Assembly: GCF_000756715.1 (NCBI RefSeq)
Contig: NZ_CCSE01000001.1
Location: forward strand, 1,456,001-1,520,000
DNA from: Jeotgalicoccus saudimassiliensis
GTDB lineage: Bacteria > Bacillota > Bacilli > Staphylococcales > Salinicoccaceae
DNA: 64,000 bases
Direction of reading: 5' to 3'
The notes under the pieces are model-generated. The model was not told the DNA's origin, did not search any database, and worked only from the letters and a program-made list of their open reading frames with translations. Shown here piece after piece: positions 1 through 64,000 of the stretch. Numbering within the stretch: the stretch's first letter is position 1; each line of letters begins with the position of its first letter. A program made the translations under genes and the position numbers.

Positions 1-173
1 GTTTTAAGTATATTAAATTTAATCTATATATAGTATAATACTTAGATTCCGAAATATCAAGCGTTATATATTACCTCTGATATACTGTATGTTATCTGAA
101 TATTTATTGTATTCGAATAATAGTTATGCTAATGTTATGAAAAAATTACTTTTCTATATAAAGAGGGTTTGAA

Positions 174-983
174 ATGATTGCACTGAGAGAATTAACGACG
201 ATAAAAGATCTTGAACAGCTTGAAAAAATAGAACGGAATGTCTGGGATATGCCGCCGCTGCCAATACATCAAACGCTGACAGCAGTTAAAAACGGCGGCA
301 TAATTATCGGTGCCTTTGACAAGAAGGAAATTATAGGTTTCAGTTACGGTTTTGCCGGTTTTAAAGACAGTCAAACATATCTTTGCTCCCATATGCTCGG
401 GATAGAAGAAGAATATCGTTCCAAAAAAATAGGGGAACAGCTGAAAAGACAGCAGCAGGAAATAGCGATTAGAAAAGGCTATTCAGAAATACACTGGACA
501 TACGATCCGCTGGAAACACGTAATGCATATTTGAATTTAACTAAGCTGAAGGGTATATGCTCTGTTTACATGGAGAATGCTTACGGAGAGATGAAAGACG
601 GTTTGAACAAAGGACTGCCATCCGATCGTTTCGAAGTTCATTGGCATATATCAAGCGGGCATGTTAGAGAAGCTGAAACTGTAAATTACAAAAATGCAGT
701 GCCGCTCAACGAAGTAAATATTAACAATGGTCTTCCTTCCTGCACTGTGTTTCACGAGGAACAATTGACCGAGGATATTTACGGCTTTGAAGTCCCTAAG
801 GATTTCCAGCATATAAAATCTGAAAATCAGGAAATTGCAATGGAATGGAGAATGCTGACACGAAAGATATTTCAGGATCTTTTTAGAGCAGGATATGCTG
901 CAGTACATTTAATTCCCGGGAAATATACTGCAACCTACATATTTGTAAAAGAGAATACATTAAATCTTGGAGGACATAAATAA
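174..983 (+). CDS. GNAT acyltransferase, likely succinyl-CoA:D-amino acid N-succinyltransferase
   Basis: This 269-residue protein looks like a COG3375-type GNAT acyltransferase. The GNAT core is N-terminal (about residues 5-150), with the acyl-CoA-binding stretch near residues 75-100 ([17 protein letters not shown]), followed by a C-terminal extension of about 100 residues that ordinary GNATs lack. The start is ATG after AGAGGG. Its stop overlaps the next start by one base (TAATG), so translation is coupled. In Geobacillus kaustophilus a GNAT protein beside an N-succinylamino acid racemase and an M20 hydrolase is the succinyl-CoA:D-amino acid succinyltransferase. The same three families occur together here, so I infer that role. 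The substrate cannot be read from sequence. The upstream 173 bases are AT-rich without a clear hairpin. Confidence 0.75.
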
Positions 984-2089
984 TGAAAATTGAACATATC
1001 GTTATCAGACATTTGGAAATGGATATGAAAGCACCATTCACAACCAGTTTTGGAACATTTGACAAAAAAGAGTTTTTACTTCTTGAAGCAATTGATGCGG
1101 ATGGAACAATCGGCTGGGGTGAATCGGTAGCGTTCAATGTGCCTTTCTACAGTGAAGAAACAGTAAAGACGAACTGGCATATGCTGGAGGACTTTTTAAT
1201 CCCGCTTATTTTACATAAGGAAATCATCCATCCAAGTGAAGTTAATGAGATTTTCTCAGCTATCCGCAAAAATAATATGGCTAAGTCTGCTCTGGAAGGT
1301 GCAATTTGGGATATTTACTCTCAGCAGACAAACCAGTCATTAGCTCATGCTCTTGGCGGCACAAGAAAAAATATCGATGTCGGCATCAGTATCGGCATCC
1401 AAAATTCTATTGAAGAACTTGTGGACATCGTGGCCGGTTTCGTTAAGGAAGGCTATAAACGCATCAAAGTTAAAATTAAACCGGACTGGGACGTAGAAGT
1501 GATGCGCACGCTGCGTAAAACTTTTCCTGATGTTGCAATTATGGCTGATGCTAATTCTGCTTACAGGCTGGCAGATACTGAGTTATTAAAACAACTGGAC
1601 GACTTTGATTTAATGATGATTGAACAGCCTCTCGCTTCAGATGACATTATCGACCATGCTCAGTTGCAACAGGAACTGGCAACACCGATCTGTCTCGATG
1701 AAAGTATTCACTCCCTTGAAGATGCAAGAAAAGCTGTAGAGCTCGGCAGTACTAAAATTATCAATATTAAAATCGGACGTGTCGGCGGTTTAACTGAAGC
1801 TGTTAAAATTCACGATTACTGCAAGGAAAATAATATTCCTGTCTGGTGCGGAGGCATGCTTGAATCAGGTGTTGGAAGAGCACATAACGTTGCACTGACC
1901 ACTCTTGAAAACTTCACTTTACCGGGTGATACAGCCAGTTCCAGCCGCTACTTTGAAAAAGATATTATCGAACCTGAAGTCATCGCAGAAAATGGTTCTA
2001 TCGAGGTCCCGGAAACTGCAGGCATCGGTTATACAGTTAATCGCGATACTGTTGAATCCTACACCGTTGCAAAAAAAGAATATAAATAA
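983..2089 (+). CDS. Enolase-superfamily N-succinylamino acid racemase / o-succinylbenzoate synthase (MenC family)
   Basis: This 368-residue enolase-superfamily enzyme has the catalytic layout of N-acyl/N-succinylamino acid racemases. The KxK pair is at K162/K164, the Mg ligands are D189 (MADAN), E214 (MIEQP) and D239 (CLDES), and the opposing base is K263 (NIKIGRVGG). The family usually has both o-succinylbenzoate synthase (menaquinone) and racemase activity. The genes around it (a GNAT acyltransferase, a carrier and an M20 amidohydrolase, with no men genes) point to racemisation of N-succinyl amino acids. It overlaps the upstream gene by one base, and the next gene starts 18 bases after its stop. 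Family assignment is sure; in vivo activity is inferred. Confidence 0.85.
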
Positions 2090-2107
2090 AACAAAGGAAC
2101 GATTACT

Positions 2108-3157
2108 ATGAAAAAAAGTTTCCAGATAGGAAGTGCATTTGTCGGTCTTATCGTCGGTGCAGGTTTTGCTTCCGGGCAGGAAGTCATGCAGTACTTTACC
2201 AGTTTTGGGATATGGGGAACAGCCGGAGGAATTGTTACAACGTTGCTGTTTATTTTTCTCGGCTACACATTCGCCAAGCTTGGCACGAACTTAAGAGCCA
2301 ATTCCCACCAGACAGTACTGTACTACATAGGCGGTAAATTCATCGGCCCTGTCCTTGATATCGTTATTACATTTTTCCTGTTTGGTGTCGCGGTAGTGAT
2401 GTTTGCCGGTGCAGGATCAACATTTAACCAGATGTTCGGTATTACTGCTGTAGCTGGAAGTATTATTATGACAGCTGCTGTTATCCTGACATTGCTTCTT
2501 AATACCAATAAGATACTCGGCATCATCGCTACTATTACACCTTATTTAATCGCTGTTATTTTTGTGATTTTGATTTATTCTATTTTTTCAATGGATTTAT
2601 CAATTGCTGAAGCTGATGAGTTGGCAAAACAGCAGCCGTCAGCAGCATCAAACTGGCTGTTAGGGGCATTTCTATATGTGTCTTATAACTTAGCCGCAGG
2701 AGCAGCACTGCTTATTATTATGACGGGAAATGAAAAAGACAAAAAAGCTGCCGGCATGGGCGGAGTGCTCGGCGGACTGATGCTCGGTATACTGATTATC
2801 CTGATTCATATCGGTATGTTTGCACGCATTGATGTCGTAGCAGGAAAAGATATGCCTACTCTGGAACTCGCCAATCAGATACATCCTGTAATCGGTCTGC
2901 TAACAGCTGTTGCACTGCTCGGTATGATTTATAATACCGCTGTTGGAATGCTGTACTCATTTACCGTGCGCTTTATAGCACCTGAAAGTAAATCTTATCG
3001 TCCTGCCGTCATTGTTATCGGCATACTCGGTTTTATTGCAAGTCTTATCGGCTTCACAACACTTGTCGGCAGCGTTTACGTAGTAATGGGTTACCTTGGG
3101 TTTGTTCTGATTATCCTCGCTGTTGCTGCATGGCTCCGGAAGCCGCAAAACAATTAA
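2108..3157 (+). CDS. YkvI-like integral membrane transporter
   Basis: This 349-residue, very hydrophobic protein has about ten membrane segments and resembles the uncharacterised YkvI family (COG3949), related to the APC/LeuT-fold carriers. The N-terminus carries the glycine-rich segment FVGLIVGAGFASGQEVMQY, typical of the unwound first helix of such carriers. The RBS is AAAGGA ahead of ATG 2108. It lies between the racemase and the M20 hydrolase in one operon, so a natural guess is uptake of D-amino acids or N-acyl amino acids. Nothing in the sequence fixes the substrate. Confidence 0.7.
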   Translation: MKKSFQIGSAFVGLIVGAGFASGQEVMQYFTSFGIWGTAGGIVTTLLFIFLGYTFAKLGTNLRANSHQTVLYYIGGKFIGPVLDIVITFFLFGVAVVMFAGAGSTFNQMFGITAVAGSIIMTAAVILTLLLNTNKILGIIATITPYLIAVIFVILIYSIFSMDLSIAEADELAKQQPSAASNWLLGAFLYVSYNLAAGAALLIIMTGNEKDKKAAGMGGVLGGLMLGILIILIHIGMFARIDVVAGKDMPTLELANQIHPVIGLLTAVALLGMIYNTAVGMLYSFTVRFIAPESKSYRPAVIVIGILGFIASLIGFTTLVGSVYVVMGYLGFVLIILAVAAWLRKPQNN

Positions 3158-3181
3158 TCCTTAAGGGAGGACTTTTCACAC

Positions 3182-4453
3182 ATGATAAATGAATTAGTGA
3201 AAGATTATAATACTGCGTTAAATTACGACGGCATTGACGGCAAACGTCTTGCTGAGCGCCTTGATGCGATTTCAAAAATAGGCGTGCTGCAAACCGGCGG
3301 TGTCAGCCGTCCGGGGTTTTCGAAAGAAGAGAAAGATGCTAAGGCATTAGTTTCTGAGTGGATGGAAGCTGCCGGGCTGACTGTTGAAACTGATGCTGCC
3401 GGTAATGTTTTTGGCAGGCTAGCAGGCAGAGATGATTCACAGTCTGTCGCTTCAGGTTCTCACGTTGATACTGTGCCTGCGGGCGGGAATTTTGACGGCG
3501 TCCTTGGTGTGCTTGCTGCACTTGAAGTTGCAGAAGCATGGAAAGAAACTGGCTATATTCCTGATAAATCATATGAAGTCGCTATATTTTCAGATGAAGA
3601 GGGTGCCCGTTTCTCAAGTGGTGTATTCGGCAGCCGTGCCTATATGGGTTTGGTTGACGATGAATTAATTGAGTCGCTCAGAGACAGTGACGGCTTAAAT
3701 CTTGAAGAAGTTCTCGAACAGTATGGTTCTTCTCTTCCGGATTTTAAAAAGATTCAGCAGCGCGACTGGACGTTCTTTGCCGAAGCTCATATTGAGCAGG
3801 GCAAGCTGCTTGAGAAAAACAATCTTCCTGTCGGTATCGTTAAAGGTATTGCAGGACAGGCATGGCTTGAAGTTGAGTTTAAAGGACTTGCGGGACATGC
3901 CGGCAATACACCGATGAATGATCGTCAGGATGCTCTTGTTGCTGCCGGACGTTTTGTCAGCGAACTTGAAAGCATACCGAAAATCGTCAGCAGTACCGCC
4001 GTTGCAACGGTAGGTAAACTCGCTGTCTATCCGAATGGTGCCAACGTTATTCCTGAATCGGTGAAAATGATTGTCGATATACGCGACATCCATGAGAAAT
4101 CGCGAGACATGCTGCTTGAGCTCATATCAGAGCGGGCATACGACATTGCAAAAGAACGAGATATCGACGTTACAGTAAGCCGTACGTCGCGTGTTAAACC
4201 CGTTCCTGTTGAAGAAACTTACAAAGATGAACTCCGCGATATATTAACAGATTTAAATATTGAAGCGATGGAGCTGCCGAGCGGGGCAGGTCATGATTCA
4301 ATGAATATCGGACTCGAGCTGCCTGTCGCAATGATTTTTGCGCGCAGTAAAGCTGGCATCAGTCATAATCCCGCTGAATGGACTTCGCTCGATGACTGCG
4401 TTCTTACAGTTCACGTACTGAAGAAATTCATTGAGAAACAAATGTCTAAATAA
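3182..4453 (+). CDS. M20-family Zn amidohydrolase (N-carbamoyl/N-succinyl-L-amino acid hydrolase type)
   Basis: This 423-residue M20 peptidase-family amidohydrolase is of the HyuC/AllC type (L-carbamoylase, allantoate amidohydrolase). Metal-site motifs are visible: GSHVDTVPAGGNFDGVLG (His and bridging Asp), FSDEEGARF (catalytic Glu pair), AEAHIEQG, and a C-terminal AGHDSMN with another His ligand. The dimerisation domain starts near GLAGHAGNTPM. The RBS AGGGAGG lies 5' of ATG 3182. It closes the operon and is followed by a strong terminator. In the Geobacillus N-succinyl pathway the enzyme annotated as L-carbamoylase hydrolyses N-succinyl-L-amino acids, and I infer that use here. Hydantoin-derived carbamoyl amino acids remain an alternative, but no hydantoinase gene is present in the window. 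Confidence 0.82.
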   Translation: MINELVKDYNTALNYDGIDGKRLAERLDAISKIGVLQTGGVSRPGFSKEEKDAKALVSEWMEAAGLTVETDAAGNVFGRLAGRDDSQSVASGSHVDTVPAGGNFDGVLGVLAALEVAEAWKETGYIPDKSYEVAIFSDEEGARFSSGVFGSRAYMGLVDDELIESLRDSDGLNLEEVLEQYGSSLPDFKKIQQRDWTFFAEAHIEQGKLLEKNNLPVGIVKGIAGQAWLEVEFKGLAGHAGNTPMNDRQDALVAAGRFVSELESIPKIVSSTAVATVGKLAVYPNGANVIPESVKMIVDIRDIHEKSRDMLLELISERAYDIAKERDIDVTVSRTSRVKPVPVEETYKDELRDILTDLNIEAMELPSGAGHDSMNIGLELPVAMIFARSKAGISHNPAEWTSLDDCVLTVHVLKKFIEKQMSK

Positions 4454-4460
4454 TATAAAG

Positions 4461-4495
4461 AGCAGTGCGCATAAATTATGCGGCACTGCTTTTTT
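4461..4495 (+). terminator. Rho-independent terminator of the N-acyl amino acid operon
   Basis: The stem AGCAGTGC/GCACTGCT has an inner GCAT/ATGC extension and is followed by six T on the plus strand. It overlaps the stop-codon end of the convergent arsC by two bases. The minus-strand tract is poor, so it mainly serves the plus strand. Confidence 0.85.
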
Positions 4496-4895
4496 AGTTT
4501 CCTGTATTTTTAAACTGCTGTATTCTTGTTTTGATTTCATCTCTGATTCTTTGGAACTCGGTCCATTCTTTACCAGCCGGATCATCAAAGCCCCAATGTT
4601 CTTTTGCCACATGAGCGGGCAATATCGGACAATTCTGATCCGCGTCGCTGCACAGCGTAACTACTAAATCAGCTTCATTGATGATATCCTGCTGAATTAA
4701 ATCAGATGTATTTCCGCTGATATCGATGTCGATTTCAGCCATCGCTTTAATCGCATTTGGATTCACACCGTGCGCCTCTATACCGCCGGAGTAGACGTTC
4801 CATTCAGACCCAAGTATCTCTTTGCCGAGGCCCTCAGCTATTTGGCTGCGGCAGGCATTTCCTGTACATACAAAGTATATTGTTTTTTTAGTCAT
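4494..4895 (-). CDS. arsC: Arsenate reductase, thioredoxin-coupled ArsC
   Basis: This 133-residue enzyme reduces arsenate to arsenite, belongs to the low-molecular-weight phosphatase fold, and is recycled by thioredoxin. The P-loop CTGNACRS carries the nucleophile C10 and R16, and the relay cysteines C82 and C89 lie in LCSDADQNC. These are exactly the positions of the plasmid pI258 enzyme, and the length also matches. It is the third gene of arsRBC on the minus strand, 13 bases after arsB. Arsenite formed here would leave through ArsB. Confidence 0.97.
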
Positions 4896-4908
4896 AGCTA
4901 TCCCTCAC

Positions 4909-6198
4909 TTAAAATATTAACAGCGTAAAGTATAATCCGAGCAGTGTCATAATAAGCACCGGCGGAGTAATCAGTATACCGATTTTAAAATACGTGCCCC
5001 ACGATATCTTCATATCTTTTTTAGCGAGCACATGCAGCCACAGCAGCGTTGCCAATGAGCCGATAGGGGTTATTTTCGGTCCGAGATCCGAACCAATAAC
5101 ATTCGCATATATTAATCCTTCTTTAATAACATCCTGAGCACCTGTTTCGCTGATTGCTATCGCGTTAATCATTACTGTCGGCATGTTATTCATAATCGAT
5201 GACAGAATAGCTGCAATTGCACCCATGCCCATTACTGTTGCGAGTAAACCGTACTCCGTAATGTTAACGATGACGTCTGCCAGTATATCTGTCAGCCCTG
5301 CGTTACGCAGCCCGAATACAACGACATACATTCCGATAGAGAAAACAACAATATTCCACGGTGCACCTTTAATTACATGTGAAACACTGACTGCTTCCGA
5401 TTTACGCGATGTAACGAGAAAGACAAGTGCAATAGCTCCCGCGATAAACGACACTGGCACAGCTATAAATTCACTCGCAAGATAACCAATCAGAAGCAGG
5501 ATAAGTATTACCCACGAGAATTTGAACATTTTTTCATCTTTCACAGCTTCGTACGGTTCTTTTAAGCTGCTGTCATCAAACGTTTCAGGAATAGATTTTC
5601 TGAAAAACAGCCACAATACGAGAATACTCGAAATCAGTGAAAAGATATTAGGTATTATCATATGCAGAAAGTATTCTATAAATCCAATATTAAAGTAATC
5701 CGCCGACACGATGTTCACCAGGTTGCTGACAATTAGCGGCAGGGAAGTCGTATCCGCTATAAATCCGCTGGCAATAACGAATGGAAAGATTACTTTCTCT
5801 TTCATATTTAAGTTGCGGACCATGGCCAGTACAATGGGCGTCAGAATTAATGCTGCACCGTCATTGGCAAAGAATGCTGCTACGACAGAGCCGAGCAGTG
5901 CGATGTAGATAAACATCTTCAGTCCGCTTCCGTTTGAAGCTTTCACCATGTGTCTTGCCGACCATTCAAAGAATCCTATCTCATCGAGAATTAATGAAAT
6001 TAAAATTACCGCAACAAAAGTAAGAGTCGCATTCCAGACTATCCCTGTCACTTCGAGAATGTCTCCGAACGAGACCACACCTGTAATTACAGCGAGAAGG
6101 GCACCGGCCATTGCAGTAATACCAATATCCAGTCCTTTCGGCTGCCAGATTACAAAAATTAAAGTTATGATAAAAATACTAATCGCTAAAATCGTCAT
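4909..6198 (-). CDS. arsB: Arsenite efflux membrane protein ArsB
   Basis: This 429-residue arsenite/antimonite exporter has about 12 membrane segments and the N-terminus [20 protein letters not shown], typical of staphylococcal ArsB. I start it at ATG 6198, not at the in-frame ATG 6228. ATG 6198 overlaps the arsR stop (TGATG), has AGGTG eight bases upstream, and gives the 429-residue length known for pI258 ArsB. No arsA is present, so it would work as a secondary, proton-driven carrier. Translation is coupled to arsR. Confidence 0.95.
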
Positions 6199-6512
6199 CA
6201 GCAGACACCTTTTTTCATCGTTTTGCATGCACAGTCCGCATGTGCTGCATTGGTAAGCTGCAGATGGCCGGAAATACCGTCCATCATACCGTGATTGAGT
6301 TTGTACATCATTTTGTTGCCGTCTTTTCTCTTCGTAACAAATCTGTTCTCCACAAGCACTTTCATATGATGGCTGAGCGTCGGCTGAGAGAACTCAAAAT
6401 GTTCCAGCAGATCGCATCCGCATAATTCTTCACACGATAGTAAATCCAGTATTTCCAAGCGGCCCGGGTCCGCTATTATTTTAAGCATTGATGCTGTTTC
6501 TTCATAATTCAT
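6198..6512 (-). CDS. arsR: Arsenical-responsive repressor ArsR
   Basis: This 104-residue winged-helix repressor of the ArsR/SmtB family has the As(III) site [10 protein letters not shown] in the alpha-3 region, with the CxC pair, followed by the recognition helix [11 protein letters not shown]. Extra cysteines occur at the C-terminus ([11 protein letters not shown]). It is the first gene of arsRBC, with GGAGGT upstream of ATG 6512. It should repress its own promoter through the palindrome just upstream and release it on arsenite or antimonite binding. Confidence 0.96.
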
Positions 6513-6537
6513 ATGTATACCTCCGTAATCTTTACAT

Positions 6538-6570
6538 AGATTATCATCTATATAGATAGTTGTCTATATA
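6538..6570 (-). promoter_or_regulatory. arsRBC promoter with ArsR operator
   Basis: On the minus strand TAGACA (6566-6561), a 17-base spacer and TAATCT (6543-6538) form a plausible sigma-A promoter. A perfect 8-bp inverted repeat TATATAGA-N6-TCTATATA (6549-6570) covers the -35 and the spacer, where ArsR dimers bind in related operons. Confidence 0.75.
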
Positions 6571-6582
6571 TTTTTATATAAA

Positions 6583-6616
6583 TAAAACCGGCCGGAGAGT
6601 ACCGGACGGTTTTATG
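6583..6616 (-). terminator. Terminator of the MATE gene
   Basis: The AAAACCG/CGGTTTT stem has an inner CCG/CGG pairing and is followed on the minus strand by TTTTATTT. It lies between the end of the MATE gene and the ars promoter. Confidence 0.75.
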
Positions 6617-6622
6617 TTTCTC

Positions 6623-7963
6623 TTACTTTTTAAACAGTTCTTTTTCTCTCCATTTACCGAACTTATAGTACAGCGACGCAAACACACTGCTGATAATAAA
6701 GCTGATGCCCATTCCCATACCGACACCAATTTCACCGAAGTACGAAGCAAACAGGCCGGATAACGGATAGCGCAGTATCCAGAAGGAGATAATATTCAGG
6801 ATGAGCACCTGATACATCGCTCCCGATGCTCTCACGATACCGTTCAAAACGAAATTTAAGCCTAAAAACGGATAGCATAATGCAACTATTCTTAAGTAAT
6901 TCGTTCCGAACTCTACAGCCGCTTCATCCTGTATAAACATTCTGATGCCCGCTTCTGCGAAAATTATCACGACTGCAGCGACACTCATCATCAAACCGAA
7001 GTTGTATAACGCTGCATAGCGCGCAATCTGTTTCACACGCGGCCATTGCTGAATACCGATATTCTGTCCAGCCATGGCGTTAACTGCCGTACCAAGTGCC
7101 ATGGCTGGCAGCATAATTAAACTGTCGAGACGCTGTGCAGCACTGAATCCCGCCACACTGTCTGCACCAAACTGAGTTACTACACTCAGAATCGCTGCGA
7201 TACCTGCGTGGATAACACCCATCTGCAGACCTGCTGGGATACCGAGCTTTAATATCAGACCGACTTCATAACGCGCCGGTATAGTCGGCATTTTGAACGG
7301 TACGAGTTTACGTTTAACCGCGAGATACACACTGTACAGAAACGCAATTGCCTGAGAACCAACCGTAGCCATCGCCGCACCTTGAATTCCGAGATTCAGC
7401 ACTATCATAAACACCGGTGCAAGAATCGCATTAAGTATAACTGCTATAAAGACGATTCTAAGCGGCGTCTTACTATCCCCAAGCGCTCTGAACACAGTAT
7501 TGATGAAGTTATAGCCAAACAGGAAGAACATCCCGAGAAGGCTTATTTGGAGGTATGATGCCGCCATATCCAGAATCGCATCCGGTGTGCCGATAATTCC
7601 AAGCAGACTTTCTGCGAATATGTAGCCGATCACGGCAAAAACCGCTGACATCGACGTCATAATAACGATAAAGGCATTTAAATAACGCTTCAGACCTTCC
7701 TCGTCTTTCCGCCCGTGCTGCTGCGATAAAATAGTCAGCGCCGCATTATTCAATCCAAGTATGAACGACAGTATCGTGACGAGAATCGTCGTTGCAATCG
7801 CAACTGCACCCAGCGCTTCTGCACCGAGAATATTGCCCACCCACAGACTGTCGACAATCTGAAATGAAGTCTGCAGCAGATTCGCCAGCATAATCGGCGC
7901 TGAAAAGATAATCAGCGGCTTTAATATCGGACCGGAAGTAAAATCATTTTTCGTGCTTTTCAT
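6623..7963 (-). CDS. MATE-family multidrug/organic cation exporter
   Basis: This 446-residue polytopic protein has two homologous halves of six segments each, as expected for MATE (NorM/DinF-like) drug:Na+ or H+ antiporters. The N-terminal half begins with the family motif-like FSAPIMLANLLQTSFQIVDS. The second half has its counterpart around LKLGIPAGLQMGVIHAGIAA. The length is normal. It is monocistronic, with its own terminator, and the upstream gap of about 140 bases is shared with a divergent small gene. The substrate is unknown; cationic drugs and dyes are usual for the family. Confidence 0.85.
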   Translation of the reverse strand: MKSTKNDFTSGPILKPLIIFSAPIMLANLLQTSFQIVDSLWVGNILGAEALGAVAIATTILVTILSFILGLNNAALTILSQQHGRKDEEGLKRYLNAFIVIMTSMSAVFAVIGYIFAESLLGIIGTPDAILDMAASYLQISLLGMFFLFGYNFINTVFRALGDSKTPLRIVFIAVILNAILAPVFMIVLNLGIQGAAMATVGSQAIAFLYSVYLAVKRKLVPFKMPTIPARYEVGLILKLGIPAGLQMGVIHAGIAAILSVVTQFGADSVAGFSAAQRLDSLIMLPAMALGTAVNAMAGQNIGIQQWPRVKQIARYAALYNFGLMMSVAAVVIIFAEAGIRMFIQDEAAVEFGTNYLRIVALCYPFLGLNFVLNGIVRASGAMYQVLILNIISFWILRYPLSGLFASYFGEIGVGMGMGISFIISSVFASLYYKFGKWREKELFKK

Positions 7964-8044
7964 TTTTTCACCTGCTGATATTTAATTACTATAAAACACA
8001 ATCTTAATATTATAAGATGAAGCCGCAGAAAAAGCTAAGTATTC

Positions 8045-8070
8045 GTTTATAACCGTACAGGACAGGGTAT
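8045..8070 (+). promoter_or_regulatory. Candidate sigma-B promoter
   Basis: GTTTAT (8045-8050), 14 bases, then GGGTAT (8065-8070) matches the Bacillota sigma-B consensus GTTTAA-N12-15-GGGTAT at all but one base. It is placed so that a transcript would begin about 15 bases before the AGGAGG of the small gene at 8105. Confidence 0.65.
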
Positions 8071-8104
8071 ATAAAAAGGTAACAAGAAAGAGGAGGAAAT
8101 ATCT

Positions 8105-8200
8105 GTGAAACGGACTAAATGGATAGTGATATTTCTGATGGGCTTAATTGCCGGATTTCTTATTTCAGGGTTGTTCGGTAATATATTTACGTTTATATAA
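8105..8200 (+). CDS. 31-residue single-pass membrane peptide
   Basis: The frame begins at GTG 8105, eight bases after a perfect AGGAGG (8091-8096), and ends at TAA 8200. The peptide starts MKRTKWIVIFLMGLIAGFLI and ends with SGLFGNIFTFI: a short basic N-terminus and one transmembrane helix with GxxxG-like spacing (GLIAG). A near-consensus sigma-B promoter lies upstream and a symmetric terminator directly follows, so it is an independent stress-type transcription unit. I do not recognise the family. Its size and topology recall the stressosome anchor Prli42 of Listeria, but I see no convincing sequence match. Confidence 0.65.
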   Translation: MKRTKWIVIFLMGLIAGFLISGLFGNIFTFI

Positions 8201-8207
8201 ACAAGAA

Positions 8208-8233
8208 AAACCGGACATCTATGTGTCCGGTTT
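8208..8233. terminator. Bidirectional terminator
   Basis: AAACCGGACA/TGTCCGGTTT forms a perfect 10-bp stem with a 6-base loop, with A-rich and T-rich flanks. It serves the small plus-strand gene and the convergent DUF779 gene. Confidence 0.85.
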
Positions 8234-8238
8234 CTTCA

Positions 8239-8574
8239 TTATTCTATCGGTTCGCTGCGAATATGGAATCTGACGCCTCTCGGCCCCTCGACGCTGAACA
8301 TGCCGCCGATGCCTTTTACAACATCAAGCGTGATTTGCGTATGCTTCCAGTATTCATACTGCTTATGATTCATATAAAATGGTACACCTTCAATTTCACC
8401 AAGCTGTACATCTACGTCTCCGATAATCATCATGCCTTCTTTCAGACACATTGGACTGGAGCCGTCACAGCATCCCCCTGATTGATGAAATATTAAATTC
8501 CCATGTTCTTTTTTTAATTCATTAATAAGTGATCTGGCCTGATCAGTCGCATAGACTTGTTCAAGTACTGCCAA
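8239..8574 (-). CDS. DUF779 family protein, partner of aldehyde dehydrogenase
   Basis: This 111-residue protein carries the DUF779 signature GGCCDGSSPMC near residues 33-43, a cysteine cluster that could bind a metal, and a C-terminal RFHIRSEP. DUF779 genes very often sit directly behind aldehyde dehydrogenases of the AldA/AcoD type, as here. Its biochemical role is not known to me; a maturation or redox-sensing role is a guess. It starts with TTG immediately after the dehydrogenase TAA stop, with no spacer, so its ribosome loading probably depends on translation of the upstream gene. Confidence 0.85.
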   Translation of the reverse strand: MAVLEQVYATDQARSLINELKKEHGNLIFHQSGGCCDGSSPMCLKEGMMIIGDVDVQLGEIEGVPFYMNHKQYEYWKHTQITLDVVKGIGGMFSVEGPRGVRFHIRSEPIE

Positions 8575-10095
8575 TTAGAAAAATCCTTTAGGTGACTCAC
8601 TGTAGCTTACCAGCAGGTTTTTAGTCTGCTGATAATGTGCAAGCATCATCTTATGGTTTTCCCGGCCAATACCACTCATCTTGTAACCGCCGAATGCTGC
8701 GTGAGCAGGGTAGTCATGGTATGTATTAACCCATACACGTCCTGCCTGAATCGCACGTCCTAAGCGGTATGCTCTGTTCTGGCTGCGCGTCCATACACCT
8801 GCACCAAGTCCGTATAATGTATCGTTGGCAATTTCAATTGCTTCATCGTCATCTTTGTACGTTGCTACTGCTAATACCGGTCCAAAAATTTCTTCCTGGA
8901 AAATACGCATCTTGTTGTTTCCTTTAAAGATTGTCGGTTCGACGTAATATCCATTTTTAATATCGCCATCTACTGATTTTATGTTTCCGCCTGTCAGCAG
9001 TTCAGCGCCTTCTTTTTTACCAATATCAAGGTACGACGCAATTTTTTCCTGCTGCTCATTTGAAGTCTGTGCACCCATCATCGTATCCGGATCTAACGGG
9101 TTGCCGACTTTAATCTGTTCAACACGTTTAATTACACGTTCCATAAACTCATCAAAGATATCTTCATGCACAAGTGCACGTGACGGACATGTACATACTT
9201 CCCCCTGATTCAGCGCAAACATTACAAGTCCTTCAATTGCTTTATCTAAGTATTCATCATCTTCATCCATAACGTCTTTCGCGAAAATGTTTGGTGATTT
9301 ACCGCCGAGCTCAAGTGTTACAGGAATTAGATTCTGACTCGCATTCTGCATAATGATGCGTCCTGTAGTCGTTTCACCCGTAAAGGCAATCTTGTTAATA
9401 TCGGTATGCGTCGCAAGTGACTGTCCGGCTTCTGAACCGAATCCGTTAACAATGTTGAATACACCTTCAGGCAGCAGATCGCCAATTAATTCCGCAAGAT
9501 GCAGAATTGTTGTCGGTGTCTGTTCTGCAGGTTTTAAGACGATAGAGTTACCTGCTGCAAGTGCAGGGGCAATTTTCCACGTCGCCATAAGCAGCGGGAA
9601 GTTCCATGGAATAATCTGTCCGACAACCCCAAGCGGTTCATGATAGTGATACGCTACAGTATCGTTATCGATTTGAGAAATTCCGCCTTCCTGTCCGCGG
9701 ATAACACCTGCAAAATATCTGAAGTGGTCGACTACAAGCGGTAAATCGGCATTCAATGTTTCACGTACAGCTTTACCGTTCTCGAATGTCTCAAGCACTG
9801 CGAGCTCCTCAAGATGCTCTTCTACGCGGTCTGCAATTTTTAACAGGATATTGCTTCGCTCTGTAACAGATGTCAGTCCCCATGACTTCTGTGCTTCACG
9901 TGCTGCCGCAACTGCTTTATCCACATCTTCCTGTTTTGAACGGGGAACTTTTGAAACAACCTCCCCGGTTACCGGTGATTCATTCTCAAAATACTCGCCG
10001 TCTGCAGGCGGTGTCCATTTGCCGCCGATGTAGTTTTCGTACTGTGATTTAATCCTGTACTTTGCGCCTTCTTTGTTCGGAAATTCAAATACCAT
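8575..10095 (-). CDS. NAD-dependent aldehyde dehydrogenase (AldA/AcoD type)
   Basis: This 506-residue enzyme oxidises aldehydes (acetaldehyde or similar) to acids. The ALDH landmarks are N164 in PWNFP, the FTGETTTGR nucleotide-binding loop near 238, the general base E262 in LELGGKSPN, and the nucleophile C301 in GEVCTC (with a second Cys at 303). Length is normal for the acetaldehyde/glycol-aldehyde group that pairs with DUF779. The start is ATG 10095 after AAGGGGG. It forms a two-gene unit with the DUF779 gene. The exact substrate is not determinable from sequence. Confidence 0.9.
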
Positions 10096-10198
10096 TTTAT
10101 TTCCCCCTTGTTTATGTTTGTTGATACTTCCATTCTACCTAATGCGGAATCAAAATGTAAAGGCTTTCAATTTGCAGATAATTTAATTCTGCAATAAA

Positions 10199-10229
10199 AA
10201 AGACAGGCACTTTCAGGCACCCGTCTTAC
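10199..10229 (-). terminator. Terminator of the sulP-usp operon
   Basis: AAGACAGG/CCCGTCTT forms an imperfect stem with one mismatch, followed on the minus strand by a run of six T. It lies just after the universal stress gene. Confidence 0.65.
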
Positions 10230-10231
10230 AT

Positions 10232-10636
10232 TTATTTAACTATCATTACCGGTATCCCGGCTCTTTTCGCCACTTTATAACTGACACTGCCCATCATCAT
10301 TCCCTGCAGAGAATTCAGACCTCTATTGCCAAGCACTATAATATTATAATCCCCGCTGTTAGAGACTTTAACAACCGTTTCATCAGGAAGTCCGCGCTCA
10401 AAAACAACGTTATATTGAACGTTATTCGATTCGTATAAATCAATAATTCCCGACAATTTTTCTTTTTGCTGCTGAACCGTATTTTCGCCGTGAAGTACCG
10501 CGTCTTTCGATTTTTCTATTTGAATTACATTCAGTATTGTCACAGTTGTATCTTTACCGATAAAATTCAGTGTTTCTTCTGCTGCTCTGAAGCTGTTGTC
10601 CGAGCCGTCTGCTGCAAGCAGTACTGATTTATACAT
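10232..10636 (-). CDS. UspA-family universal stress protein
   Basis: This 134-residue single-domain Usp has the ATP-binding type motif G-x2-G-x9-G-S at the C-terminal end (GNRGLNSLQGMMMGSVSYK). The N-terminus, YKSVLLAADGSDNSFRAAEE, is typical. It starts 17 bases after a SulP transporter gene and shares its terminator, an arrangement often seen for Usp proteins and anion transporters. A regulatory or protective role for the transporter is inferred from that linkage only. Confidence 0.9.
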   Translation of the reverse strand: MYKSVLLAADGSDNSFRAAEETLNFIGKDTTVTILNVIQIEKSKDAVLHGENTVQQQKEKLSGIIDLYESNNVQYNVVFERGLPDETVVKVSNSGDYNIIVLGNRGLNSLQGMMMGSVSYKVAKRAGIPVMIVK

Positions 10637-10653
10637 CGAAACTCCTCCTTATT

Positions 10654-12105
10654 TTACGTTAAATGCTGTTCATTCAGCTGACTGAGTTCCTTAACGATTT
10701 TTCTGCTGTCTGCATTCAGCTGATTAACGTAAACTGTGTTGCCCTTATCTTCAAATTTTCTTACCATCGTATCGATTGCATCTACTGCAGAGTCATCCCA
10801 CAGATGCGCTTTCGAGAAATCGAGCATAATATCTTTATCGTATGATTTAAATTCAAGCTGTTCAATCATCGTGTCGATCGAAGCGAAGAAGACCTGTCCT
10901 TCAAAATGGAAGACATAATGATTCTTCGTTAATTCCGATGTTACTTTAACTTTTGAAATCTTAGTAGCAAAAAATATTGCGCTGAAAAACACACCTGCAA
11001 TAACACCGACTGCAAGGTTATTTGTAGCGAGAATAATTGCAACAGTTATCAGCATAACGAAAACATCTGTCCGCGGTGCTTTTTGCATATACCTGAATGT
11101 TTTCCAGTCGAAAGTGCTGATTGTCACGACAATCATAATACCTGCCAGTATCGGCATTGGTATCTGTACTACCAGATCACCAAAAACGATAATCATCAGC
11201 ATTAAAACAAATCCTGCTGTAAACGTCGACAGTCTTGTTGTCGCACCTGCTCTGACGTTAATTACGGACTGGCCGATCATTGCACAGCCGCCCATACCTC
11301 CGAAAAATCCTGTAACGAAGTTTGCGATACCCTGACCGCGTGATTCTTTGTTCTTACTGCTGTATGAATCCGTTGCATTATCGACAATTCTTGCTGTCAG
11401 CAGGCTCTCCACCAGACCGACAATTGCCATTGATAATGAATAAGGGAAGATAATCTTCAGTGTTTCAAGCGTAAATGGCACGTCCGGTATGATAAACGAA
11501 GGCAATGACTTCTCGATTGCCCCAAGATCGCCAACCGTACGTACTTCCGCACCGAGAAAGATATAACATGCTGTTAACACAACAATTGCGATAAGCGGTG
11601 CCGGCAGTTTTGTAAAAAACTTCGGCAGCGCGTAAAGTATAATGAGCGTGACTGCTACATAAATATAAGTATCAAATGAAATTCCGAAAATATGCTGCAG
11701 CTGAGCCATAAATATCATTATTGCGAGCGCGTTAACAAAGCCGATCATTACCGAGTTCGGAATGAATTTTAACAGCTTTCCTACTTTAAAAATTCCGAGA
11801 ATAATCTGGATAATACCCATAAGTATCGTCGCTGCGAATAAATATTCCACACCGTACTCCCTGACGAGCGGAACAACAAGTAATGCAACCGCACCTGTCG
11901 CAGCCGAAATCATTGCCGGTCTGCCGCCGACTATAGAAATAATTACTGCGATAAGAAATGATGCGTACAGACCGACCATAGGGTCAACACCGGCAATAAT
12001 AGAAAACGCAATAGCTTCCGGAATCAGTGCAAGTGCTACGACGACTCCTGCCATAATATTAGTTCCCGGTGCAGTCAGCCATTCTCTTTTAAGTTTTTCT
12101 ATCAT
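10654..12105 (-). CDS. SulP-family anion transporter with STAS domain
   Basis: This 483-residue protein has a membrane domain of about 11-12 helices (residues 1-370) followed by a cytoplasmic STAS domain (about 385-480), the SulP architecture. The signature region VVALALIPEAIAFSIIAGVDP lies at the N-terminus. SulP carriers move sulfate, bicarbonate or other anions. The short bacterial proteins of this subgroup often resemble BicA-type bicarbonate carriers, so the substrate is left open. It is first in a two-gene operon with the Usp gene, and AGGAGAG precedes ATG 12105. Confidence 0.85.
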   Translation of the reverse strand: MIEKLKREWLTAPGTNIMAGVVVALALIPEAIAFSIIAGVDPMVGLYASFLIAVIISIVGGRPAMISAATGAVALLVVPLVREYGVEYLFAATILMGIIQIILGIFKVGKLLKFIPNSVMIGFVNALAIMIFMAQLQHIFGISFDTYIYVAVTLIILYALPKFFTKLPAPLIAIVVLTACYIFLGAEVRTVGDLGAIEKSLPSFIIPDVPFTLETLKIIFPYSLSMAIVGLVESLLTARIVDNATDSYSSKNKESRGQGIANFVTGFFGGMGGCAMIGQSVINVRAGATTRLSTFTAGFVLMLMIIVFGDLVVQIPMPILAGIMIVVTISTFDWKTFRYMQKAPRTDVFVMLITVAIILATNNLAVGVIAGVFFSAIFFATKISKVKVTSELTKNHYVFHFEGQVFFASIDTMIEQLEFKSYDKDIMLDFSKAHLWDDSAVDAIDTMVRKFEDKGNTVYVNQLNADSRKIVKELSQLNEQHLT

Positions 12106-12259
12106 TTTTTCTCTCCTAAAATTAATTGCTTATTCTAAGTATATCAGATGAAATATTTAAATATTGATAAAATAATTGGATAAAATAGCATACGTGTTAA
12201 CTTTCATATAAAATGTATATTAAGACTGTTATTTAAATGGTAAATACAGGAGGGATAAT

Positions 12260-12601
12260 ATGAAAGCCGAACTGACAAAGTTCAAAGTAAAAGAAGGAAA
12301 AAGTGAAGTTGTCGACGAGTGGATCGGGTATATGCGCGATAATATGGATGATGTGCTTTTAAACCTTGAAGGCGAAAAAATGTATGTTGAAACAATTTTC
12401 CGCGAAGTCTTTATGGATGTTGAATATTTATACTGGTACAGCATTCAGAGCGATGAAAACGGAGAAAAAATTGACGACACACATCTGGATGAAAAACACC
12501 TTGAATACATGGATGAATGTATAGATAAAACGTTCCGTCCTGCTGATATGCAGGCAGAGGTAGTAATGCTTCCGGAGCACCTGAGACAGTTAATAAGATA
12601 G
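12260..12601 (+). CDS. Small soluble protein, probably DUF6176
   Basis: This 113-residue acidic, soluble protein has no signal peptide or membrane segment. It begins MKAELTKFKVKEGKSEVVDE and contains a WIGYMRDN...MYVETIF...YLYWYSIQ pattern that I associate, with moderate confidence, with the DUF6176 family, a ferredoxin-like (dimeric alpha/beta barrel) fold. Function is unknown. It has its own RBS (AGGAGGG) and terminator, so it is monocistronic and divergent from the SulP operon. Confidence 0.7.
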   Translation: MKAELTKFKVKEGKSEVVDEWIGYMRDNMDDVLLNLEGEKMYVETIFREVFMDVEYLYWYSIQSDENGEKIDDTHLDEKHLEYMDECIDKTFRPADMQAEVVMLPEHLRQLIR

Positions 12602-12608
12602 ATGAACG

Positions 12609-12637
12609 ACCTGCCTATAAAAAACGGCAGGTATTTT
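12609..12637 (+). terminator. Terminator of the DUF6176-like gene
   Basis: ACCTGCC/GGCAGGT stem with a 10-base A-rich loop, followed by ATTTTTAT. Confidence 0.85.
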
Positions 12638-12760
12638 TATGTCGATTTATCTAATTCTGCTAAAAGCTGTCATTTTAAAACCGGATAATAGATACCCCCT
12701 TAATTTTTGCTGTATAATAGCAGAATAATATATTTTTAAATATAGAATTGAGGATGCGAT

Positions 12761-15700
12761 ATGAGAAAATTGGCAGACTTGTTATTAAAACGAAGCCTGC
12801 TGTTCATAGTTTTAATTTTTACAGTGTCGGTTGTCGGCGTGTATACTTTTTTAACTATCGATCAGCGTGAAATTCCGGAAACAGAAGTGAATTTAATTAA
12901 CGTTATCACTGCCTGGCCGGGGGCAGATAAAGATGACATTGAAGAGAACGTTACAAACATTATTGAAACGGAAATGTTCAGTATCTCAGATATTGAAGAT
13001 GTATCGTCCGTATCGGAAGATAATGTTTCAGTACTTACGCTTTCTCTCAGTGACGGCAGCACTCCGGATAATGTGCTTAATGATGTTAACAACCTGGTGC
13101 AGAGCATCAGCGGTGATCTGCCGGAAAATGCTGCCCAGCCGGAAGTTGAATCCATCACAAATGCCTTTCCGCTCTTAAGCTATCAGATACATAGTGATTC
13201 CTTCGAAAATCTGGAAGCAGTCAGAGGAGACGTTGAAAGCTTAAAACAGGAAATTATACAAATGAACGGTGTCGACAGCGTAACAATCAAAGGTTACCGC
13301 GAGTCGGCATACGAAATTCAGCTGGACTGGGATGCTTTGGCAGAAGAACAGCTGAATCCAAATGAAATTATGAATGAAATTGATTTATCGCTCAGTCCTG
13401 TCATACTTGGCCAGGATGTTCAGGATGACGAAATTATTCGTTTATCATTTGAAGATGAAACAGCTCTTCGAACACTTGAAGAAGTGCGTATCGGTGAAGA
13501 CAGAGTGCCGCTCTTAGATGTCGCAAGCATTGAGTCAGTTGAGAGCACACCTGAAGATATTGTTCAGTATAACGGTGAGGATGCAATATCATTCACAGTA
13601 TTCTTATCAAGTGAAGAAGATGTACCGTCAGTATCTGAAAATGTCGAGTCTGTTATTAATGACAGCTTTGACAATATGCCTGACAACGTAACAGTAGATA
13701 ATATTTCATCGGAAAGAGAAAACGTTGAAGATATATTTATCGGCTTATACACATCACTGCTGATTGCAGTAATTGCTGTTATTATCGGTACGTCAATCGG
13801 ACTGTCATTATTTGGTTCGATTACAGTAATGCTGACTGTACTTATTTCAATCTTTATCGGACTTATTCCGGTACCGTGGATGGGTGTTGACCTGAACCAG
13901 ATTTCCGTTATCGGTTTAATTATCGCGCTCGGTATACTCGTCGATGACTCGATTGTCGTTAACGATAATATTGAACGCAGATTCACCCTCGGAGACAGTA
14001 AAGGTGATGCGATTTATAACGGTGTGAAAGAGGTTGCACCATCAGTTATTGCATCAACAGCTGCTATCGTCTTTACATTCTCGCCGCTTCTGCTATTATC
14101 CGGTGCGAATGGTGACTTTATAAAAGCACTGCCGAGTATTTTAATATCTACAATGATTGTTTCAACAGTGCTTGCCCTGACATTTATTCCGGCGATGCGC
14201 AATGTAATTCCTTACAAAAAAGTACCTAAGAATCCAGGGTTATTAGGAAAAGCATTTACATGGGGCAGTAAAGTTTACGCCGATAAAGTATTGCCTAAAG
14301 TATTAAAACGTCCAGTGCTGTCGTTCCTGGCAATACTCATTGTCACTTTACTGTCAGTCGGTCTTGTCCGCTTCACACCATTTGAGTTTTTCCCTGAAGC
14401 CGATCGTTCAGAAGTAACAATTGATCTGATTTTTAATGAAGGACAGACTATCCAGAAGACACATGAAGATACAGAGGAAGTCCTCGCTCATCTATTGGAA
14501 GTTATGGACCATGTCGAAGGTTCATCTATCTTTACAGGTGAAGGTCTGCCGAACTTATTTGGTGCTTCTTTAGACCAGTCTGGTGAAAATACAGCACAGA
14601 TTGCACTGCAGATAGACAAAGAAAAAATGAGCGCTTCAGCAACAATCGATGAATATGAAGCACCGCTGCGCGAAGCATTCCCGGATGCTAAAATATTCAT
14701 GAACACGATTATCCAGGGGCCGCCTGCCAGCGCTCCAATTACAGTAGAATTCTTCGAAGAAGACTTAGATACTTTAAGTTCCGAAGTTGCAGAACTCACT
14801 GAACAGCTTGAAAATGAAGGTGCAATCGTTACTTCAAGCATCGGCAATCCTGTAGACACATTACAGTACAGTATTGATTACGATGCACTGGAAGAGAACG
14901 GCATTTCGATATCACAGGTTAAAAATGAACTGAACATGATTTCAGAAGGCATTCCGATGCAGGAAATCATTGAAGACGGCAGCAGTAAAGAGCTGTCTCT
15001 GAAATATGCAGATGAGTTTAATCTCGATAACGTCGATATTGTAAATATCGAAGACGGCCGTCCGGAAACGTATCCGCTAAGCGACTTCGTTACAGTATCG
15101 GAAACTGAAGATACACCTGCAATTCAGCACAAGAACGGTGAAAGAACTGCTGAACTTCAAGTGTATTCCGATGATGGAGCAAATATTGAATCGTTAATCA
15201 GCGATTACAGTAACAGCCTCGACGGCAGTACAGAAGTTATCGTCGGCGGAGAATCATCCGACCAGACTGACTTCTTTATCGAAATTAGTATTTTATTCTC
15301 AGTAATACTGATTCTTGTATACCTTGTTATCGCATTTGAATTTAACTCACTCGTCTTGCCGCTGATTATAGTATTCAGCATCTTCTTAGCAATAAGCGGG
15401 GGCATTATCGGCCTGTTTGTAACTCAGACACCAATCAGCTTCCTCGGTATAATGGGGATGGTCTCACTGACCGGTATCGTCGTCAGAAACGCGATTGTGT
15501 TAATAGACTTTATAGAAATTCGCAGAAAAGATGGCAGTGTGGACGATATTTACGAAGCGATTTACGAAAGCGGACGTGCAAGATTCAAACCGATTATTTT
15601 AACGACTGTAACAAGTATACTTGCATTGATACCTGTCGCATTCAGCGGTGACGTGCTGTTTGAACCGCTCGCAGTCACAGTCATTGCCGGACTTGCATTC

Positions 15701-15778
15701 TCGACATTGCTGTCGATGCTTGCAACACCTGCACTGTACTACTTCTACTACAAATTTAAATACGGCAAGAAGAAATAA
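12761..15778 (+). CDS. RND-family efflux pump, single-gene Gram-positive type
   Basis: This 1005-residue RND permease has two tandem halves, each with one leading helix, a large extracellular porter loop and five to six membrane helices. Helix-4 residues read LGILVDDSIVVNDNIERR, keeping the adjacent Asp pair that forms the proton relay in AcrB. The second half has VSLTGIVVRNAIVLIDFIE. There is no membrane-fusion or outer-membrane partner gene, as expected in a one-membrane cell (compare SwrC/YerP of Bacillus, which exports surfactin). An extended TATAAT (12712-12717) precedes it. It is monocistronic, with a perfect palindromic terminator. A paralogue lies at 56991-60227. Confidence 0.9.
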   Translation: MRKLADLLLKRSLLFIVLIFTVSVVGVYTFLTIDQREIPETEVNLINVITAWPGADKDDIEENVTNIIETEMFSISDIEDVSSVSEDNVSVLTLSLSDGSTPDNVLNDVNNLVQSISGDLPENAAQPEVESITNAFPLLSYQIHSDSFENLEAVRGDVESLKQEIIQMNGVDSVTIKGYRESAYEIQLDWDALAEEQLNPNEIMNEIDLSLSPVILGQDVQDDEIIRLSFEDETALRTLEEVRIGEDRVPLLDVASIESVESTPEDIVQYNGEDAISFTVFLSSEEDVPSVSENVESVINDSFDNMPDNVTVDNISSERENVEDIFIGLYTSLLIAVIAVIIGTSIGLSLFGSITVMLTVLISIFIGLIPVPWMGVDLNQISVIGLIIALGILVDDSIVVNDNIERRFTLGDSKGDAIYNGVKEVAPSVIASTAAIVFTFSPLLLLSGANGDFIKALPSILISTMIVSTVLALTFIPAMRNVIPYKKVPKNPGLLGKAFTWGSKVYADKVLPKVLKRPVLSFLAILIVTLLSVGLVRFTPFEFFPEADRSEVTIDLIFNEGQTIQKTHEDTEEVLAHLLEVMDHVEGSSIFTGEGLPNLFGASLDQSGENTAQIALQIDKEKMSASATIDEYEAPLREAFPDAKIFMNTIIQGPPASAPITVEFFEEDLDTLSSEVAELTEQLENEGAIVTSSIGNPVDTLQYSIDYDALEENGISISQVKNELNMISEGIPMQEIIEDGSSKELSLKYADEFNLDNVDIVNIEDGRPETYPLSDFVTVSETEDTPAIQHKNGERTAELQVYSDDGANIESLISDYSNSLDGSTEVIVGGESSDQTDFFIEISILFSVILILVYLVIAFEFNSLVLPLIIVFSIFLAISGGIIGLFVTQTPISFLGIMGMVSLTGIVVRNAIVLIDFIEIRRKDGSVDDIYEAIYESGRARFKPIILTTVTSILALIPVAFSGDVLFEPLAVTVIAGLAFSTLLSMLATPALYYFYYKFKYGKKK

Positions 15779-15786
15779 GATAAGAT

Positions 15787-15816
15787 AAAAAGGACTTCCC
15801 GCGGGAAGTCCTTTTT
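15787..15816. terminator. Perfect 30-bp palindromic bidirectional terminator
   Basis: A 15+15 bp perfect palindrome (AAAAAGGACTTCCCG and its complement) has A/T tracts on both sides. It separates the RND gene from the end of the convergent iron-locus left arm, whose last stop codon lies one base later. Confidence 0.9.
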
Positions 15817-16422
15817 TTATTTGCCGCTTGCAAGATAAGGAAAGAAGCCTTCTAAAAATCTTTCCGTTGCAGGCATGAAATATGAGCCAAAATGATAGTC
15901 CGGATCCAGTGTCGTCACAATCCATCTGCCGCCTGACGGTAATTTCTCTTCAAACATCACAGCACCGCCATCTGCTGTTGTAATTAATTTTTCAGCGTTC
16001 GCGGACGGCCAGAATACACCGTGCTGATGCCATGTACAGCTCTCCAGTGTTAGATAGCCGTTAAACATCGGATGTTCCGGCGACTCGAGTTTTAAGCCGC
16101 TGTCAGCATCTTTTTTAAGCCACCACCAGAAATTTGTCGGACGTGATTCCCAATGCTGTTCAGGCATCCACTCCCACGGCTGCGGTCCGAATACGGCAAC
16201 TGTACCGCCATTATTTGCAAAATCTGTAATTTTTTCAGCACTTGCCAGAAGAAGCTCCTTGTTGAGCTGTGAAGGAACATAAAGCACATCGAGCCCGCTT
16301 AAATCCGTAGTTAAAAATTCAGGGTGATAAATTATTCTGTCGATATACTGATTAAATTTGGGCTCATGAAATGTTCTGTAGTGTGCATCGTTTCCTGAGT
16401 AAATAACGCCTATTTTCTTCAT
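15817..16422 (-). CDS. Family B protein, left arm (GATase-like fold, iron locus)
   Basis: This 201-residue soluble protein is the second gene of the left arm. It looks like a flavodoxin/class-I-amidotransferase-like alpha/beta fold (strand KIGVIYSG, then LDVLYVPS, then GGTVAVFGP), but I see no Cys in the nucleophile-elbow position. It is collinear with the right-arm protein at 17807. Shared blocks in this copy are MPEQHWE..NFWWW (86-101), HP (117-118), WHQHG (131-135) and IVTTLDPDYHFG (168-179). These conserved His/Trp residues suggest a ligand- or metal-binding pocket, which is inference. Its ATG overlaps the stop of the family A gene by four bases (ATGA). I do not recognise a named family; ThuA-like proteins are the nearest resemblance. 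Confidence 0.8.
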   Translation of the reverse strand: MKKIGVIYSGNDAHYRTFHEPKFNQYIDRIIYHPEFLTTDLSGLDVLYVPSQLNKELLLASAEKITDFANNGGTVAVFGPQPWEWMPEQHWESRPTNFWWWLKKDADSGLKLESPEHPMFNGYLTLESCTWHQHGVFWPSANAEKLITTADGGAVMFEEKLPSGGRWIVTTLDPDYHFGSYFMPATERFLEGFFPYLASGK

Positions 16423-17048
16423 TCTGCTGACTCTCCTTTTAACGCTTTAGCCTCATTATGCAGCCACTGGATAAACTGCGGTCTTAATCTATCTGTCGTT
16501 TTGCCATCTTTATAGTAACCGTGCAGGGGGCGGCCGGCATGTACAAATATCGTACCTCTTGTCGAGTGTCTGTCTGCATATGAGCATATATGTCCGCTCT
16601 CAAATATTAAATGAACTTCACTTTTCTCATCCGCATGATAATGACCTCTCGCAAAAAATCCTGCTACACCTTTATTGAACGTCATATCTTCTGTCAACAC
16701 ACCTTTAAAAATCGACGAGTTCTCTTGCGGATATAAATTATAATCGCTGAAATGTTTAATTTTCTCCGGCATGAAAAGCGGAGCTCCCGGCAGCCACGGT
16801 CTGAATAAATGTCCAAAAAATGCGATGATTTTACCTTGTGATAAAAACTTTTCAATTACATTTTTATGCATGTAAAGATTTTCCTGATCTGCAAAATTAG
16901 GCACCATAATAACATCAAAATCAGAGAACTCGTAACTTCCTATTTCATATTGCGGCACCTGTTGAATCATAATATTCTCATTTGGTAAGACTTCAGTATT
17001 ATTTCCAAATGCATTTCCAGAATCTAAAAACGCTATTTTCAAGCTCAT
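16419..17048 (-). CDS. Family A protein, left arm (GATase-like fold, iron locus)
   Basis: This 209-residue soluble protein is the first gene of the left arm. I start it at ATG 17048, with AAGGAG upstream, instead of the in-frame ATG 17075. This gives a length matching its paralogue at 17184 (208 residues). Shared blocks here are KGVAGFFARG (126-135), YADRHSTRGTI (157-167) and the tail EAKALKG. The N-terminal half again suggests an alpha/beta amidotransferase-like fold (FDVIMVPN, GKIIAFFGH) without a catalytic Cys at the turn. It is transcribed from a strong TTGACA-N18-TAGAAT promoter covered by a Fur box, so it should be made in iron starvation. Function is unknown. Confidence 0.8.
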   Translation of the reverse strand: MSLKIAFLDSGNAFGNNTEVLPNENIMIQQVPQYEIGSYEFSDFDVIMVPNFADQENLYMHKNVIEKFLSQGKIIAFFGHLFRPWLPGAPLFMPEKIKHFSDYNLYPQENSSIFKGVLTEDMTFNKGVAGFFARGHYHADEKSEVHLIFESGHICSYADRHSTRGTIFVHAGRPLHGYYKDGKTTDRLRPQFIQWLHNEAKALKGESAE

Positions 17049-17087
17049 TTTCCTGCTCCTTATTAATTTCGTCATATTTATTTTACT

Positions 17088-17123
17088 ATTCTAGTTGAAA
17101 ATGATTATCATTGTCAATATACT
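17088..17123. promoter_or_regulatory. Divergent overlapping promoters under one Fur box
   Basis: GAAAATGATTATCATTGTC (17097-17115) matches the 19-bp Fur consensus GATAATGATAATCATTATC at 16 of 19 positions. The plus-strand promoter is TTGAAA (17095-17100), N17, TATACT (17118-17123). The minus-strand promoter is TTGACA (17117-17112), N18, TAGAAT (17093-17088). The two promoters occupy the same DNA, so one Fur dimer pair would silence both arms. Confidence 0.85.
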
Positions 17124-17183
17124 AGTGATTGTGCAATTTTATCTTTTCATTAAAATTTTAAATGTTTTGGAGATGTAAACATC

Positions 17184-17810
17184 ATGAATAATATTTTGTA
17201 TCTTGGTATTGATATACAGTTTGCCCGGCTTAACGACACGGATCATAAAAGAGGGTTGACCTTCCTCAGCCAGTACGATTTGCCTTATACAGATTTAAAT
17301 ACATACGACGGTCTCATCATCTCGACTCATATCGATGAGTATTTTATGGCTGAACACGACGACCAGCTGCAGGCTTACTTAAATAATGGCGGTGTTATTT
17401 TCTCACTCGCTGAAAAAGGCATGGACTGGCTGCAGCAGGTGCCCGACTGGAAACGTTCGCCGCTGTCGCTGAAAGACAGAGAAGTACATATTAAAAAAAC
17501 AGATCACGGTTTTTTAGAAAATATTCAGCCGAAACATCTGGAATACCGTAAAGGCGTGCGCGGTTTCTTTTCACGCGGATATTTTGAAACCGTTCCAAAA
17601 GCCGCTGAGGTATTGATTACCGATCAGAATAACGATGTCATCATGTACGTGGACAGAGCATCTACGAACGGGACGATTTACGCCGGTGCGGGAACTGATC
17701 TTTATCGTATTTATGCCGATGAGGATAACTCGGCTAATCAGGCAGGATTACAGATGCTTAAAGCTATCCGTAAGGAAGCTGCACTCATTAAAGGGAGAGT
17801 GAAATCATGA
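17184..17810 (+). CDS. Family A protein, right arm (GATase-like fold, iron locus)
   Basis: This 208-residue paralogue of the left-arm protein at 16419-17048 has its shared blocks at KGVRGFFSRG (123-132), YVDRASTNGTI (155-165) and EAALIKG near the C-terminus. Outside these blocks the two copies have diverged widely, so the duplication is old or was acquired as two lineages. There is no signal peptide and no membrane helix, so it should be cytoplasmic. It is first in the operon that continues through the family B gene into the siderophore transporter, and it overlaps the next start by four bases. Iron-starvation expression is inferred from the Fur box. Confidence 0.8.
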   Translation: MNNILYLGIDIQFARLNDTDHKRGLTFLSQYDLPYTDLNTYDGLIISTHIDEYFMAEHDDQLQAYLNNGGVIFSLAEKGMDWLQQVPDWKRSPLSLKDREVHIKKTDHGFLENIQPKHLEYRKGVRGFFSRGYFETVPKAAEVLITDQNNDVIMYVDRASTNGTIYAGAGTDLYRIYADEDNSANQAGLQMLKAIRKEAALIKGRVKS

Positions 17811-18424
17811 ATATTGCTTTAATCGTTAACGGCACACCTTATCAGAACAGGTTTCTGAAAGAAGAGGAATTTCATTACTTATATGACGACGTGATTCATA
17901 TACGAACGCTTGATCAGTACAATTTGACTGCTTACGATACAGTGCTCTTATCATGCCGTCTGGACGTGACACTTTTAAAGAGATTTCAATCTAAATTTCT
18001 CAGCGCATTGAATGACGGTACAAGAATAATTATCTTCGGAGAAGTACTTGATAACTTCATGCCGTCTGTCGACTGGGAAGATTCAGAAGTGAATTTCAGC
18101 TGGTGGGTACGGGAAAATGGCGACCTGCCGTTAAATCAGCAGCACGCTGACCATCCGCTTTATAAACACTTAAGCGTACCTGATATGAAATGGCACTATC
18201 ACGGTACATTCGCTCCGCCAAAAGATGCGAAATCACTGCTCGATACACCGGAGGGACGCTCGATATTTTACATAGACGACGTCAGCTTTAACGGTGAACT
18301 TATCGTGACGTCACTCGATCCGATGTTCCATATCGGTCTCGGTTTTATAAATAAATCAAAACCATTTTTACACGGCCTGGCAACATGGCTGAGAGAGGAT
18401 AAAAACAATGAAAAAACTTTATAA
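17807..18424 (+). CDS. Family B protein, right arm (GATase-like fold, iron locus)
   Basis: This 205-residue paralogue of the 15817-16422 protein carries the same blocks at nearly identical positions: MPSVDWE..NFSWW (84-100), HP (116-117), WHYHG (129-133) and IVTSLDPMFHIG (166-177). It is cytoplasmic by lack of a signal or membrane helix. The gene starts inside the family A stop (ATGA) and itself overlaps the lipoprotein gene by 17 bases, so A, B and the siderophore-binding protein are translationally coupled. A role in handling the imported iron complex (release, reduction support or storage) is possible but unproven. Confidence 0.8.
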   Translation: MNIALIVNGTPYQNRFLKEEEFHYLYDDVIHIRTLDQYNLTAYDTVLLSCRLDVTLLKRFQSKFLSALNDGTRIIIFGEVLDNFMPSVDWEDSEVNFSWWVRENGDLPLNQQHADHPLYKHLSVPDMKWHYHGTFAPPKDAKSLLDTPEGRSIFYIDDVSFNGELIVTSLDPMFHIGLGFINKSKPFLHGLATWLREDKNNEKTL

Positions 18425-19538
18425 ATTAATGGCACTTGGCGCCTTATCAGCACTCACACTTGCAGCATGCAGCGACGCTTCTTCCGTTGCCACAGACGAA
18501 GGAGAAACTTCGGCAGAAGAGAAAGTCATCCAGGACCAGCTCGGCCGCGATGTGACAATTCCAAATGATGTAGAACGTATCGTTGTCGGCGGAATACTGC
18601 CTTACTTCAGCACCTGGTATGTCGGTACTAATTCAACTGAAGAAGTAGTCGGTCTTCATCCCAACGCATATAACGCAGCAGAAAACTCCATGCTCGCTAA
18701 TATTTCCCCGGAAATATTAGATGCTTCAACTGATTTCGTTAAAAATGGAGAAGTAAATATAGAAGAGCTGATGAAGGTCGATCCACAGATTTACTTTGAA
18801 AATTCTTCAGATGAAAAAACTTTGGAAAAAGTTGCGGAAGCGGGAATTTCTACCGTAGGTCTGCAGACCATTCAGGTCGCTGATGCTGATCCGCTTGCAA
18901 CCTTTAACAGCTGGCTGAAAATCACATCTGATATTAAAGGCGGCGAAGTGACAGAACGTGCCGACCGCTTTATAGAAGAGGGAGAAAAAGTTCAGACGAT
19001 GATTGATGAAGGGTTAACTGGGGTTGAAGATACTGAAAAACCGCGTGTAATGTTCCTGCATCGGCATTCGGATAAATCCATTATCGTCGGCGGAGCCAAC
19101 TTCTTCAGTGAGAAGTGGATTAAAGCAACCGGAGGTACGGATATCGTTGGGGATGATGGTGTAGAGGGACAGAAAGAAGTGAATATGGAACAAATTTACG
19201 CTTGGAATCCGGATATTATTTACATTACTAACTTTACTGAAACCCAGCCGGATGATTTGTTAAACAACAGCGTATCCGGTCAGGACTGGAGTGAAGTTCA
19301 GGCTGTAAAAGATGGCAACGTGCATAAAGTGCCGCTAGGTATATACCGCTGGTTCCCGCCAAACGGAGATGCACCTTTGATGCTTAAATGGATGGCACAG
19401 ATTAACCACCCTGAAGTATTCGATTACGATATAAATGAAGAAATCAAAAACTATTACAGCGATTTTTACGAATATGAACTGACAGATGAAGATGTGGACA
19501 GTATTCTTCATCCGTCATCTGATGCTGCTAAATATTAG
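18408..19538 (+). CDS. Ferric-siderophore type substrate-binding lipoprotein
   Basis: This 376-residue protein has a lipoprotein signal with lipobox LAAC (Cys 21) and a periplasmic-binding fold of the FecB/FhuD/BtuF class (IQDQLGRDVTIPNDVERIVV at the start of the mature domain; NPDIIYITNF in the C-lobe). It should sit on the outer face of the membrane and deliver an iron chelate to the FecCD permease. At 376 residues it is longer than typical FhuD (about 300). The ligand is unknown: siderophore is most likely, corrinoid or heme are possible. ATG 18408 with GAGAGGA lies within the previous gene. Confidence 0.88.
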   Translation: MKKLYKLMALGALSALTLAACSDASSVATDEGETSAEEKVIQDQLGRDVTIPNDVERIVVGGILPYFSTWYVGTNSTEEVVGLHPNAYNAAENSMLANISPEILDASTDFVKNGEVNIEELMKVDPQIYFENSSDEKTLEKVAEAGISTVGLQTIQVADADPLATFNSWLKITSDIKGGEVTERADRFIEEGEKVQTMIDEGLTGVEDTEKPRVMFLHRHSDKSIIVGGANFFSEKWIKATGGTDIVGDDGVEGQKEVNMEQIYAWNPDIIYITNFTETQPDDLLNNSVSGQDWSEVQAVKDGNVHKVPLGIYRWFPPNGDAPLMLKWMAQINHPEVFDYDINEEIKNYYSDFYEYELTDEDVDSILHPSSDAAKY

Positions 19539-19549
19539 GATGGTATAAA

Positions 19550-20551
19550 ATGAAAAAATCAGTTGTTATATTAATGTGGCTGCTGCCGATTGCAGTAGCG
19601 ATTGTATCACTCGGGGTCGGGAGAATGTTTATCGATCCGATTACAATTATTAAAATCTTAACAGGACAAATTTTACCGATAGAACCTACGTGGACTGCCA
19701 TGCAGGAAACTGTCGTCATGAATATCCGTCTGCCCCGTATTTTACTGGCACTTTTAATCGGCGGCGGTCTGTCGATGGCCGGAGCAAGTTTCCAGGGCAT
19801 GTTTGGCAATCCGCTCGTATCTCCTGATATCCTCGGGGTCTCGGCTGGTGCAGGATTCGGTGCTTCACTCGGCATACTGTTATTCGGCCACAGCTTTGCA
19901 GCGCAGATACTTGCACTGATATTCGGATTTCTGGCAATACTCATTACTTTTTTTGTCGCCGGATATCAAAAAACTGCACCGATTTTCATGTTTGTGCTCG
20001 CCGGGGTCATTACATCGGCATTATTTAATGCGCTGATTTCTCTGACAAAGTTCGTCGCGGACCCCGAAGAAAAGCTGCCTGCTATTACTTACTGGCTAAT
20101 GGGCAGCCTAGGCACCGCGACATACCGGGATTTATTTATCGCAGGGCCGATTATTATAGTCGGCATGCTCATATTATATTTACTAAGATGGCGCTTAAAT
20201 CTGCTGACTCTGTCAGAGGATGAAGCAAAATCAATGGGGATTCCGGTCACAGCTTTAAAATGGTCTGTAATTACCGGAGCCACACTGATTACCGCTGCAA
20301 CCGTTGCAGTTGCCGGCATAGTCGGCTGGGTTGGCTTAATTATTCCACATATTGCACGTATGCTTGTCGGCAGTAATAATCAGTACGTTCTGCCGGCGTC
20401 ACTCGCAATCGGCAGTGTTTACCTGCTGATTATCGATGACCTTGCACGCAGTATGACTGCAACGGAAATTCCACTGTCCATTTTAACTGCAATAATCGGA
20501 GCACCGTTTTTTGCTTATCTGCTCAGAAGAATGGGAGGACGCTGGTCATGA
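19550..20551 (+). CDS. FecCD-family iron-complex ABC permease
   Basis: This 333-residue permease has about ten helices and the FecCD family marks: NIRLPRILLALLIGGGLSMAGASFQ near residue 55-80, GNPLVSPDILGVSAGAG, and the ATPase-contact region VGWVGLIIPHIARMLVG. A single permease gene implies a homodimer. It starts 11 bases after the lipoprotein gene and overlaps the ATPase start by four bases. It is part of the Fur-regulated right-arm operon. Confidence 0.93.
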   Translation: MKKSVVILMWLLPIAVAIVSLGVGRMFIDPITIIKILTGQILPIEPTWTAMQETVVMNIRLPRILLALLIGGGLSMAGASFQGMFGNPLVSPDILGVSAGAGFGASLGILLFGHSFAAQILALIFGFLAILITFFVAGYQKTAPIFMFVLAGVITSALFNALISLTKFVADPEEKLPAITYWLMGSLGTATYRDLFIAGPIIIVGMLILYLLRWRLNLLTLSEDEAKSMGIPVTALKWSVITGATLITAATVAVAGIVGWVGLIIPHIARMLVGSNNQYVLPASLAIGSVYLLIIDDLARSMTATEIPLSILTAIIGAPFFAYLLRRMGGRWS

Positions 20552-21399
20552 AATTAGAAGTACGGGACGCGAATTTTCATTATAAGATGAAGAAAAAATC
20601 AGGTCCGGATCTGTATGCCGAAAATGTTTCATTTACACTCGAACCAGGAGAGATTTTATCGATATTAGGACCGAACGGAGCCGGCAAGACGACGATGCTT
20701 AAATGCATTACCGGACTGCTCGACTGGACTGAGGGTGAGACACGTATCGATGATGAACCGAGAAACACCATCAAAAAGAAAGACCTGTGGAAACGTATCG
20801 GTTATGTCCCTCAGGCTCAAAAAATGACGTTCGGCTACACGATACTGGAAATGGTTATAATGGGGCGGGCACCATATATCAGTACGCTGCAGCAGCCTAA
20901 TCAGACAGATACTGAAGCCTCTTTGGAAGCTCTGGAAGCAGTCGGTATTAAACACCTTGCACACTCGACATGCGACGAAGTCAGCGGCGGGGAGCTGCAG
21001 CTGGCACTGATTGCACGCACACTTGTGTCAGAGCCGGAACTGCTTATACTGGATGAACCGGAATCACATCTCGATATTCAAAAACAAATCGTTATTCTTG
21101 AGACGATACGAAGACTTGCTACAGAAAAAGAAATATCATGCATCATTAATACACATTATCCAAACCACGCCTTTTACCTGGCGGATAAAGTACTCTTAAC
21201 AGGTAAAGACAAAGGACTCGTCTTTGGACCAGTTAATGAAGTGATGACAGAATCGCGGATGAAACACTTTTTCGGTATAGAACTTAAGAAAATTATCTTC
21301 GAAGAAGACGATCTGCTGCTTGAAACTATGGTTCCTAAAGCGCTTGGTTTAAACCGCGAACTTTCAAACTGTAAGTTTAATGACTTTGCTGAAGTTTAA
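20548..21399 (+). CDS. Iron-complex ABC transporter ATPase
   Basis: This 283-residue ATPase powers the FecCD permease. It has Walker A GPNGAGKTT, Q-loop VPQAQ, signature SGGELQLALIAR and Walker B LLILDEPESHLD, with the switch His in INTHYP. The C-terminal 30 residues extend slightly beyond the usual FepC/FhuC length. It is the last gene of the five-gene right arm. No hairpin terminator follows directly; the tandem repeat region does. Confidence 0.93.
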   Translation: MKLEVRDANFHYKMKKKSGPDLYAENVSFTLEPGEILSILGPNGAGKTTMLKCITGLLDWTEGETRIDDEPRNTIKKKDLWKRIGYVPQAQKMTFGYTILEMVIMGRAPYISTLQQPNQTDTEASLEALEAVGIKHLAHSTCDEVSGGELQLALIARTLVSEPELLILDEPESHLDIQKQIVILETIRRLATEKEISCIINTHYPNHAFYLADKVLLTGKDKGLVFGPVNEVMTESRMKHFFGIELKKIIFEEDDLLLETMVPKALGLNRELSNCKFNDFAEV

Positions 21400-21433
21400 A
21401 TATCTTTTTCAGGATAGGGTTAAATTTATAGCC

Positions 21434-21638
21434 GGACTGGCATGATCGGGACTCATGTGTATCCGGTGCTTACAGGACTGGTATGACAGAGGCTCATGTG
21501 AATCCGGGACTTCCAGGACTGGTATGACAGAGGCTCATGTGAATCCGACACTCACGGGACTGGCATGACAGAAGCTCATGTGTATCCGGCACTCACAGGA
21601 CTGGCATGACAGAAGCTCATGTGTATCCGGCACCCACA
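21434..21638. repeat. Five 41-bp tandem direct repeats
   Basis: Five contiguous units start at 21434, 21475, 21516, 21557 and 21598. Every unit begins GGACTGG and contains CATGA-N7-TCATG, a small inverted repeat, then (T/A)ATCCG. There are no spacers between units, and 41 is not a multiple of three, so this is not coding and not CRISPR. Together with the terminator that follows, it fills the 300-base gap between the transporter operon and the convergent rib operon. Confidence 0.9.
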
Positions 21639-21665
21639 CACACACCCGACAGCCTCAAAAAATTT

Positions 21666-21703
21666 AAAAATGCTGGAAATCACTTAAGATTTCCAGCATT
21701 TTT
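21666..21703. terminator. Terminator at the end of the rib operon
   Basis: A 16-bp perfect stem (AAAAATGCTGGAAATC and its complement) has a 6-base loop and A/T flanks on both sides. It ends the rib-deaminase operon and probably also the plus-strand transporter operon. Confidence 0.88.
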
Positions 21704-22179
21704 TATTTATAATATTCCAGCTGCAGCTGTTTCACTTGCTCAGACAGTTCTTCATCAGGTCCATCTATTTCTGTATCATTAATGACTTCCTCAATACTCA
21801 ATCCTTTTAAGGCACTGCGTTCTGTAATACCAAGCTCTTTCTGCCATGCTTTAAGCTGTGCTGAGGAGCTTGCGTAAACGATGCGGCCAAGTCCCGCCAG
21901 GGCATGTGCAGATGAGCACATTGAACAATGTTCTCCTGAAGTGTAAACTACTGAATTTTTACGTTCTGCAGCCGATAAATTCTCGGCAGCCCATTTCGCA
22001 ATGGCATATTCCGGATGTTTTGTCTGATCTCCGTCTGCATCACGGTTATGGTCTTCAAATAGTATTTCTCCCTCTTTTGACACAAGCAGTGAACCGAAAG
22101 GTGAGTTTCCTGTTTCGAGAGCCTTCTGTGCCAGTTCCACACTGCGTTTTAAGTATTTTTTATCGTCCCCGGTTATCAT
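21703..22179 (-). CDS. CMP/dCMP-deaminase-fold nucleoside deaminase
   Basis: This 158-residue zinc deaminase is of the cytidine/deoxycytidylate/guanine deaminase superfamily. Zinc and catalytic residues are visible in HPEYA (His ligand and proton-shuttle Glu) and in SGEHCSMCSSA (two Cys ligands, usually PCxMC). The substrate could be guanine, a cytosine nucleoside or a pterin/pyrimidine intermediate. It is the last gene of the riboflavin operon, 17 bases after ribH, and shares the FMN riboswitch control. RibD already supplies the pathway deaminase, so this enzyme is an extra. Confidence 0.82.
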   Translation of the reverse strand: MITGDDKKYLKRSVELAQKALETGNSPFGSLLVSKEGEILFEDHNRDADGDQTKHPEYAIAKWAAENLSAAERKNSVVYTSGEHCSMCSSAHALAGLGRIVYASSSAQLKAWQKELGITERSALKGLSIEEVINDTEIDGPDEELSEQVKQLQLEYYK

Positions 22180-22196
22180 TAAATGACCCCCTGATA

Positions 22197-22664
22197 TTAT
22201 TTTTTAATACTTTCTATGATACTTGCCATTTCAATTGCTGTCGCAGCCGCTTCCGACCCCTTGTTACCAACTTTCGCGCCGGCACGGTCGATGGCCTGTT
22301 CGATATTCTCTGTTGTTATAACGCCGAATATAACGGGTACGCCTGTTGACAGTCCTGCATGGCTTATACCTTTTGCTGCCTCATTGCAAACATAATCGTA
22401 ATGCGTCGTACTGCCGCGTATTACGCAGCCGAGTGTTATAACGCTGTCGTATTTACCCGTTTCAGCCAATGTTTTTGCTGTTAACGGCAGCTCAAATGCT
22501 CCCGGTACATAGACTAAATCGATATTGTCATCTTTAACGCCGTGTTTCAGCAAAGTTTTATGTGCACCGTCTAATAAACGACTCGTAATAAATTCATTAA
22601 ATTCCGCCGTCACAATCGCTATTTTTAAATTTTGACCGTTCATTGTTTTCTCTAATTCATTCAT
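22197..22664 (-). CDS. ribH: 6,7-dimethyl-8-ribityllumazine synthase
   Basis: This 155-residue lumazine synthase joins the RibD product to 3,4-dihydroxy-2-butanone 4-phosphate. Characteristic segments are [17 protein letters not shown] (substrate site near residue 20), VPGAFELPL, and [19 protein letters not shown], which holds the phosphate and catalytic His. The length is normal, and it probably forms the usual 60-mer. It is the fourth rib gene, 12 bases after ribBA. Confidence 0.97.
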
Positions 22665-22676
22665 AATTAATTCCTC

Positions 22677-23846
22677 CTATAATAGATGACCCATTTTTTC
22701 TTTTTTTGTATTTAAATAATCTGCATTGTAAATATTTGCCGGCACAATATGTTCTCTTGAATGTACTTTAATATTTTCATTTTCCAGCCCTTGAATCTTC
22801 TTCGGGTTATTACTCAGCAGTGTCACTTCATTTACATTTAAATGCTTAAGCATTGCCGCAGCTTCTTCGTAGGTTCTAAGATCTGCATCAAAGCCCAGAT
22901 GTTCGTTCGCCGTTACTGTGTCGTAACCCTGTTCTATCAGTTCATACGCTTTTAATTTATTCGTTAGACCGATACCGCGGCCTTCCTGGCGCATATATAA
23001 AATGATGCCATCCTCTTCACTCATAATCTCCATTGCCTTATTGAGCTGTTCACCGCAGTCGCAGCGCGAACTTTTAAACACATCGCCCGTCAGACACTCC
23101 GAATGAATGCGGACATTCATATGCGGTGTAACCTCACCATGCACAAGCGCCAAATGTTCTTTCCCTTTACCATCGACAAAGTCATACATTTTAAATTCGC
23201 CGAACTTCGTCGGCAGATTAATAGTACTCGCCAGCGTAACTGCTCGCTTTTTTAACATATAGTGTTTTAAAGCTTCAATTGTAATCATTTTTAGATTGTG
23301 CTGCTTTTTGTATACCTGTAAATCATCGACGCGCGCCATCGTGCCGTCGTCATTCATAATTTCACAAATCACACCTGCCGGTTTTGCACCAGTCAGCTTC
23401 GCTAAATCCACTGCTGCTTCTGTATGTCCCTGTCGTTCTATCACGCCGCCTTCTTTAGCAACAAGCGGGAAGACATGACCCGGACGGTTAAAGGTTTTTG
23501 GTGAAACATTGCTGGCTAAGAGCGCCTTTATCGTGTCGAAGCGTTCGAATGCACTGATACCGGTCGTTGAACTGACGTGATCAATAGAAATTGTAAATGC
23601 TGTCTGATATTCATCACTGTTATGCTCAGTCATCGGCACGAGTCCCGCCTGTGCAGCAATACTTTTCGACACCGGCGTACAGATTAATCCTCTTGCATGA
23701 GTGGCCATAAAGTTAATAGCTTCTGCGTCGATAAACTCCGTTATACCGACAAGATCTCCTTCGTTTTCTCTGTCTTCATCGTCGACAACGATAATCAGTT
23801 TTCCCTCTTTTAAATCTTTTAAGGCACTGTCAATTGAATCAAACAT
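22677..23846 (-). CDS. ribBA: Bifunctional DHBP synthase / GTP cyclohydrolase II
   Basis: This 389-residue fusion protein has an N-terminal 3,4-dihydroxy-2-butanone-4-phosphate synthase domain (VVDDEDRENEGDL near residue 20) and a C-terminal GTP cyclohydrolase II (zinc motif CLTGDVFKSSRCDCG; MRQEGRGIGL). I use ATG 23846, preceded by AGGTGG and matching the start of Bacillus RibA, not the upstream in-frame ATG 23867. It overlaps the ribE stop by eight bases. Both branches of riboflavin precursor supply are therefore in one protein. Confidence 0.96.
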   Translation of the reverse strand: MFDSIDSALKDLKEGKLIIVVDDEDRENEGDLVGITEFIDAEAINFMATHARGLICTPVSKSIAAQAGLVPMTEHNSDEYQTAFTISIDHVSSTTGISAFERFDTIKALLASNVSPKTFNRPGHVFPLVAKEGGVIERQGHTEAAVDLAKLTGAKPAGVICEIMNDDGTMARVDDLQVYKKQHNLKMITIEALKHYMLKKRAVTLASTINLPTKFGEFKMYDFVDGKGKEHLALVHGEVTPHMNVRIHSECLTGDVFKSSRCDCGEQLNKAMEIMSEEDGIILYMRQEGRGIGLTNKLKAYELIEQGYDTVTANEHLGFDADLRTYEEAAAMLKHLNVNEVTLLSNNPKKIQGLENENIKVHSREHIVPANIYNADYLNTKKEKMGHLL

Positions 23847-24453
23847 GTCTGCCACCTGCTTTCTCAAAATTAAGCAGATGATCGATATGCTTAATCATCA
23901 TATCCGCTTCAATATTCACAATGTCCCCAGCAGTTTTCCCGGAGATATTCGTCTTATACTGTGTTTTTGGAATGATATTTAAGATAAAAATATCCTCTTC
24001 AGTTTTGATATCAAATAACGTTAAACTGATGCCGTCTATTGTGACAGAACCTTTTAAGATCATATATTTCATCAATTCCCGGCTGCATTTTACCGATAGT
24101 ACCAACGCATCGCCGTCATTATAAATGTTTTCAATAAGTCCCGTACCATCGACATGGCCTGACACTATGTGTCCGCCTAAGCGCTGGTCCAGTCTCATCG
24201 CTCGTTCCAGATTAAGTATATCGCCTTTTTTAACGTCAGATAACGACGTTATACTGCTCGTTTCATTTACAATCTCAACAGAAAATGATTCTTCCTGAAG
24301 TTTTGTTATTGTTAAGCACGCACCGTTAACTGCGACAGAGTCGCCTATATTTAAATCGTCAAAAAGAGTGTTTTTTATTTCCATTTCAGTTAATGCAGAT
24401 GTTTTATTAATAGAGAGTACCGGTGAAGTTTGTTCGATTAATCCTGTAAACAT
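23839..24453 (-). CDS. ribE: Riboflavin synthase alpha subunit
   Basis: This 204-residue enzyme catalyses the final dismutation of two lumazines to riboflavin. Two homologous lumazine-binding domains are visible: MFTGLIEQ...VNGACLTI in the first half, and LGGHIVSGHVDGTG...VTIDGISLT in the second. It overlaps ribD by 16 bases and ribBA by eight bases, so expression is tightly coupled. Confidence 0.96.
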   Translation of the reverse strand: MFTGLIEQTSPVLSINKTSALTEMEIKNTLFDDLNIGDSVAVNGACLTITKLQEESFSVEIVNETSSITSLSDVKKGDILNLERAMRLDQRLGGHIVSGHVDGTGLIENIYNDGDALVLSVKCSRELMKYMILKGSVTIDGISLTLFDIKTEEDIFILNIIPKTQYKTNISGKTAGDIVNIEADMMIKHIDHLLNFEKAGGRHV

Positions 24454-25481
24454 GCTGGAGTCCTCCTGTAAGTAAGTTTGATGTCCGACTCGAGCTTTTC
24501 AACATGATGTAATATCAAATCCAGCTGACCGGAAGGGTCACCTTGATGGAGCTGATATTCAGAATAACCAAATATTTTCGGGGCAATGTAAATGATGAGG
24601 TCATCGAATAATTTTTCGTTTAAAAATTGAGTGTGGATAGACGAACCGCCTTCCACTAAAAGTGATGCAATATTTTCTTCATATAATATATGAAGTATTT
24701 CAGTTAAATTATAATTTCCAAAGAATATTTTTGCGCGGTCCTTGAACTGCACATTCTCCTCGTTACTGGTATATATAATAGGCTTATGCGGGTGCTTGAA
24801 TATATTCATATCCTCACGCAGTGTTTGCGAACCGAGCAGAATAACCGGCACCGGGTGTTTATCGTTTTCGGACAAACGGGTTGTCAGGTGCGGATTATCA
24901 TTTAACAGCGTGTGCGAACCAATCAGCAGGCCGTCGTGATGATGCCTTAAATTGTGCACGTCACGCCGGGATTCATCGTTGCTGACCCAGTGGCTGTCAC
25001 CATTCCTGTGCGCAATTTTACCGTCGAGACTCATCGCGCTCTTTAATGTAATAAACGGACGCTTATTTGCCAGTTGAATATTAAACGGACGGTACAGTTC
25101 ATCCACATCAGTATTACCGAGATGAATGGTTTCAATACCATGATTGTTAAGCACTTTCAGTCCGTCAACTTTATCATTCGTATCCCGGTAAGCGTAGTAC
25201 ACACGTTTTATACCCGCTTCAATAATCGCCTCGGTGCATGGCGGTGTTTTGCCGTGATGTGAACAGGGTTCAAGTGTGACATATATATCTGCACCTGCTG
25301 GTGATTCCCTGCAGCTGTTCAATGCTGCACGTTCTGCATGAAGATCTCCTGATTTTAAATGCGCCCCGTAACCGATGACCCGGCCGTCTTTAACAATGAC
25401 GGCACCGACCGGCGGATTGACTGCCGTCTGACCGGCTGCCATATTGGCCATATTTACAGCCATATTCATATATGTGTTCAA
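24438..25481 (-). CDS. ribD: Riboflavin-specific deaminase/reductase
   Basis: This 347-residue fusion has an N-terminal pyrimidine deaminase (zinc motifs HAERAALNSC and EPCSHHGKTPPC) and a C-terminal reductase (MSLDGKIAHRNGDSHWVS). The preferred start is TTG 25481, seven bases after AGGAGG. The frame could be extended to ATG 25508, but that ATG precedes the RBS and the TTG start aligns with Bacillus RibD. It is the first gene of the operon, and its RBS lies directly beside the riboswitch terminator. Confidence 0.95.
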   Translation of the reverse strand: MNTYMNMAVNMANMAAGQTAVNPPVGAVIVKDGRVIGYGAHLKSGDLHAERAALNSCRESPAGADIYVTLEPCSHHGKTPPCTEAIIEAGIKRVYYAYRDTNDKVDGLKVLNNHGIETIHLGNTDVDELYRPFNIQLANKRPFITLKSAMSLDGKIAHRNGDSHWVSNDESRRDVHNLRHHHDGLLIGSHTLLNDNPHLTTRLSENDKHPVPVILLGSQTLREDMNIFKHPHKPIIYTSNEENVQFKDRAKIFFGNYNLTEILHILYEENIASLLVEGGSSIHTQFLNEKLFDDLIIYIAPKIFGYSEYQLHQGDPSGQLDLILHHVEKLESDIKLTYRRTPACLQD

Positions 25482-25495
25482 GTTTTTACCTCCTG

Positions 25496-25536
25496 AATAA
25501 AATAGCACCAGCGAATAAACTTATCCGCCGGTGCTA
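25496..25536 (-). terminator. FMN-riboswitch-controlled terminator
   Basis: On the minus strand TAGCACCGGCG...CGCTGGTGCTA is followed by TTTTATT, and then at once by the AGGAGG of ribD. It is the expression platform of the FMN aptamer upstream: FMN binding should favour this hairpin. Confidence 0.85.
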
Positions 25537-25624
25537 AAAAAATGTATGCTGAATTAACACAGTGTTTGACACAATGCTAAATAAACGTATATAAATGCTG
25601 TTAAAACATTTTACGCTGCTACAT

Positions 25625-25764
25625 TATTCTCTCTCCCATCCAGACTTTAACTGTCGGCTTCAGACTTGAACTGAATCAGCCATACGGTAAAAATTACCGT
25701 ACAGGTCGCGGGCTTTCTTATAAAGATTACCGCCGGTTGGGAATTTCACCCTGCCCCGAAAGAA
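25625..25764 (-). promoter_or_regulatory. FMN riboswitch (RFN element)
   Basis: The conserved RFN core is readable on the minus strand: TTCGGGGCAGGGTGAAATTC at the 5' side, ACCGGCGGTAAT, AGCCCGCGA, a variable AC...GGTAA hairpin, GATTCAGTTCAAGTC, GAAGCCGACAG, and AGTCTGGATGGGAGAGAGA at the 3' side. It senses FMN and turns the rib operon off by transcription termination. Confidence 0.95.
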
Positions 25765-25792
25765 TTGTATTCAGTTGAAAAACTCTTTATAA

Positions 25793-25821
25793 AATATAGT
25801 ACATTACTATGAGAAACGCAA
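25793..25821 (-). promoter_or_regulatory. rib operon promoter
   Basis: Minus-strand TTGCGT (25821-25816), N17, TATATT (25798-25793) lies about 30 bases before the FMN aptamer. Confidence 0.55.
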
Positions 25822-25998
25822 TGTATTGATATTTCTGATAATTAATTTAACTATCTTTTCTATAAATTTGCCAATCATCTGCCGTCCTTAAAGCATCATA
25901 GAATATTTTTATCACATTTTATTTAAAAACGATATTTCATTTATTATCAGATATGTTCTAACCTTGAGCTATACATCCATAACAGGGGGAATTATAAA

Positions 25999-27495
25999 AT
26001 GACAAATTTTGAATATGATTTAGTTGTAGTAGGATCTGGTAACGCAGCATTAAGTGCAGCGGTATCTGCAAGTGAAGACAATTTAAAAGTACTTGTTGTC
26101 GAAAAGGGGCCGCAGCACAAACGCGGAGGCAACTCATTCTTTACTGATGGAGCAATCCGATTCGCATATAACGATCTTGACGGTTTAAGCAAAGTCGTAG
26201 ACAACTTATCTGAAGAAGAACTAAACTCAATTGAATTACCAAAATATGCAACAGAGGATTATCACGGCGACTTAATGAACGTTACTAAAAACGAAAGCAA
26301 CCCAAGTCTTGCTGAACATTTAACAGGTAAATCATATGAAACGATTCTTTGGATGAAAGAGCAGGGTGTAGAGTTTCAGTTAAATGAAAACCAGTTCTTT
26401 GAAAAAGACGGAAAGAAATCATTCTGGGGCGGTCTGCCTGTTAAAACAGTCGATAAAGGTATCGGTCTTGTAAAATCATTATTCAAAAAAGCAGAAGAGA
26501 ACGGTGTGGACTTCTGGTACGCATCACCTGCTGAAAAGCTTGAAAAAACAGATGGGAAAATTACAGGGGTTCACGTAAACAGTGAAGAGCACGGTAAAGT
26601 CCTTGTTAAAACTAAAGCAGTAGTATTAGCGAGCGGCGGATTTGAAGCTGACAAGAAGAAACGTATGGAGCACCTCGGCAAAGAGTGGGAAAATGCAATT
26701 GTCCGCGGAAGCGAGTACAACACAGGTGACGGTATCACAATGGCACTTGAAGTCGGTGCAGTAAAAGCAGGACAATATGACGGCTGTCACGCACATACTA
26801 CAGACTACAACTCACCTAAAACTGGTGACTACAGCAAACCTGGTGACATCTATAAGAAATCATCATATCCATTAGGATTAATCGTTAACGTAGAAGGTGA
26901 GCGTTTCGTCGATGAAGGTGCAGATTTCAGAAACTACACTTACGCAAAATACGGTAAAGAAACTCTGAAACAGACTCAGCAGAAAGCATTTCAGATTTAC
27001 GATTCTCAGGTGAGAGACATGTTAAGAGTAGAGTACAACCTGGAAGAAGCAACAATGCTGACAGCTGACACTATTGAAGAACTTGCAGTGAAAATGGGCG
27101 TTGATAAAGAAAATTTCCTGGAGACAATTAACAGCTACAACGATGCAGTTCAGGACGGCGACTATAACCCGAGTGTTAAAGACGGTAAAACAACAGTCGG
27201 CTTATCACCGAACAAAACAAACTGGGCGCTTAAGTTTAACGAAGGTCCTTTTTACGCTTATCCAATTACTTGCGGTATCACATTTACTTTCGGTGCAATC
27301 AAAGTAAACAACAAATCAGAAGTACTGGATGAGAATGATGAACCTATTGAAGGGTTATATGCTGCAGGCGAGATGGTCGGAGATCTTTTCTACCATAACT
27401 ATCCCGGCGGTTCAGGCTTAATGTCAGGATCTGTATTCGGAAAAACTGCAGGTGACTCAGTTAAAAACTATCTTTCTACAGCAGCACAGAATTAG
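25999..27495 (+). CDS. FAD-dependent dehydrogenase of the TcuA/FrdA family
   Basis: This 498-residue flavoprotein of the fumarate-reductase/succinate-dehydrogenase family is closest in look to tricarballylate dehydrogenase TcuA. The N-terminal dinucleotide site is VVVGSGNAALSAAVSASE, followed by VVEKGP and GGNSFFTDG, and the C-terminal FAD site is GLYAAGEMVGDLFYHNYPGGSG. It probably oxidises a di- or tricarboxylate, but the substrate is inferred from family only. It has an RBS (AGGGGG), stands alone, and is followed by a strong terminator shared with a convergent LysR gene. A tricarboxylate transporter locus lies elsewhere in the window (52-56 kb). Confidence 0.8.
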   Translation: MTNFEYDLVVVGSGNAALSAAVSASEDNLKVLVVEKGPQHKRGGNSFFTDGAIRFAYNDLDGLSKVVDNLSEEELNSIELPKYATEDYHGDLMNVTKNESNPSLAEHLTGKSYETILWMKEQGVEFQLNENQFFEKDGKKSFWGGLPVKTVDKGIGLVKSLFKKAEENGVDFWYASPAEKLEKTDGKITGVHVNSEEHGKVLVKTKAVVLASGGFEADKKKRMEHLGKEWENAIVRGSEYNTGDGITMALEVGAVKAGQYDGCHAHTTDYNSPKTGDYSKPGDIYKKSSYPLGLIVNVEGERFVDEGADFRNYTYAKYGKETLKQTQQKAFQIYDSQVRDMLRVEYNLEEATMLTADTIEELAVKMGVDKENFLETINSYNDAVQDGDYNPSVKDGKTTVGLSPNKTNWALKFNEGPFYAYPITCGITFTFGAIKVNNKSEVLDENDEPIEGLYAAGEMVGDLFYHNYPGGSGLMSGSVFGKTAGDSVKNYLSTAAQN

Positions 27496-27504
27496 ACATA
27501 AATT

Positions 27505-27540
27505 AAAAAGGAAAGCATCCCCCCGATGCTTTCCTTTTTT
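27505..27540. terminator. Bidirectional terminator between flavoprotein and LysR genes
   Basis: A 15-bp stem (AAAAAGGAAAGCATC/GATGCTTTCCTTTTT) with a C-rich 5-base loop, and T tracts in both directions. Confidence 0.9.
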
Positions 27541-28406
27541 TATTTGATATTTCCCCACGAGCGCATATGTTCAATGAATTTTTTTACAATAACCAGATTT
27601 TCGTAGTCCTCATTGTACATTATCCATGTATCTCTTTTTATTAAAGCTCCGTCTTTCGATTCAACTTTTGATTTATACAGGTTCTCCTCTTCTTTTAAAC
27701 AAATTTCAGGCACAATAGAATATCCTAAACCGCTTTTTACTAATTCCTTACACGTATCAAGACGATCTACTTCCATTTCTATACTTGCCGGCGAAGCAAA
27801 TTCAGTCGTCCACCAGCGGTTAATAATCTCTTTAAGAGAAGAATCTGTTTTATAATCTATCTGCTTATATGAAGGTAATTCCTGCACATTAATTTCGTTT
27901 TGAGAAATAATATACAGCGGTTCCTGATTTAATAAATACTTCCTGCTTTGCCATTGATAATCTCTTCTAAGAATACCAATATGAACTGATGAATCGTTTA
28001 TCATCTTATATACATCTGAACTCACACCTGTTCTAACATTAAAACGTACTTCAGGATATTTATTTGAAAATGTTTTAAGCAGGTTAGGCAGAACATATTG
28101 AGCAAAGTTACTCGATACACCGATCTTCAGTGTGCCCGATATTTCTTCACTCATATTATTAATATTATCTTTAACCACCTGAAGCTGCTGTAGCATATCT
28201 TTTGCATATTTAACGAGATATTCTCCTTCAGACGTAAATTCAATACCTGTTTTCGTTTTAAAAATAAGCTCGGTTCCTATTTCTTTTTCTAAATTTTTCA
28301 AACGATAACTTAATGAAGGTTGCGAAACATATAATTTCTCAGCTGTTTTCGTAATATTCTTCTCTTCATAGAGCAATTTTAATATTTTCCAATCCTTCTG
28401 ATCCAT
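27540..28406 (-). CDS. LysR-family transcriptional regulator
   Basis: This 288-residue LTTR has an N-terminal winged helix (DWKILKLLYEEKNITKTAEKLYVSQPSLSYRLKNLEKEIG, residues 3-42) and a C-terminal effector domain of periplasmic-binding fold. It is convergent with the FAD dehydrogenase gene instead of divergent, so the classical LysR-target arrangement is absent. Control of that gene is possible but not indicated by position. Regulation of its own promoter is likely. Confidence 0.9.
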   Translation of the reverse strand: MDQKDWKILKLLYEEKNITKTAEKLYVSQPSLSYRLKNLEKEIGTELIFKTKTGIEFTSEGEYLVKYAKDMLQQLQVVKDNINNMSEEISGTLKIGVSSNFAQYVLPNLLKTFSNKYPEVRFNVRTGVSSDVYKMINDSSVHIGILRRDYQWQSRKYLLNQEPLYIISQNEINVQELPSYKQIDYKTDSSLKEIINRWWTTEFASPASIEMEVDRLDTCKELVKSGLGYSIVPEICLKEEENLYKSKVESKDGALIKRDTWIMYNEDYENLVIVKKFIEHMRSWGNIK

Positions 28407-28594
28407 CGGACCACCCCTTTTTAATGCTTTAAAGACTATAATTCACTCTTCATGTTATCAGATTTTTCTATCCCATAATGTAAGAAGTTAACAATTTGTT
28501 TATATAGTACCCAGTTTCTCCGGTTAAAGATATACTGGAATTAATAGATATTCTTTAAGTTGAATCGATATATTCAGATTGGAGATGGATAAAC

Positions 28595-30034
28595 ATGATT
28601 TCAATTGATAAAGACCTGGAATTTGAATTAGGAGAAGTCACACGCAGGACACACAATATGGGTATTCCTGTCATGATTATTATTGAAGGCGCTCCTGCAT
28701 CGGGTAAATCACGGTTATCAAACGCCTTATATATGTCGCTCGATGCGAAGTATACAAACTTCGTCGCCACGCGTCCGCCGAGAGAAGCCGATTTAAGGTA
28801 TCCTTTCCTTCACCGCTACTGGTATCATCTTCCGAAAGACGGCAATATTAATATTCATTTCAGAAGCTGGTACTCGCAATTAATAGAATACAAGGATTAT
28901 AATATCAAGCGCAATATTAATACTGACTTCAAATTGATTGAAGAAGATATGAAGAACTTTGAAGAAACTTTAACAAACAACGGCTATGAGGTTTTAAAAT
29001 TTTACATTACTACGGATAAAGAAGTCCGGGAACGTCATATTCAGAATCTGAAAGATAACCCTATGCTGAAATGGAAAGCTGAAGAATTCCAGAGCCGCCT
29101 GCAGCACCATGACTATGATGAAGAAATGGAATACTTTCTGCAGGGTGAGACAGTTTCTCCGTGGACTCAGATTGATTTTCATAACAAAGAAGATGCCGCA
29201 AATACTTTATACTCTGCGATCATTACTCGTTTAAAGAAACGTATTAAAGCTGAGCATAAAAATAAGCCAAAGACCGAAGGCAGGTTCAGCGATAACTTTA
29301 AAACTGACTTGTTCACATTTGATTTTGATAAAGAAACTATCCCAAAGCATGAATATAAAGAAATACTGCCGGATTTACAGGCAAGAATGCGTGAAATTCA
29401 GTTCCAGCTCTATCAGGAGAAGATTCCGCTTGTCTTGGTTTATGAAGGAATGGACGCTGCCGGCAAAGGCGGTAACATTAAACGTACGAGAGCACTCCTT
29501 GATCCGACGGGCTATAAAAACAATGCTATTGGTACCCCGACTGATATCGAGCTTGCCCATCATTACTTATGGCGGTTTGCGAAACGGACACCAAGAAGCG
29601 GCCACATTGGATTTTTTGACCGCAGCTGGTATGGACGGGTTCTCGTCGAACGTGTAGAAGGTTTCGCTTCACAGGATGCATGGCAGCAGGCATATGAAGA
29701 GATTAATGATTTTGAGAAAGCACTGCATAATTCAGGGGCAGTTGTTATTAAATTCTTTCTGTCACTCGATAAGGATGAACAGCTCAAACGACTGGAAGAT
29801 CGTTTAAACACACCTGAGAAACAATGGAAGATTACAGAGGATGACTGGCGTAATCGTGAGAAATGGGATTTATATCTGGAAGCGTCTGAGGATATGATAC
29901 TTAAAACAGATACTGAACATGCGCCGTGGATTGTTATTCCGGCAAACGATAAACGCTATGCACGTATTACTGCACTGAAAACGATTATAAAAATATGTGA
30001 AGAACGTTTAGCAAGTAAAAATAAAAGCGTATAA
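28595..30034 (+). CDS. Two-domain PPK2, polyphosphate:AMP phosphotransferase type
   Basis: This 479-residue protein has two tandem PPK2 domains, the PAP (class II) architecture that makes ADP from AMP and polyphosphate. The C-terminal domain is complete: Walker A GMDAAGKGG (285-293) and FFDRSWYGR (340-348). The N-terminal domain keeps a P-loop GAPASGKS (32-39), but its counterpart of the DRSWY motif reads HFRSWY (88-93), losing the aspartate, so it is probably structural or inactive. It is monocistronic, with GGAGATGG before ATG 28595. The 190-base gap upstream holds only the divergent LysR and PPK2 promoters as far as I can see. Confidence 0.88.
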   Translation: MISIDKDLEFELGEVTRRTHNMGIPVMIIIEGAPASGKSRLSNALYMSLDAKYTNFVATRPPREADLRYPFLHRYWYHLPKDGNINIHFRSWYSQLIEYKDYNIKRNINTDFKLIEEDMKNFEETLTNNGYEVLKFYITTDKEVRERHIQNLKDNPMLKWKAEEFQSRLQHHDYDEEMEYFLQGETVSPWTQIDFHNKEDAANTLYSAIITRLKKRIKAEHKNKPKTEGRFSDNFKTDLFTFDFDKETIPKHEYKEILPDLQARMREIQFQLYQEKIPLVLVYEGMDAAGKGGNIKRTRALLDPTGYKNNAIGTPTDIELAHHYLWRFAKRTPRSGHIGFFDRSWYGRVLVERVEGFASQDAWQQAYEEINDFEKALHNSGAVVIKFFLSLDKDEQLKRLEDRLNTPEKQWKITEDDWRNREKWDLYLEASEDMILKTDTEHAPWIVIPANDKRYARITALKTIIKICEERLASKNKSV

Positions 30035-30071
30035 TGAAGTTGAAAGATATAAATCAAGGGGGAAAACATCA

Positions 30072-30800
30072 ATGAAGTATGTATTTTTAACAGGTACCAA
30101 CCGCGGACTCGGCGAAGCAGCTGCGAAAACTTTCGGTGACAGTAAAATTATCAGTATTACGAGAAGCAAAGTAGAGGAAGCAGGTAACATCCATAAATCA
30201 TTTTCAGTGGATTTCAGTGATACCGATGCACTTGAGCAATTTGTACCTGAAATTTTCAACTCTGTAGACCCGGACGAAACTGATGAAGTGTATTTACTGA
30301 ACGTTGCAGGCATTGTCGACCCGGTCAAAGCAGTCAGCAATGTGTCAGCAGATGACATGGTAACAAACTATAAAGTCAACGTTGTCGCTCCGACACTTCT
30401 TATCCAGGGCTTCGTTAACCGCTTCAAAGACTTTGAAGGCGAAAAGCGTATCGTTACTGTAACGAGCGGTGCTGCACGAAGTGCAATTGAGGGATGGGGT
30501 GTATACTGCAGTTCCAAAGCAGCTGTAAACATGGTACATGGCGTTCTTAACAAAGAAAACATCCATCAGGGCAACAACATTAAGAGTGCGGTGTTCTATC
30601 CGGGCGTTATCGATACAGGGATGCAGGAAGTCATCCGCGCATCTGATATCAATGAGTTTCCCAACCTCGACCGCTTCAAAGAGTATAAGGATACAAACAA
30701 GCTTGCAAAAGCTGAAGACGTTGCAGCAGCACTTCACAAAGTAGTGACGCTGGAAGACTTCGGCAGCGAGGAAAGCTATGATGTAAAAGATTATATCTAA
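30072..30800 (+). CDS. SDR-family oxidoreductase (YueD/benzil reductase-like)
   Basis: This 242-residue short-chain dehydrogenase has the N-terminal Rossmann motif TGTNRGLGEA, an NVAG block (LLNVAGIV) and the catalytic YCSSK Tyr-Lys pair near residue 145. The pattern and length resemble Bacillus YueD, a (S)-benzoin-forming benzil reductase. The natural substrate is unknown. It starts 37 bases after the PPK2 gene and may be co-transcribed with it. A strong terminator follows. Confidence 0.75.
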   Translation: MKYVFLTGTNRGLGEAAAKTFGDSKIISITRSKVEEAGNIHKSFSVDFSDTDALEQFVPEIFNSVDPDETDEVYLLNVAGIVDPVKAVSNVSADDMVTNYKVNVVAPTLLIQGFVNRFKDFEGEKRIVTVTSGAARSAIEGWGVYCSSKAAVNMVHGVLNKENIHQGNNIKSAVFYPGVIDTGMQEVIRASDINEFPNLDRFKEYKDTNKLAKAEDVAAALHKVVTLEDFGSEESYDVKDYI

Positions 30801-30806
30801 TACAAA

Positions 30807-30839
30807 AAACGGGAGTAACGCTATGCGTTACTCCCGTTT
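30807..30839. terminator. Bidirectional terminator between SDR and glnA
   Basis: The 15-bp perfect stem AAACGGGAGTAACGC/GCGTTACTCCCGTTT has a 3-base loop. The T tract is short on both strands. Confidence 0.85.
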
Positions 30840-30844
30840 CCTTA

Positions 30845-32179
30845 TTAATACTGGCTTAAATACTGTTCTTTCTCCCACGACGTTATCTGGGCACTGTACA
30901 TTTTCCATTCATAATTCTTGTTCTCTATAAAGTGGTCGCATATATGCCTGCCGAGCGCATCCTGAATCACTTCATCTTCTTTCAATGCTTTCAGCGCTGT
31001 ATATAACGTTGTTGGCAGGTCTTCGACATCTTCCGCCTTACGTTGGGTACTTGTCATTTCAAAAATATTTTCGTCCACCGGCGTCGTCAGGTCTTTCTGA
31101 TTCTTAATGCCGCTGAGGCCCGCTCTTAATATTACTGCAGTCGCAAGATACGGATTTGCCGATGGATCCAGCGATCTGACTTCTGCTCGTGTTCCTGCTC
31201 CTCTTGTCGATGGTATTCGGAGCAGCGGTGTACGGTTGCTGCCGCTCCATGCGATATAACGCGGTGCTTCGAATCCTGTGCTCAGACGTTTATATGAGTT
31301 TACAAGCGGATTACAGATTGCCGTATAACCCCGCGCGTGATCAAGCAGACCTGCCATAAAGTATTTCATTTCCTCACTCAGACCGTCTTCATCATGTTCA
31401 TCATAGAAAACGTTGGTACCGTCTTTAAATAACGACACGTTATAATGCATACCGCTTCCGGCTTCATCGTATAAAGGTTTAGGCATAAATGTAACATGCA
31501 GACCGTATTGTCTGGCTACTGTTTTTGCCACCAGTTTAAACGTCTGAATATTATCACTCGACGTTACCGCATCACTGTATTTAAAACTGATTTCATGCTG
31601 GCTGGGTCCTGCTTCATGGTGAAACATTTCTACTTCAAAATCCATTTTCTTAAGTGTTTTTGCTATTTCACGTCGGCATCTTTCACTTGTATCTGTGATC
31701 GATACATCAAAGTAACCGCTCGTGTCATTCACGATAGTAGTGGGATTATTGTCTTTGTCCAATTTAAATAAATAGAACTCAGGCTCCGGACCAAGGTTAA
31801 ATGCATCGTAACCCATGTCTTCCATTTCTTTAACAATACGCTTTAAATTACTTCTCGGATCTCCTTCGAAAGGCTCGTTATTGAAGTTATGCACATCGCA
31901 AATTAATCGTGCAACTCTACAGTTTTCTTCAGACCATGGGAAAATACTCCAAGTATTATAATCAGGCTTTAAATACATATCCGATTCTTCAACGCGGACA
32001 AACCCTTCAATAGAAGAACCATCGAACATTATTTCCCCATCCAGTGCTTCTTCCAGCTGCTCAACAGGGATTTCCACATTTTTAAGTGCACCTAATATAT
32101 CTGTGAACTGTAATTTCACATACCCGATTTTTTCTTCTTGTGCAATCTTTAAAATATCTTCCTTAGATATTTTACTCAT
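30845..32179 (-). CDS. glnA: Glutamine synthetase, type I-alpha
   Basis: This 444-residue GSI makes glutamine from glutamate, ammonia and ATP. Recognisable marks are MFDGSSIEGFVRVEESDMYL with the Arg used for feedback control in Bacillus GlnA, the ATP/glutamate segment FMPKPLYDEAGSGMHYNVSL, and NRTPLLRIPSTRG. No adenylylation-site tyrosine motif is expected in this clade. Unlike in Bacillus and Staphylococcus, no glnR precedes it; the neighbour upstream is a TspO-like gene in the same direction. I found no full GlnR/TnrA box (TGTNA-N7-TNACA) in the 72-base gap. Confidence 0.96.
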   Translation of the reverse strand: MSKISKEDILKIAQEEKIGYVKLQFTDILGALKNVEIPVEQLEEALDGEIMFDGSSIEGFVRVEESDMYLKPDYNTWSIFPWSEENCRVARLICDVHNFNNEPFEGDPRSNLKRIVKEMEDMGYDAFNLGPEPEFYLFKLDKDNNPTTIVNDTSGYFDVSITDTSERCRREIAKTLKKMDFEVEMFHHEAGPSQHEISFKYSDAVTSSDNIQTFKLVAKTVARQYGLHVTFMPKPLYDEAGSGMHYNVSLFKDGTNVFYDEHDEDGLSEEMKYFMAGLLDHARGYTAICNPLVNSYKRLSTGFEAPRYIAWSGSNRTPLLRIPSTRGAGTRAEVRSLDPSANPYLATAVILRAGLSGIKNQKDLTTPVDENIFEMTSTQRKAEDVEDLPTTLYTALKALKEDEVIQDALGRHICDHFIENKNYEWKMYSAQITSWEKEQYLSQY

Positions 32180-32251
32180 TTAAATGACCACTCCTAAATA
32201 TATTTAACACATAAATCTTCTCTTAGTTTATAAACCCCATTGCCCGCGTGC

Positions 32252-32989
32252 TTAAACGGGTTTTTCATTTTTATTTTTTATTACAATAACAACAATGGCA
32301 GAAACTGCGAGTACAATGCTGATAATCAGCAATGTAATATTTAAATTCATGTAATCACTGCCATTCTCCGAATAGATAGCATATAACGGCCAGATAATGA
32401 CGAGCGGATATAACCAGTCTTTAAAATACAAGGCCGTCAGAACACCAATGACTCCTGCAGCTGCCAGCATGATAATTGTCCATGTTAATTCATCCAGACC
32501 GATTATAGAATCGATATTATTATCATTCGTTAATTGGAAAACATTAACGATAGAGGCGACTGTTACCCAGGCAAAATAAACAGAGTAAGGAAAACGGTCA
32601 AACCAGCTGTAGTTCTGAGACGTAATTAAAATATGCATAATAATTAGTGTAATCAGCAATGCAAAAATTATAATTACTGACGCCAGTATCATTTGCTGAG
32701 TAAATACTAAAATCCATGCACTGTTGAGTAAGAAGTTAATGATTGGCCAGTATTTTAATTTATAGGCTGGAGAATCTTCCCAAGTTTTCTGAAAGAACTG
32801 CTTAATTATCCATATAAATACCAGAATATATATTAATCCCCATATGGAAAACGCAAATCCCGCCGGCTGAATAATAGGCTGGTTACTGTTCGCAACATTT
32901 CCAACATTTGTTCCTACAAAGTAGTTCATTACTATCATTACTATAAAAGCAGCTAAATAACCTGCTGCCCATTTTCTCTGTGTACTCAT
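32252..32989 (-). CDS. TspO/MBR-related polytopic membrane protein
   Basis: This 245-residue protein with about eight membrane helices is rich in Trp and aromatic residues (PAGFAFSIWGLIYILVFIW, NFLLNSAWILVF), reminiscent of tryptophan-rich TspO/MBR proteins but with extra C-terminal helices. I use ATG 32989 rather than the in-frame TTG 32992, because AGGTG is then five bases upstream. TspO relatives bind porphyrins or other small hydrophobics; nothing here shows a ligand. Confidence 0.6.
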   Translation of the reverse strand: MSTQRKWAAGYLAAFIVMIVMNYFVGTNVGNVANSNQPIIQPAGFAFSIWGLIYILVFIWIIKQFFQKTWEDSPAYKLKYWPIINFLLNSAWILVFTQQMILASVIIIFALLITLIIMHILITSQNYSWFDRFPYSVYFAWVTVASIVNVFQLTNDNNIDSIIGLDELTWTIIMLAAAGVIGVLTALYFKDWLYPLVIIWPLYAIYSENGSDYMNLNITLLIISIVLAVSAIVVIVIKNKNEKPV

Positions 32990-33018
32990 CAAATCACCTT
33001 TCTGTTATTAGTAATAAG

Positions 33019-33044
33019 AAAAGCGAGGGCATGCCCTCGCTTTT
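33019..33044. terminator. Palindromic terminator
   Basis: AAAAGCGAGGGC-AT-GCCCTCGCTTTT is a perfect 26-bp palindrome just after the flavin/pyridoxamine oxidase-fold gene on the minus strand. Confidence 0.85.
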
Positions 33045-33046
33045 CT

Positions 33047-33463
33047 CTATAGTGTGATTTCAACGGGTTCTTCGTCATCGTTCATAATTTTAATTTCGTC
33101 CGGCGTCACCTTTAGAACTTTCAGGTGCGGATTTTCTTTTGAATCAAAGAAGGTTTTATCCTGTTTTTCCCAGAGCCAGTCAATTGTATCCTGGTCATCA
33201 ATTCGTTCCACACTGCCGTTGATTTCCACAAATGCATTGTTATCAGTATCATTAAAGCCAAGGAGTATATGAGCCTTCGGATTTTGTTCAAGTTCATCGT
33301 ATTTAGGCGACTGGTCATTCGTTTTAGCATACAATGTCAGCCCGTCATTATAAAACCACATATAACGGGAATTCGGCACATTATCTTTCGCTGTGGATAA
33401 GACACCTATTTTTGACTCATCTAAAATTTCTTCTATACGTTCAATAACTCTTGACTGTTCCAC
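33047..33463 (-). CDS. Pyridoxamine 5'-phosphate oxidase-fold protein (general stress protein 26 type)
   Basis: This 138-residue split-barrel flavin-binding protein of the PNPOx-like family has an N-terminal IGVLSTAKDNVPNSRYMWF, the canonical flavin-site strand, and AHILLGFND in the middle. Family members bind FMN, F420 or heme; short Bacillota forms are often annotated as general stress protein 26. It is monocistronic. The start is ATG 33463. Confidence 0.8.
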   Translation of the reverse strand: MEQSRVIERIEEILDESKIGVLSTAKDNVPNSRYMWFYNDGLTLYAKTNDQSPKYDELEQNPKAHILLGFNDTDNNAFVEINGSVERIDDQDTIDWLWEKQDKTFFDSKENPHLKVLKVTPDEIKIMNDDEEPVEITL

Positions 33464-33576
33464 AATATCACCTGTCCTTTAAATTAATCATTCTTTATGT
33501 ACATACCACATATGATTTCTTTTATTCATAAAGGGTATAAATGAATATCGATAAAATGAACAGGAGGTAATTGATT

Positions 33577-33846
33577 ATGGATGTTAAGGCAGAAGCGAAA
33601 AAACTCGAAGGTGACGGCTGGGAACTGAAAGAAGAGAAACTGGTTAAAAAGTTTAAATTCGATCGTTTTCTCGACGGTATCGAGTTTGTGAATATGCTTG
33701 CCCAGCAGGCAGAGAAAGAGCAGCACCATCCCGGTATCAGAATTAATTACACCACGATAACGGTAGTATGGACAACATTCTCCACACATGAACTTAAAGA
33801 GCGTGATATCGAAGGTGCGAAGGCAACAGACAAAATCTTCGGTTAA
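33577..33846 (+). CDS. Pterin-4a-carbinolamine dehydratase (PhhB/DCoH family)
   Basis: This 89-residue protein has the dehydratase active-site block QAEKEQHHPGIRINYTTITV, including the essential HHP, and the C-terminal DIEGAKATDKI. ATG 33577 is nine bases from AGGAGG; the earlier in-frame TTG 33571 would be only three bases away. The enzyme recycles 4a-hydroxytetrahydropterin made by aromatic amino acid hydroxylases or serves other pterin chemistry. No hydroxylase gene is in the window. A GGGTAT at 33533 hints at sigma-B, but its -35 is poor. Confidence 0.88.
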   Translation: MDVKAEAKKLEGDGWELKEEKLVKKFKFDRFLDGIEFVNMLAQQAEKEQHHPGIRINYTTITVVWTTFSTHELKERDIEGAKATDKIFG

Positions 33847-33852
33847 AATAAC

Positions 33853-33885
33853 GGACTGCTCAGTTTTTAATGAACTCGGCAGTCC
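33853..33885 (+). terminator. Probable terminator
   Basis: GGACTGC/GCAGTCC stem with a 19-base loop, seven bases after the dehydratase stop. The T tract is weak. Confidence 0.5.
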
Positions 33886-33921
33886 TGTTCTATATCTTTT
33901 TTACTATAAGGATTTGAATAG

Positions 33922-34329
33922 ATGAAGTATTTAATATCCGGAACAGTGACCGGATTAATTTCCGGCATGTTTTTATTTATCGTCTCTGCAGCAATTGAAC
34001 GGCTGACTGAGCTAGAGCTGATGACACTGCTTCTGAATATAGATTTTCTGACAGCACATGAGTTTTATTTCGTGACAGAGGTACTGTTTCATCTCATTAC
34101 TTCGGTTATCATTGCTGTGTTACTTAAGTTTATCTTTGTGAACTTTCAAAAGTTTTATATTCCGGCACTTGTATTCAGCTGGATGCTGACAAGCGCACTG
34201 TTTTATGTATTGGATTATTTAAGTATAGAAGAGATTAATTTATACGGCCTGCAGGGCTTTAATGTATGGATGTTTATACATCTGTGTTATTTCATTCTTA
34301 TTTTTCTACTTCATAAAAAAGGTTTTTAA
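33922..34329 (+). CDS. Unknown four-helix membrane protein
   Basis: This 135-residue hydrophobic protein has about four transmembrane helices (residues 3-25, 52-74, 82-100, 114-131) and short loops. I recognise no family. It starts after AAGGATTTG and lies 18 bases before the pyruvate-kinase-like gene, so the two probably form an operon, but no functional link can be argued from the sequence. Confidence 0.7.
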   Translation: MKYLISGTVTGLISGMFLFIVSAAIERLTELELMTLLLNIDFLTAHEFYFVTEVLFHLITSVIIAVLLKFIFVNFQKFYIPALVFSWMLTSALFYVLDYLSIEEINLYGLQGFNVWMFIHLCYFILIFLLHKKGF

Positions 34330-34347
34330 CACACTGAGGGGGACATT

Positions 34348-35841
34348 ATGAATAAAGAAGCAGTACCGTTATTAGAAGAGGTAAAGCAGATACGCCAGCA
34401 AGTCAGAAAAGACGGCAGAGAAATACTGGAGCGCTGGCAGCAGAGAGAAGTCCGTGAAGATTATAAGCACAGCCTTAAAAATCTCGCTTCCTATATGGCG
34501 TTCCGACGGGAAGATCACAGGGACATACAGAATGCTTTAATACCGTGGGGTGTATCGTCACTCGGCCGTCTTGAACCCAACGTGCTCGGCAACCTCGATT
34601 CAGTAATTAAAACACTCGGTTACATTACCGGAGATATTCAGGATGATACTGAGTATTTTAAATACCCCGGCTCAACAGACCGAAAAAGTCTGCTTGAAAA
34701 AAATACCTCACTGCTGCTCGGCGAACGTGACGACCATCGTCATACGCAGATTATGGTAACGATGCCTACGGAAGCAGCGAAAGACTATGAGCTGGTTAAA
34801 ACGCTGATTGAGTCCGGCATGAATGCCGCACGTATCAACTGTGCTCACGATGACGAGAATACATGGAAACAGATGATTAACAACATCAAAGAAGCGTCAG
34901 GAGAAACGGGTAAATCATGCAGAATACTGATGGATATAAGCGGACCGAAAGTCCGTATTAAAACACTGCTGACTTCTAAAAGAAATCCTAAACTGAAGGC
35001 AGACGAGAATTTTCTGCTGTCCAATCAGGAAGCAATGGTGCTCCCGCAAAAAGTCAGCATAGCGATTAACACTTCCGTGCCGGAAGTACTTAAGAATGTG
35101 GATATCGATCAGCTTATTAAAATAGATGACGGACAGGTTGAAGCTGTCGTCACGGAAATTCAGGATGACGGCTTGATATGTAAAGTAAAAAAAACATCAA
35201 AACCAAAAGGTGTTAAAATCAAAACCGAAAAAGGGATAAACTTTCCGGTCCTGGATATGAATTTAAACGTCCTTACAGAAAAAGATATGACAGATCTCGA
35301 TTTCGCAGTGGAGAACGCAGATATCATCGCATTTTCATTCGTAAAAAGTGCTGATGATATGAAGTATATTGAAGATACACTGCAGGAGAAGCTCCCGGAA
35401 GATAAAAAAGATATGCCGATTATCGCTAAAATAGAAACAACAGAAGCAATTGGTGAAATACCCAATATTATTGCAGAAGCAGCATCAGCCAGATCATTTG
35501 GCATCATGGTCGCCAGGGGAGATCTTGCTGTTGAAATAGGCTATGAACGACTCAGTGAAATACAGGAAGAACTGCTGTGGATATGTGAAGCAGCCCATAC
35601 ACCGATTATTTGGGCGACGCAGGTGCTGGAATCGCTGATTAAAACAGGTATCCCGACACGTTCGGAAATTTCCGATGTTGTGGCCGGTGCACGTGCTGAA
35701 TGTATTATGCTGAACAAAGGAGATTACATCGTCGACGGCGTGAAAACGGTCGATGATATTCTGAGTAAGAGTGATGACCATAATTATAAGAAAACAGCGA
35801 TGCTCCGCGCACTGAATATATCCAAAACAATGTTTGAATAA
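34348..35841 (+). CDS. Atypical pyruvate kinase-like protein without C-terminal regulatory domain
   Basis: This 497-residue protein has an N-terminal extension of about 125 residues, alpha-helical and charged, followed by a pyruvate kinase barrel. Core residues are kept in variant form: MNAARINCAHDD (normally RxNFSHG), MDISGPKVRI (normally TKGPEIR), the catalytic Lys in PIIAKIETTEA, MVARGDLAVE, and ATQVLESLIKTGIPTRSEISD. The B domain is present. The sequence stops at the end of the barrel, so the allosteric C-domain and the extra PEP-utiliser-like domain of Bacillota PykA are missing. It is unlikely to be the main glycolytic enzyme. Activity is plausible because catalytic residues remain. Confidence 0.8.
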   Translation: MNKEAVPLLEEVKQIRQQVRKDGREILERWQQREVREDYKHSLKNLASYMAFRREDHRDIQNALIPWGVSSLGRLEPNVLGNLDSVIKTLGYITGDIQDDTEYFKYPGSTDRKSLLEKNTSLLLGERDDHRHTQIMVTMPTEAAKDYELVKTLIESGMNAARINCAHDDENTWKQMINNIKEASGETGKSCRILMDISGPKVRIKTLLTSKRNPKLKADENFLLSNQEAMVLPQKVSIAINTSVPEVLKNVDIDQLIKIDDGQVEAVVTEIQDDGLICKVKKTSKPKGVKIKTEKGINFPVLDMNLNVLTEKDMTDLDFAVENADIIAFSFVKSADDMKYIEDTLQEKLPEDKKDMPIIAKIETTEAIGEIPNIIAEAASARSFGIMVARGDLAVEIGYERLSEIQEELLWICEAAHTPIIWATQVLESLIKTGIPTRSEISDVVAGARAECIMLNKGDYIVDGVKTVDDILSKSDDHNYKKTAMLRALNISKTMFE

Positions 35842-35845
35842 GATC

Positions 35846-35878
35846 ATGTGCGTCTCAAAAAGGGGCGCATTTTTTTTA
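35846..35878 (+). terminator. Terminator of the pyruvate kinase-like gene
   Basis: ATGTGC/GCGCAT stem (with one G-U pair) followed by eight T. Confidence 0.65.
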
Positions 35879-35915
35879 TGATATAATCCAACATAAAACA
35901 GAGGCAGAAAGTTGG

Positions 35916-36308
35916 GTGGATATGCGTAAACTTAAAGAATTCACTAAATATATCATGATTGCAGCAGTTGGCGGAATACTTGATTTGCTGCTGTTTATCG
36001 TACTGCATACTTATACGGATATTCATATTCAAATAGTAAATCTGATCAGTATGTTCACAGGTATCACAACAAATTTTATATTAAATTATCATTTTAACTT
36101 CAAGGCGGACAGCAAGTTTTTCAAACGCTATTTTTCATTTCTGACTATCGGTGCTGTCGGCTTTTCAATTGTTTCAATATTCGTCTTTATTTTTGTGCAA
36201 AACCTTGAATGGAATGCTATTTTTGTTAAAATAGGCGCGACGATGTTTGCGACTGTTATTCAGTATTTTTTAAACCGGTATATATCATTCCGCAGATACA
36301 GAGCATAA
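35916..36308 (+). CDS. GtrA-family membrane protein
   Basis: This 130-residue protein has four membrane helices and GtrA-family marks: FTKYIMIAAVGGILDLLLF in helix 1, TGITTNFILNYHFNF after helix 2, and the C-terminal FLNRYISFR. GtrA proteins are thought to move lipid-linked sugars for cell-wall polysaccharide or teichoic acid glycosylation. The start could be GTG 35916 or ATG 35922; GAGG at 35901 favours the former slightly. No glycosyltransferase partner adjoins it. Confidence 0.82.
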   Translation: MDMRKLKEFTKYIMIAAVGGILDLLLFIVLHTYTDIHIQIVNLISMFTGITTNFILNYHFNFKADSKFFKRYFSFLTIGAVGFSIVSIFVFIFVQNLEWNAIFVKIGATMFATVIQYFLNRYISFRRYRA

Positions 36309-36443
36309 GGCGGAAACGACGTTCGGCAACATGAAAGAAGATGTTATTAAACATTTTGAACCAGGTTACGCGAATGATAATTTCTGCACATGCATTCTTC
36401 ATTCCAAATGGGAGAGTTAAAGGATTTAGGAACTTAACGCTCA

Positions 36444-36494
36444 AATCAATGTAATGTATAGCGTTACAAAACTATGCCATGCGTTACATTGATT
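36444..36494. repeat. Long-spaced inverted repeat flanking two GCGTTAC copies
   Basis: AATCAATGTAA (36444-36454) and TTACATTGATT (36484-36494) are perfect complements 29 bases apart. The second arm runs into a GCGTTACA copy, and another lies between the arms. It could be an operator or the outer stem of a larger RNA hairpin just before the terminator. Confidence 0.6.
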
Positions 36495-36498
36495 ATTT

Positions 36499-36537
36499 AA
36501 ATCCCGCCCGAGCTGCTAAAGCTCCAGCGGGATTTTT
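36499..36537 (+). terminator. Terminator downstream of gtrA
   Basis: AAATCCCGC/GCGGGATTT outer stem with an inner AGCT/AGCT pairing, followed by TTTTTG. Confidence 0.8.
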
Positions 36538-36604
36538 GTTTATCGGCAAAATGTATGCGTTCACAAAAACTCCATAATTTACTACAAAGATGTAAAAGTT
36601 ATTG

Positions 36605-36633
36605 TTGGTTATTCTTCAGTTATAGATTAGAAT
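36605..36633 (+). promoter_or_regulatory. gltS promoter
   Basis: TTGGTT (36605-36610), N17, TAGAAT (36628-36633), about 40 bases before ATG 36673. Confidence 0.55.
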
Positions 36634-36672
36634 AGGTTTTCTGATTGAATTTTAAATGATGGAGGATGGGAT

Positions 36673-37875
36673 ATGGAATTAAATTTAGTGACATCATTAT
36701 TTTTAGCAGTGATAGTTTACCTCATCGGTGCTTACTTAGTTAAAAAAATACATTTTTTAGATAGATACTCTATACCGGCACCAGTTGTCGGCGGTCTGAT
36801 TTTTGCAGTGTTCACATTGATAATGCACACTGCTGGTTTAGTTACGATAACTGTTGATACTTCTCTACAGTCTTTATTTATGATTATATTTTTTACAACA
36901 GTCGGTTTAGGTGCAAGTTTTAAACTTATTAAATTGGGTGGAAAACTACTTGTGATTTATTTACTTGCCGCAAGTTTTTTATCAATTGTACAAAATACTT
37001 TAGGTGTATCCATGGCAAGTCTGCTTGGTATAGATCCGCTGCTTGGTCTTATGGCTTCTTCTCCTGCGATGATCGGCGGGCACGGGGGTGCTGCAGCATT
37101 CGGTGAAACAATTGATGGATTAGGAGTACAGGGTGCGACAACTGTCGGGATTGCTGCGGCGACACTCGGCCTCATCGCCGGCGGCGTATTTGGCGGACCG
37201 GTTGCACGCTTTATGATTAACAAGCACAATCTTAAGAGTAACGAACCCAAGTTCGATGCTGGCGATTATGAAATTCCTGTTCAGAAAAAAGAAAATAAAT
37301 TTACAATCGATCAATTCTTTATATACCTTGCCATTATTACATTCGCTATGGCGCTCGGAACGTATATTGGCGGTATCTTTTCTGATTTAACCGGAGTTAT
37401 CCTGCCTGATTATGTAGGTGCAATGTTTGTGGCTATTGTTGTCAGAACACTGCTAGATGCAACACAGGACAGAATTCCATTTGATTTTGACACAACAATT
37501 AACGATAAAATCGGAGCTGTTTCATTAGGCTTGTTCCTGTCATTCGCGTTAATGAGTATAAAACTTTGGGAGCTCGCAGATCTGGCACTGCCGATTCTGC
37601 TGATTGTTTCTGTTCACGTTATCGTTATTATTCTGTATACAATGTTTATTGTCTACAGACTGCTCGGGAAAAATTATGACGCAGTAGTAATGATTAACGG
37701 ACTGATAGGAAGCGGTTTAGGTGCAACACCTACAGCGATGGCTAACATGGATGCAATTACATCTAAATTCGGTTCTTCGAAGACTGCTTACTTAATCGTA
37801 CCGGTCGTTGGAGCATTCCTTATTGATATCGTTAACATTCCCGTTATCGTGTTCTTTATAAATTTATTCAGTTAA
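36673..37875 (+). CDS. gltS: Sodium/glutamate symporter
   Basis: This 400-residue GltS-family carrier has ten or more helices in two inverted halves. Family re-entrant loop motifs are GLMASSPAMIGGHGGAAAFGE in the first half and MINGLIGSGLGATPTAMANMD in the second. It would take up glutamate with Na+. It is monocistronic, with its own promoter and a strong terminator. The RBS is GGAGGATGGG. Confidence 0.94.
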   Translation: MELNLVTSLFLAVIVYLIGAYLVKKIHFLDRYSIPAPVVGGLIFAVFTLIMHTAGLVTITVDTSLQSLFMIIFFTTVGLGASFKLIKLGGKLLVIYLLAASFLSIVQNTLGVSMASLLGIDPLLGLMASSPAMIGGHGGAAAFGETIDGLGVQGATTVGIAAATLGLIAGGVFGGPVARFMINKHNLKSNEPKFDAGDYEIPVQKKENKFTIDQFFIYLAIITFAMALGTYIGGIFSDLTGVILPDYVGAMFVAIVVRTLLDATQDRIPFDFDTTINDKIGAVSLGLFLSFALMSIKLWELADLALPILLIVSVHVIVIILYTMFIVYRLLGKNYDAVVMINGLIGSGLGATPTAMANMDAITSKFGSSKTAYLIVPVVGAFLIDIVNIPVIVFFINLFS

Positions 37876-37880
37876 ACATT

Positions 37881-37905
37881 AAAAGCCGGGGAGTCCCCGG
37901 CTTTT
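37881..37905. terminator. Bidirectional terminator gltS / small gene
   Basis: AAAAGCCGGGG-AGT-CCCCGGCTTTT has an 11-bp perfect stem followed by a T run on the plus strand and an A run before it. Confidence 0.9.
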
Positions 37906-38157
37906 TTATGCGTATTTATCTTCCTGTTCAGATGCCTTATCCCGTAACTCGTTATAATATAATACGCTGGTCATCGCACCTTCATCCACCATATTTGCAT
38001 CCCTTGCCTCATCAGGCTTTCCGAGATTAATAATATAGTCATCATCCGTCCATTTATTCACAGCACCTTTAATTAACTGTCCCGCTTCTGTCTTTGATGC
38101 ATAAAGTGCTCCTGCTGCGAGTCCCGCTCCAATAATAAACTTCGTTCGTTTACGCAT
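37906..38157 (-). CDS. Small unknown protein with N-terminal membrane anchor
   Basis: This 83-residue protein has a short basic start (MRKRTK), one Ala/Gly-rich helix (FIIGAGLAAGALYA) and an acidic soluble tail. I recognise no family; the shape resembles YtxH-type general stress proteins. The RBS AAGGAGG precedes ATG 38157. A sigma-B-like promoter lies upstream. It is monocistronic. Confidence 0.7.
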   Translation of the reverse strand: MRKRTKFIIGAGLAAGALYASKTEAGQLIKGAVNKWTDDDYIINLGKPDEARDANMVDEGAMTSVLYYNELRDKASEQEDKYA

Positions 38158-38204
38158 GGTAAATCCTCCTTAAAAGATTAGTTCGCAACTGCCTTTATTT
38201 ACCT

Positions 38205-38230
38205 ATTCCCGTTTTAGAGCATGACCTAAC
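38205..38230 (-). promoter_or_regulatory. Weak candidate sigma-B promoter
   Basis: On the minus strand GTTAGG (38230-38225), N14, GGGAAT (38210-38205). The -10 is a common variant; the -35 matches only its first three bases and the overall spacing. Confidence 0.35.
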
Positions 38231-38252
38231 AACTTTATGATGTTTCACACAT

Positions 38253-38282
38253 TTGATACTCACTATTATAAATGGGTATAAT
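38253..38282 (+). promoter_or_regulatory. Promoter of the QueD-like gene
   Basis: TTGATA (38253-38258), N18, TATAAT (38277-38282), about 30 bases before ATG 38314. Confidence 0.6.
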
Positions 38283-38313
38283 TAATTAAATTGATTTATA
38301 AAGAGGTAGTTAT

Positions 38314-38748
38314 ATGAATATTAACGATGTAAAGCCGCCTGCAGAGTTTAAGTATTTTGAAGAACAGGTAACCATTCACAAACATTTTTCGTTTATATGC
38401 GATAACCGTATATTTTTTTCTAATACTGCTTTTAAAGATTTAAAGAATCATCATTATTCTTTCAGCATTGAGATATCTTCACCTGTTAATGCTCTTGGGC
38501 TTGCGACTGATTTTCATTTAATCGATAAAATTTACGATGAAGAAATCGGCATTAAGCTGGATAACTGCCTGCTTAATGAAACGCTTCCGGAGATGAATAC
38601 GACAGCAGAAAACATATCTTACTGGCTGTTTGAAGAGCTTTCTGCACGTTTGCCGGAGAATGATGTACTGCTGAAAGTAACGCTGTACGAAAATCCGAGG
38701 CAGGGTGTTACGATTACTAAACAGATGACACTTCACAAATTCACATAA
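38314..38748 (+). CDS. 6-pyruvoyl/6-carboxytetrahydropterin synthase-like protein
   Basis: This 144-residue T-fold protein is of the PTPS/QueD type. The second half has the family block NCLLNETLPEMNTTAENISYW and the anchoring-type Glu in TLYENPRQG. The Zn-His region is atypical: HKHFSF and KNHHYSF replace the usual AAH...HGHNY, and no Cys stands in the catalytic position. It may be a divergent QueD or a pterin-binding paralogue with changed chemistry. It stands alone, with its own promoter, just before the TPP riboswitch, and a carbinolamine dehydratase lies 4.5 kb upstream. Confidence 0.6.
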   Translation: MNINDVKPPAEFKYFEEQVTIHKHFSFICDNRIFFSNTAFKDLKNHHYSFSIEISSPVNALGLATDFHLIDKIYDEEIGIKLDNCLLNETLPEMNTTAENISYWLFEELSARLPENDVLLKVTLYENPRQGVTITKQMTLHKFT

Positions 38749-38782
38749 GTGGACTATGATAGTGATAATCAAATAATGAATT

Positions 38783-38862
38783 CACCACCACTGGGGGTGT
38801 CCGTACGGACTGAGATTGACCCTTATCACCTGATCTAGATCATACTAGCGTAGGGAAGTGGC
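38783..38862 (+). promoter_or_regulatory. TPP riboswitch (thi box)
   Basis: The thi-box core is readable: ACTGGGGGTGTCC, then GGACTGAGATTGACCCTT (the CTGAGA pyrimidine-sensor motif), ACCTGATCTAGATCATAC, and TAGCGTAGGGAAGTGG. It lies upstream of a thiamine-family ECF transporter operon and should switch it off when thiamine pyrophosphate is plentiful. Confidence 0.95.
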
Positions 38863-38875
38863 ATATTTTTATATG

Positions 38876-38905
38876 CACACCATTCCGTTAGTGGTGTGTT
38901 TTTTT
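38876..38905 (+). terminator. TPP-riboswitch-controlled terminator
   Basis: CACACCA-N9-TGGTGTG followed by seven T, directly after the thi box and before ykoE. Confidence 0.88.
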
Positions 38906-38933
38906 GTTTGAAATTTATAACGGAGGCTTCATC

Positions 38934-39515
38934 ATGAAAAAAGGAAACAGTTTAACACTCACTGATATTTTAATTACTGTCGTTATCGCACTCGTTTTCG
39001 CTGTTATTTATTCTTTATGGGACGGAATTTATACTATTCTGCAGCCGTTCGGACTTCACTTAAATGAACTGGTTTACGGCATGTGGTTTATCGCTGCAAT
39101 TGTGGCGTACTTAATTATAAGAAAGCCCGGTGTTGCACTGATTGCCGAGTTTGCAGCGGCTTCCGGGGAAACGATTGTACTGCTGCAGTTTGATGTCTCG
39201 CTGATTATGTATGGTTTAATACAGGGACTGGTTTGTGAGCTTGTATTCCTGTTCTTCAGATATAAGAGTACAAGCCTGATGGCGGCAGTTCTTGCCGGTA
39301 TAGCAGCTGCTCTGTCAACGCTGCCACTCGATTGGTATTACGGTTATCTCGGACACCTTGAAACATGGAATCTGGCATTAATGTTCTCACTCAGAATTCT
39401 CAGTGGTGCGATTGTAGCCGGCTGGCTGGGTCATTTGCTCTATAAAGCTTTGAAAGAAACCGGCGTCTTAAAGTTTGTCGGTCGAAGAGCTGATAATTCA
39501 CATGAAGGATTATAA
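38934..39515 (+). CDS. ykoE: ECF transporter S component YkoE (thiamine/HMP)
   Basis: This 193-residue membrane protein with six helices is the substrate-binding S component of the YkoEDC ECF transporter, linked to thiamine or hydroxymethylpyrimidine uptake. I start it at ATG 38934 with CGGAGG upstream; the longer frame from TTG 38904 would begin inside the terminator T tract. TPP riboswitch control supports the assignment. YkoF, the cytoplasmic HMP-binding protein of the Bacillus operon, is absent. Confidence 0.9.
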   Translation: MKKGNSLTLTDILITVVIALVFAVIYSLWDGIYTILQPFGLHLNELVYGMWFIAAIVAYLIIRKPGVALIAEFAAASGETIVLLQFDVSLIMYGLIQGLVCELVFLFFRYKSTSLMAAVLAGIAAALSTLPLDWYYGYLGHLETWNLALMFSLRILSGAIVAGWLGHLLYKALKETGVLKFVGRRADNSHEGL

Positions 39516-39516
39516 T

Positions 39517-40923
39517 ATGTCTGGTGTAAATATAGAAAAATTGAATTTAAAATTTCCGGAAGCACCTGCCAAGCTTTTTAACGATTTAAATATTTATATC
39601 GAATCAGGGGAGAAAGTACTGCTGCTCGGACCGAGCGGTTCGGGAAAAAGTACGCTGCTGAATGTCATGGGCGGATTAATTCCCAATGTTATTCATACAC
39701 CGATGAAAGCTGAGATTCTCGATATTCCTGATGATAATGCTTATGTGTTTCAGGATCCTGATTCTCAGTTTACGATGCCGACTGTTGCAGAAGAACTCGC
39801 TTTTATATTAGAAAACAGAAGTATTCCAAAAGAAAATATGGAACCGATGATGCTGGATGCACTGAAGCAGACCCGACTCGATGTGCCTCTCGACTTAAAT
39901 ATTAATAACTTATCCGGCGGAATGAAGCAGAAGCTGTCTATCGCTTCCGCACTGCTGCAGAACCCAGATACACTGTTCCTGGATGAACCGACAAGTATGC
40001 TGGACGATGAATCCGCAGCTTCGTTGTGGAACGTTATTGAGCAGATTTGGGAAAAACGCACAGTAGTTATCGTTGAACATCGTGTTGATTATATTTGGGA
40101 TAAAGTCGACCGTGTCATTCTGATGAATGGCGCAGCACAGATTATCCACGAAGGTATACCCAATGACGTTTTAAGACATCACAAAGACCTTTTAAATGAA
40201 TACGGTGTCTGGCATCCGGAATCGTGGCAGAAGGCTCCTGTATACGCTCCGCTGTCACCTCAGGATGAAGTACTGCTGAAACTGAAAGACCTGCATCTTG
40301 AACGCCGGGGCATGGAGATTCTGCACGTTGATCATTTAAGTGTTGGAAAAGGGGAATGGATTACACTAGAAGGCAAAAATGGCACTGGTAAATCCAGCCT
40401 GCTGCTTGCGATTATGAAACTCATTCCGGCAGACGGCAGCATTTATTACCGAGGTAAAATAATTAAAAAGACCAAACACATTGCGGGAAACGTATATCCT
40501 GTTTTCCAAAATCCGGAACTGCAATTTATTACACATAAAGTATTCGATGAAATTTTTATCAATATGGAATCCCGTTTTGAATACACGGAGGCAGTGCGCC
40601 GGACAGAGGTTATTTTAAATCAGTTCGGGCTGAATAATATTGCCCATCTGCATCCGCTTGAAATTTCCACCGGCCAGAAAAGACGCTTAAGTGTTGCAAC
40701 AGCTCTCGGCGCTGTACCTGATGTGCTGCTGCTCGATGAGCCGACGTTCGGTCTCGATCAGAAATCAGCTTTTCGTATGCTCAGTATGTTTCATGAAATG
40801 ACCGCCGCTGGCACAACGATAATTATGATTACACATGATGAGAATATTAAAGAACGCTATCCGTTGAGACGGTTGATTATTGAAAATGGAACACTTCATG
40901 AGAAGAGGACAAATCATGCTTGA
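39517..40923 (+). CDS. ykoD: ECF transporter duplicated ATPase YkoD
   Basis: This 468-residue protein has two fused ABC domains. Domain 1 has GPSGSGKST, LSGGMKQKLSIA and LFLDEPTS. Domain 2 has GKNGTGKSS, a weaker signature ISTGQKRRLSVA and LLLDEPTFG. ATG 39517, with AAGGA seven bases upstream and two bases after the ykoE stop, is preferred over ATG 39502 and ATG 39475, which overlap ykoE. It powers the YkoE/YkoC complex. Confidence 0.93.
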   Translation: MSGVNIEKLNLKFPEAPAKLFNDLNIYIESGEKVLLLGPSGSGKSTLLNVMGGLIPNVIHTPMKAEILDIPDDNAYVFQDPDSQFTMPTVAEELAFILENRSIPKENMEPMMLDALKQTRLDVPLDLNINNLSGGMKQKLSIASALLQNPDTLFLDEPTSMLDDESAASLWNVIEQIWEKRTVVIVEHRVDYIWDKVDRVILMNGAAQIIHEGIPNDVLRHHKDLLNEYGVWHPESWQKAPVYAPLSPQDEVLLKLKDLHLERRGMEILHVDHLSVGKGEWITLEGKNGTGKSSLLLAIMKLIPADGSIYYRGKIIKKTKHIAGNVYPVFQNPELQFITHKVFDEIFINMESRFEYTEAVRRTEVILNQFGLNNIAHLHPLEISTGQKRRLSVATALGAVPDVLLLDEPTFGLDQKSAFRMLSMFHEMTAAGTTIIMITHDENIKERYPLRRLIIENGTLHEKRTNHA

Positions 40924-41707
40924 AACGATAAAGAATTACAGCACCTTTATAGATAAAGCGAATCCGCTGACGAAAATACTGCTCGCGGCAATACTTTTTG
41001 CCACAGTAATTTTCATTCATAATCCGAACGTCCTCTTTCATCTGACAATACTCATACTCATAACATTACTGTGCCTAAGCGGTGTTAAAATTAAATATCT
41101 CGCCATGCTGCTGATTTTCATATTTATTTCAGGGTTCATCTCAAGTCTCTATATGATATTTTACGGTGAAGGTACTGAAACACTGTTTCGCTACGGCATT
41201 ATTCATATTACTGAAGAAAGCTTTGTCAGGGGACTTCACATTACGATGCGCGGCGTTATTCTGTCGTTATTCGGTGCACTCGTTATATTTACGACGAAGA
41301 TTACCGATGTGTTTTACGCTTTGATGATTCAGCTTAAAGTGAAACCTAAATATGCCTATTCTTTTATGGCAGCGATACGAATGGTGCCGATTATTGTCTC
41401 CGAATACTTCCAGCTGAGACAGGCGAGAAAAGTGCGCAGTGCACTGATTAACAAAAAACATATTTCTGGATTTAAAGGCCTGAAATCAACGATTGTCACA
41501 TTGCTCAGCCAAAGTATCAGACGGGCATACAGACTCGGCATTGCTATGGAATCAAAAGGGTTCACAGACGGCAGCCGAACATATTATCACAGAACAACTT
41601 TCTCGAAATACGATTTATATTTACTGCTGATGATCGCTGCTGCAATATTTGCTGCCGTACAGCTTGGAGCAGTAATTTCTCCGTTCGAAAGTACTGATGC
41701 AAGATAA
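40916..41707 (+). CDS. ykoC: ECF transporter T component YkoC
   Basis: This 263-residue transmembrane coupling protein (EcfT family) has the cytoplasmic coupling motifs QARKVRSALI and ARG-like RRAYRLGIAMESKGF near the C-terminus. ATG 40916 overlaps the ATPase stop by eight bases (ATGCTTGA) with GAGGAC upstream; the longer frame from 40880 has no RBS. It ends exactly where the left half of the interrupted terminator begins. Confidence 0.92.
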   Translation: MLETIKNYSTFIDKANPLTKILLAAILFATVIFIHNPNVLFHLTILILITLLCLSGVKIKYLAMLLIFIFISGFISSLYMIFYGEGTETLFRYGIIHITEESFVRGLHITMRGVILSLFGALVIFTTKITDVFYALMIQLKVKPKYAYSFMAAIRMVPIIVSEYFQLRQARKVRSALINKKHISGFKGLKSTIVTLLSQSIRRAYRLGIAMESKGFTDGSRTYYHRTTFSKYDLYLLLMIAAAIFAAVQLGAVISPFESTDAR

Positions 41708-41730
41708 AAAAAGTCCGCTTAAAATGATGT

Positions 41731-41772
41731 GCACCCCTAAAGTTGAACTCCAAAATTCAACTTTAGGGGTGC
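41731..41772 (+). other. IS left-end hairpin enclosing the orfA ribosome binding site
   Basis: GCACCCCTAAAGTTGAA and its exact complement (17-bp stem) are separated by 8 bases. The right arm contains AGGGGTG, the RBS of orfA (ATG 41779), and is followed by TTTTATAT. A transcript entering from outside would fold this stem and hide the RBS or terminate. Confidence 0.8.
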
Positions 41773-41778
41773 TTTTAT

Positions 41779-42312
41779 ATGTATAGAAAACATTCAATCG
41801 ATTTCAAGATTAAAGTGGTGAATGAGTATTTAACGGGGAACAATGGCTTTAACAGACTGGAAAGTAAGTATGGTATTACCAGTAGTTTAATCCGTACATG
41901 GGTCAATCAATTCAATCAAAATGGTGTTCAAGGATTGACGGCAGGGATGACAAAATCCACTTATTCCAAGTCATTTAAACTCGAGGTCATACAGTACCGT
42001 CTCGAACATCATTTATCATACAGGGAAACAGCGAATGCTTTTGACATACCGAATCCCTCAATCATTGCTCAGTGGCAGAGTCGGTATCATCAATATGGTA
42101 TTCTGGGTTTAGAAACCCAACCGAAAGGCAGGCCGTCTAAACTGATGAATAAGAAACAATCCAGGAAGAAACGAAATGAAAGTCAGCCATTGAACGAAAC
42201 AGAACGTGAGGAACTGGAACGTTTAAGAATTGAGAACCGTAAGCTGGAGGTCGCCATTGCCCTGGAAAAAAAGTTACAATCCTTAGCTCGAGACAAACGA
42301 ACAAAGAAATAG
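41779..42312 (+). CDS. IS3-family transposase OrfA
   Basis: This 177-residue DNA-binding subunit has two helix-turn-helix segments, FKIKVVNEYLTGNNGFNRLE and FKLEVIQYRLEHHLSYRETA, the IS150-type duplicated HTH. A leucine-zipper-like coiled coil follows (ETEREELERLRIENRKLEVAIALEKK). Ribosomes reaching A-AAA-AAG (42267-42273) at codons 163-165 can slip to -1 and continue into orfB, giving the OrfAB transposase. Confidence 0.93.
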   Translation: MYRKHSIDFKIKVVNEYLTGNNGFNRLESKYGITSSLIRTWVNQFNQNGVQGLTAGMTKSTYSKSFKLEVIQYRLEHHLSYRETANAFDIPNPSIIAQWQSRYHQYGILGLETQPKGRPSKLMNKKQSRKKRNESQPLNETEREELERLRIENRKLEVAIALEKKLQSLARDKRTKK

Positions 42313-42317
42313 TCAGA

Positions 42318-43190
42318 GTGATCATAGAGTTAAGGAAAACAGGGCGCTATCAGCTGAAAGAACTGCTTGAGACCGCAAAAATCGCAAAAAGTGTATTTAA
42401 GTACTGGAATGACCGGCTACCGGAGCAGCACGATAAAGAGGCTGAAATCGTCGAATCCATCCAGACGATCGTGGCTGAAAGCAAAGGCAGATATGGCTAT
42501 CGTCGGGTCTGTTTGGCATTGAAAAATAAAGGGATGATAGTGAATCACAAGAAAGTGCTGCGTTTGATGCGGAAATATCAATTGCTTTGCGGTAAGTTTA
42601 AGCATAGAAACCGACAATACAAAGCATATAAAGGAAAAGTCGGTAAAATTGCTAAGAACAAACTGTCCCGCCGGTTTAAAACAGATCGTCCATATCAAAA
42701 AGTATTGACGGATATCACTCAGTTCAACATTCCAGCGTCCGGGGAGAAGCTTTACTTGTCGCCGTTCATGGATGCATTCAGCGGAGAGATTCTGTCTTGC
42801 AAAATCAATCGTTCACCCACACTGGATATCGCAATCGACCCTTTAATCGATTTGATTCAACAACGACCGATGTTGGACTATCGAATGACCGTCCACTCGG
42901 ATCAGGGCTGGCACTATCAGCATAGACAGTGGGTCAAATACCTTAAGAAGCATCAGACATTCCAAAGTATGTCGAGAAAAGGCAACTGTCTGGATAATTC
43001 TCCAATGGAGAATTTCTTCGGGCTGTTGAAACAGGAAATGTTTTATGGCCAACAGTTTACGACCTATACAGAACTGGAATCTGCGATTCATCAATATATC
43101 GCTTTCTATAACAATGATAGAATTAAAACAAAACTAAAAGGCATGTCCCCTGTCAATTACAGGAGACACACCTTTAATAAAATCGCTTAA
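42318..43190 (+). CDS. IS3-family transposase OrfB (DDE integrase)
   Basis: The 290-residue catalytic part has an N-terminal HTH_21 segment (ESKGRYGYRRVCLALKN), then an rve-type core with DDE residues in VLTDITQF, VHSDQGWHY and PMENFFGLLKQE, and the family tail FYNNDRIKTKLKGMSPVNYR. GTG 42318 is a possible independent start, but the frame is open back to the slip site at 42273, so the main product is probably the OrfAB fusion. No internal stop or frameshift is visible. Confidence 0.93.
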   Translation: MIIELRKTGRYQLKELLETAKIAKSVFKYWNDRLPEQHDKEAEIVESIQTIVAESKGRYGYRRVCLALKNKGMIVNHKKVLRLMRKYQLLCGKFKHRNRQYKAYKGKVGKIAKNKLSRRFKTDRPYQKVLTDITQFNIPASGEKLYLSPFMDAFSGEILSCKINRSPTLDIAIDPLIDLIQQRPMLDYRMTVHSDQGWHYQHRQWVKYLKKHQTFQSMSRKGNCLDNSPMENFFGLLKQEMFYGQQFTTYTELESAIHQYIAFYNNDRIKTKLKGMSPVNYRRHTFNKIA

Positions 43191-43247
43191 CCAAAAGTTC
43201 AACTTTTGGGGTTCACTTCAAAAATTAAGCGGACTTTTTTGTATTCA

Positions 43248-44096
43248 CTATTCTGCCGGAGTTCCCGGTTCAATGTCATATGATTTCTGTACTGTTTCGT
43301 TACGCTCGCCGAGACCGTCAGTTGTTTTCTTATCCCATACAGCCTGCTGTTTTTCTTTCAGCCCTGAAACCATCTTCTCAGGAATGACGTTGCGGTATTG
43401 CTTAGTCTCACCGAGTATGACTTTAATTGCCGGTTCCGTCACTTCGTGAGGGTCGAATTGTTCACTCGGGAATGCCGTTTTACTGTAATCAAATACCGTT
43501 TCACTGAGATCTGTCTCCCAGTTTTTCCACGTTTCAAATTCACGGTCATTAAATCCGGTTAAATAAGGTCCTGGATTAATCGTTGATACTTCCACATTGA
43601 ATTCCTGAAGCTCTTTACTCAATGCCAGTGCAAAGGCTTCTACAGTATGCTTGGAACCTGAATACGGGCCGGACAGCGGATTTGTTGTAATCCCTGATAC
43701 CGACGATACAAACACGATACGTCCGCTCTTATTCTCTACCATTTTACGGGCAAATCCTTTAGTTAAGAGTATCGGTCCAAAAACGTTAGCCTCGAACTGA
43801 TGGCGTAGATTCTCTTCCGGTATATCAACTAATGAACCGCCTTCTTTGACTGCAGCGTTATTCACCAGCACATCAATATCCCACGTCCATGCTTTCTCAC
43901 GGTCTTTAGCATTTGTTACGTCCAGTTTCTCAATCTGCATCGTCACACCGCGTTCGCGCGCTTCCTGCTCTAACGCTGAGACCTGCGACATCACTTCCAC
44001 CGTTGCAATCACCGGATTGCCTTTTTCCGCCAGTGCAAATGCAATATTTTTACCGAAGCCTGTTCCGGCACCTGTAATAAGAACTGTCTGAGTCAT
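43248..44096 (-). CDS. SDR-family oxidoreductase
   Basis: This 282-residue short-chain dehydrogenase has the cofactor motif TGAGTGFGKN, NNAA (VLVNNAAVKEGG), a catalytic Ser in VSSVSG and YSGSK near residue 147. The C-terminal 60 residues are longer than in minimal SDRs, with a final polar tail ending PGTPAE. The substrate is unknown. Its terminator was the hairpin now broken by the insertion sequence eight bases downstream. The RBS is AGGAGGG. Confidence 0.88.
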   Translation of the reverse strand: MTQTVLITGAGTGFGKNIAFALAEKGNPVIATVEVMSQVSALEQEARERGVTMQIEKLDVTNAKDREKAWTWDIDVLVNNAAVKEGGSLVDIPEENLRHQFEANVFGPILLTKGFARKMVENKSGRIVFVSSVSGITTNPLSGPYSGSKHTVEAFALALSKELQEFNVEVSTINPGPYLTGFNDREFETWKNWETDLSETVFDYSKTAFPSEQFDPHEVTEPAIKVILGETKQYRNVIPEKMVSGLKEKQQAVWDKKTTDGLGERNETVQKSYDIEPGTPAE

Positions 44097-44224
44097 TAAA
44101 TAACCCTCCTGTTAATTTGATTCATTAGACTATATACCCTGTATAAATGATTTTAATTTCAGAATAGTGATTACAAATAAATATGGCGGGAATATAAATA
44201 CTGTTTAAAGATGGAGGGATAATG

Positions 44225-45304
44225 ATGGATTACAAACTACTGGGTAATTCAGGTTTAAATATTTCGAAGTACTCTCTTGGGACAATTCCATTCAGCGGCA
44301 CAAACGGTTTTGAAGGCGCTGCGGATATGGGGCAGGAAACTGCAAATCATTTTGTCGACTATGCGCTCGATCACGGCATTAACCATTTCGATACAGCAAA
44401 TCTGTACGCGAAAGGTGATGCAGAAATTGTACTCGGCAAAGCGCTGGGCAATAAGCGTAAAGATATGACGATTGCCAGCAAGACCGGTGTGCAGATTCAA
44501 GGCGGACCTAATGACGGCGGTGCAACTCGCATTAATATAGAATCCACAATTGATAAAACACTGGAACGTCTCGGGACGAATTATCTGGATCTTTATTATG
44601 TTCATATGTGGGACGGACGTGTGCCTGTTTCCGAAACAGTCCAGGTAATGAATGACCTGATTAAAAAAGGTAAAATCCGTTATTGGGGAGTTTCAAATTA
44701 CAGCGGCTGGTCGTTAGCAAAAACACACACATTTGCAGTGGAAAATAATCTTATTCCGCCAGCCGCACATCAAATTTACTACACACCTGAATCACGCGAG
44801 GCGGAGTATGAACTGCTGCCTGCAGGGACAGAGCTTGGAATTGGCAACACAATCTGGTCGCCGTTAGGTGAAGGTATGCTGAATGGCAAAATTACCAGAA
44901 ACCAAAAAGCACAGCCTGGCACACGCCAGGGCAATGGATGGGCCGAGCCGTACTTGAAAGATAAAGAATTCTTTTATAACCTCGTTGAAATGCTCCAGGA
45001 TATTGCATCAAAACACAATGCCACAGTACCGCAGGTTGTTCTCGCGTGGCTTCGCGACAGACCCAATGTCGACTCGGTAATTATCGCTGCACGCAACAAG
45101 GAACAGCTTTATGAAAATGTGGCTTCTTATACGCTGCAATTATCCGATGACGACGTTTCACAAATTACAGATTTTACTGCTCTTGAACCAATTTACCCTC
45201 ATTGGCACCGCGCAATGAACACGATGGATATGGCTTCTGAATCGGAAAAAGTATACCTCGAAGCGTATAACAAAACGATGACGCAGAAAGATCAGGAAAT
45301 ATAA
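44225..45304 (+). CDS. Aldo/keto reductase
   Basis: This 359-residue (beta/alpha)8 NADPH reductase is of the AKR superfamily, group with YhdN/Gpr-like proteins. It has the catalytic tetrad: FDTANLYAKG (Asp, Tyr), the Lys in IASKTG and the His in YYVHMWD. The C-terminal cofactor-binding block VDSVIIAARNKEQLYENV is intact. ATG 44225, six bases after GGAGGG, is slightly better placed than ATG 44222 directly before it. It is divergent from the SDR gene, and the physiological carbonyl substrate is unknown. Confidence 0.9.
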   Translation: MDYKLLGNSGLNISKYSLGTIPFSGTNGFEGAADMGQETANHFVDYALDHGINHFDTANLYAKGDAEIVLGKALGNKRKDMTIASKTGVQIQGGPNDGGATRINIESTIDKTLERLGTNYLDLYYVHMWDGRVPVSETVQVMNDLIKKGKIRYWGVSNYSGWSLAKTHTFAVENNLIPPAAHQIYYTPESREAEYELLPAGTELGIGNTIWSPLGEGMLNGKITRNQKAQPGTRQGNGWAEPYLKDKEFFYNLVEMLQDIASKHNATVPQVVLAWLRDRPNVDSVIIAARNKEQLYENVASYTLQLSDDDVSQITDFTALEPIYPHWHRAMNTMDMASESEKVYLEAYNKTMTQKDQEI

Positions 45305-45381
45305 TTATTAAAAAAAATTGTTTAACGTGAAACATCTGCACGAGCGCTATAAACACTGTCATAACAGCACTTTAAAGCAGG

Positions 45382-45398
45382 GCGTTATAATATAACGC
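45382..45398. repeat. 17-bp palindrome GCGTTATA-A-TATAACGC
   Basis: A perfect palindrome in the 190-base gap between the aldo/keto reductase and the IsaB-like gene. It may be an operator. It shares the GCGTTA core with hairpins at 30.8, 36.46 and 61.03 kb. Confidence 0.5.
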
Positions 45399-45496
45399 TA
45401 CGCATTACTCCTGTATCTCCTGACATCAATTGCAGTTAATAAAAAATTGTGCAACAATTAGGACTTAAGCTATACAACTTTAGGAGATGATTCCAA

Positions 45497-46060
45497 ATGA
45501 ACATGCACAAATTAGTTAAAGTGCTGGCATCAGCGGGAATTGCAGCTACTGTCGTTACAAGCGCACATGTTGCAAGCGGAGATGACGGTATGAATACAGT
45601 CGAAGCAGCAGAATCTAAAAATTCAAATTATAAATATCAAGGCGATACAGGTTACGGTGATGGAAACTTCCTTCTTAACGATGCTCTTATAAAAACACTG
45701 GAAGAAGACGGTGATTTAGCATTCAACGGCCACGCTATTGAAGCTTCAGAAACTGATTACGAAAAACGTGCGAAGAAGAAATCCGAGTTTGTTGAAGAAC
45801 ACGATCAAAAGTTTACACTTCGCGGAGGAACAGCAACTAAAGTCGTCTTCCCGATTCAGGAAGAAACTTTATCAATTGATGAAGTAACTGAAGCATACGG
45901 GGACGACTACGAAGTAAAAAAAGATAAAGATGATAAATACGAAACGTATGTATATAAACTCGGCGACCAGAAAGACGAAGCTGAGAAAAACGTTATAGCA
46001 TTCAAAGTAGAAAATGATTTTGTAACCCAGGGAACAATCGGTTACAGCAGTTCTTACTAA
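45497..46060 (+). CDS. Secreted IsaB-like protein
   Basis: This 187-residue protein has a Sec signal peptide (basic MNMHKLVK, a hydrophobic helix, cleavage probably near VEAAES at about residue 40). The mature part resembles S. aureus immunodominant surface antigen B: YKYQGDTGYGDGNFLLNDA and LAFNGHAI correspond to the YNGYIGNNANFILDK and VKFNGIKL blocks. IsaB is an extracellular nucleic-acid-binding protein; DNA binding here is inferred. The mature domain is rich in Lys, Asp and Glu. RBS AGGAGATG, monocistronic, terminator follows. Confidence 0.78.
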   Translation: MNMHKLVKVLASAGIAATVVTSAHVASGDDGMNTVEAAESKNSNYKYQGDTGYGDGNFLLNDALIKTLEEDGDLAFNGHAIEASETDYEKRAKKKSEFVEEHDQKFTLRGGTATKVVFPIQEETLSIDEVTEAYGDDYEVKKDKDDKYETYVYKLGDQKDEAEKNVIAFKVENDFVTQGTIGYSSSY

Positions 46061-46072
46061 AAGAATAAAAAT

Positions 46073-46120
46073 AAGAGACCTCCGGCAGTTTAATGATGAT
46101 ATGCCGTGAGGTCTCTTTTT
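46073..46120. terminator. Terminator isaB-like gene / SDR
   Basis: AAGAGACCTC-c-GGCA / TGCC-gt-GAGGTCTCTT forms a 14-bp interrupted stem, followed by TTT on the plus strand. Confidence 0.85.
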
Positions 46121-46124
46121 ATGA

Positions 46125-46877
46125 TTAGCGGATCTGTATTGAACCGCCGTCAGCCATCAGTGTCTGGCCTGTCATATAATTTGAATCTTCTGATGCTAAA
46201 AACACAGCTATCGGACCGATATCTTTTTCAGGATCTCCCCAGCGTTTCATCGGCACTTTGGAAACAATTGCTTCGAATGTTTCAGGGTGCTCTTTCGACC
46301 ACGCTTCAACCCCCGGTGTCATTGCGATTGGGCTGATGATATTCACATTAATACCATATTCTCCCCATTCGTTTGCTGCAACTTTTGAAATCGCACGGAT
46401 CGCTTCTTTTGCTGCTGCATATGCCGTTTGTGTTTTTTGCCCTTCAAGACCTGCACCGGAGGCAAAATTAATTACGCTGCCTTTAGACTCTTTAAGATGC
46501 GGGAATGCACTTTGCATCAGATAAAATGTCGGATAAAATCCTGTGTCGAATGAGAAGTCCATATCTGCCTGTGTTGTATCTTCAAAGTTCACCTGTCTGG
46601 ATGCATGTGCATTGTTTACAAGCACATCGAGTTTGCCGTATTTCTCCACAACAGTATCGACGATTTCATGCAGTTTTTCGCGCTCTGTTAAGTCCGCTTT
46701 AATGAACATTGAATCCGGTGATATTTCCTGAAGTTCACTCAGTACCGCGTTGCCCTGTTCTTCGTTCAGATCAACAATCGCTACTTTAGCACCTTCTTTT
46801 GCCATCGCTCTTGCCATACCGCTGCCTATCCCGCCGGCACCGCCTGTAATAATAACTGCTTTATCTTTTAATTTCAT
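46125..46877 (-). CDS. SDR-family oxidoreductase
   Basis: This 250-residue short-chain dehydrogenase has TGGAGGIGSGM (cofactor), NNAH (LVNNAHA, usually NNAG), and a catalytic YAAAK at about residue 151. The C-terminal block YMTGQTLMADGG is typical of the FabG-like group. ATG 46877 is chosen over GTG 46886 because TGGAGTG then sits six bases upstream. It is the second gene of a two-SDR operon, 29 bases after its neighbour, divergent from a TetR gene. Confidence 0.9.
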   Translation of the reverse strand: MKLKDKAVIITGGAGGIGSGMARAMAKEGAKVAIVDLNEEQGNAVLSELQEISPDSMFIKADLTEREKLHEIVDTVVEKYGKLDVLVNNAHASRQVNFEDTTQADMDFSFDTGFYPTFYLMQSAFPHLKESKGSVINFASGAGLEGQKTQTAYAAAKEAIRAISKVAANEWGEYGINVNIISPIAMTPGVEAWSKEHPETFEAIVSKVPMKRWGDPEKDIGPIAVFLASEDSNYMTGQTLMADGGSIQIR

Positions 46878-46906
46878 ACTGATCACTCCATTTTGTACAA
46901 TTTAAC

Positions 46907-47641
46907 TTACATTGCTGTTAAGCCGCCATCAATAATGAATTCAGATCCTGTAGAATAGCTTGATTCTTCTGATGCCAGGAACAGCACCATATTTGTCACT
47001 TCTTCCGACTGAGCCATGCGGCGCATTGGGATGTGCTTCGCGAACTCTTTAATCTGTTCCACTGCATCGCCTTCAGTAACCATCGGTGTTTCGATTACAC
47101 CCGGATGCACAGAGTTTACTCTGATACCAAGGTGTCCAACCTGCAGCGCAGCTGCTTTTGTCAGCCCTCTGACAGCAAATTTAGAGTCTGTATAGCCAAC
47201 TGCACCGCCGACAATTCCGTTCATCGATGAAATGTTCACGATTGAACCGCCTTCAGCTTTTTGCATTGATGGTAATACTGCTTTAATACCAAGGAAGACA
47301 GAAACCTGATTAATATCGATAATTTTTTTATAATCTTCAACTGACATATCAAAAATGCTCTTGCTCATGCTGATTCCTGCATTGTTTACAAGAACGTTAA
47401 CCGGACCGAAAGCCGCTTCTGTTTTCTCAATAACTTCCTGCCATCCTGCTTCGTCAGTCACATCGTGTTTTACAAACAGTGCATTATCTCCAAGTTCAGC
47501 AGCCAGTTTCTCGCCGACTTCTTCATTTATATCAGTAAATACAACTTTAGCGCCTTCTTCAACGAAACGGCGTACGTGTGATTCTCCCATACCTCTTGCT
47601 CCGCCTGTAACAATTGCAACTTTGTCTAATAATTTCGTCAT
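46907..47641 (-). CDS. SDR-family oxidoreductase, 3-alpha-HSD/FabG-like
   Basis: This 244-residue short-chain dehydrogenase has TGGARGMGESH at the N-terminus, NNAG (VLVNNAGIS), a Ser in NISSMNG, and YTDSK as the catalytic Tyr-Lys pair. The C-terminal YSTGSEFIIDGG is standard. ATG 47641 follows GGAGG at eight bases; an upstream in-frame start at 47677 has no RBS. First gene of the operon. A TetR gene is divergent 115 bases away, so ligand-controlled repression is plausible. Confidence 0.92.
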   Translation of the reverse strand: MTKLLDKVAIVTGGARGMGESHVRRFVEEGAKVVFTDINEEVGEKLAAELGDNALFVKHDVTDEAGWQEVIEKTEAAFGPVNVLVNNAGISMSKSIFDMSVEDYKKIIDINQVSVFLGIKAVLPSMQKAEGGSIVNISSMNGIVGGAVGYTDSKFAVRGLTKAAALQVGHLGIRVNSVHPGVIETPMVTEGDAVEQIKEFAKHIPMRRMAQSEEVTNMVLFLASEESSYSTGSEFIIDGGLTAM

Positions 47642-47684
47642 ATTATAATCCTCCAACAATGATAGTCTGACTCTCAATATAATT

Positions 47685-47706
47685 ATAACGCTAATTTAAC
47701 TGTTAT
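47685..47706. promoter_or_regulatory. Possible TetR operator between the SDR operon and tetR
   Basis: ATAAC-N12-GTTAT forms a short inverted repeat (47685-47689, 47702-47706). It overlaps a minus-strand TATAAT of the likely SDR promoter. Confidence 0.35.
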
Positions 47707-47756
47707 GCTAATATTTAGACATGCATTATAATTAATATTTGAAAGGGGAAGATTGT

Positions 47757-48389
47757 ATGTCAAAACAGCTGGCAAACAAAGAACGCCGTCATAAGGCTAT
47801 TATCGATGCTGCCGAAAAACTGCTGATAGAAAGCAGCTGGGACAGCGTGCAGATGCAGGATATCGCAAAAGAAGCTGAAGTCGGTGTCGCAACACTTTTC
47901 AGATACTTCCCGAAAAAGCAGATGCTTATTATCGCAGTTGCCAATCAGATATTAACTGAAGAACTCGATTTTTACTGTGATATCAGTAAACAGGAGATAA
48001 CCGGCATTGAAAAAGTCGAATCAATCTTTACGAGAGTAAATAGACTTGATAATCCCGGTGCATTAAAGAAATCGAAGTTTATCGATGTCTTTGAATCGAA
48101 TATCAGCGAGTTCGATAATTTTGCAGCAGAAGCAAAAGATTACTTCGCCATACGCAATGATATTTCCAATATCGTAAGCAAAATTGTCCAAGAAGGTCAG
48201 ACCGATAATACACTGCCTTCCGGCGAGGGTGTTACCGATGAAATTATGACGATGATTAATAACTACAGTCTTTTCGCACGGAAGCTTGCGCTGATGAAAG
48301 GTATTATGACATTGGAAAAGCACCCGGGTATCAGCACCCAGTTAAAAATTATGCATGACATGTATATGGAAAGACTCAGAGAATCTTAA
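47757..48389 (+). CDS. TetR-family regulator
   Basis: This 210-residue TetR repressor has an N-terminal HTH (IIDAAEKLLIESSWDSVQMQDIAKEAEVGVATLFRYFPKKQML) and an unassigned C-terminal ligand domain. ATG 47757 lies seven bases after AAGGGGAA; TTG 47739 is a poorer start. It is divergent from the two-SDR operon and 42 bases upstream of the DASS carrier gene in the same direction, so either may be its target. Confidence 0.9.
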   Translation: MSKQLANKERRHKAIIDAAEKLLIESSWDSVQMQDIAKEAEVGVATLFRYFPKKQMLIIAVANQILTEELDFYCDISKQEITGIEKVESIFTRVNRLDNPGALKKSKFIDVFESNISEFDNFAAEAKDYFAIRNDISNIVSKIVQEGQTDNTLPSGEGVTDEIMTMINNYSLFARKLALMKGIMTLEKHPGISTQLKIMHDMYMERLRES

Positions 48390-48431
48390 AAATATATTCA
48401 TCTTAAGGGGAATAGAGCTGGTGGGATTGTG

Positions 48432-49856
48432 ATGAGATTAAATAGAACAAGATTTACAATGACATTTAATATTTCAGTAATACTGGTTTTTATACTTCTT
48501 ATCTTTATTGCTCCATCGACTTTTCTTCAGGATTTCACACCTGAACAGCGAAGAACTGTGGGGCTTCTTGTACTTGCCATTTATCTATGGACCATTTCTC
48601 CTCTGCCGTCAGGAGCAGCGAGTATACTTCTTCTCGCGATGATGATGATTCTCGGACTTGTAGACTCAGTCGAAAGTGCAATGAGCGGATTTCTATCTTC
48701 TGCGCTTTATTTCATTTTAATTTTAACTATATTAAGCAGAGTGCTTGTGAAGACCGGTGTCGATAAAGTCGTCGCCTCGCAGCTGCTGAGATTGAATGAA
48801 AAAGGTCCTAAAGCGATAGCTGTTGCACTGCCGGTACTGATTGCAATACTCCCTGCACTTATGCCCTCCGCATTCGCACGGCTTAAAATGCTGCTGCCAT
48901 TCGTAGACAGATTGAATGATTCATTCGGATTTTCAAATCACAGTGTTTTCAAGAAGTATGCATTATATGTTATCGGACTAATGAATCAGAACGGAACTAT
49001 TATAGTCTATACCGGCGGAGGCTTCCCGGTTTTAGCAGCTCAGCTTTTAAATGACTACAATGTTGCTGATCTTGGATGGCTGGAATGGTTTCTTATTATT
49101 GCACCGCCGCTTTGGCTGGCGCTGCTTATCGTAAATATATTTGCATGGAATTACTTTAAATATTCCTATCCATCCGAAACTCCGGACAGCCAGGTCCAAA
49201 AAGCAATTCAGCCTGAAAAGTATTTTGAAACACCACGGGAGAGAAAAAGGTTCCAATTTGTAATAATGACTTTTTTGATGATGATTATAGTATGGGCACT
49301 AACAGATAATAATGTCGTTCCGACCTTGCTGCCGCCAATGATCCTGCTCGTTATTTACTCAATTCCGAAAATCGGTTTGCTGAATAATACAGATATCAGA
49401 GCATTTGACTGGGAAAGCTTTCTGCTTCTCGGCGCCTCTTTTTCCATCGGTATTTTACTGGATCAGAATGGAACAGCTGTAGTAATAGCAGAACATATGA
49501 TGCAGTTTGTTCCCGAGGATTCCGGATTGATTTTTAAAACTGTACTTATTGCTTTGATTACATTTGTATTCAGAATGATATTTATTGTTCCTTCATCTGC
49601 CATAATAGTAATTTTTCCTATCGTAGTTTCTTATGCAGACATCACTAACATACCTGCATTAAGTCTTGCATTTCTTGTAATTTTAATTGTCGGCGGTACA
49701 AATATTTTGCCCATACATTCACCCACATCATATTTTGCATTTCAATCAGGAGTTCTCAGTAAAAAAGATCATTATATAATCGCTGCATTTTCAACAGGTA
49801 TATTCATTATCACTGCAATAATCGCTGCATCCACTTATTGGACGCTATGGTTGTAA
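48432..49856 (+). CDS. DASS/SLC13-type anion:Na+ symporter
   Basis: This 474-residue membrane protein has about 12 helices and features of the divalent anion:sodium symporters: the re-entrant regions LVLAIYLWTISPLPSGAASI and the second SIGILLDQNGTAVVIAEHM, and a C-terminal IVGGTNILPIHSPTSY. It probably carries a di- or tricarboxylate. ATG 48432 follows a GGTGGG-like RBS, with GTG 48429 possible. It lies between a TetR gene and the citrate-type two-component system and may belong to the same nutritional theme. Confidence 0.75.
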   Translation: MRLNRTRFTMTFNISVILVFILLIFIAPSTFLQDFTPEQRRTVGLLVLAIYLWTISPLPSGAASILLLAMMMILGLVDSVESAMSGFLSSALYFILILTILSRVLVKTGVDKVVASQLLRLNEKGPKAIAVALPVLIAILPALMPSAFARLKMLLPFVDRLNDSFGFSNHSVFKKYALYVIGLMNQNGTIIVYTGGGFPVLAAQLLNDYNVADLGWLEWFLIIAPPLWLALLIVNIFAWNYFKYSYPSETPDSQVQKAIQPEKYFETPRERKRFQFVIMTFLMMIIVWALTDNNVVPTLLPPMILLVIYSIPKIGLLNNTDIRAFDWESFLLLGASFSIGILLDQNGTAVVIAEHMMQFVPEDSGLIFKTVLIALITFVFRMIFIVPSSAIIVIFPIVVSYADITNIPALSLAFLVILIVGGTNILPIHSPTSYFAFQSGVLSKKDHYIIAAFSTGIFIITAIIAASTYWTLWL

Positions 49857-49960
49857 AAATAATTATTTGAAAATTTAATCTCTTGATTCAAAAGCAGCAT
49901 CAATGCGATTTCTATTCTGTTATAATAGGCAATAGTCTACTTGAGAAAGAATGATTATAT

Positions 49961-51583
49961 ATGAAGCGTTTTTTAGAAGTAAGCCTTGAAACTAAAATTA
50001 ATGGGATATTGATTGGCGTTATAAGCCTAATCATCATTTCATTGTCAGCTTTTTACCTTTATCACTCAGGCAATGAATATTACGACAATGCAAAAAGACT
50101 GACTCTCCAATCTGCAAAAACTATTTCTTTTTTACCATCAATAACTGACAGTGATAATTTAAAAGATAATGAAAAAATTCAGACGCTGACCAATCAGTAT
50201 ATTTTTGAGAATGATATAGATTTCGTTATCGTGAAAAATAAAGGAGGAACTATTCTGTCCCATCCAAACCCTTCAATGATTGGGGAACATGAACCATACG
50301 AGGAAGACATGCGTGCGAATATTTTTGGTGCTTACTATACGGAGGTAACCGATAAGTATATAGAACCTGCTGTTATAGCCATAGCTCCTGTCTATACGGG
50401 AAATGAAGTTAGGCAATTGAGCGGCGTAGTTAAAGTCGGTTATTTTGAAAGTAAAATTACTGAGAAAGTGCTGAATAAACTGTATCAGCTTTCATTCATT
50501 ATTATCTTTTTCATCATTCTAAGTTTCTTTATCAGCAGATGGTTTGGAAAATACATAAAATCAGAGACACTAGGTTATGAACCAAAAGAAATTACTATGA
50601 TTCTTAAAAACCGGGAAAATATTTTTTCAGCTCTGGATGAAGGGATCATTGCGGCTGATTTATCCGGAAAAATTATTTATGTTAATAAGGCAGCTCGTAA
50701 ATATCTTGGAAACTCTGCAGATACTCACATGAATAATAATATCCATGATTACTTTCAAAATGATTTAGAAAGATATTTAAATCAAAATGACAGCAATAAT
50801 GGTATCAGATACTTTGAAACTTATTTAGACGACAAAGAAATTGTTGTTATTGTTAATAATCTCTACGAAAAAGAAGAACGTTCCGGTCACGTCATTATAT
50901 TAAGAGATATGACAGAGATGTCAGAGCTCTCCAATAAACTAACCATTGTAGAATCACTTTTTGATGATTTACGAGCACAAAGTCATGAATATAAAAACAG
51001 ACTTCACCTTATTTCAGGATTGCTGGAAATGCAAAAATATCATGGCATACGGGATGTACTTGATGATGAAATAGATAATCTGGATTTATATGAAAAAAAC
51101 CTGATTGGTATCGAAGAAGACCGAATAAAAGCTCTGCTGATTGCCAAAATGAATAAAGCCGCTGAAAAACAGGTTAATTTCAAAATCAATAATCAGAGCC
51201 AGATGATTCCTATTTCCAATAAACATAAAATTAATTCTCTGATTACTATTATCAGTAATCTCATTGACAATTCCATTGAAGCAGTGCTCGATCAGAATGA
51301 ACCTGAAATCAATTTTTATATCGGTTATTTTGACGGATGGCTGGAAATTGCAGTTCAGGATAACGGCTGCGGTATAAATGATGAGGAGAACATCTTTAAA
51401 AAGGGTTATTCGACTAAGAACGGCGGTATCAACAGAGGCTACGGACTTTATAACGTTACTGCAAATGTTGAGCTTCTCGAAGGATATATAGACGTCAAAT
51501 CCAGGAACGGTCAAACTGTATTCACCGTTGAAGTTCCTATAGCCGAGGAAGGAGAATATAATATTGAAAATTCTTATAGTTGA
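49961..51583 (+). CDS. CitA/DcuS-type sensor histidine kinase
   Basis: This 540-residue sensor has one TM helix (16-34), an extracellular PDC/Cache domain (35-172), a second TM (175-192), a PAS domain (about 220-320) and a kinase core. The phospho-acceptor is H342 in AQSHEYKNRLH, and the ATPase boxes are DNSIEAVLD (N), DNGCGI (G1) and GYGLYNV (G2). This is the CitA/DcuS/MalK class that reads external citrate, C4-dicarboxylates or related acids. It overlaps the regulator gene by 20 bases and sits upstream of tctCBA, its probable target. Confidence 0.92.
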   Translation: MKRFLEVSLETKINGILIGVISLIIISLSAFYLYHSGNEYYDNAKRLTLQSAKTISFLPSITDSDNLKDNEKIQTLTNQYIFENDIDFVIVKNKGGTILSHPNPSMIGEHEPYEEDMRANIFGAYYTEVTDKYIEPAVIAIAPVYTGNEVRQLSGVVKVGYFESKITEKVLNKLYQLSFIIIFFIILSFFISRWFGKYIKSETLGYEPKEITMILKNRENIFSALDEGIIAADLSGKIIYVNKAARKYLGNSADTHMNNNIHDYFQNDLERYLNQNDSNNGIRYFETYLDDKEIVVIVNNLYEKEERSGHVIILRDMTEMSELSNKLTIVESLFDDLRAQSHEYKNRLHLISGLLEMQKYHGIRDVLDDEIDNLDLYEKNLIGIEEDRIKALLIAKMNKAAEKQVNFKINNQSQMIPISNKHKINSLITIISNLIDNSIEAVLDQNEPEINFYIGYFDGWLEIAVQDNGCGINDEENIFKKGYSTKNGGINRGYGLYNVTANVELLEGYIDVKSRNGQTVFTVEVPIAEEGEYNIENSYS

Positions 51584-52232
51584 AGACGATTTTAGAATAG
51601 CAGAAATGTATAAGGAATACTTGTTGAAAAATGCACCTGAAGACGAGATACACATTGCTCTGAATGCAGCTGAGAGTCTAAAAACCATACAGAACCACGA
51701 TATTAATCTCATGCTTGTAGATATTTACCTCCCCGATATGCATGGTGATAAATTAATAGAAAATGTTTTAAAACAATATCCTTATATGAACTTTATAGTA
51801 GTAACAGCAAGTCAGGAAAGTGAAAAGGTTAAAAATGCGATGCAGCTCGGCGCACTATACTATTTAGTCAAGCCTGTGAAACTGGATAAATTAAGTGAGA
51901 CTGTTAATGACTATAAAAAGAAAAATGTGACTCTTTCAAAATCAATTGAACTGGAACAAGATGATATAGATATGTATTTCGGGCGCATAGGGACACCTGC
52001 GGTAAACAGTCTTCCAAAAGGCATTGACCCATTGACACTTAAAAAGATTGAAGAAGTTTTTTCAAACCAGCATGAATGGACATCATCCCAGCTGGGTGAG
52101 CATTTGGGAACTTCCAGAACAACGGTCCGAAGATATTTGGAATACATGAGAGAGTTGGGAAAGCTGACTGTTTCTCAGGATTTTGGAGATAAGGGACGGC
52201 CTGAAAAAAAGTATAGAAAGAACCTATCGTGA
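51564..52232 (+). CDS. CitB/DctR-type response regulator
   Basis: This 222-residue regulator has an N-terminal receiver (acidic pocket EDD at 7-9, phospho-acceptor D53 in LVDIYLPD, the conserved Lys in LVKPVK) and a C-terminal HTH (WTSSQLGEHLGTSRTTVRRYLEYM) of the CitB class. The start is TTG 51564 with AAGGAG nine bases upstream, inside the kinase gene. It probably activates tctC transcription when the kinase detects its carboxylate. Confidence 0.92.
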   Translation: MKILIVEDDFRIAEMYKEYLLKNAPEDEIHIALNAAESLKTIQNHDINLMLVDIYLPDMHGDKLIENVLKQYPYMNFIVVTASQESEKVKNAMQLGALYYLVKPVKLDKLSETVNDYKKKNVTLSKSIELEQDDIDMYFGRIGTPAVNSLPKGIDPLTLKKIEEVFSNQHEWTSSQLGEHLGTSRTTVRRYLEYMRELGKLTVSQDFGDKGRPEKKYRKNLS

Positions 52233-52261
52233 ACTTTATGTTTTTTAATAACATAAAGTTC
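52231..52261. terminator. Hairpin after the two-component genes
   Basis: GAACTTTATGTT-N7-AACATAAAGTTC is a perfect 12-bp stem starting within the regulator stop codon and followed by TTTATATTTTT. It is AT-rich, so it may be an inefficient terminator or also an operator. Confidence 0.65.
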
Positions 52262-52277
52262 TTTATATTTTTAACTT

Positions 52278-52314
52278 TGGTAGCGTTTACATTTTAAGGT
52301 TGTCTATTTAAGAT
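52278..52314 (+). promoter_or_regulatory. tctC promoter with overlapping cre site
   Basis: TTTACA (52286-52291), N17, TAAGAT (52309-52314) form the promoter. TGGTAGCGTTTACA (52278-52291) matches the CcpA cre consensus TGNAANCGNWWNCA except at one base and covers the -35, so glucose repression is expected. Confidence 0.65.
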
Positions 52315-52367
52315 GGGTAGCAGTAACGAAAAATGAATTTTCAAACTATTGGAAGGGGATGTATTTT

Positions 52368-53363
52368 ATGAAAGGCCATATGAAAATATTTTCAGGAATC
52401 ATGTTATCCGCTGCTCTAGTGCTCGGAGGGTGCAGCAGCGGTGACAGTTCAGCAGATTCGGAAGCAGCTTATCCTACAAAGAATCTTGAAATCGTTGCAC
52501 CTGCAACACCAGGAGGCGGCTGGGATACTACAGCACGTGCTATGCAAAATGTTCTTGATTCAGAGGGACTTGTTGAATCAAATATGAATGTTGTTAACAA
52601 ACCGGGAGGCGGCGGTGAAGTCGGCTGGCAATATCTTAAAGGTAAAGACGGTCATACGATTTCAATTAACTCGAGTCTTGTAATCGCTAATAACCTTTTA
52701 GGTCAAAGTGAGCTTACATACGAAGACTTCACACCATTAGCAATTCTTGCAACAGAGTGGATGACGGTTGCAGTTCCCGGTGATTCTGAAATTGAAGACG
52801 GGATTGCGATGCTCGATCAGCTGAAAGAAGATCCTAAATCATTGAAAATCGGTGTAGGACCGGCTCTTGGAAACAATGACCATCTTTCATTCGTACGTGT
52901 TGCTGAAGATTATGGAGTAGACGTATCACAACTTGATTATATGATTTATGAAAGTGGCGGAGACATTCTGACTGCTCTGATGGGCGGACATATTGACGTT
53001 GCGACACTTTCACTTTCAGAATCACTTGATCAGCACCTGGACGGCAGCATCAACATTATTGCTACAACTGCAGATGCACCAATTCCGGAAGACGAAAGCA
53101 TTCAGTCATGGCAGGATCAGGGCATCGACTTTACTTTCCCTCACTGGAGAGGAATCATGGGACCGCCTGATATGACAGAAGAAGAAATAGCTTACTGGGA
53201 TGAAACATTCGGCAAAATGGTCGAAACCGAAGGATGGCAGCAGGTTCTGGAAAATAACAGCTGGGAAGACTACTACATGGACAGCGCAGAAACGAGTGCT
53301 TTCCTTGAAGAACAGAGTGCAATGTATGAAGATCTTATGCAAAAAGCAGGCTTAACTGAGTAA
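52368..53363 (+). CDS. tctC: Tripartite tricarboxylate transporter binding lipoprotein TctC
   Basis: This 331-residue lipoprotein has lipobox LGGC and then a serine-rich linker. The TctC/Bug fold is recognised from YPTKNLEIVAPATPGGGWDT (ligand loop) and VVNKPGGGGEVGW. It would bind a tricarboxylate or another carboxylate outside the cell for TctA/B. ATG 52368, nine bases after GGAAGGGG, is preferred over ATG 52359. The ligand is not readable from sequence: citrate, tricarballylate and 2-methylcitrate-type acids are options. Confidence 0.93.
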   Translation: MKGHMKIFSGIMLSAALVLGGCSSGDSSADSEAAYPTKNLEIVAPATPGGGWDTTARAMQNVLDSEGLVESNMNVVNKPGGGGEVGWQYLKGKDGHTISINSSLVIANNLLGQSELTYEDFTPLAILATEWMTVAVPGDSEIEDGIAMLDQLKEDPKSLKIGVGPALGNNDHLSFVRVAEDYGVDVSQLDYMIYESGGDILTALMGGHIDVATLSLSESLDQHLDGSINIIATTADAPIPEDESIQSWQDQGIDFTFPHWRGIMGPPDMTEEEIAYWDETFGKMVETEGWQQVLENNSWEDYYMDSAETSAFLEEQSAMYEDLMQKAGLTE

Positions 53364-53387
53364 CATAATTAAAATACGGAAAAGTGG

Positions 53388-53837
53388 GTGGAGATCATTA
53401 GATTTATAGTACCTTCAATCATACTGGTAATTTCCGTAATCTATCTGATACTGACATTTAACTTACCTGAGTCCAAAGTTGGAAATCCTACAGCAGCAAT
53501 GAACTACCCGCTGCTGATAGGGTTTTCACTTTTAGGATTGTCAATTCTTTATATTCTGTCGGAAATCAAAGACAAGAAGAAAGCCTTCACAGCATTTAAG
53601 ATATTTGCTGATAAAGAACTGACAGTAAAAGTTGTTGTTGTGATGGTATTCTGTTTAGGTTACACATTATTATTTGAACGCATCGGATTTTTAATTTCGA
53701 CAGTGTTATTTTTAGGAGCTTTATTATTTTTAATAAACGGAAGACGCAAATGGATAATGAATATTACTGTAGCAGTTTTGTTTTCATTTATTTCATGGTA
53801 CACGTTCTCAGAACTGTTAAGCGTCAGCTTGCCATAA
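53388..53837 (+). CDS. tctB: Tripartite tricarboxylate transporter small subunit TctB
   Basis: This 149-residue protein has four membrane helices and the TctB pattern: an N-terminal helix, then the loop NLPESKVGNPTAAMNYPLLIG, two central helices and a final pair. GTG 53388 is taken as the start, but the RBS is weak (CGGAAAAG), perhaps compensated by coupling to tctC 24 bases upstream. Confidence 0.88.
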   Translation: MEIIRFIVPSIILVISVIYLILTFNLPESKVGNPTAAMNYPLLIGFSLLGLSILYILSEIKDKKKAFTAFKIFADKELTVKVVVVMVFCLGYTLLFERIGFLISTVLFLGALLFLINGRRKWIMNITVAVLFSFISWYTFSELLSVSLP

Positions 53838-53850
53838 AGGAGGCTTATCG

Positions 53851-55356
53851 ATGGGTGTAGATTGGAATAGTTTTCTGGAAGGTTTAACAACAGCCTTAAG
53901 CCTCCAAAATATAATATTTATTATTCTCGGCGGACTGCTGGGAACAATTGTCGGTATGCTTCCGGGCCTTGGCCCTGCCACAGCGATTGCAGTTCTTATT
54001 CCGATTACATTTGGAATGGACTCTACAAGCGCGCTTGTTCTTCTTGGAGCAATTTACTATGGAGCAATGTACGGCGGTTCCAGAAGCTCGATTTTACTCA
54101 ATACACCGGGTGACGGATCTGCAATCGCAGCAACATTTGACGGATACCCAATGACAAGAAAAGGGCAGGCCGGGCAGGCTTTAACATTAGCAACTCTTGC
54201 TTCTTTAGTTGGTGGTACCGTAGCAATTATCGGATTTGTATTTCTCGCCAAACCATTAGCAAACTTTGCATTGCAGTTTGGACCTGCAGAGTACTTCTTC
54301 CTGCTGTTATTCACACTGTCAGCTGTAGTTTCTCTCGCAAAAGGAAATATGATAAAGGGGTTTGTTTCAATGGCCCTTGGTCTTCTTATAACTACAATTG
54401 GTGTGGATTCACAGTCAGGTGTATATCGTTATACATTTGATATCCCGCACCTGAGCGAAGGAATCGATTTTCTTGTAGTTATTATCGGTATTTATGCTGT
54501 CGGGGAAGTGCTCTACAACATTTTACTTCTTAATGACGACAGTCAGAGAATTAAACAGAGTGTAGGTAAAACCTGGATTACAAAAGAGCAGTGGAAGCGT
54601 TCATTCTGGCCGACTCTCCGCCAGTCTCCTGTCGGTTTCCTGATAGGAATACTTCCAGGGGCCGGCGGTTCCATTGCCTCAATGATCAGTTATTCAACTG
54701 AGCAGCAGCTATCCAAAAAGAGTGAAGAATTTGGTAAAGGAGCACCTGAAGGGCTCGCTGCACCGGAGTCTTCGAATAACGCAGCGGCAATCGGTGCATT
54801 TATACCTATGCTTACTATGGGTATCCCCGGTTCAGGTACAACCGCAGTAATTCTCGGTGCTCTCATTATGCTTGGACTGCAGCCCGGACCGATGCTGTTT
54901 CAGAACCAGCCGGATGTTGTGTGGACATTCATTAACAGTTTAGCTATCGGTAACATCGCACTTGTTATTATGAATATACTTTTAATCGGGTTCTTAATTA
55001 AAATCTTAAAAACACCGCCTAAAGTACTCTATCCGATTATCTTAGTACTGGCATTTATCGGAACATACACACTCGGATACAGTATTGTCGACTTTTCTAT
55101 TCTGATGATCTTTGGAGTTATCGGTCTGTTTATGAAGATCCTTAACATTCCTACTGCACCGCTGATTCTTGCAGTTATAATCGGCCACCAGCTGGAACAG
55201 AACTTCAGAATGGCAAGTGTAAGTTACGATAATGTCTTTGCAATGATGACTGCTTCACCAATTGCAATTTTATTTGCAGTATTAACTGTGTCATCTGTAT
55301 TCCTTCCTATGATACTTGGACGTCTTTCAAGAGTAAAAGTTGATAATAAAGGATGA
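53851..55356 (+). CDS. tctA: Tripartite tricarboxylate transporter large subunit TctA
   Basis: This 501-residue permease has about 12 helices and TctA hallmarks: GTIVGMLPGLGPATAIAVLIP, YGGSRSSILLNTPGDGSAI and GILPGAGGSIASMISY, plus MLTMGIPGSGTTAVILG in the second half. These are the repeated substrate/ion loops. The RBS AAGGAGG lies 13 bases after tctB. It uses an ion gradient to import the TctC ligand. Confidence 0.95.
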   Translation: MGVDWNSFLEGLTTALSLQNIIFIILGGLLGTIVGMLPGLGPATAIAVLIPITFGMDSTSALVLLGAIYYGAMYGGSRSSILLNTPGDGSAIAATFDGYPMTRKGQAGQALTLATLASLVGGTVAIIGFVFLAKPLANFALQFGPAEYFFLLLFTLSAVVSLAKGNMIKGFVSMALGLLITTIGVDSQSGVYRYTFDIPHLSEGIDFLVVIIGIYAVGEVLYNILLLNDDSQRIKQSVGKTWITKEQWKRSFWPTLRQSPVGFLIGILPGAGGSIASMISYSTEQQLSKKSEEFGKGAPEGLAAPESSNNAAAIGAFIPMLTMGIPGSGTTAVILGALIMLGLQPGPMLFQNQPDVVWTFINSLAIGNIALVIMNILLIGFLIKILKTPPKVLYPIILVLAFIGTYTLGYSIVDFSILMIFGVIGLFMKILNIPTAPLILAVIIGHQLEQNFRMASVSYDNVFAMMTASPIAILFAVLTVSSVFLPMILGRLSRVKVDNKG

Positions 55357-55362
55357 TGAAAA

Positions 55363-56280
55363 TTGACTTGGATTATTGAAGAATCAAAAAGCCAGCAGCA
55401 GCTGGCTTCAGATTTTATGGAACATGTAAAAAATGATAATGCATTACCAATTGTGGGAGCTCATGACGGCATGAGCTCCCTTTTGGCAAAAAAATGCGGT
55501 TTTAATCATCTGTATCTTTCCGGTGGCGCACTGTCGGCAAGTATGGGTATTCCTGACATAGGGCTTTTGACTCTGGAAGATGTCGCCGGCCGTGCACGCG
55601 AAATTATAAGAGCATCAAATCTTCCCCTGCTGGTTGATATCGACAACGGGTTTGGAGAACCTTTAAATGTTGCACGGACATGTCTCGAAATGGTCGAAGC
55701 AAGGGTAGCTGCTGTTCAAATCGAAGATCAGCAGATTCCTAAAAAATGCGGACATTTAAACGGAAAGAAACTGATTTCTGAAGATGATATGGTTAAAAAG
55801 ATTCAAATGATTAAAAAGACTGCCCCAACGCTTAAAATTGTTGCACGCTCTGATGCATATGCTGTGGAAGGGATGCCAGGCATGACTGAAAGGCTTCACG
55901 CATATATAGAAGCCGGTGCCGACATCGTATTTCCCGAGGCAATGCGTTCTGAAGATGACTTCCGCTTTATGCGAAAAGAATTTAATGTTCCTGTACTTGC
56001 TAATATGACTGAATTCGGAAAAACAGATTATATTGATCTTGAAACCTTTTCTGAAATAGGAATCAATCTGGTTATTTTTCCTGTAACGTCACTCAGAGCT
56101 GCTGCTTATAATATCGAAACAACCTATAAAGTAATAAAAGAAAAAGGTACTCAGAAATCTGTACTGGATAAACTCCAGACTCGTAAAGAGCTGTATGAAA
56201 TTCTAAAACTGCACGAATATGAAGAAATGGATTCAAAAATTGCCCGTACAGTACTGCCCGGTGAACAAGTAGATGACTGA
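55363..56280 (+). CDS. prpB: Methylisocitrate lyase-type enzyme (PrpB family)
   Basis: This 305-residue member of the isocitrate lyase/PEP mutase superfamily aligns well from end to end with Bacillus PrpB: PIVGAHDGMSSLLAKKCGF, the metal-site VDIDNGFG (D92/D94), and the catalytic loop IPKKCGHLNGK with C129. The reaction would be 2-methylisocitrate to pyruvate plus succinate. It starts with TTG 55363, six bases after tctA, so it is the last gene of tctCBA-prpB. No prpC or prpD is nearby, so the lyase may act on an imported tricarboxylate. Confidence 0.85.
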   Translation: MTWIIEESKSQQQLASDFMEHVKNDNALPIVGAHDGMSSLLAKKCGFNHLYLSGGALSASMGIPDIGLLTLEDVAGRAREIIRASNLPLLVDIDNGFGEPLNVARTCLEMVEARVAAVQIEDQQIPKKCGHLNGKKLISEDDMVKKIQMIKKTAPTLKIVARSDAYAVEGMPGMTERLHAYIEAGADIVFPEAMRSEDDFRFMRKEFNVPVLANMTEFGKTDYIDLETFSEIGINLVIFPVTSLRAAAYNIETTYKVIKEKGTQKSVLDKLQTRKELYEILKLHEYEEMDSKIARTVLPGEQVDD

Positions 56281-56469
56281 GCAAGTATATAGTGCGCCCA
56301 ATAGTAGAATCGGCTATATTATCTGAAACAGTAATTCTCTTGCCGAAGAATATTATTTATTTTATGTCCCGGTCCCATTTTATATTCTACGCTTGAATTC
56401 CAAGCCGTAATCATTACATTTTTTAATTAATAAATGTATACTCAAATTAAAAATAAGGCGGGATAATCA

Positions 56470-56946
56470 ATGAGCAGTATTTATGATATAGAAGTTGAAA
56501 ATAAAGACCACAGCACTTACACACTCGATAAGTACGAAGACCATGTAATAGTTATCGTTAACACAGCAACAAAATGCGGTTTAAGCGGACAGTTTGACGG
56601 ACTTGAAAAGCTGTATCAGCAATATAAAGATGAGAAGTTTATCATTCTAGGTTTCCCATGTAACCAGTTTGCCAATCAGGAGCCGGGCAGCGCGGAAGAG
56701 GCTGCTGAGTCTTGCAAAATTAATTACGGCGTTACTTTCCCAATTCATGAAAAAATTAATGTTAACGGTGAGAATGAACACCCGTTGTACACTTATTTAA
56801 AAGAACAGCAGGGCGGATTGCTCGGCAGTAAAATCAAATGGAACTTCACTAAATTTGTAATAGACAGAAACGGTGAAGTCGTAAAAAGATTCGGACCTAA
56901 GGACGAACCCAAGAAAATGGACAGCCTTATACAGGAACTGTTGTAA
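56470..56946 (+). CDS. Glutathione peroxidase-family thiol peroxidase
   Basis: This 158-residue GPx-fold peroxidase of the BsaA type has the peroxidatic Cys at residue 36 in NTATKCGLS, GFPCNQFANQEPG with a likely resolving Cys, and WNFTKFVIDRNG. Bacterial forms usually use thioredoxin or bacillithiol, not glutathione. It reduces hydrogen or organic peroxides. It is monocistronic, and the 190 bases upstream contain no other feature that I can support. Confidence 0.93.
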   Translation: MSSIYDIEVENKDHSTYTLDKYEDHVIVIVNTATKCGLSGQFDGLEKLYQQYKDEKFIILGFPCNQFANQEPGSAEEAAESCKINYGVTFPIHEKINVNGENEHPLYTYLKEQQGGLLGSKIKWNFTKFVIDRNGEVVKRFGPKDEPKKMDSLIQELL

Positions 56947-56953
56947 CAATATA

Positions 56954-56991
56954 AAAATACCTTACCGGAATTGTTCCGGTAAGGTATTTTT
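56954..56991. terminator. Bidirectional terminator gpx / RND
   Basis: AAAATACCTTACCGGAA/TTCCGGTAAGGTATTTT is a 17-bp perfect stem with a 3-base loop. Confidence 0.92.
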
Positions 56992-59900
56992 CATTTTCTA
57001 TTGCTATTATTTTTCATTTTATCGATTAGTCTTTGCATCTCATCGATATAATTTCTTTCCTCTTCTTCTTCATTCACTTCATTAACATTCATCTGTTCTG
57101 TCTGTGCTTCTTTACGTTTTTCAGCATCGATATCTTTTTGAGTAATGATTTCGCCTTCAGGCGTCATATACTTCTTATGCATGTTGCGTGTTTCTTTGTC
57201 GATATAGCTGTAAAAGATCGGAATTACAAACAGTGTAAAGAACGTACTGCTGACGAGTCCACCGATGACTACTGTCCCCATAGGTGCAATCATCTCTCCG
57301 CCTTCACCGATACCCATTGCCAGCGGTAGCATACCAAGCGCTGTTGTCAGTGCTGTAATAATAATCGGACGGAAACGGTGCTGAACACTGATTTCGAGCG
57401 CTTCAATTGTCGGAATACCTTTTTCTTTCTGCTGATTCGTATAGTCGACAAGCAGTATGGAGTTGTTGACCACTATCCCGAGCAGCATTATAATACCGAC
57501 GAATGACACAACGCTTAACGGGCTGTCTGTAAGTACCAGTGCCGCCATGACACCGACAATACTTAACGGCATTGCCATAATAACGATAAACGGATGTCTA
57601 AACGATTCAAACTGTGCAACCATGACCAGGTAGATAAATACTACACCTAAGACGATTGCGAGCAGCATTTGAGGAATCGCATCCCCAAGCATTTCAAGAT
57701 CTCCCCCTACAGAATAGTGAGTATCTTCACTGAAGTCTGCGCCTGCAACGATATCTTCGACGTATGTGCCTGCTTCATTAAGAGACATATCTGAAGAATA
57801 AGTTACTGTCAGTTCACTTGTTTCTTCCTGGTCGTTGCGCGTAATTAACGGCAGCATTTCCGCCTCTTCAAGTGTTGCAACTTCACTGACCGCCACGTAT
57901 TCACCCTCAGCATTCGGAATCTCAAGTGTTTCAAAATTCGACACGCTGTCAAGGTACGTATCCGGATATTTCACGTTGATGGACATGAACTCATCATCCG
58001 CTTCAACAGTTGAGGCCATGATACCATTTGATGCTTCGTACAATGCCTGACCTATTTGTGCAGGCTGCAGACCGTTCTCCCGTGCAGCTGCACGGTCGAC
58101 CCTGATCTGCATTTCTTCCACCATGTCTTCTCTGCTCGAAGCAACACCTTCAATATCGCTGTCTGCTTCAAGTTCCTCAATAATAATTGCCTCGGATTCA
58201 GCTAGTCGCTCTGCGTTGCCGTCAGACACTCTCATCATCAGAGTATTCGGTTCCGAGCTCATACCGGACTGCGACATCGGAATCACATTAATATCTGCTG
58301 ATTCATCCAATACCCCCATCTCATCTTCTATATTGCCGATAAATTCATTTGTAGTTACATTTCGGTCAGACTGACTGACCAGCGTTGCTGTAATACTCGC
58401 TTTGTTAGTTTCTTCTGTCATCGACATCATCGGCTGGAGTGATCCGACGCTGCTCAGATACATTTCAATTTCAGGATAGTCTTCAAGCTGATCTTCGATA
58501 AGCTGAACTGTTTCAAAAGTATCATCATAAATCGTACCCTGTTCTTTTTCTATTTCAATAGTAATCGCGCCTTCATCACTTTCAGGCATTAATGTCATAC
58601 CCTGATTGATGACACCTGAAATACCTGCCGCCATAAGCAGTACAGTAATAATCATTACAAGCAGGCGGTGCTGCAGAGTCCAGCGTGTAAATCCTGTCAG
58701 CAGTTTCATATATGGTCTTTCAGTACGGACCTTTTCTATATTCTCCTCAGGCGCATCCAGTATGCGGCTCGCAATCATCGGCACAACTGTCAATGCGACG
58801 AACAGTGATGCAAAGAGACTGAATACGACAGTAATCGCCAGTGGTGTAAACAGCTGGCCGACAAGGCCGCTGACGAAAACCACAGGAGCAAATACGGCTG
58901 CAGTTGTCAGTGTTGATGCAATAATTGCAGAGGCGACTTCTTTCGTTCCGTCACTTGCTGCTTTCCCCGGATTTTTACCCATTGACAGATGACGGTATAT
59001 ATTTTCTATTACAACAACAGAGTTATCGACAAGCATCCCGATACCGAGTGCCAGTCCGCCAAGTGTCATTAAGTTAATACTTATATTTGTAAAGAAGAGC
59101 AGTGCAAACGTTGTGATAACCGAGAATGGTATAGCCAGTCCGATTATTAACGGTGCTTTTAAGTTGCGCAGGAATGCAAACAGAATAACCATTGCAAGTA
59201 TTGCTCCGGAAATCAGAGAAGTGTATACACTGTTAATCGCGAGATCGATATATTCACCTTCATCGTACAGCGTTTCAACGGTTAAGTTGCTGAATTCATC
59301 TTCTTCCAGTTTTTCATCAAGTACCTCATTGAATTCGCTGTTAACGTTCGATGCATTGGCATCTGATGCAAGCATTACATCAATAGAAAGTGCATTATCC
59401 TGGTTGAGTCTCGTAATCGAGTTGCTGTCCTGTTCTTCTATGGAGACGTCTGCAATATCATCAAGTGTCAGCGTTTTACCTCCGGGAAGGTCGGCAATGA
59501 CCAGCTCACTTAGTGTTTCAACACCGTCGATATCGCTTATTGTACGTGTCGAGATGGCAGTACGGTCTTCGGTATCGACAATTGTGGCATTCGGTATCGA
59601 GATGTTGTTTGCCTCAATCAGCCCGGCAACATCGCTCTGGCTCATATTCCCTTCCGACAGGGCATCTACATCGAGATTAACCTGTATTTCCTCAACAACC
59701 GTACCGTTTTGTGAAATCGATGCAACACCTTCAATATTCTCAAGTGCAGTAATTAAATTATCTACCTGTCCCTGATATTCAGCGATATCATCACCACTCG
59801 ATGTGACGGCCATTTGGATACTCGGCATCATGGAAATATCAAATTCAAGGAATGACGGGTCTCCAGCCTGATCCGGCAGCTGAACACTCTCAAGCGCTCT

Positions 59901-60227
59901 TGTAATGTCACTTTCCACTTCATCAATCGTCATATCATAGCCGAATTCCAAAATAACAATGGAGGAGTTCTCCTGTGATTGAGATGATATATTTGTCAGG
60001 CCGTTTATGGATGACAATTCCGACTCAATCGGTTTTGTGACATCCTCCATTACTTCTTCAGGCCCTGCCCCCTGATACGTAGTAGCCACTGCCGCAACAG
60101 GCGGCTGAATGTTCGGCATTAGCTGCAGCGGCAGTCTTGTTAATGACACCATTCCAAGCAGCATAAGTATTATCATAACGACGATTGTAAACTTGGGACG
60201 TCGTATGGAAAAATCCGATATTTTCAT
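56991..60227 (-). CDS. SwrC-like RND-family efflux pump
   Basis: This 1078-residue RND permease has two AcrB-like halves. The N-terminus ISDFSIRRPKFTIVVMIILM and helix 4, LGIGMLVDNSVVVIENIYRH, match the SwrC/YerP group. The relay position here is Asp-Asn, where the paralogue at 12.8 kb has Asp-Asp. The C-terminus carries a charged coiled-coil tail of about 50 residues (EVNEEEEERNYIDEMQRLID) not present in the other pump. ATG 60227 with AAGGAGAG is used; the longer frame from 60254 starts upstream of that RBS. No fusion protein gene adjoins it. SwrC exports surfactin in Bacillus; the substrate here is unknown. Confidence 0.9.
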   Translation of the reverse strand: MKISDFSIRRPKFTIVVMIILMLLGMVSLTRLPLQLMPNIQPPVAAVATTYQGAGPEEVMEDVTKPIESELSSINGLTNISSQSQENSSIVILEFGYDMTIDEVESDITRALESVQLPDQAGDPSFLEFDISMMPSIQMAVTSSGDDIAEYQGQVDNLITALENIEGVASISQNGTVVEEIQVNLDVDALSEGNMSQSDVAGLIEANNISIPNATIVDTEDRTAISTRTISDIDGVETLSELVIADLPGGKTLTLDDIADVSIEEQDSNSITRLNQDNALSIDVMLASDANASNVNSEFNEVLDEKLEEDEFSNLTVETLYDEGEYIDLAINSVYTSLISGAILAMVILFAFLRNLKAPLIIGLAIPFSVITTFALLFFTNISINLMTLGGLALGIGMLVDNSVVVIENIYRHLSMGKNPGKAASDGTKEVASAIIASTLTTAAVFAPVVFVSGLVGQLFTPLAITVVFSLFASLFVALTVVPMIASRILDAPEENIEKVRTERPYMKLLTGFTRWTLQHRLLVMIITVLLMAAGISGVINQGMTLMPESDEGAITIEIEKEQGTIYDDTFETVQLIEDQLEDYPEIEMYLSSVGSLQPMMSMTEETNKASITATLVSQSDRNVTTNEFIGNIEDEMGVLDESADINVIPMSQSGMSSEPNTLMMRVSDGNAERLAESEAIIIEELEADSDIEGVASSREDMVEEMQIRVDRAAARENGLQPAQIGQALYEASNGIMASTVEADDEFMSINVKYPDTYLDSVSNFETLEIPNAEGEYVAVSEVATLEEAEMLPLITRNDQEETSELTVTYSSDMSLNEAGTYVEDIVAGADFSEDTHYSVGGDLEMLGDAIPQMLLAIVLGVVFIYLVMVAQFESFRHPFIVIMAMPLSIVGVMAALVLTDSPLSVVSFVGIIMLLGIVVNNSILLVDYTNQQKEKGIPTIEALEISVQHRFRPIIITALTTALGMLPLAMGIGEGGEMIAPMGTVVIGGLVSSTFFTLFVIPIFYSYIDKETRNMHKKYMTPEGEIITQKDIDAEKRKEAQTEQMNVNEVNEEEEERNYIDEMQRLIDKMKNNSNRK

Positions 60228-60386
60228 ATGTACTCTCCTTATATATTCGTTCATTTATTTAAGCCGGCGGCTTGTTATATAATCCCTTATAATCATAATA
60301 AAGTAGTTGAACACATTCAATAAAAAATAATTTTATATGTGCCTGAAACTAATAAGAAGTGTCGGAATTGAGTCGAAGGAGTAAGT

Positions 60387-60418
60387 AAAGCCCCGGAATT
60401 AATCAGTTCCGGGGCTTT
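60387..60418 (-). terminator. Terminator after folA
   Basis: AAAGCCCCGGAA/TTCCGGGGCTTT is a 12-bp perfect stem with an 8-base loop. T tracts are short, so efficiency is uncertain. Confidence 0.65.
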
Positions 60419-60429
60419 GGTTTCAATGG

Positions 60430-60921
60430 TTATTTCCTTTTCCATAATTCAAATGTATGCTCATATATATTTTTATCATCAACGATACCTTTTTCTGTTT
60501 CAACCAGTTCAAATTTACTGTAGTCAAAATTCTCATCGAAGTACGTATCGCCATCGAATGTTTTATGAATGACCGTCCGGTATAATTCATCGACTTCATC
60601 TTCAAACATTTTAAACAGTACCGCACCGCCGATAATATAAAGGTCTTCATCGCCGTTTCTCTCAAGCTCGAGAATTTCTTCTTTTGAATGCACAACAATC
60701 GCACCCGGTGCCTCGTAATCCTGCCGGGTTGTCAGCACGATATTCTTCCGGCCTGGAAGGGGCCTGTTCGGAATTGTTTCATAAGTCTTACGTCCCGTGA
60801 CGATATCTCCGCGCATTGTAATTTTTTTAAAAAAGGCCACATCTGCAGGCAGGCGCCACGGCAGTGCATCACCTTTACCAATCAGTCTGTTCTCATCTTC
60901 AGCCCAAACATAAGCGAGCAT
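60430..60921 (-). CDS. folA: Dihydrofolate reductase
   Basis: This 163-residue DHFR reduces dihydrofolate with NADPH. Marks are IGKGDALPWRLPADVAFFKK with the catalytic acid D27, the NADPH-binding GRKTYETIPNRPLPGRKNIV, and the conserved YIIGGAVLFKMF. ATG 60921 lies eight bases after AAAGGAG. The in-frame ATG 60927 is too close to the RBS, and ATG 60978 would add 19 residues upstream of the normal N-terminus. No thyA gene is adjacent, unlike in many Bacillota. Confidence 0.95.
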   Translation of the reverse strand: MLAYVWAEDENRLIGKGDALPWRLPADVAFFKKITMRGDIVTGRKTYETIPNRPLPGRKNIVLTTRQDYEAPGAIVVHSKEEILELERNGDEDLYIIGGAVLFKMFEDEVDELYRTVIHKTFDGDTYFDENFDYSKFELVETEKGIVDDKNIYEHTFELWKRK

Positions 60922-61022
60922 ATACATCTCTCCTTTAACACCCGGATGTTTCTTATAAAATATATACCCGGATACCATCCTGATTATTCATTGATTTGGA
61001 GAATCCATACACACCAACGCTT

Positions 61023-61059
61023 ATAACATGGAGCGTTATAAAGTAACGCTCCATGTTAT
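61023..61059. repeat. 16-bp perfect hairpin without T tract
   Basis: ATAACATGGAGCGTTA and its complement are separated by five bases. The hairpin starts at the stop codon of the ABC ATPase gene (minus strand), where no T run follows. It could protect the 3' end of a transcript or act as a weak terminator, and it contains the GCGTTA core. Confidence 0.75.
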
Positions 61060-61712
61060 TTTATATAATCAGCCAGGATTTCCCGGTAGAACGAGTCTTG
61101 TCCAATCACAACAACACGGTCGCACACTTCTTTAATTTCACTCATATCATGTGAAGTATAAATAATAAGTGTATCGTTATTGACCGCCATTGTTTTTAAA
61201 AACTCTCCAATTTCTATTCGGGATTTCAAATCTATACCTGCCGTCGGTTCATCCAGCAGCAGAAATTCAGGGTCGTTAATTAAACTGATTGCCAGATTTA
61301 ATTTCCGTTTCATTCCACCTGAGAGTTTGTTAACTTTCGTATCATGTCTGTCGAGCTGTATGTTATTCAGGAGTCCTTTTAATTCCGGTAGAGTTTTTTT
61401 GACCGGTGACAGCCTGGCAAAGAATTTCATATTTTCAAGTACAGTCAGATCTTCCCATACAGCGATATCCTGAGGGACATAACCGATTCTTTTTCTGTGT
61501 GCTTTAAAATGCTTCCTGTACGATTTGCCGTTTAAATACACTTCACCGGAGTCCGGTTTAGACAATGTGGCTAAAATCTTCAGGAGAGTTGATTTACCCG
61601 CGCCGTTTTCACCGACGAGACCAATAACTTCTCCGCGTTTTGCCGTCATGCTAAAGTCGTCCAGTACACGACGTCTGCCGTAGCTTTTATTAACCGACTT
61701 AACTTCGAGCAT
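61056..61712 (-). CDS. ABC-2 exporter ATPase
   Basis: This 218-residue ATPase of the DrrA/CcmA (ABC-2) class has Walker A GENGAGKST, Q-loop VPQDI, signature LSGGMKRKLNLA, Walker B LLLDEPTAGID and the switch His in TSHDM. ATG 61712 follows GGAGGG and overlaps the permease gene by 14 bases. It is the third gene of a permease-permease-ATPase operon. It lacks the C-terminal extension of some drug-resistance ATPases. The substrate is unknown. Confidence 0.92.
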   Translation of the reverse strand: MLEVKSVNKSYGRRRVLDDFSMTAKRGEVIGLVGENGAGKSTLLKILATLSKPDSGEVYLNGKSYRKHFKAHRKRIGYVPQDIAVWEDLTVLENMKFFARLSPVKKTLPELKGLLNNIQLDRHDTKVNKLSGGMKRKLNLAISLINDPEFLLLDEPTAGIDLKSRIEIGEFLKTMAVNNDTLIIYTSHDMSEIKEVCDRVVVIGQDSFYREILADYIK

Positions 61713-62823
61713 TACTATCCCTCCACATCCAAACAAACATCAGCAGTATAAGTATAATCAGCCATGGAATGTTTAAATTATTTTCTGTAAAAATCCGTAC
61801 CGGATGAAGTGCCGAAATGACATGTATCCCTGTAACGGAAATAATGACCGGCATTGCAACATGGAGTACAAGAACAGTCATTGCCACCGCAATTGCCAGC
61901 TGATAGAGCTTTACCGGTGTGCTCACGGCTGATGCAAGCAGAAAAGCGATGCTGTTAACAACAATTCTGTACATAACGAGTGACAGCAGACTGATATCCG
62001 CCGACAGCTTGTCACTGATTATCATCCAGGTAATGCCGTCTATGACCAGCATCAGGCCGGTCATCAATACGAAGGTCAGTATCATAAATGACTTGTAGGA
62101 ATACTTCATAAACGTAAATCTGACACCTGCTCCACCGACGGTTTCACGTGTAACAAAGTCGAATGTAAAAATGGTAATAATCAGCGTAATATAGGCCCAT
62201 ACCGCCCATGGGTTTAAACCTGTCTGTTCCTCTGTGTCCGTCCGTTCACCGTGGAAATAAAACACCTGTTGCACGAGATTTGTACCGGTCTCAATACGCT
62301 CGCGTTCAGCAGCAATTTCCTCACCCGACACTTCATTTTCAGCAAGCATCTCTTCCTGCATATTCATTACAAAATCAACTGTGCCGTATGCTCCCATCCG
62401 TTCCTGGATGACCGATGCCGCAAGTTCTTTTGCCGGTTCATAATAAATCGAACGATCTGTAAAATACGTCTCTATTAAGTTTCTCCGCTTTACGTCACGC
62501 ACTTTTTCTTCATAGTCTTCCGGTAAGATGAATACACTGTCCAGCTGATATTGTTCAAGCTCTCTTAACACAGCCTGACTTTCTGTGTCATCAAATACTT
62601 CAACGTCCATAAACTCGCTGCCGGCAAGTCCTTCTGCAAAATAATCCGCTTCAGCACTCTGTTCATGGACAATAACCGCAACAGGCACCCTGAAATCATC
62701 GCTGGTATTATTAAATACTGCTGATGCTGCAAGCGTCAAAAAGAGTGGCAGTGTAAGCCATATCAGTATTTTCGGCAGCCGGCGTTTTATAAGCAGCCAT
62801 CTTGCATAGATCATATCAGTCAT
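61699..62823 (-). CDS. ABC-2 exporter permease (second)
   Basis: This 374-residue permease has one N-terminal helix (LIWLTLPLFLTLAASAV), an extracytoplasmic domain of about 180 residues, and five or six C-terminal helices. This ABC2_membrane_3-like architecture is seen in YhgE/LnrMN-type exporters. It overlaps the preceding permease by four bases. With its partner it should form a heterodimer for export of a lipid-like compound or antibiotic. Confidence 0.82.
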   Translation of the reverse strand: MTDMIYARWLLIKRRLPKILIWLTLPLFLTLAASAVFNNTSDDFRVPVAVIVHEQSAEADYFAEGLAGSEFMDVEVFDDTESQAVLRELEQYQLDSVFILPEDYEEKVRDVKRRNLIETYFTDRSIYYEPAKELAASVIQERMGAYGTVDFVMNMQEEMLAENEVSGEEIAAERERIETGTNLVQQVFYFHGERTDTEEQTGLNPWAVWAYITLIITIFTFDFVTRETVGGAGVRFTFMKYSYKSFMILTFVLMTGLMLVIDGITWMIISDKLSADISLLSLVMYRIVVNSIAFLLASAVSTPVKLYQLAIAVAMTVLVLHVAMPVIISVTGIHVISALHPVRIFTENNLNIPWLIILILLMFVWMWRDSNARS

Positions 62824-64000
62824 AATAATCCACGCTCCTTTAAGACAGCCAGTACTAAAAATAAGCCCGAAACACCAGCAAGTGTCAGTATCATAACGTC
62901 AGTTTCCATCGTAAACCGGCCGTTTAAAATAATCTCTTCCATCCACGATAATCCCTGGTAGCTGTACATATATTCAAATATCCGGTCCATATACAACGGG
63001 AAATAGATTCTGGGAATAATGCTCCCTGCAAATAATATAATCAATATCTGGAATGCCAGCTGTGCAACGATACCCAGTTTAAACGACGGAATGAGCCAGT
63101 CGATAATAACCATAATGATTACCGTCGTATATATATGGAGCACAATTAAAACGAGCAGCCGTATCATATTTTCAAAATCCAGTTCAATACCGCCGAAAAA
63201 CAGAACCCAAAATGTTATAAAGGCTGATGCAGCCGTGACAAGCGTGCCGACAGTCAGTACTTTTGCTGCACCGCGGGAGAGGTAAGTGACACCGAACACT
63301 TGCATGCGGTCTTCGAGATTGCTGCTCACGTCACGCATTAACGCTGTATAGAGCATATACACCCAGAGTGTCATAATGATAAACAGCGCATTTACGATAA
63401 AATACAGATTCCCCGCACTGACATTCTGGGTTCTCTCATGTTCATCCATTAAGGTTCCACTTGAAAGCACCTGAATAAACTGGCTGACAAACTCCTGAAA
63501 AATCAATTCATGACGCTCTTCATCATTCATACCAAATTCTTTTGCGTAGTGGTTAATTGTTAATATTCCCGCCTGTGAGTTTCTGATATGCCTCACGACC
63601 GTGTCAATCACGCTGCTGATGACATAACTTTCAAGCTTCATATCGGGATTACCAACGACAACCAATTCACTGGATTCCCCCTGCATCATTCTTTCCGTAA
63701 ATTTCCCGGGGAATATTATATAAGAGACCAGCTCATTATTTTCGATCATCATTTCTGCATCCGCTTCTGACAGTACCGTCATCTCAAATCCGTCTGCAAC
63801 ATCGGCCGAATCGGCAAGTGCAGATACAATCATTTCCGTCTCTTCGCTGTCATCTAAATTGACGAGACCGACAGACATTTTATCCGGATCATCAAACGAC
63901 AGAAATGAACTCAGCATCCAGATCACAAGACTCAGAAAAATGACCGGTGAAATGAAAATAAGAGGAAGTGTCAGCCACTTCCTCCTAAGTCTGCTGATGT
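62820..64000 (-). CDS. ABC-2 exporter permease (first), N-terminus beyond window
   Basis: The frame stays open to the right edge. Upstream of the internal GTG 63926 it reads ISRLRRKWLTLPLIFISPVI, a normal start of the first helix for this family, so GTG 63926 is not the true start and the gene is partial. The visible part (about 393 residues) has helix 1, an extracytoplasmic domain (about 150 residues) and a block of five helices, parallel to the next gene. The three-gene set recalls the linearmycin-resistance transporter LnrLMN in composition, not in gene order. Confidence 0.8.
   Translation of the reverse strand, partial: ISRLRRKWLTLPLIFISPVIFLSLVIWMLSSFLSFDDPDKMSVGLVNLDDSEETEMIVSALADSADVADGFEMTVLSEADAEMMIENNELVSYIIFPGKFTERMMQGESSELVVVGNPDMKLESYVISSVIDTVVRHIRNSQAGILTINHYAKEFGMNDEERHELIFQEFVSQFIQVLSSGTLMDEHERTQNVSAGNLYFIVNALFIIMTLWVYMLYTALMRDVSSNLEDRMQVFGVTYLSRGAAKVLTVGTLVTAASAFITFWVLFFGGIELDFENMIRLLVLIVLHIYTTVIIMVIIDWLIPSFKLGIVAQLAFQILIILFAGSIIPRIYFPLYMDRIFEYMYSYQGLSWMEEIILNGRFTMETDVMILTLAGVSGLFLVLAVLKERGLL

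Follow-up and report, generated by a model that had tools for sequence, protein, structure and literature searches.

Within the window, the whole 64,000-nt stretch of Jeotgalicoccus saudimassiliensis DNA that was analysed, a gene for a CbiQ/YkoC-like ECF transporter T component (ykoC) faces a convergent short-chain dehydrogenase (SDR) gene, and an insertion sequence (IS) lies between them inside a split terminator (Table 1). This is the only full copy of the element in its 2.19-Mb genome. OrfB scores 288 bits against the NCBIfam IS3-family transposase model NF033516 (cut-off 160), and the element has the terminal repeats of that family, with TG/CA termini and 88% complementarity between its 25-nt ends. 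The D-to-E spacing of 35 in OrfB, together with an OrfA that carries a helix-turn-helix (HTH) domain, is that of an IS3-type transposase. The A7G run at 42266 sits in a 70-bp overlap of the OrfA and OrfB frames, and production of OrfAB by frameshifting is predicted. Plasmid matches include entries annotated as IS150 family, and the element is treated here as a candidate IS150-group member (IS150-like). A second IS3-like element of ~1680 bp, with an OrfB ~31% identical, is present in the same genome outside the window (G000:C1:1624159-1624953, L059); it likewise splits a terminator hairpin, as do the relatives' elements L046, L047, L048, L058, L060 and L063.

Table 1. Features of the insertion locus, in window coordinates (G008 is the nearest congener).
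Feature	Position	Strand	Basis
CbiQ/YkoC-like ECF transporter T component, upstream of the target	40880..41707	+	Pfam CbiQ 3.3e-25
Split terminator, left half (A-tract, stem, part of A loop)	41707..41724		16-nt perfect inverted repeat; intact in G008
Target duplication AAA, left copy	41722..41724		five-A loop at the IS-free G008 site
IS3-family, IS150-like insertion sequence, 1496 bp	41725..43220	+	25-nt inverted repeats; NF033516 transposase match
IS left-end inward terminator-like hairpin, 17-bp stem, then TTTT	41731..41772	+	fold -29.2 kcal/mol
OrfA, HTH protein	41779..42312	+	Pfam HTH_28 2.4e-22
A7G run, candidate slippery site for OrfA to OrfB frameshifting	42266..42273	+	sequence
OrfB, DD(35)E integrase-core transposase	42318..43190 (listed start; frame open from 42243)	+	Pfam rve, rve_2
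IS right-end inward terminator-like hairpin, then T-rich tail	43137..43175	-	fold -25.6 kcal/mol
Target duplication AAA, right copy	43221..43223		flank sequence and G008 site
Split terminator, right half (stem and T-tract)	43224..43240		16-nt inverted repeat; intact in G008
Convergent short-chain dehydrogenase (SDR) gene	43248..44096	-	Pfam adh_short 1.5e-39

The arms at 41707-41722 and 43225-43240 are 16 nt long, 100% complementary and 1502 nt apart, which bears out the first-pass annotation in placing the IS in the loop of a bidirectional terminator, between the two halves of a perfect 16-bp inverted repeat. The junction reads ...CTTAAAA^IS^AAAATTAAG..., and from the flanks alone a direct repeat of either 3 or 4 bp is possible. 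In the nearest congener, G008 (ykoC protein 97.8% identical, SDR protein 100% identical), the same place holds an uninterrupted, IS-free terminator with a loop of five A's. Because that five-A loop is the product of removing one AAA, the duplication is AAA, 3 bp in length. The earlier proposal that the joined flanks rebuild a terminator therefore stands, as G008 has it intact, while the single AAAA copy with which they were to be joined was off by one. The G008 site is the ancestral, pre-insertion state. An IS follows ykoC in 0/8 congeners and a convergent SDR gene lies next to the post-ykoC hairpin in 5/8; since all eight of these IS-free congeners fold a hairpin directly 3' of the ykoC stop, the hairpin at the target was not made by the IS.

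The expectation that IS-free relatives would carry the joined hairpin also held at a second site. For copy L173 (in G138), the IS-free relative G137 (L333) matches the full 800 bp of rejoined flank (98% identity) and has an uninterrupted hairpin at the insertion point, and L334, L335 and L338 align across the junction with a hairpin present there. For L199 (G051), no relative among the loci examined aligned across the junction; two of them (L325, L326) have a different hairpin nearby and five (L327-L331) have none. Likewise, 0/7 relatives examined for L267 (G448) aligned across the junction. Within the stretch inspected, L342 showed a clear terminator hairpin, L346 a weak stem whose loop is large, and the other five no hairpin.

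Relatives of the element were gathered from 33 genomes of the family, 157 of the order and 398 drawn from class Bacilli. The 173 candidate copies yielded 155 with both ends, in 62 genomes and at 154 distinct sites as defined by whole-site comparison (11-mer grouping merges sites that share only A/T runs). Those dropped were 11/94 candidates in the Staphylococcales set and 7/79 in the class set, of which one yielded no ends and six were discarded later. Most were truncated, second matches within one locus or unclear in their ends; outside Staphylococcales, 79 copies were examined of about 98 listed. For 6 Staphylococcales copies and 11 from the class set, the ends were shifted 5 bp by hand to restore outer bases that the automatic choice had missed. 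A direct repeat of 3 or 4 bp was found in 133/155 copies. A site was counted as a terminator loop when the rejoined flanks formed a stem enclosing the insertion (score at least 8, at least 3 G-C pairs, loop no longer than 26 nt) and either at least 5 of the 9 nt after the stem were T or at least 5 of the 9 before it were A. A stem search limited to loop offsets of at most 7 nt per side misses real hairpins, and a wider search was used.

By this measure the loop of a terminator-like hairpin was the target at 95/154 distinct sites across the 62 Bacilli genomes, with at least one such site in 46/61 genomes. Genomes with multiple copies had them in terminator loops of differing sequences: 9/9 in G016, 5/5 in each of G448 and G301, and 3/3 in each of G387, G409 and G469. 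With the two deviating genomes G067 and G071 set aside, the count is 91/132 distinct sites, so that the preference of related copies for terminator loops, which the first-pass annotation had suggested checking, is confirmed as non-random. Judged from these sites, the group very probably homes to terminators on insertion in many Bacilli. Two pairs of copies, L194/L195 (G057) and L197/L198 (G056), lie ~6 kb apart with one 3-bp repeat across the pair and look like a composite transposon in a terminator, in two species.

The remaining 59/154 distinct sites fell outside this definition, some of them being hairpins whose loops are larger or whose stems have fewer G-C pairs. The deviating genomes contributed terminator-loop sites at 4/15 (G067) and 0/7 (G071). 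Instead, 17/22 of their copies have TTAA upstream of the insertion, at a distance of 20 bp or in some cases 19 bp, against 4/133 elsewhere; the copies of these two genomes (L146-L160 in G067; L178-L181, L183, L185 and L187 in G071) are often in repeats and mostly without hairpins. Low counts were also obtained in G049 (1/6) and G069 (2/5), where copies lie in repeated palindromes. The six G049 copies (L207-L212) occupy one repeated palindrome at slightly shifted loop positions, and such shifts argue for structure over sequence.

The hairpin axis is the most frequent point of insertion. Among 88 duplication-bearing terminator sites, offsets from this axis had their mode at 0 (19/88), with a mean of -0.74 and a standard deviation of 6.63, and the base composition of 105 copies was A-rich ~10-20 bp to the left and T-rich at equal distance to the right. 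An orientation bias relative to the T-tract had been expected from flanks read by eye, and counting at one-sided terminators gave an even result (the T-tract was at the right IS end in 9 and the A-tract at the left end in 12). These observations bear on whether targeting is coupled to transcription, with the transposase meeting RNA polymerase paused at a terminator or a nascent RNA hairpin. Nearly all target hairpins are terminator-like, as such coupling would predict (96 of 97 are terminator loops), but it is at odds with the lack of orientation bias and with a preference for terminators that are symmetric: 69/83 targets (score at least 10) had an A-tract as well as a T-tract, against 50/132 terminator-like hairpins in the flanks. 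This preference points to a property of the DNA, and we regard transcription-coupled targeting as unlikely and do not favor it.

The palindromes recognized are arbitrary in sequence, which suggests that folded or symmetric DNA is what is read. Recognition by the transposase complex of folded (hairpin or cruciform) or two-fold symmetric DNA would be the likeliest way for this to occur, a step we infer with a confidence that is evenly balanced.

The IS itself carries terminator-like hairpins that face inward from both ends. The left-end hairpin is formed by the first 50 bp of the IS, with its left arm within the terminal inverted repeat, and the right-end hairpin lies inside the 3' end of orfB. 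The left-end hairpin occurs in 74/75 distinct left ends, with at least 5 T in the next 11 nt in 70 of them, and a right-end stem (score at least 10, followed by T's) in 78/81 distinct ends compared with 6/310 internal segments. Both hairpins covary. Changes on both sides were found in 13/17 pairs among 36 diverse left ends and in 14/17 pairs among 35 right ends, amounting over the 17 pairs to 69 and 81 cells, respectively, with a change on both sides. The covariation score was reached in 0/500 shuffles at either end, and sliding the partners lowered it from ~0.35 to at most 0.09.

The first-pass annotation had held that the insertion destroyed the terminator and that, unless hairpins of the IS compensated, transcription of ykoC and of the SDR gene would run on into the element. 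With the arms 1502 nt apart, a local hairpin can indeed no longer form. This consequence is not supported, however, given the conserved and covarying inward hairpins at both IS ends, and we consider read-through rather improbable. Probably, the IS replaces the host terminator with two inward-facing ones that it carries itself. Because such hairpins are found at both ends, are conserved in the family and covary, transcription arriving from either neighbor should stop just inside the IS.

Structures resembling the IS ends were also seen on their own. Palindromic mini-elements of ~40-55 bp (L085 at G026:C3:62222-62267, L092 and L102) consist of the IS left-end hairpin alone, with IS-like tips and 3-bp repeats, and are MITE-like derivatives; L085 and L092 lie inside terminator stems. 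Solo right-end-like hairpins without the rest of the IS occur at L112, L115, L116, L118 and L119, and some possibly serve as terminators.

Many copies are intergenic, where terminators are common, and terminators might be over-represented simply because near-random insertions survive between genes as the least harmful ones. Among the controls, random non-ORF positions in the same loci fell in a terminator-like loop in 237/4000 cases, random positions overall in 96/4650, and 569/6000 mismatched (shuffled) pairs of left and right flanks qualified. The difference between 95/154 and 237/4000 gives a Fisher p of ~3e-69, although copies that share a tree do not count as fully independent. In addition, the qualifying sites concentrate at the hairpin axis. 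IS256-family copies from the same order, which face similar selection, were in terminator loops in 0/16 cases (30 loci, ends found in 16; L354, L355 and L372 are doubtful by length or repeat). Since selection after random insertion explains neither the axis position nor the IS256 result, we regard it as very improbable. Distant IS3 copies, ~30% identical, proved unusable as a negative control: among 16 loci tried, 15 had ends, and 8/15 were themselves in terminator-like hairpins (7/8 of those with an inverted-repeat score above 9). Finally, no support was found for the flanking inverted repeat having been carried in by the element or made after insertion, and this is refuted by G008, which has the same palindrome without the IS, and by the other congeners, which have hairpins of other sequence there.

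Several known elements share parts of this behavior. IS1397, ISKpn1 and ISPsy8 belong to the IS3 family and target REP palindromes between genes, entering them on or close to the symmetry axis, and a 3-bp duplication is reported for ISPsy8 in the portion of the account available to us (PMC1525189). The Bacilli group is like them in family and in insertion at a palindrome axis between genes. IS1397-type elements use copies of one REP sequence, whereas the targets here are intrinsic terminators that differ from one another and carry A- and T-tracts; the 155 copies occupy 154 distinct sites rather than a single repeated palindrome, with G049, G069, G071 and part of G067 as exceptions. End terminators, predicted for the Bacilli group, are not mentioned for the three REP-targeting elements in that portion of the account (PMC1525189).

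IS1272/TnSha1, of the IS1182 family, is described in the available part of its report (PMC4923244) as inserting bluntly into terminator hairpins, whereby some of the stem is deleted and the target is not duplicated. The target class is thus partly shared, as both use terminator hairpins (PMC4923244), but unlike IS1272/TnSha1 as described there, the Bacilli group belongs to the IS3 family, inserts in the loop, makes a 3-bp duplication and keeps the full stem, with nothing deleted. On these partial accounts, the Bacilli group shares family and geometry with the REP-targeting IS3 elements and, in part, its target class with IS1272/TnSha1, and matches neither description.

E. coli IS150 is similar in family, in its IS ends (TGTACTGCACCC...GTACA) and in having 3-bp duplications at several of its sites. 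None of 17 E. coli IS150 loci lay in a terminator loop by our definition, many of them being the same hok-associated sites, and the stems at 13 loci showed no excess over flanks (mean 6.98 versus 7.68). Two E. coli IS150 left ends that were folded gave only a weak hairpin (-8.2 kcal/mol), unlike the Bacilli group. These loci (L378, L382-L397) are mostly near hok-type genes, and in several the insertion is preceded by GCCCC at a distance of ~18 nt and immediately followed by GAGGC, a recurring geometry of their own. IS1447 of Clostridium thermocellum is annotated to the IS150 subgroup and described for +1 transcriptional slippage (PMC6211511); it is likewise from the Firmicutes and is likened to the present group by description only, with no terminator targeting in the part of that description available (PMC6211511). 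A literature search outside subscription journals and ISfinder found no report of IS3-family targeting of intrinsic terminators, which is weak evidence of novelty.

Taking the copies as a group, we conclude that this IS150-like IS3 element very probably selects the loops of terminator palindromes and brings terminators of its own at its ends. Target choice, axis position, the 3-bp duplication, the ancestral IS-free site and the covarying end hairpins are apparent in the sequences themselves. In the proposed mechanism, the transposition machinery would select loops of intrinsic-terminator palindromes, preferring those that have an A-tract to their left and a T-tract to their right, and would make cuts staggered by 3 bp in the two strands, at or close to the symmetry center, giving a 3-bp duplication. 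The host terminator would be split and replaced by two inward-facing IS terminators, one per end. We infer that the end hairpins would terminate transcription, so that termination is probably kept on both sides, insertion would be nearly neutral and the transposase genes would be shielded from outside transcription. A broader reading, to which we give an even chance, is that a Bacilli IS3 clade homes to intrinsic terminators by DNA shape, not by sequence, and exchanges them for its own covarying, inward-facing pair, with the G067/G071 branch having moved to the TTAA rule.

If true, the preferred reading of terminator-loop selection with substitute end terminators would mean that a widespread mobile group occupies a near-neutral niche at the 3' ends of transcription units, where harm is avoided by the substitute terminators. 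It would explain the persistence of such elements between genes, would predict the landing places of new copies and would offer a simple system for studying how a transposase recognizes palindromes of unrelated sequence. Should homing by shape also hold, the clade would exchange terminators naturally and would serve as a test case for how an arbitrary palindrome is read by a DDE transposase.
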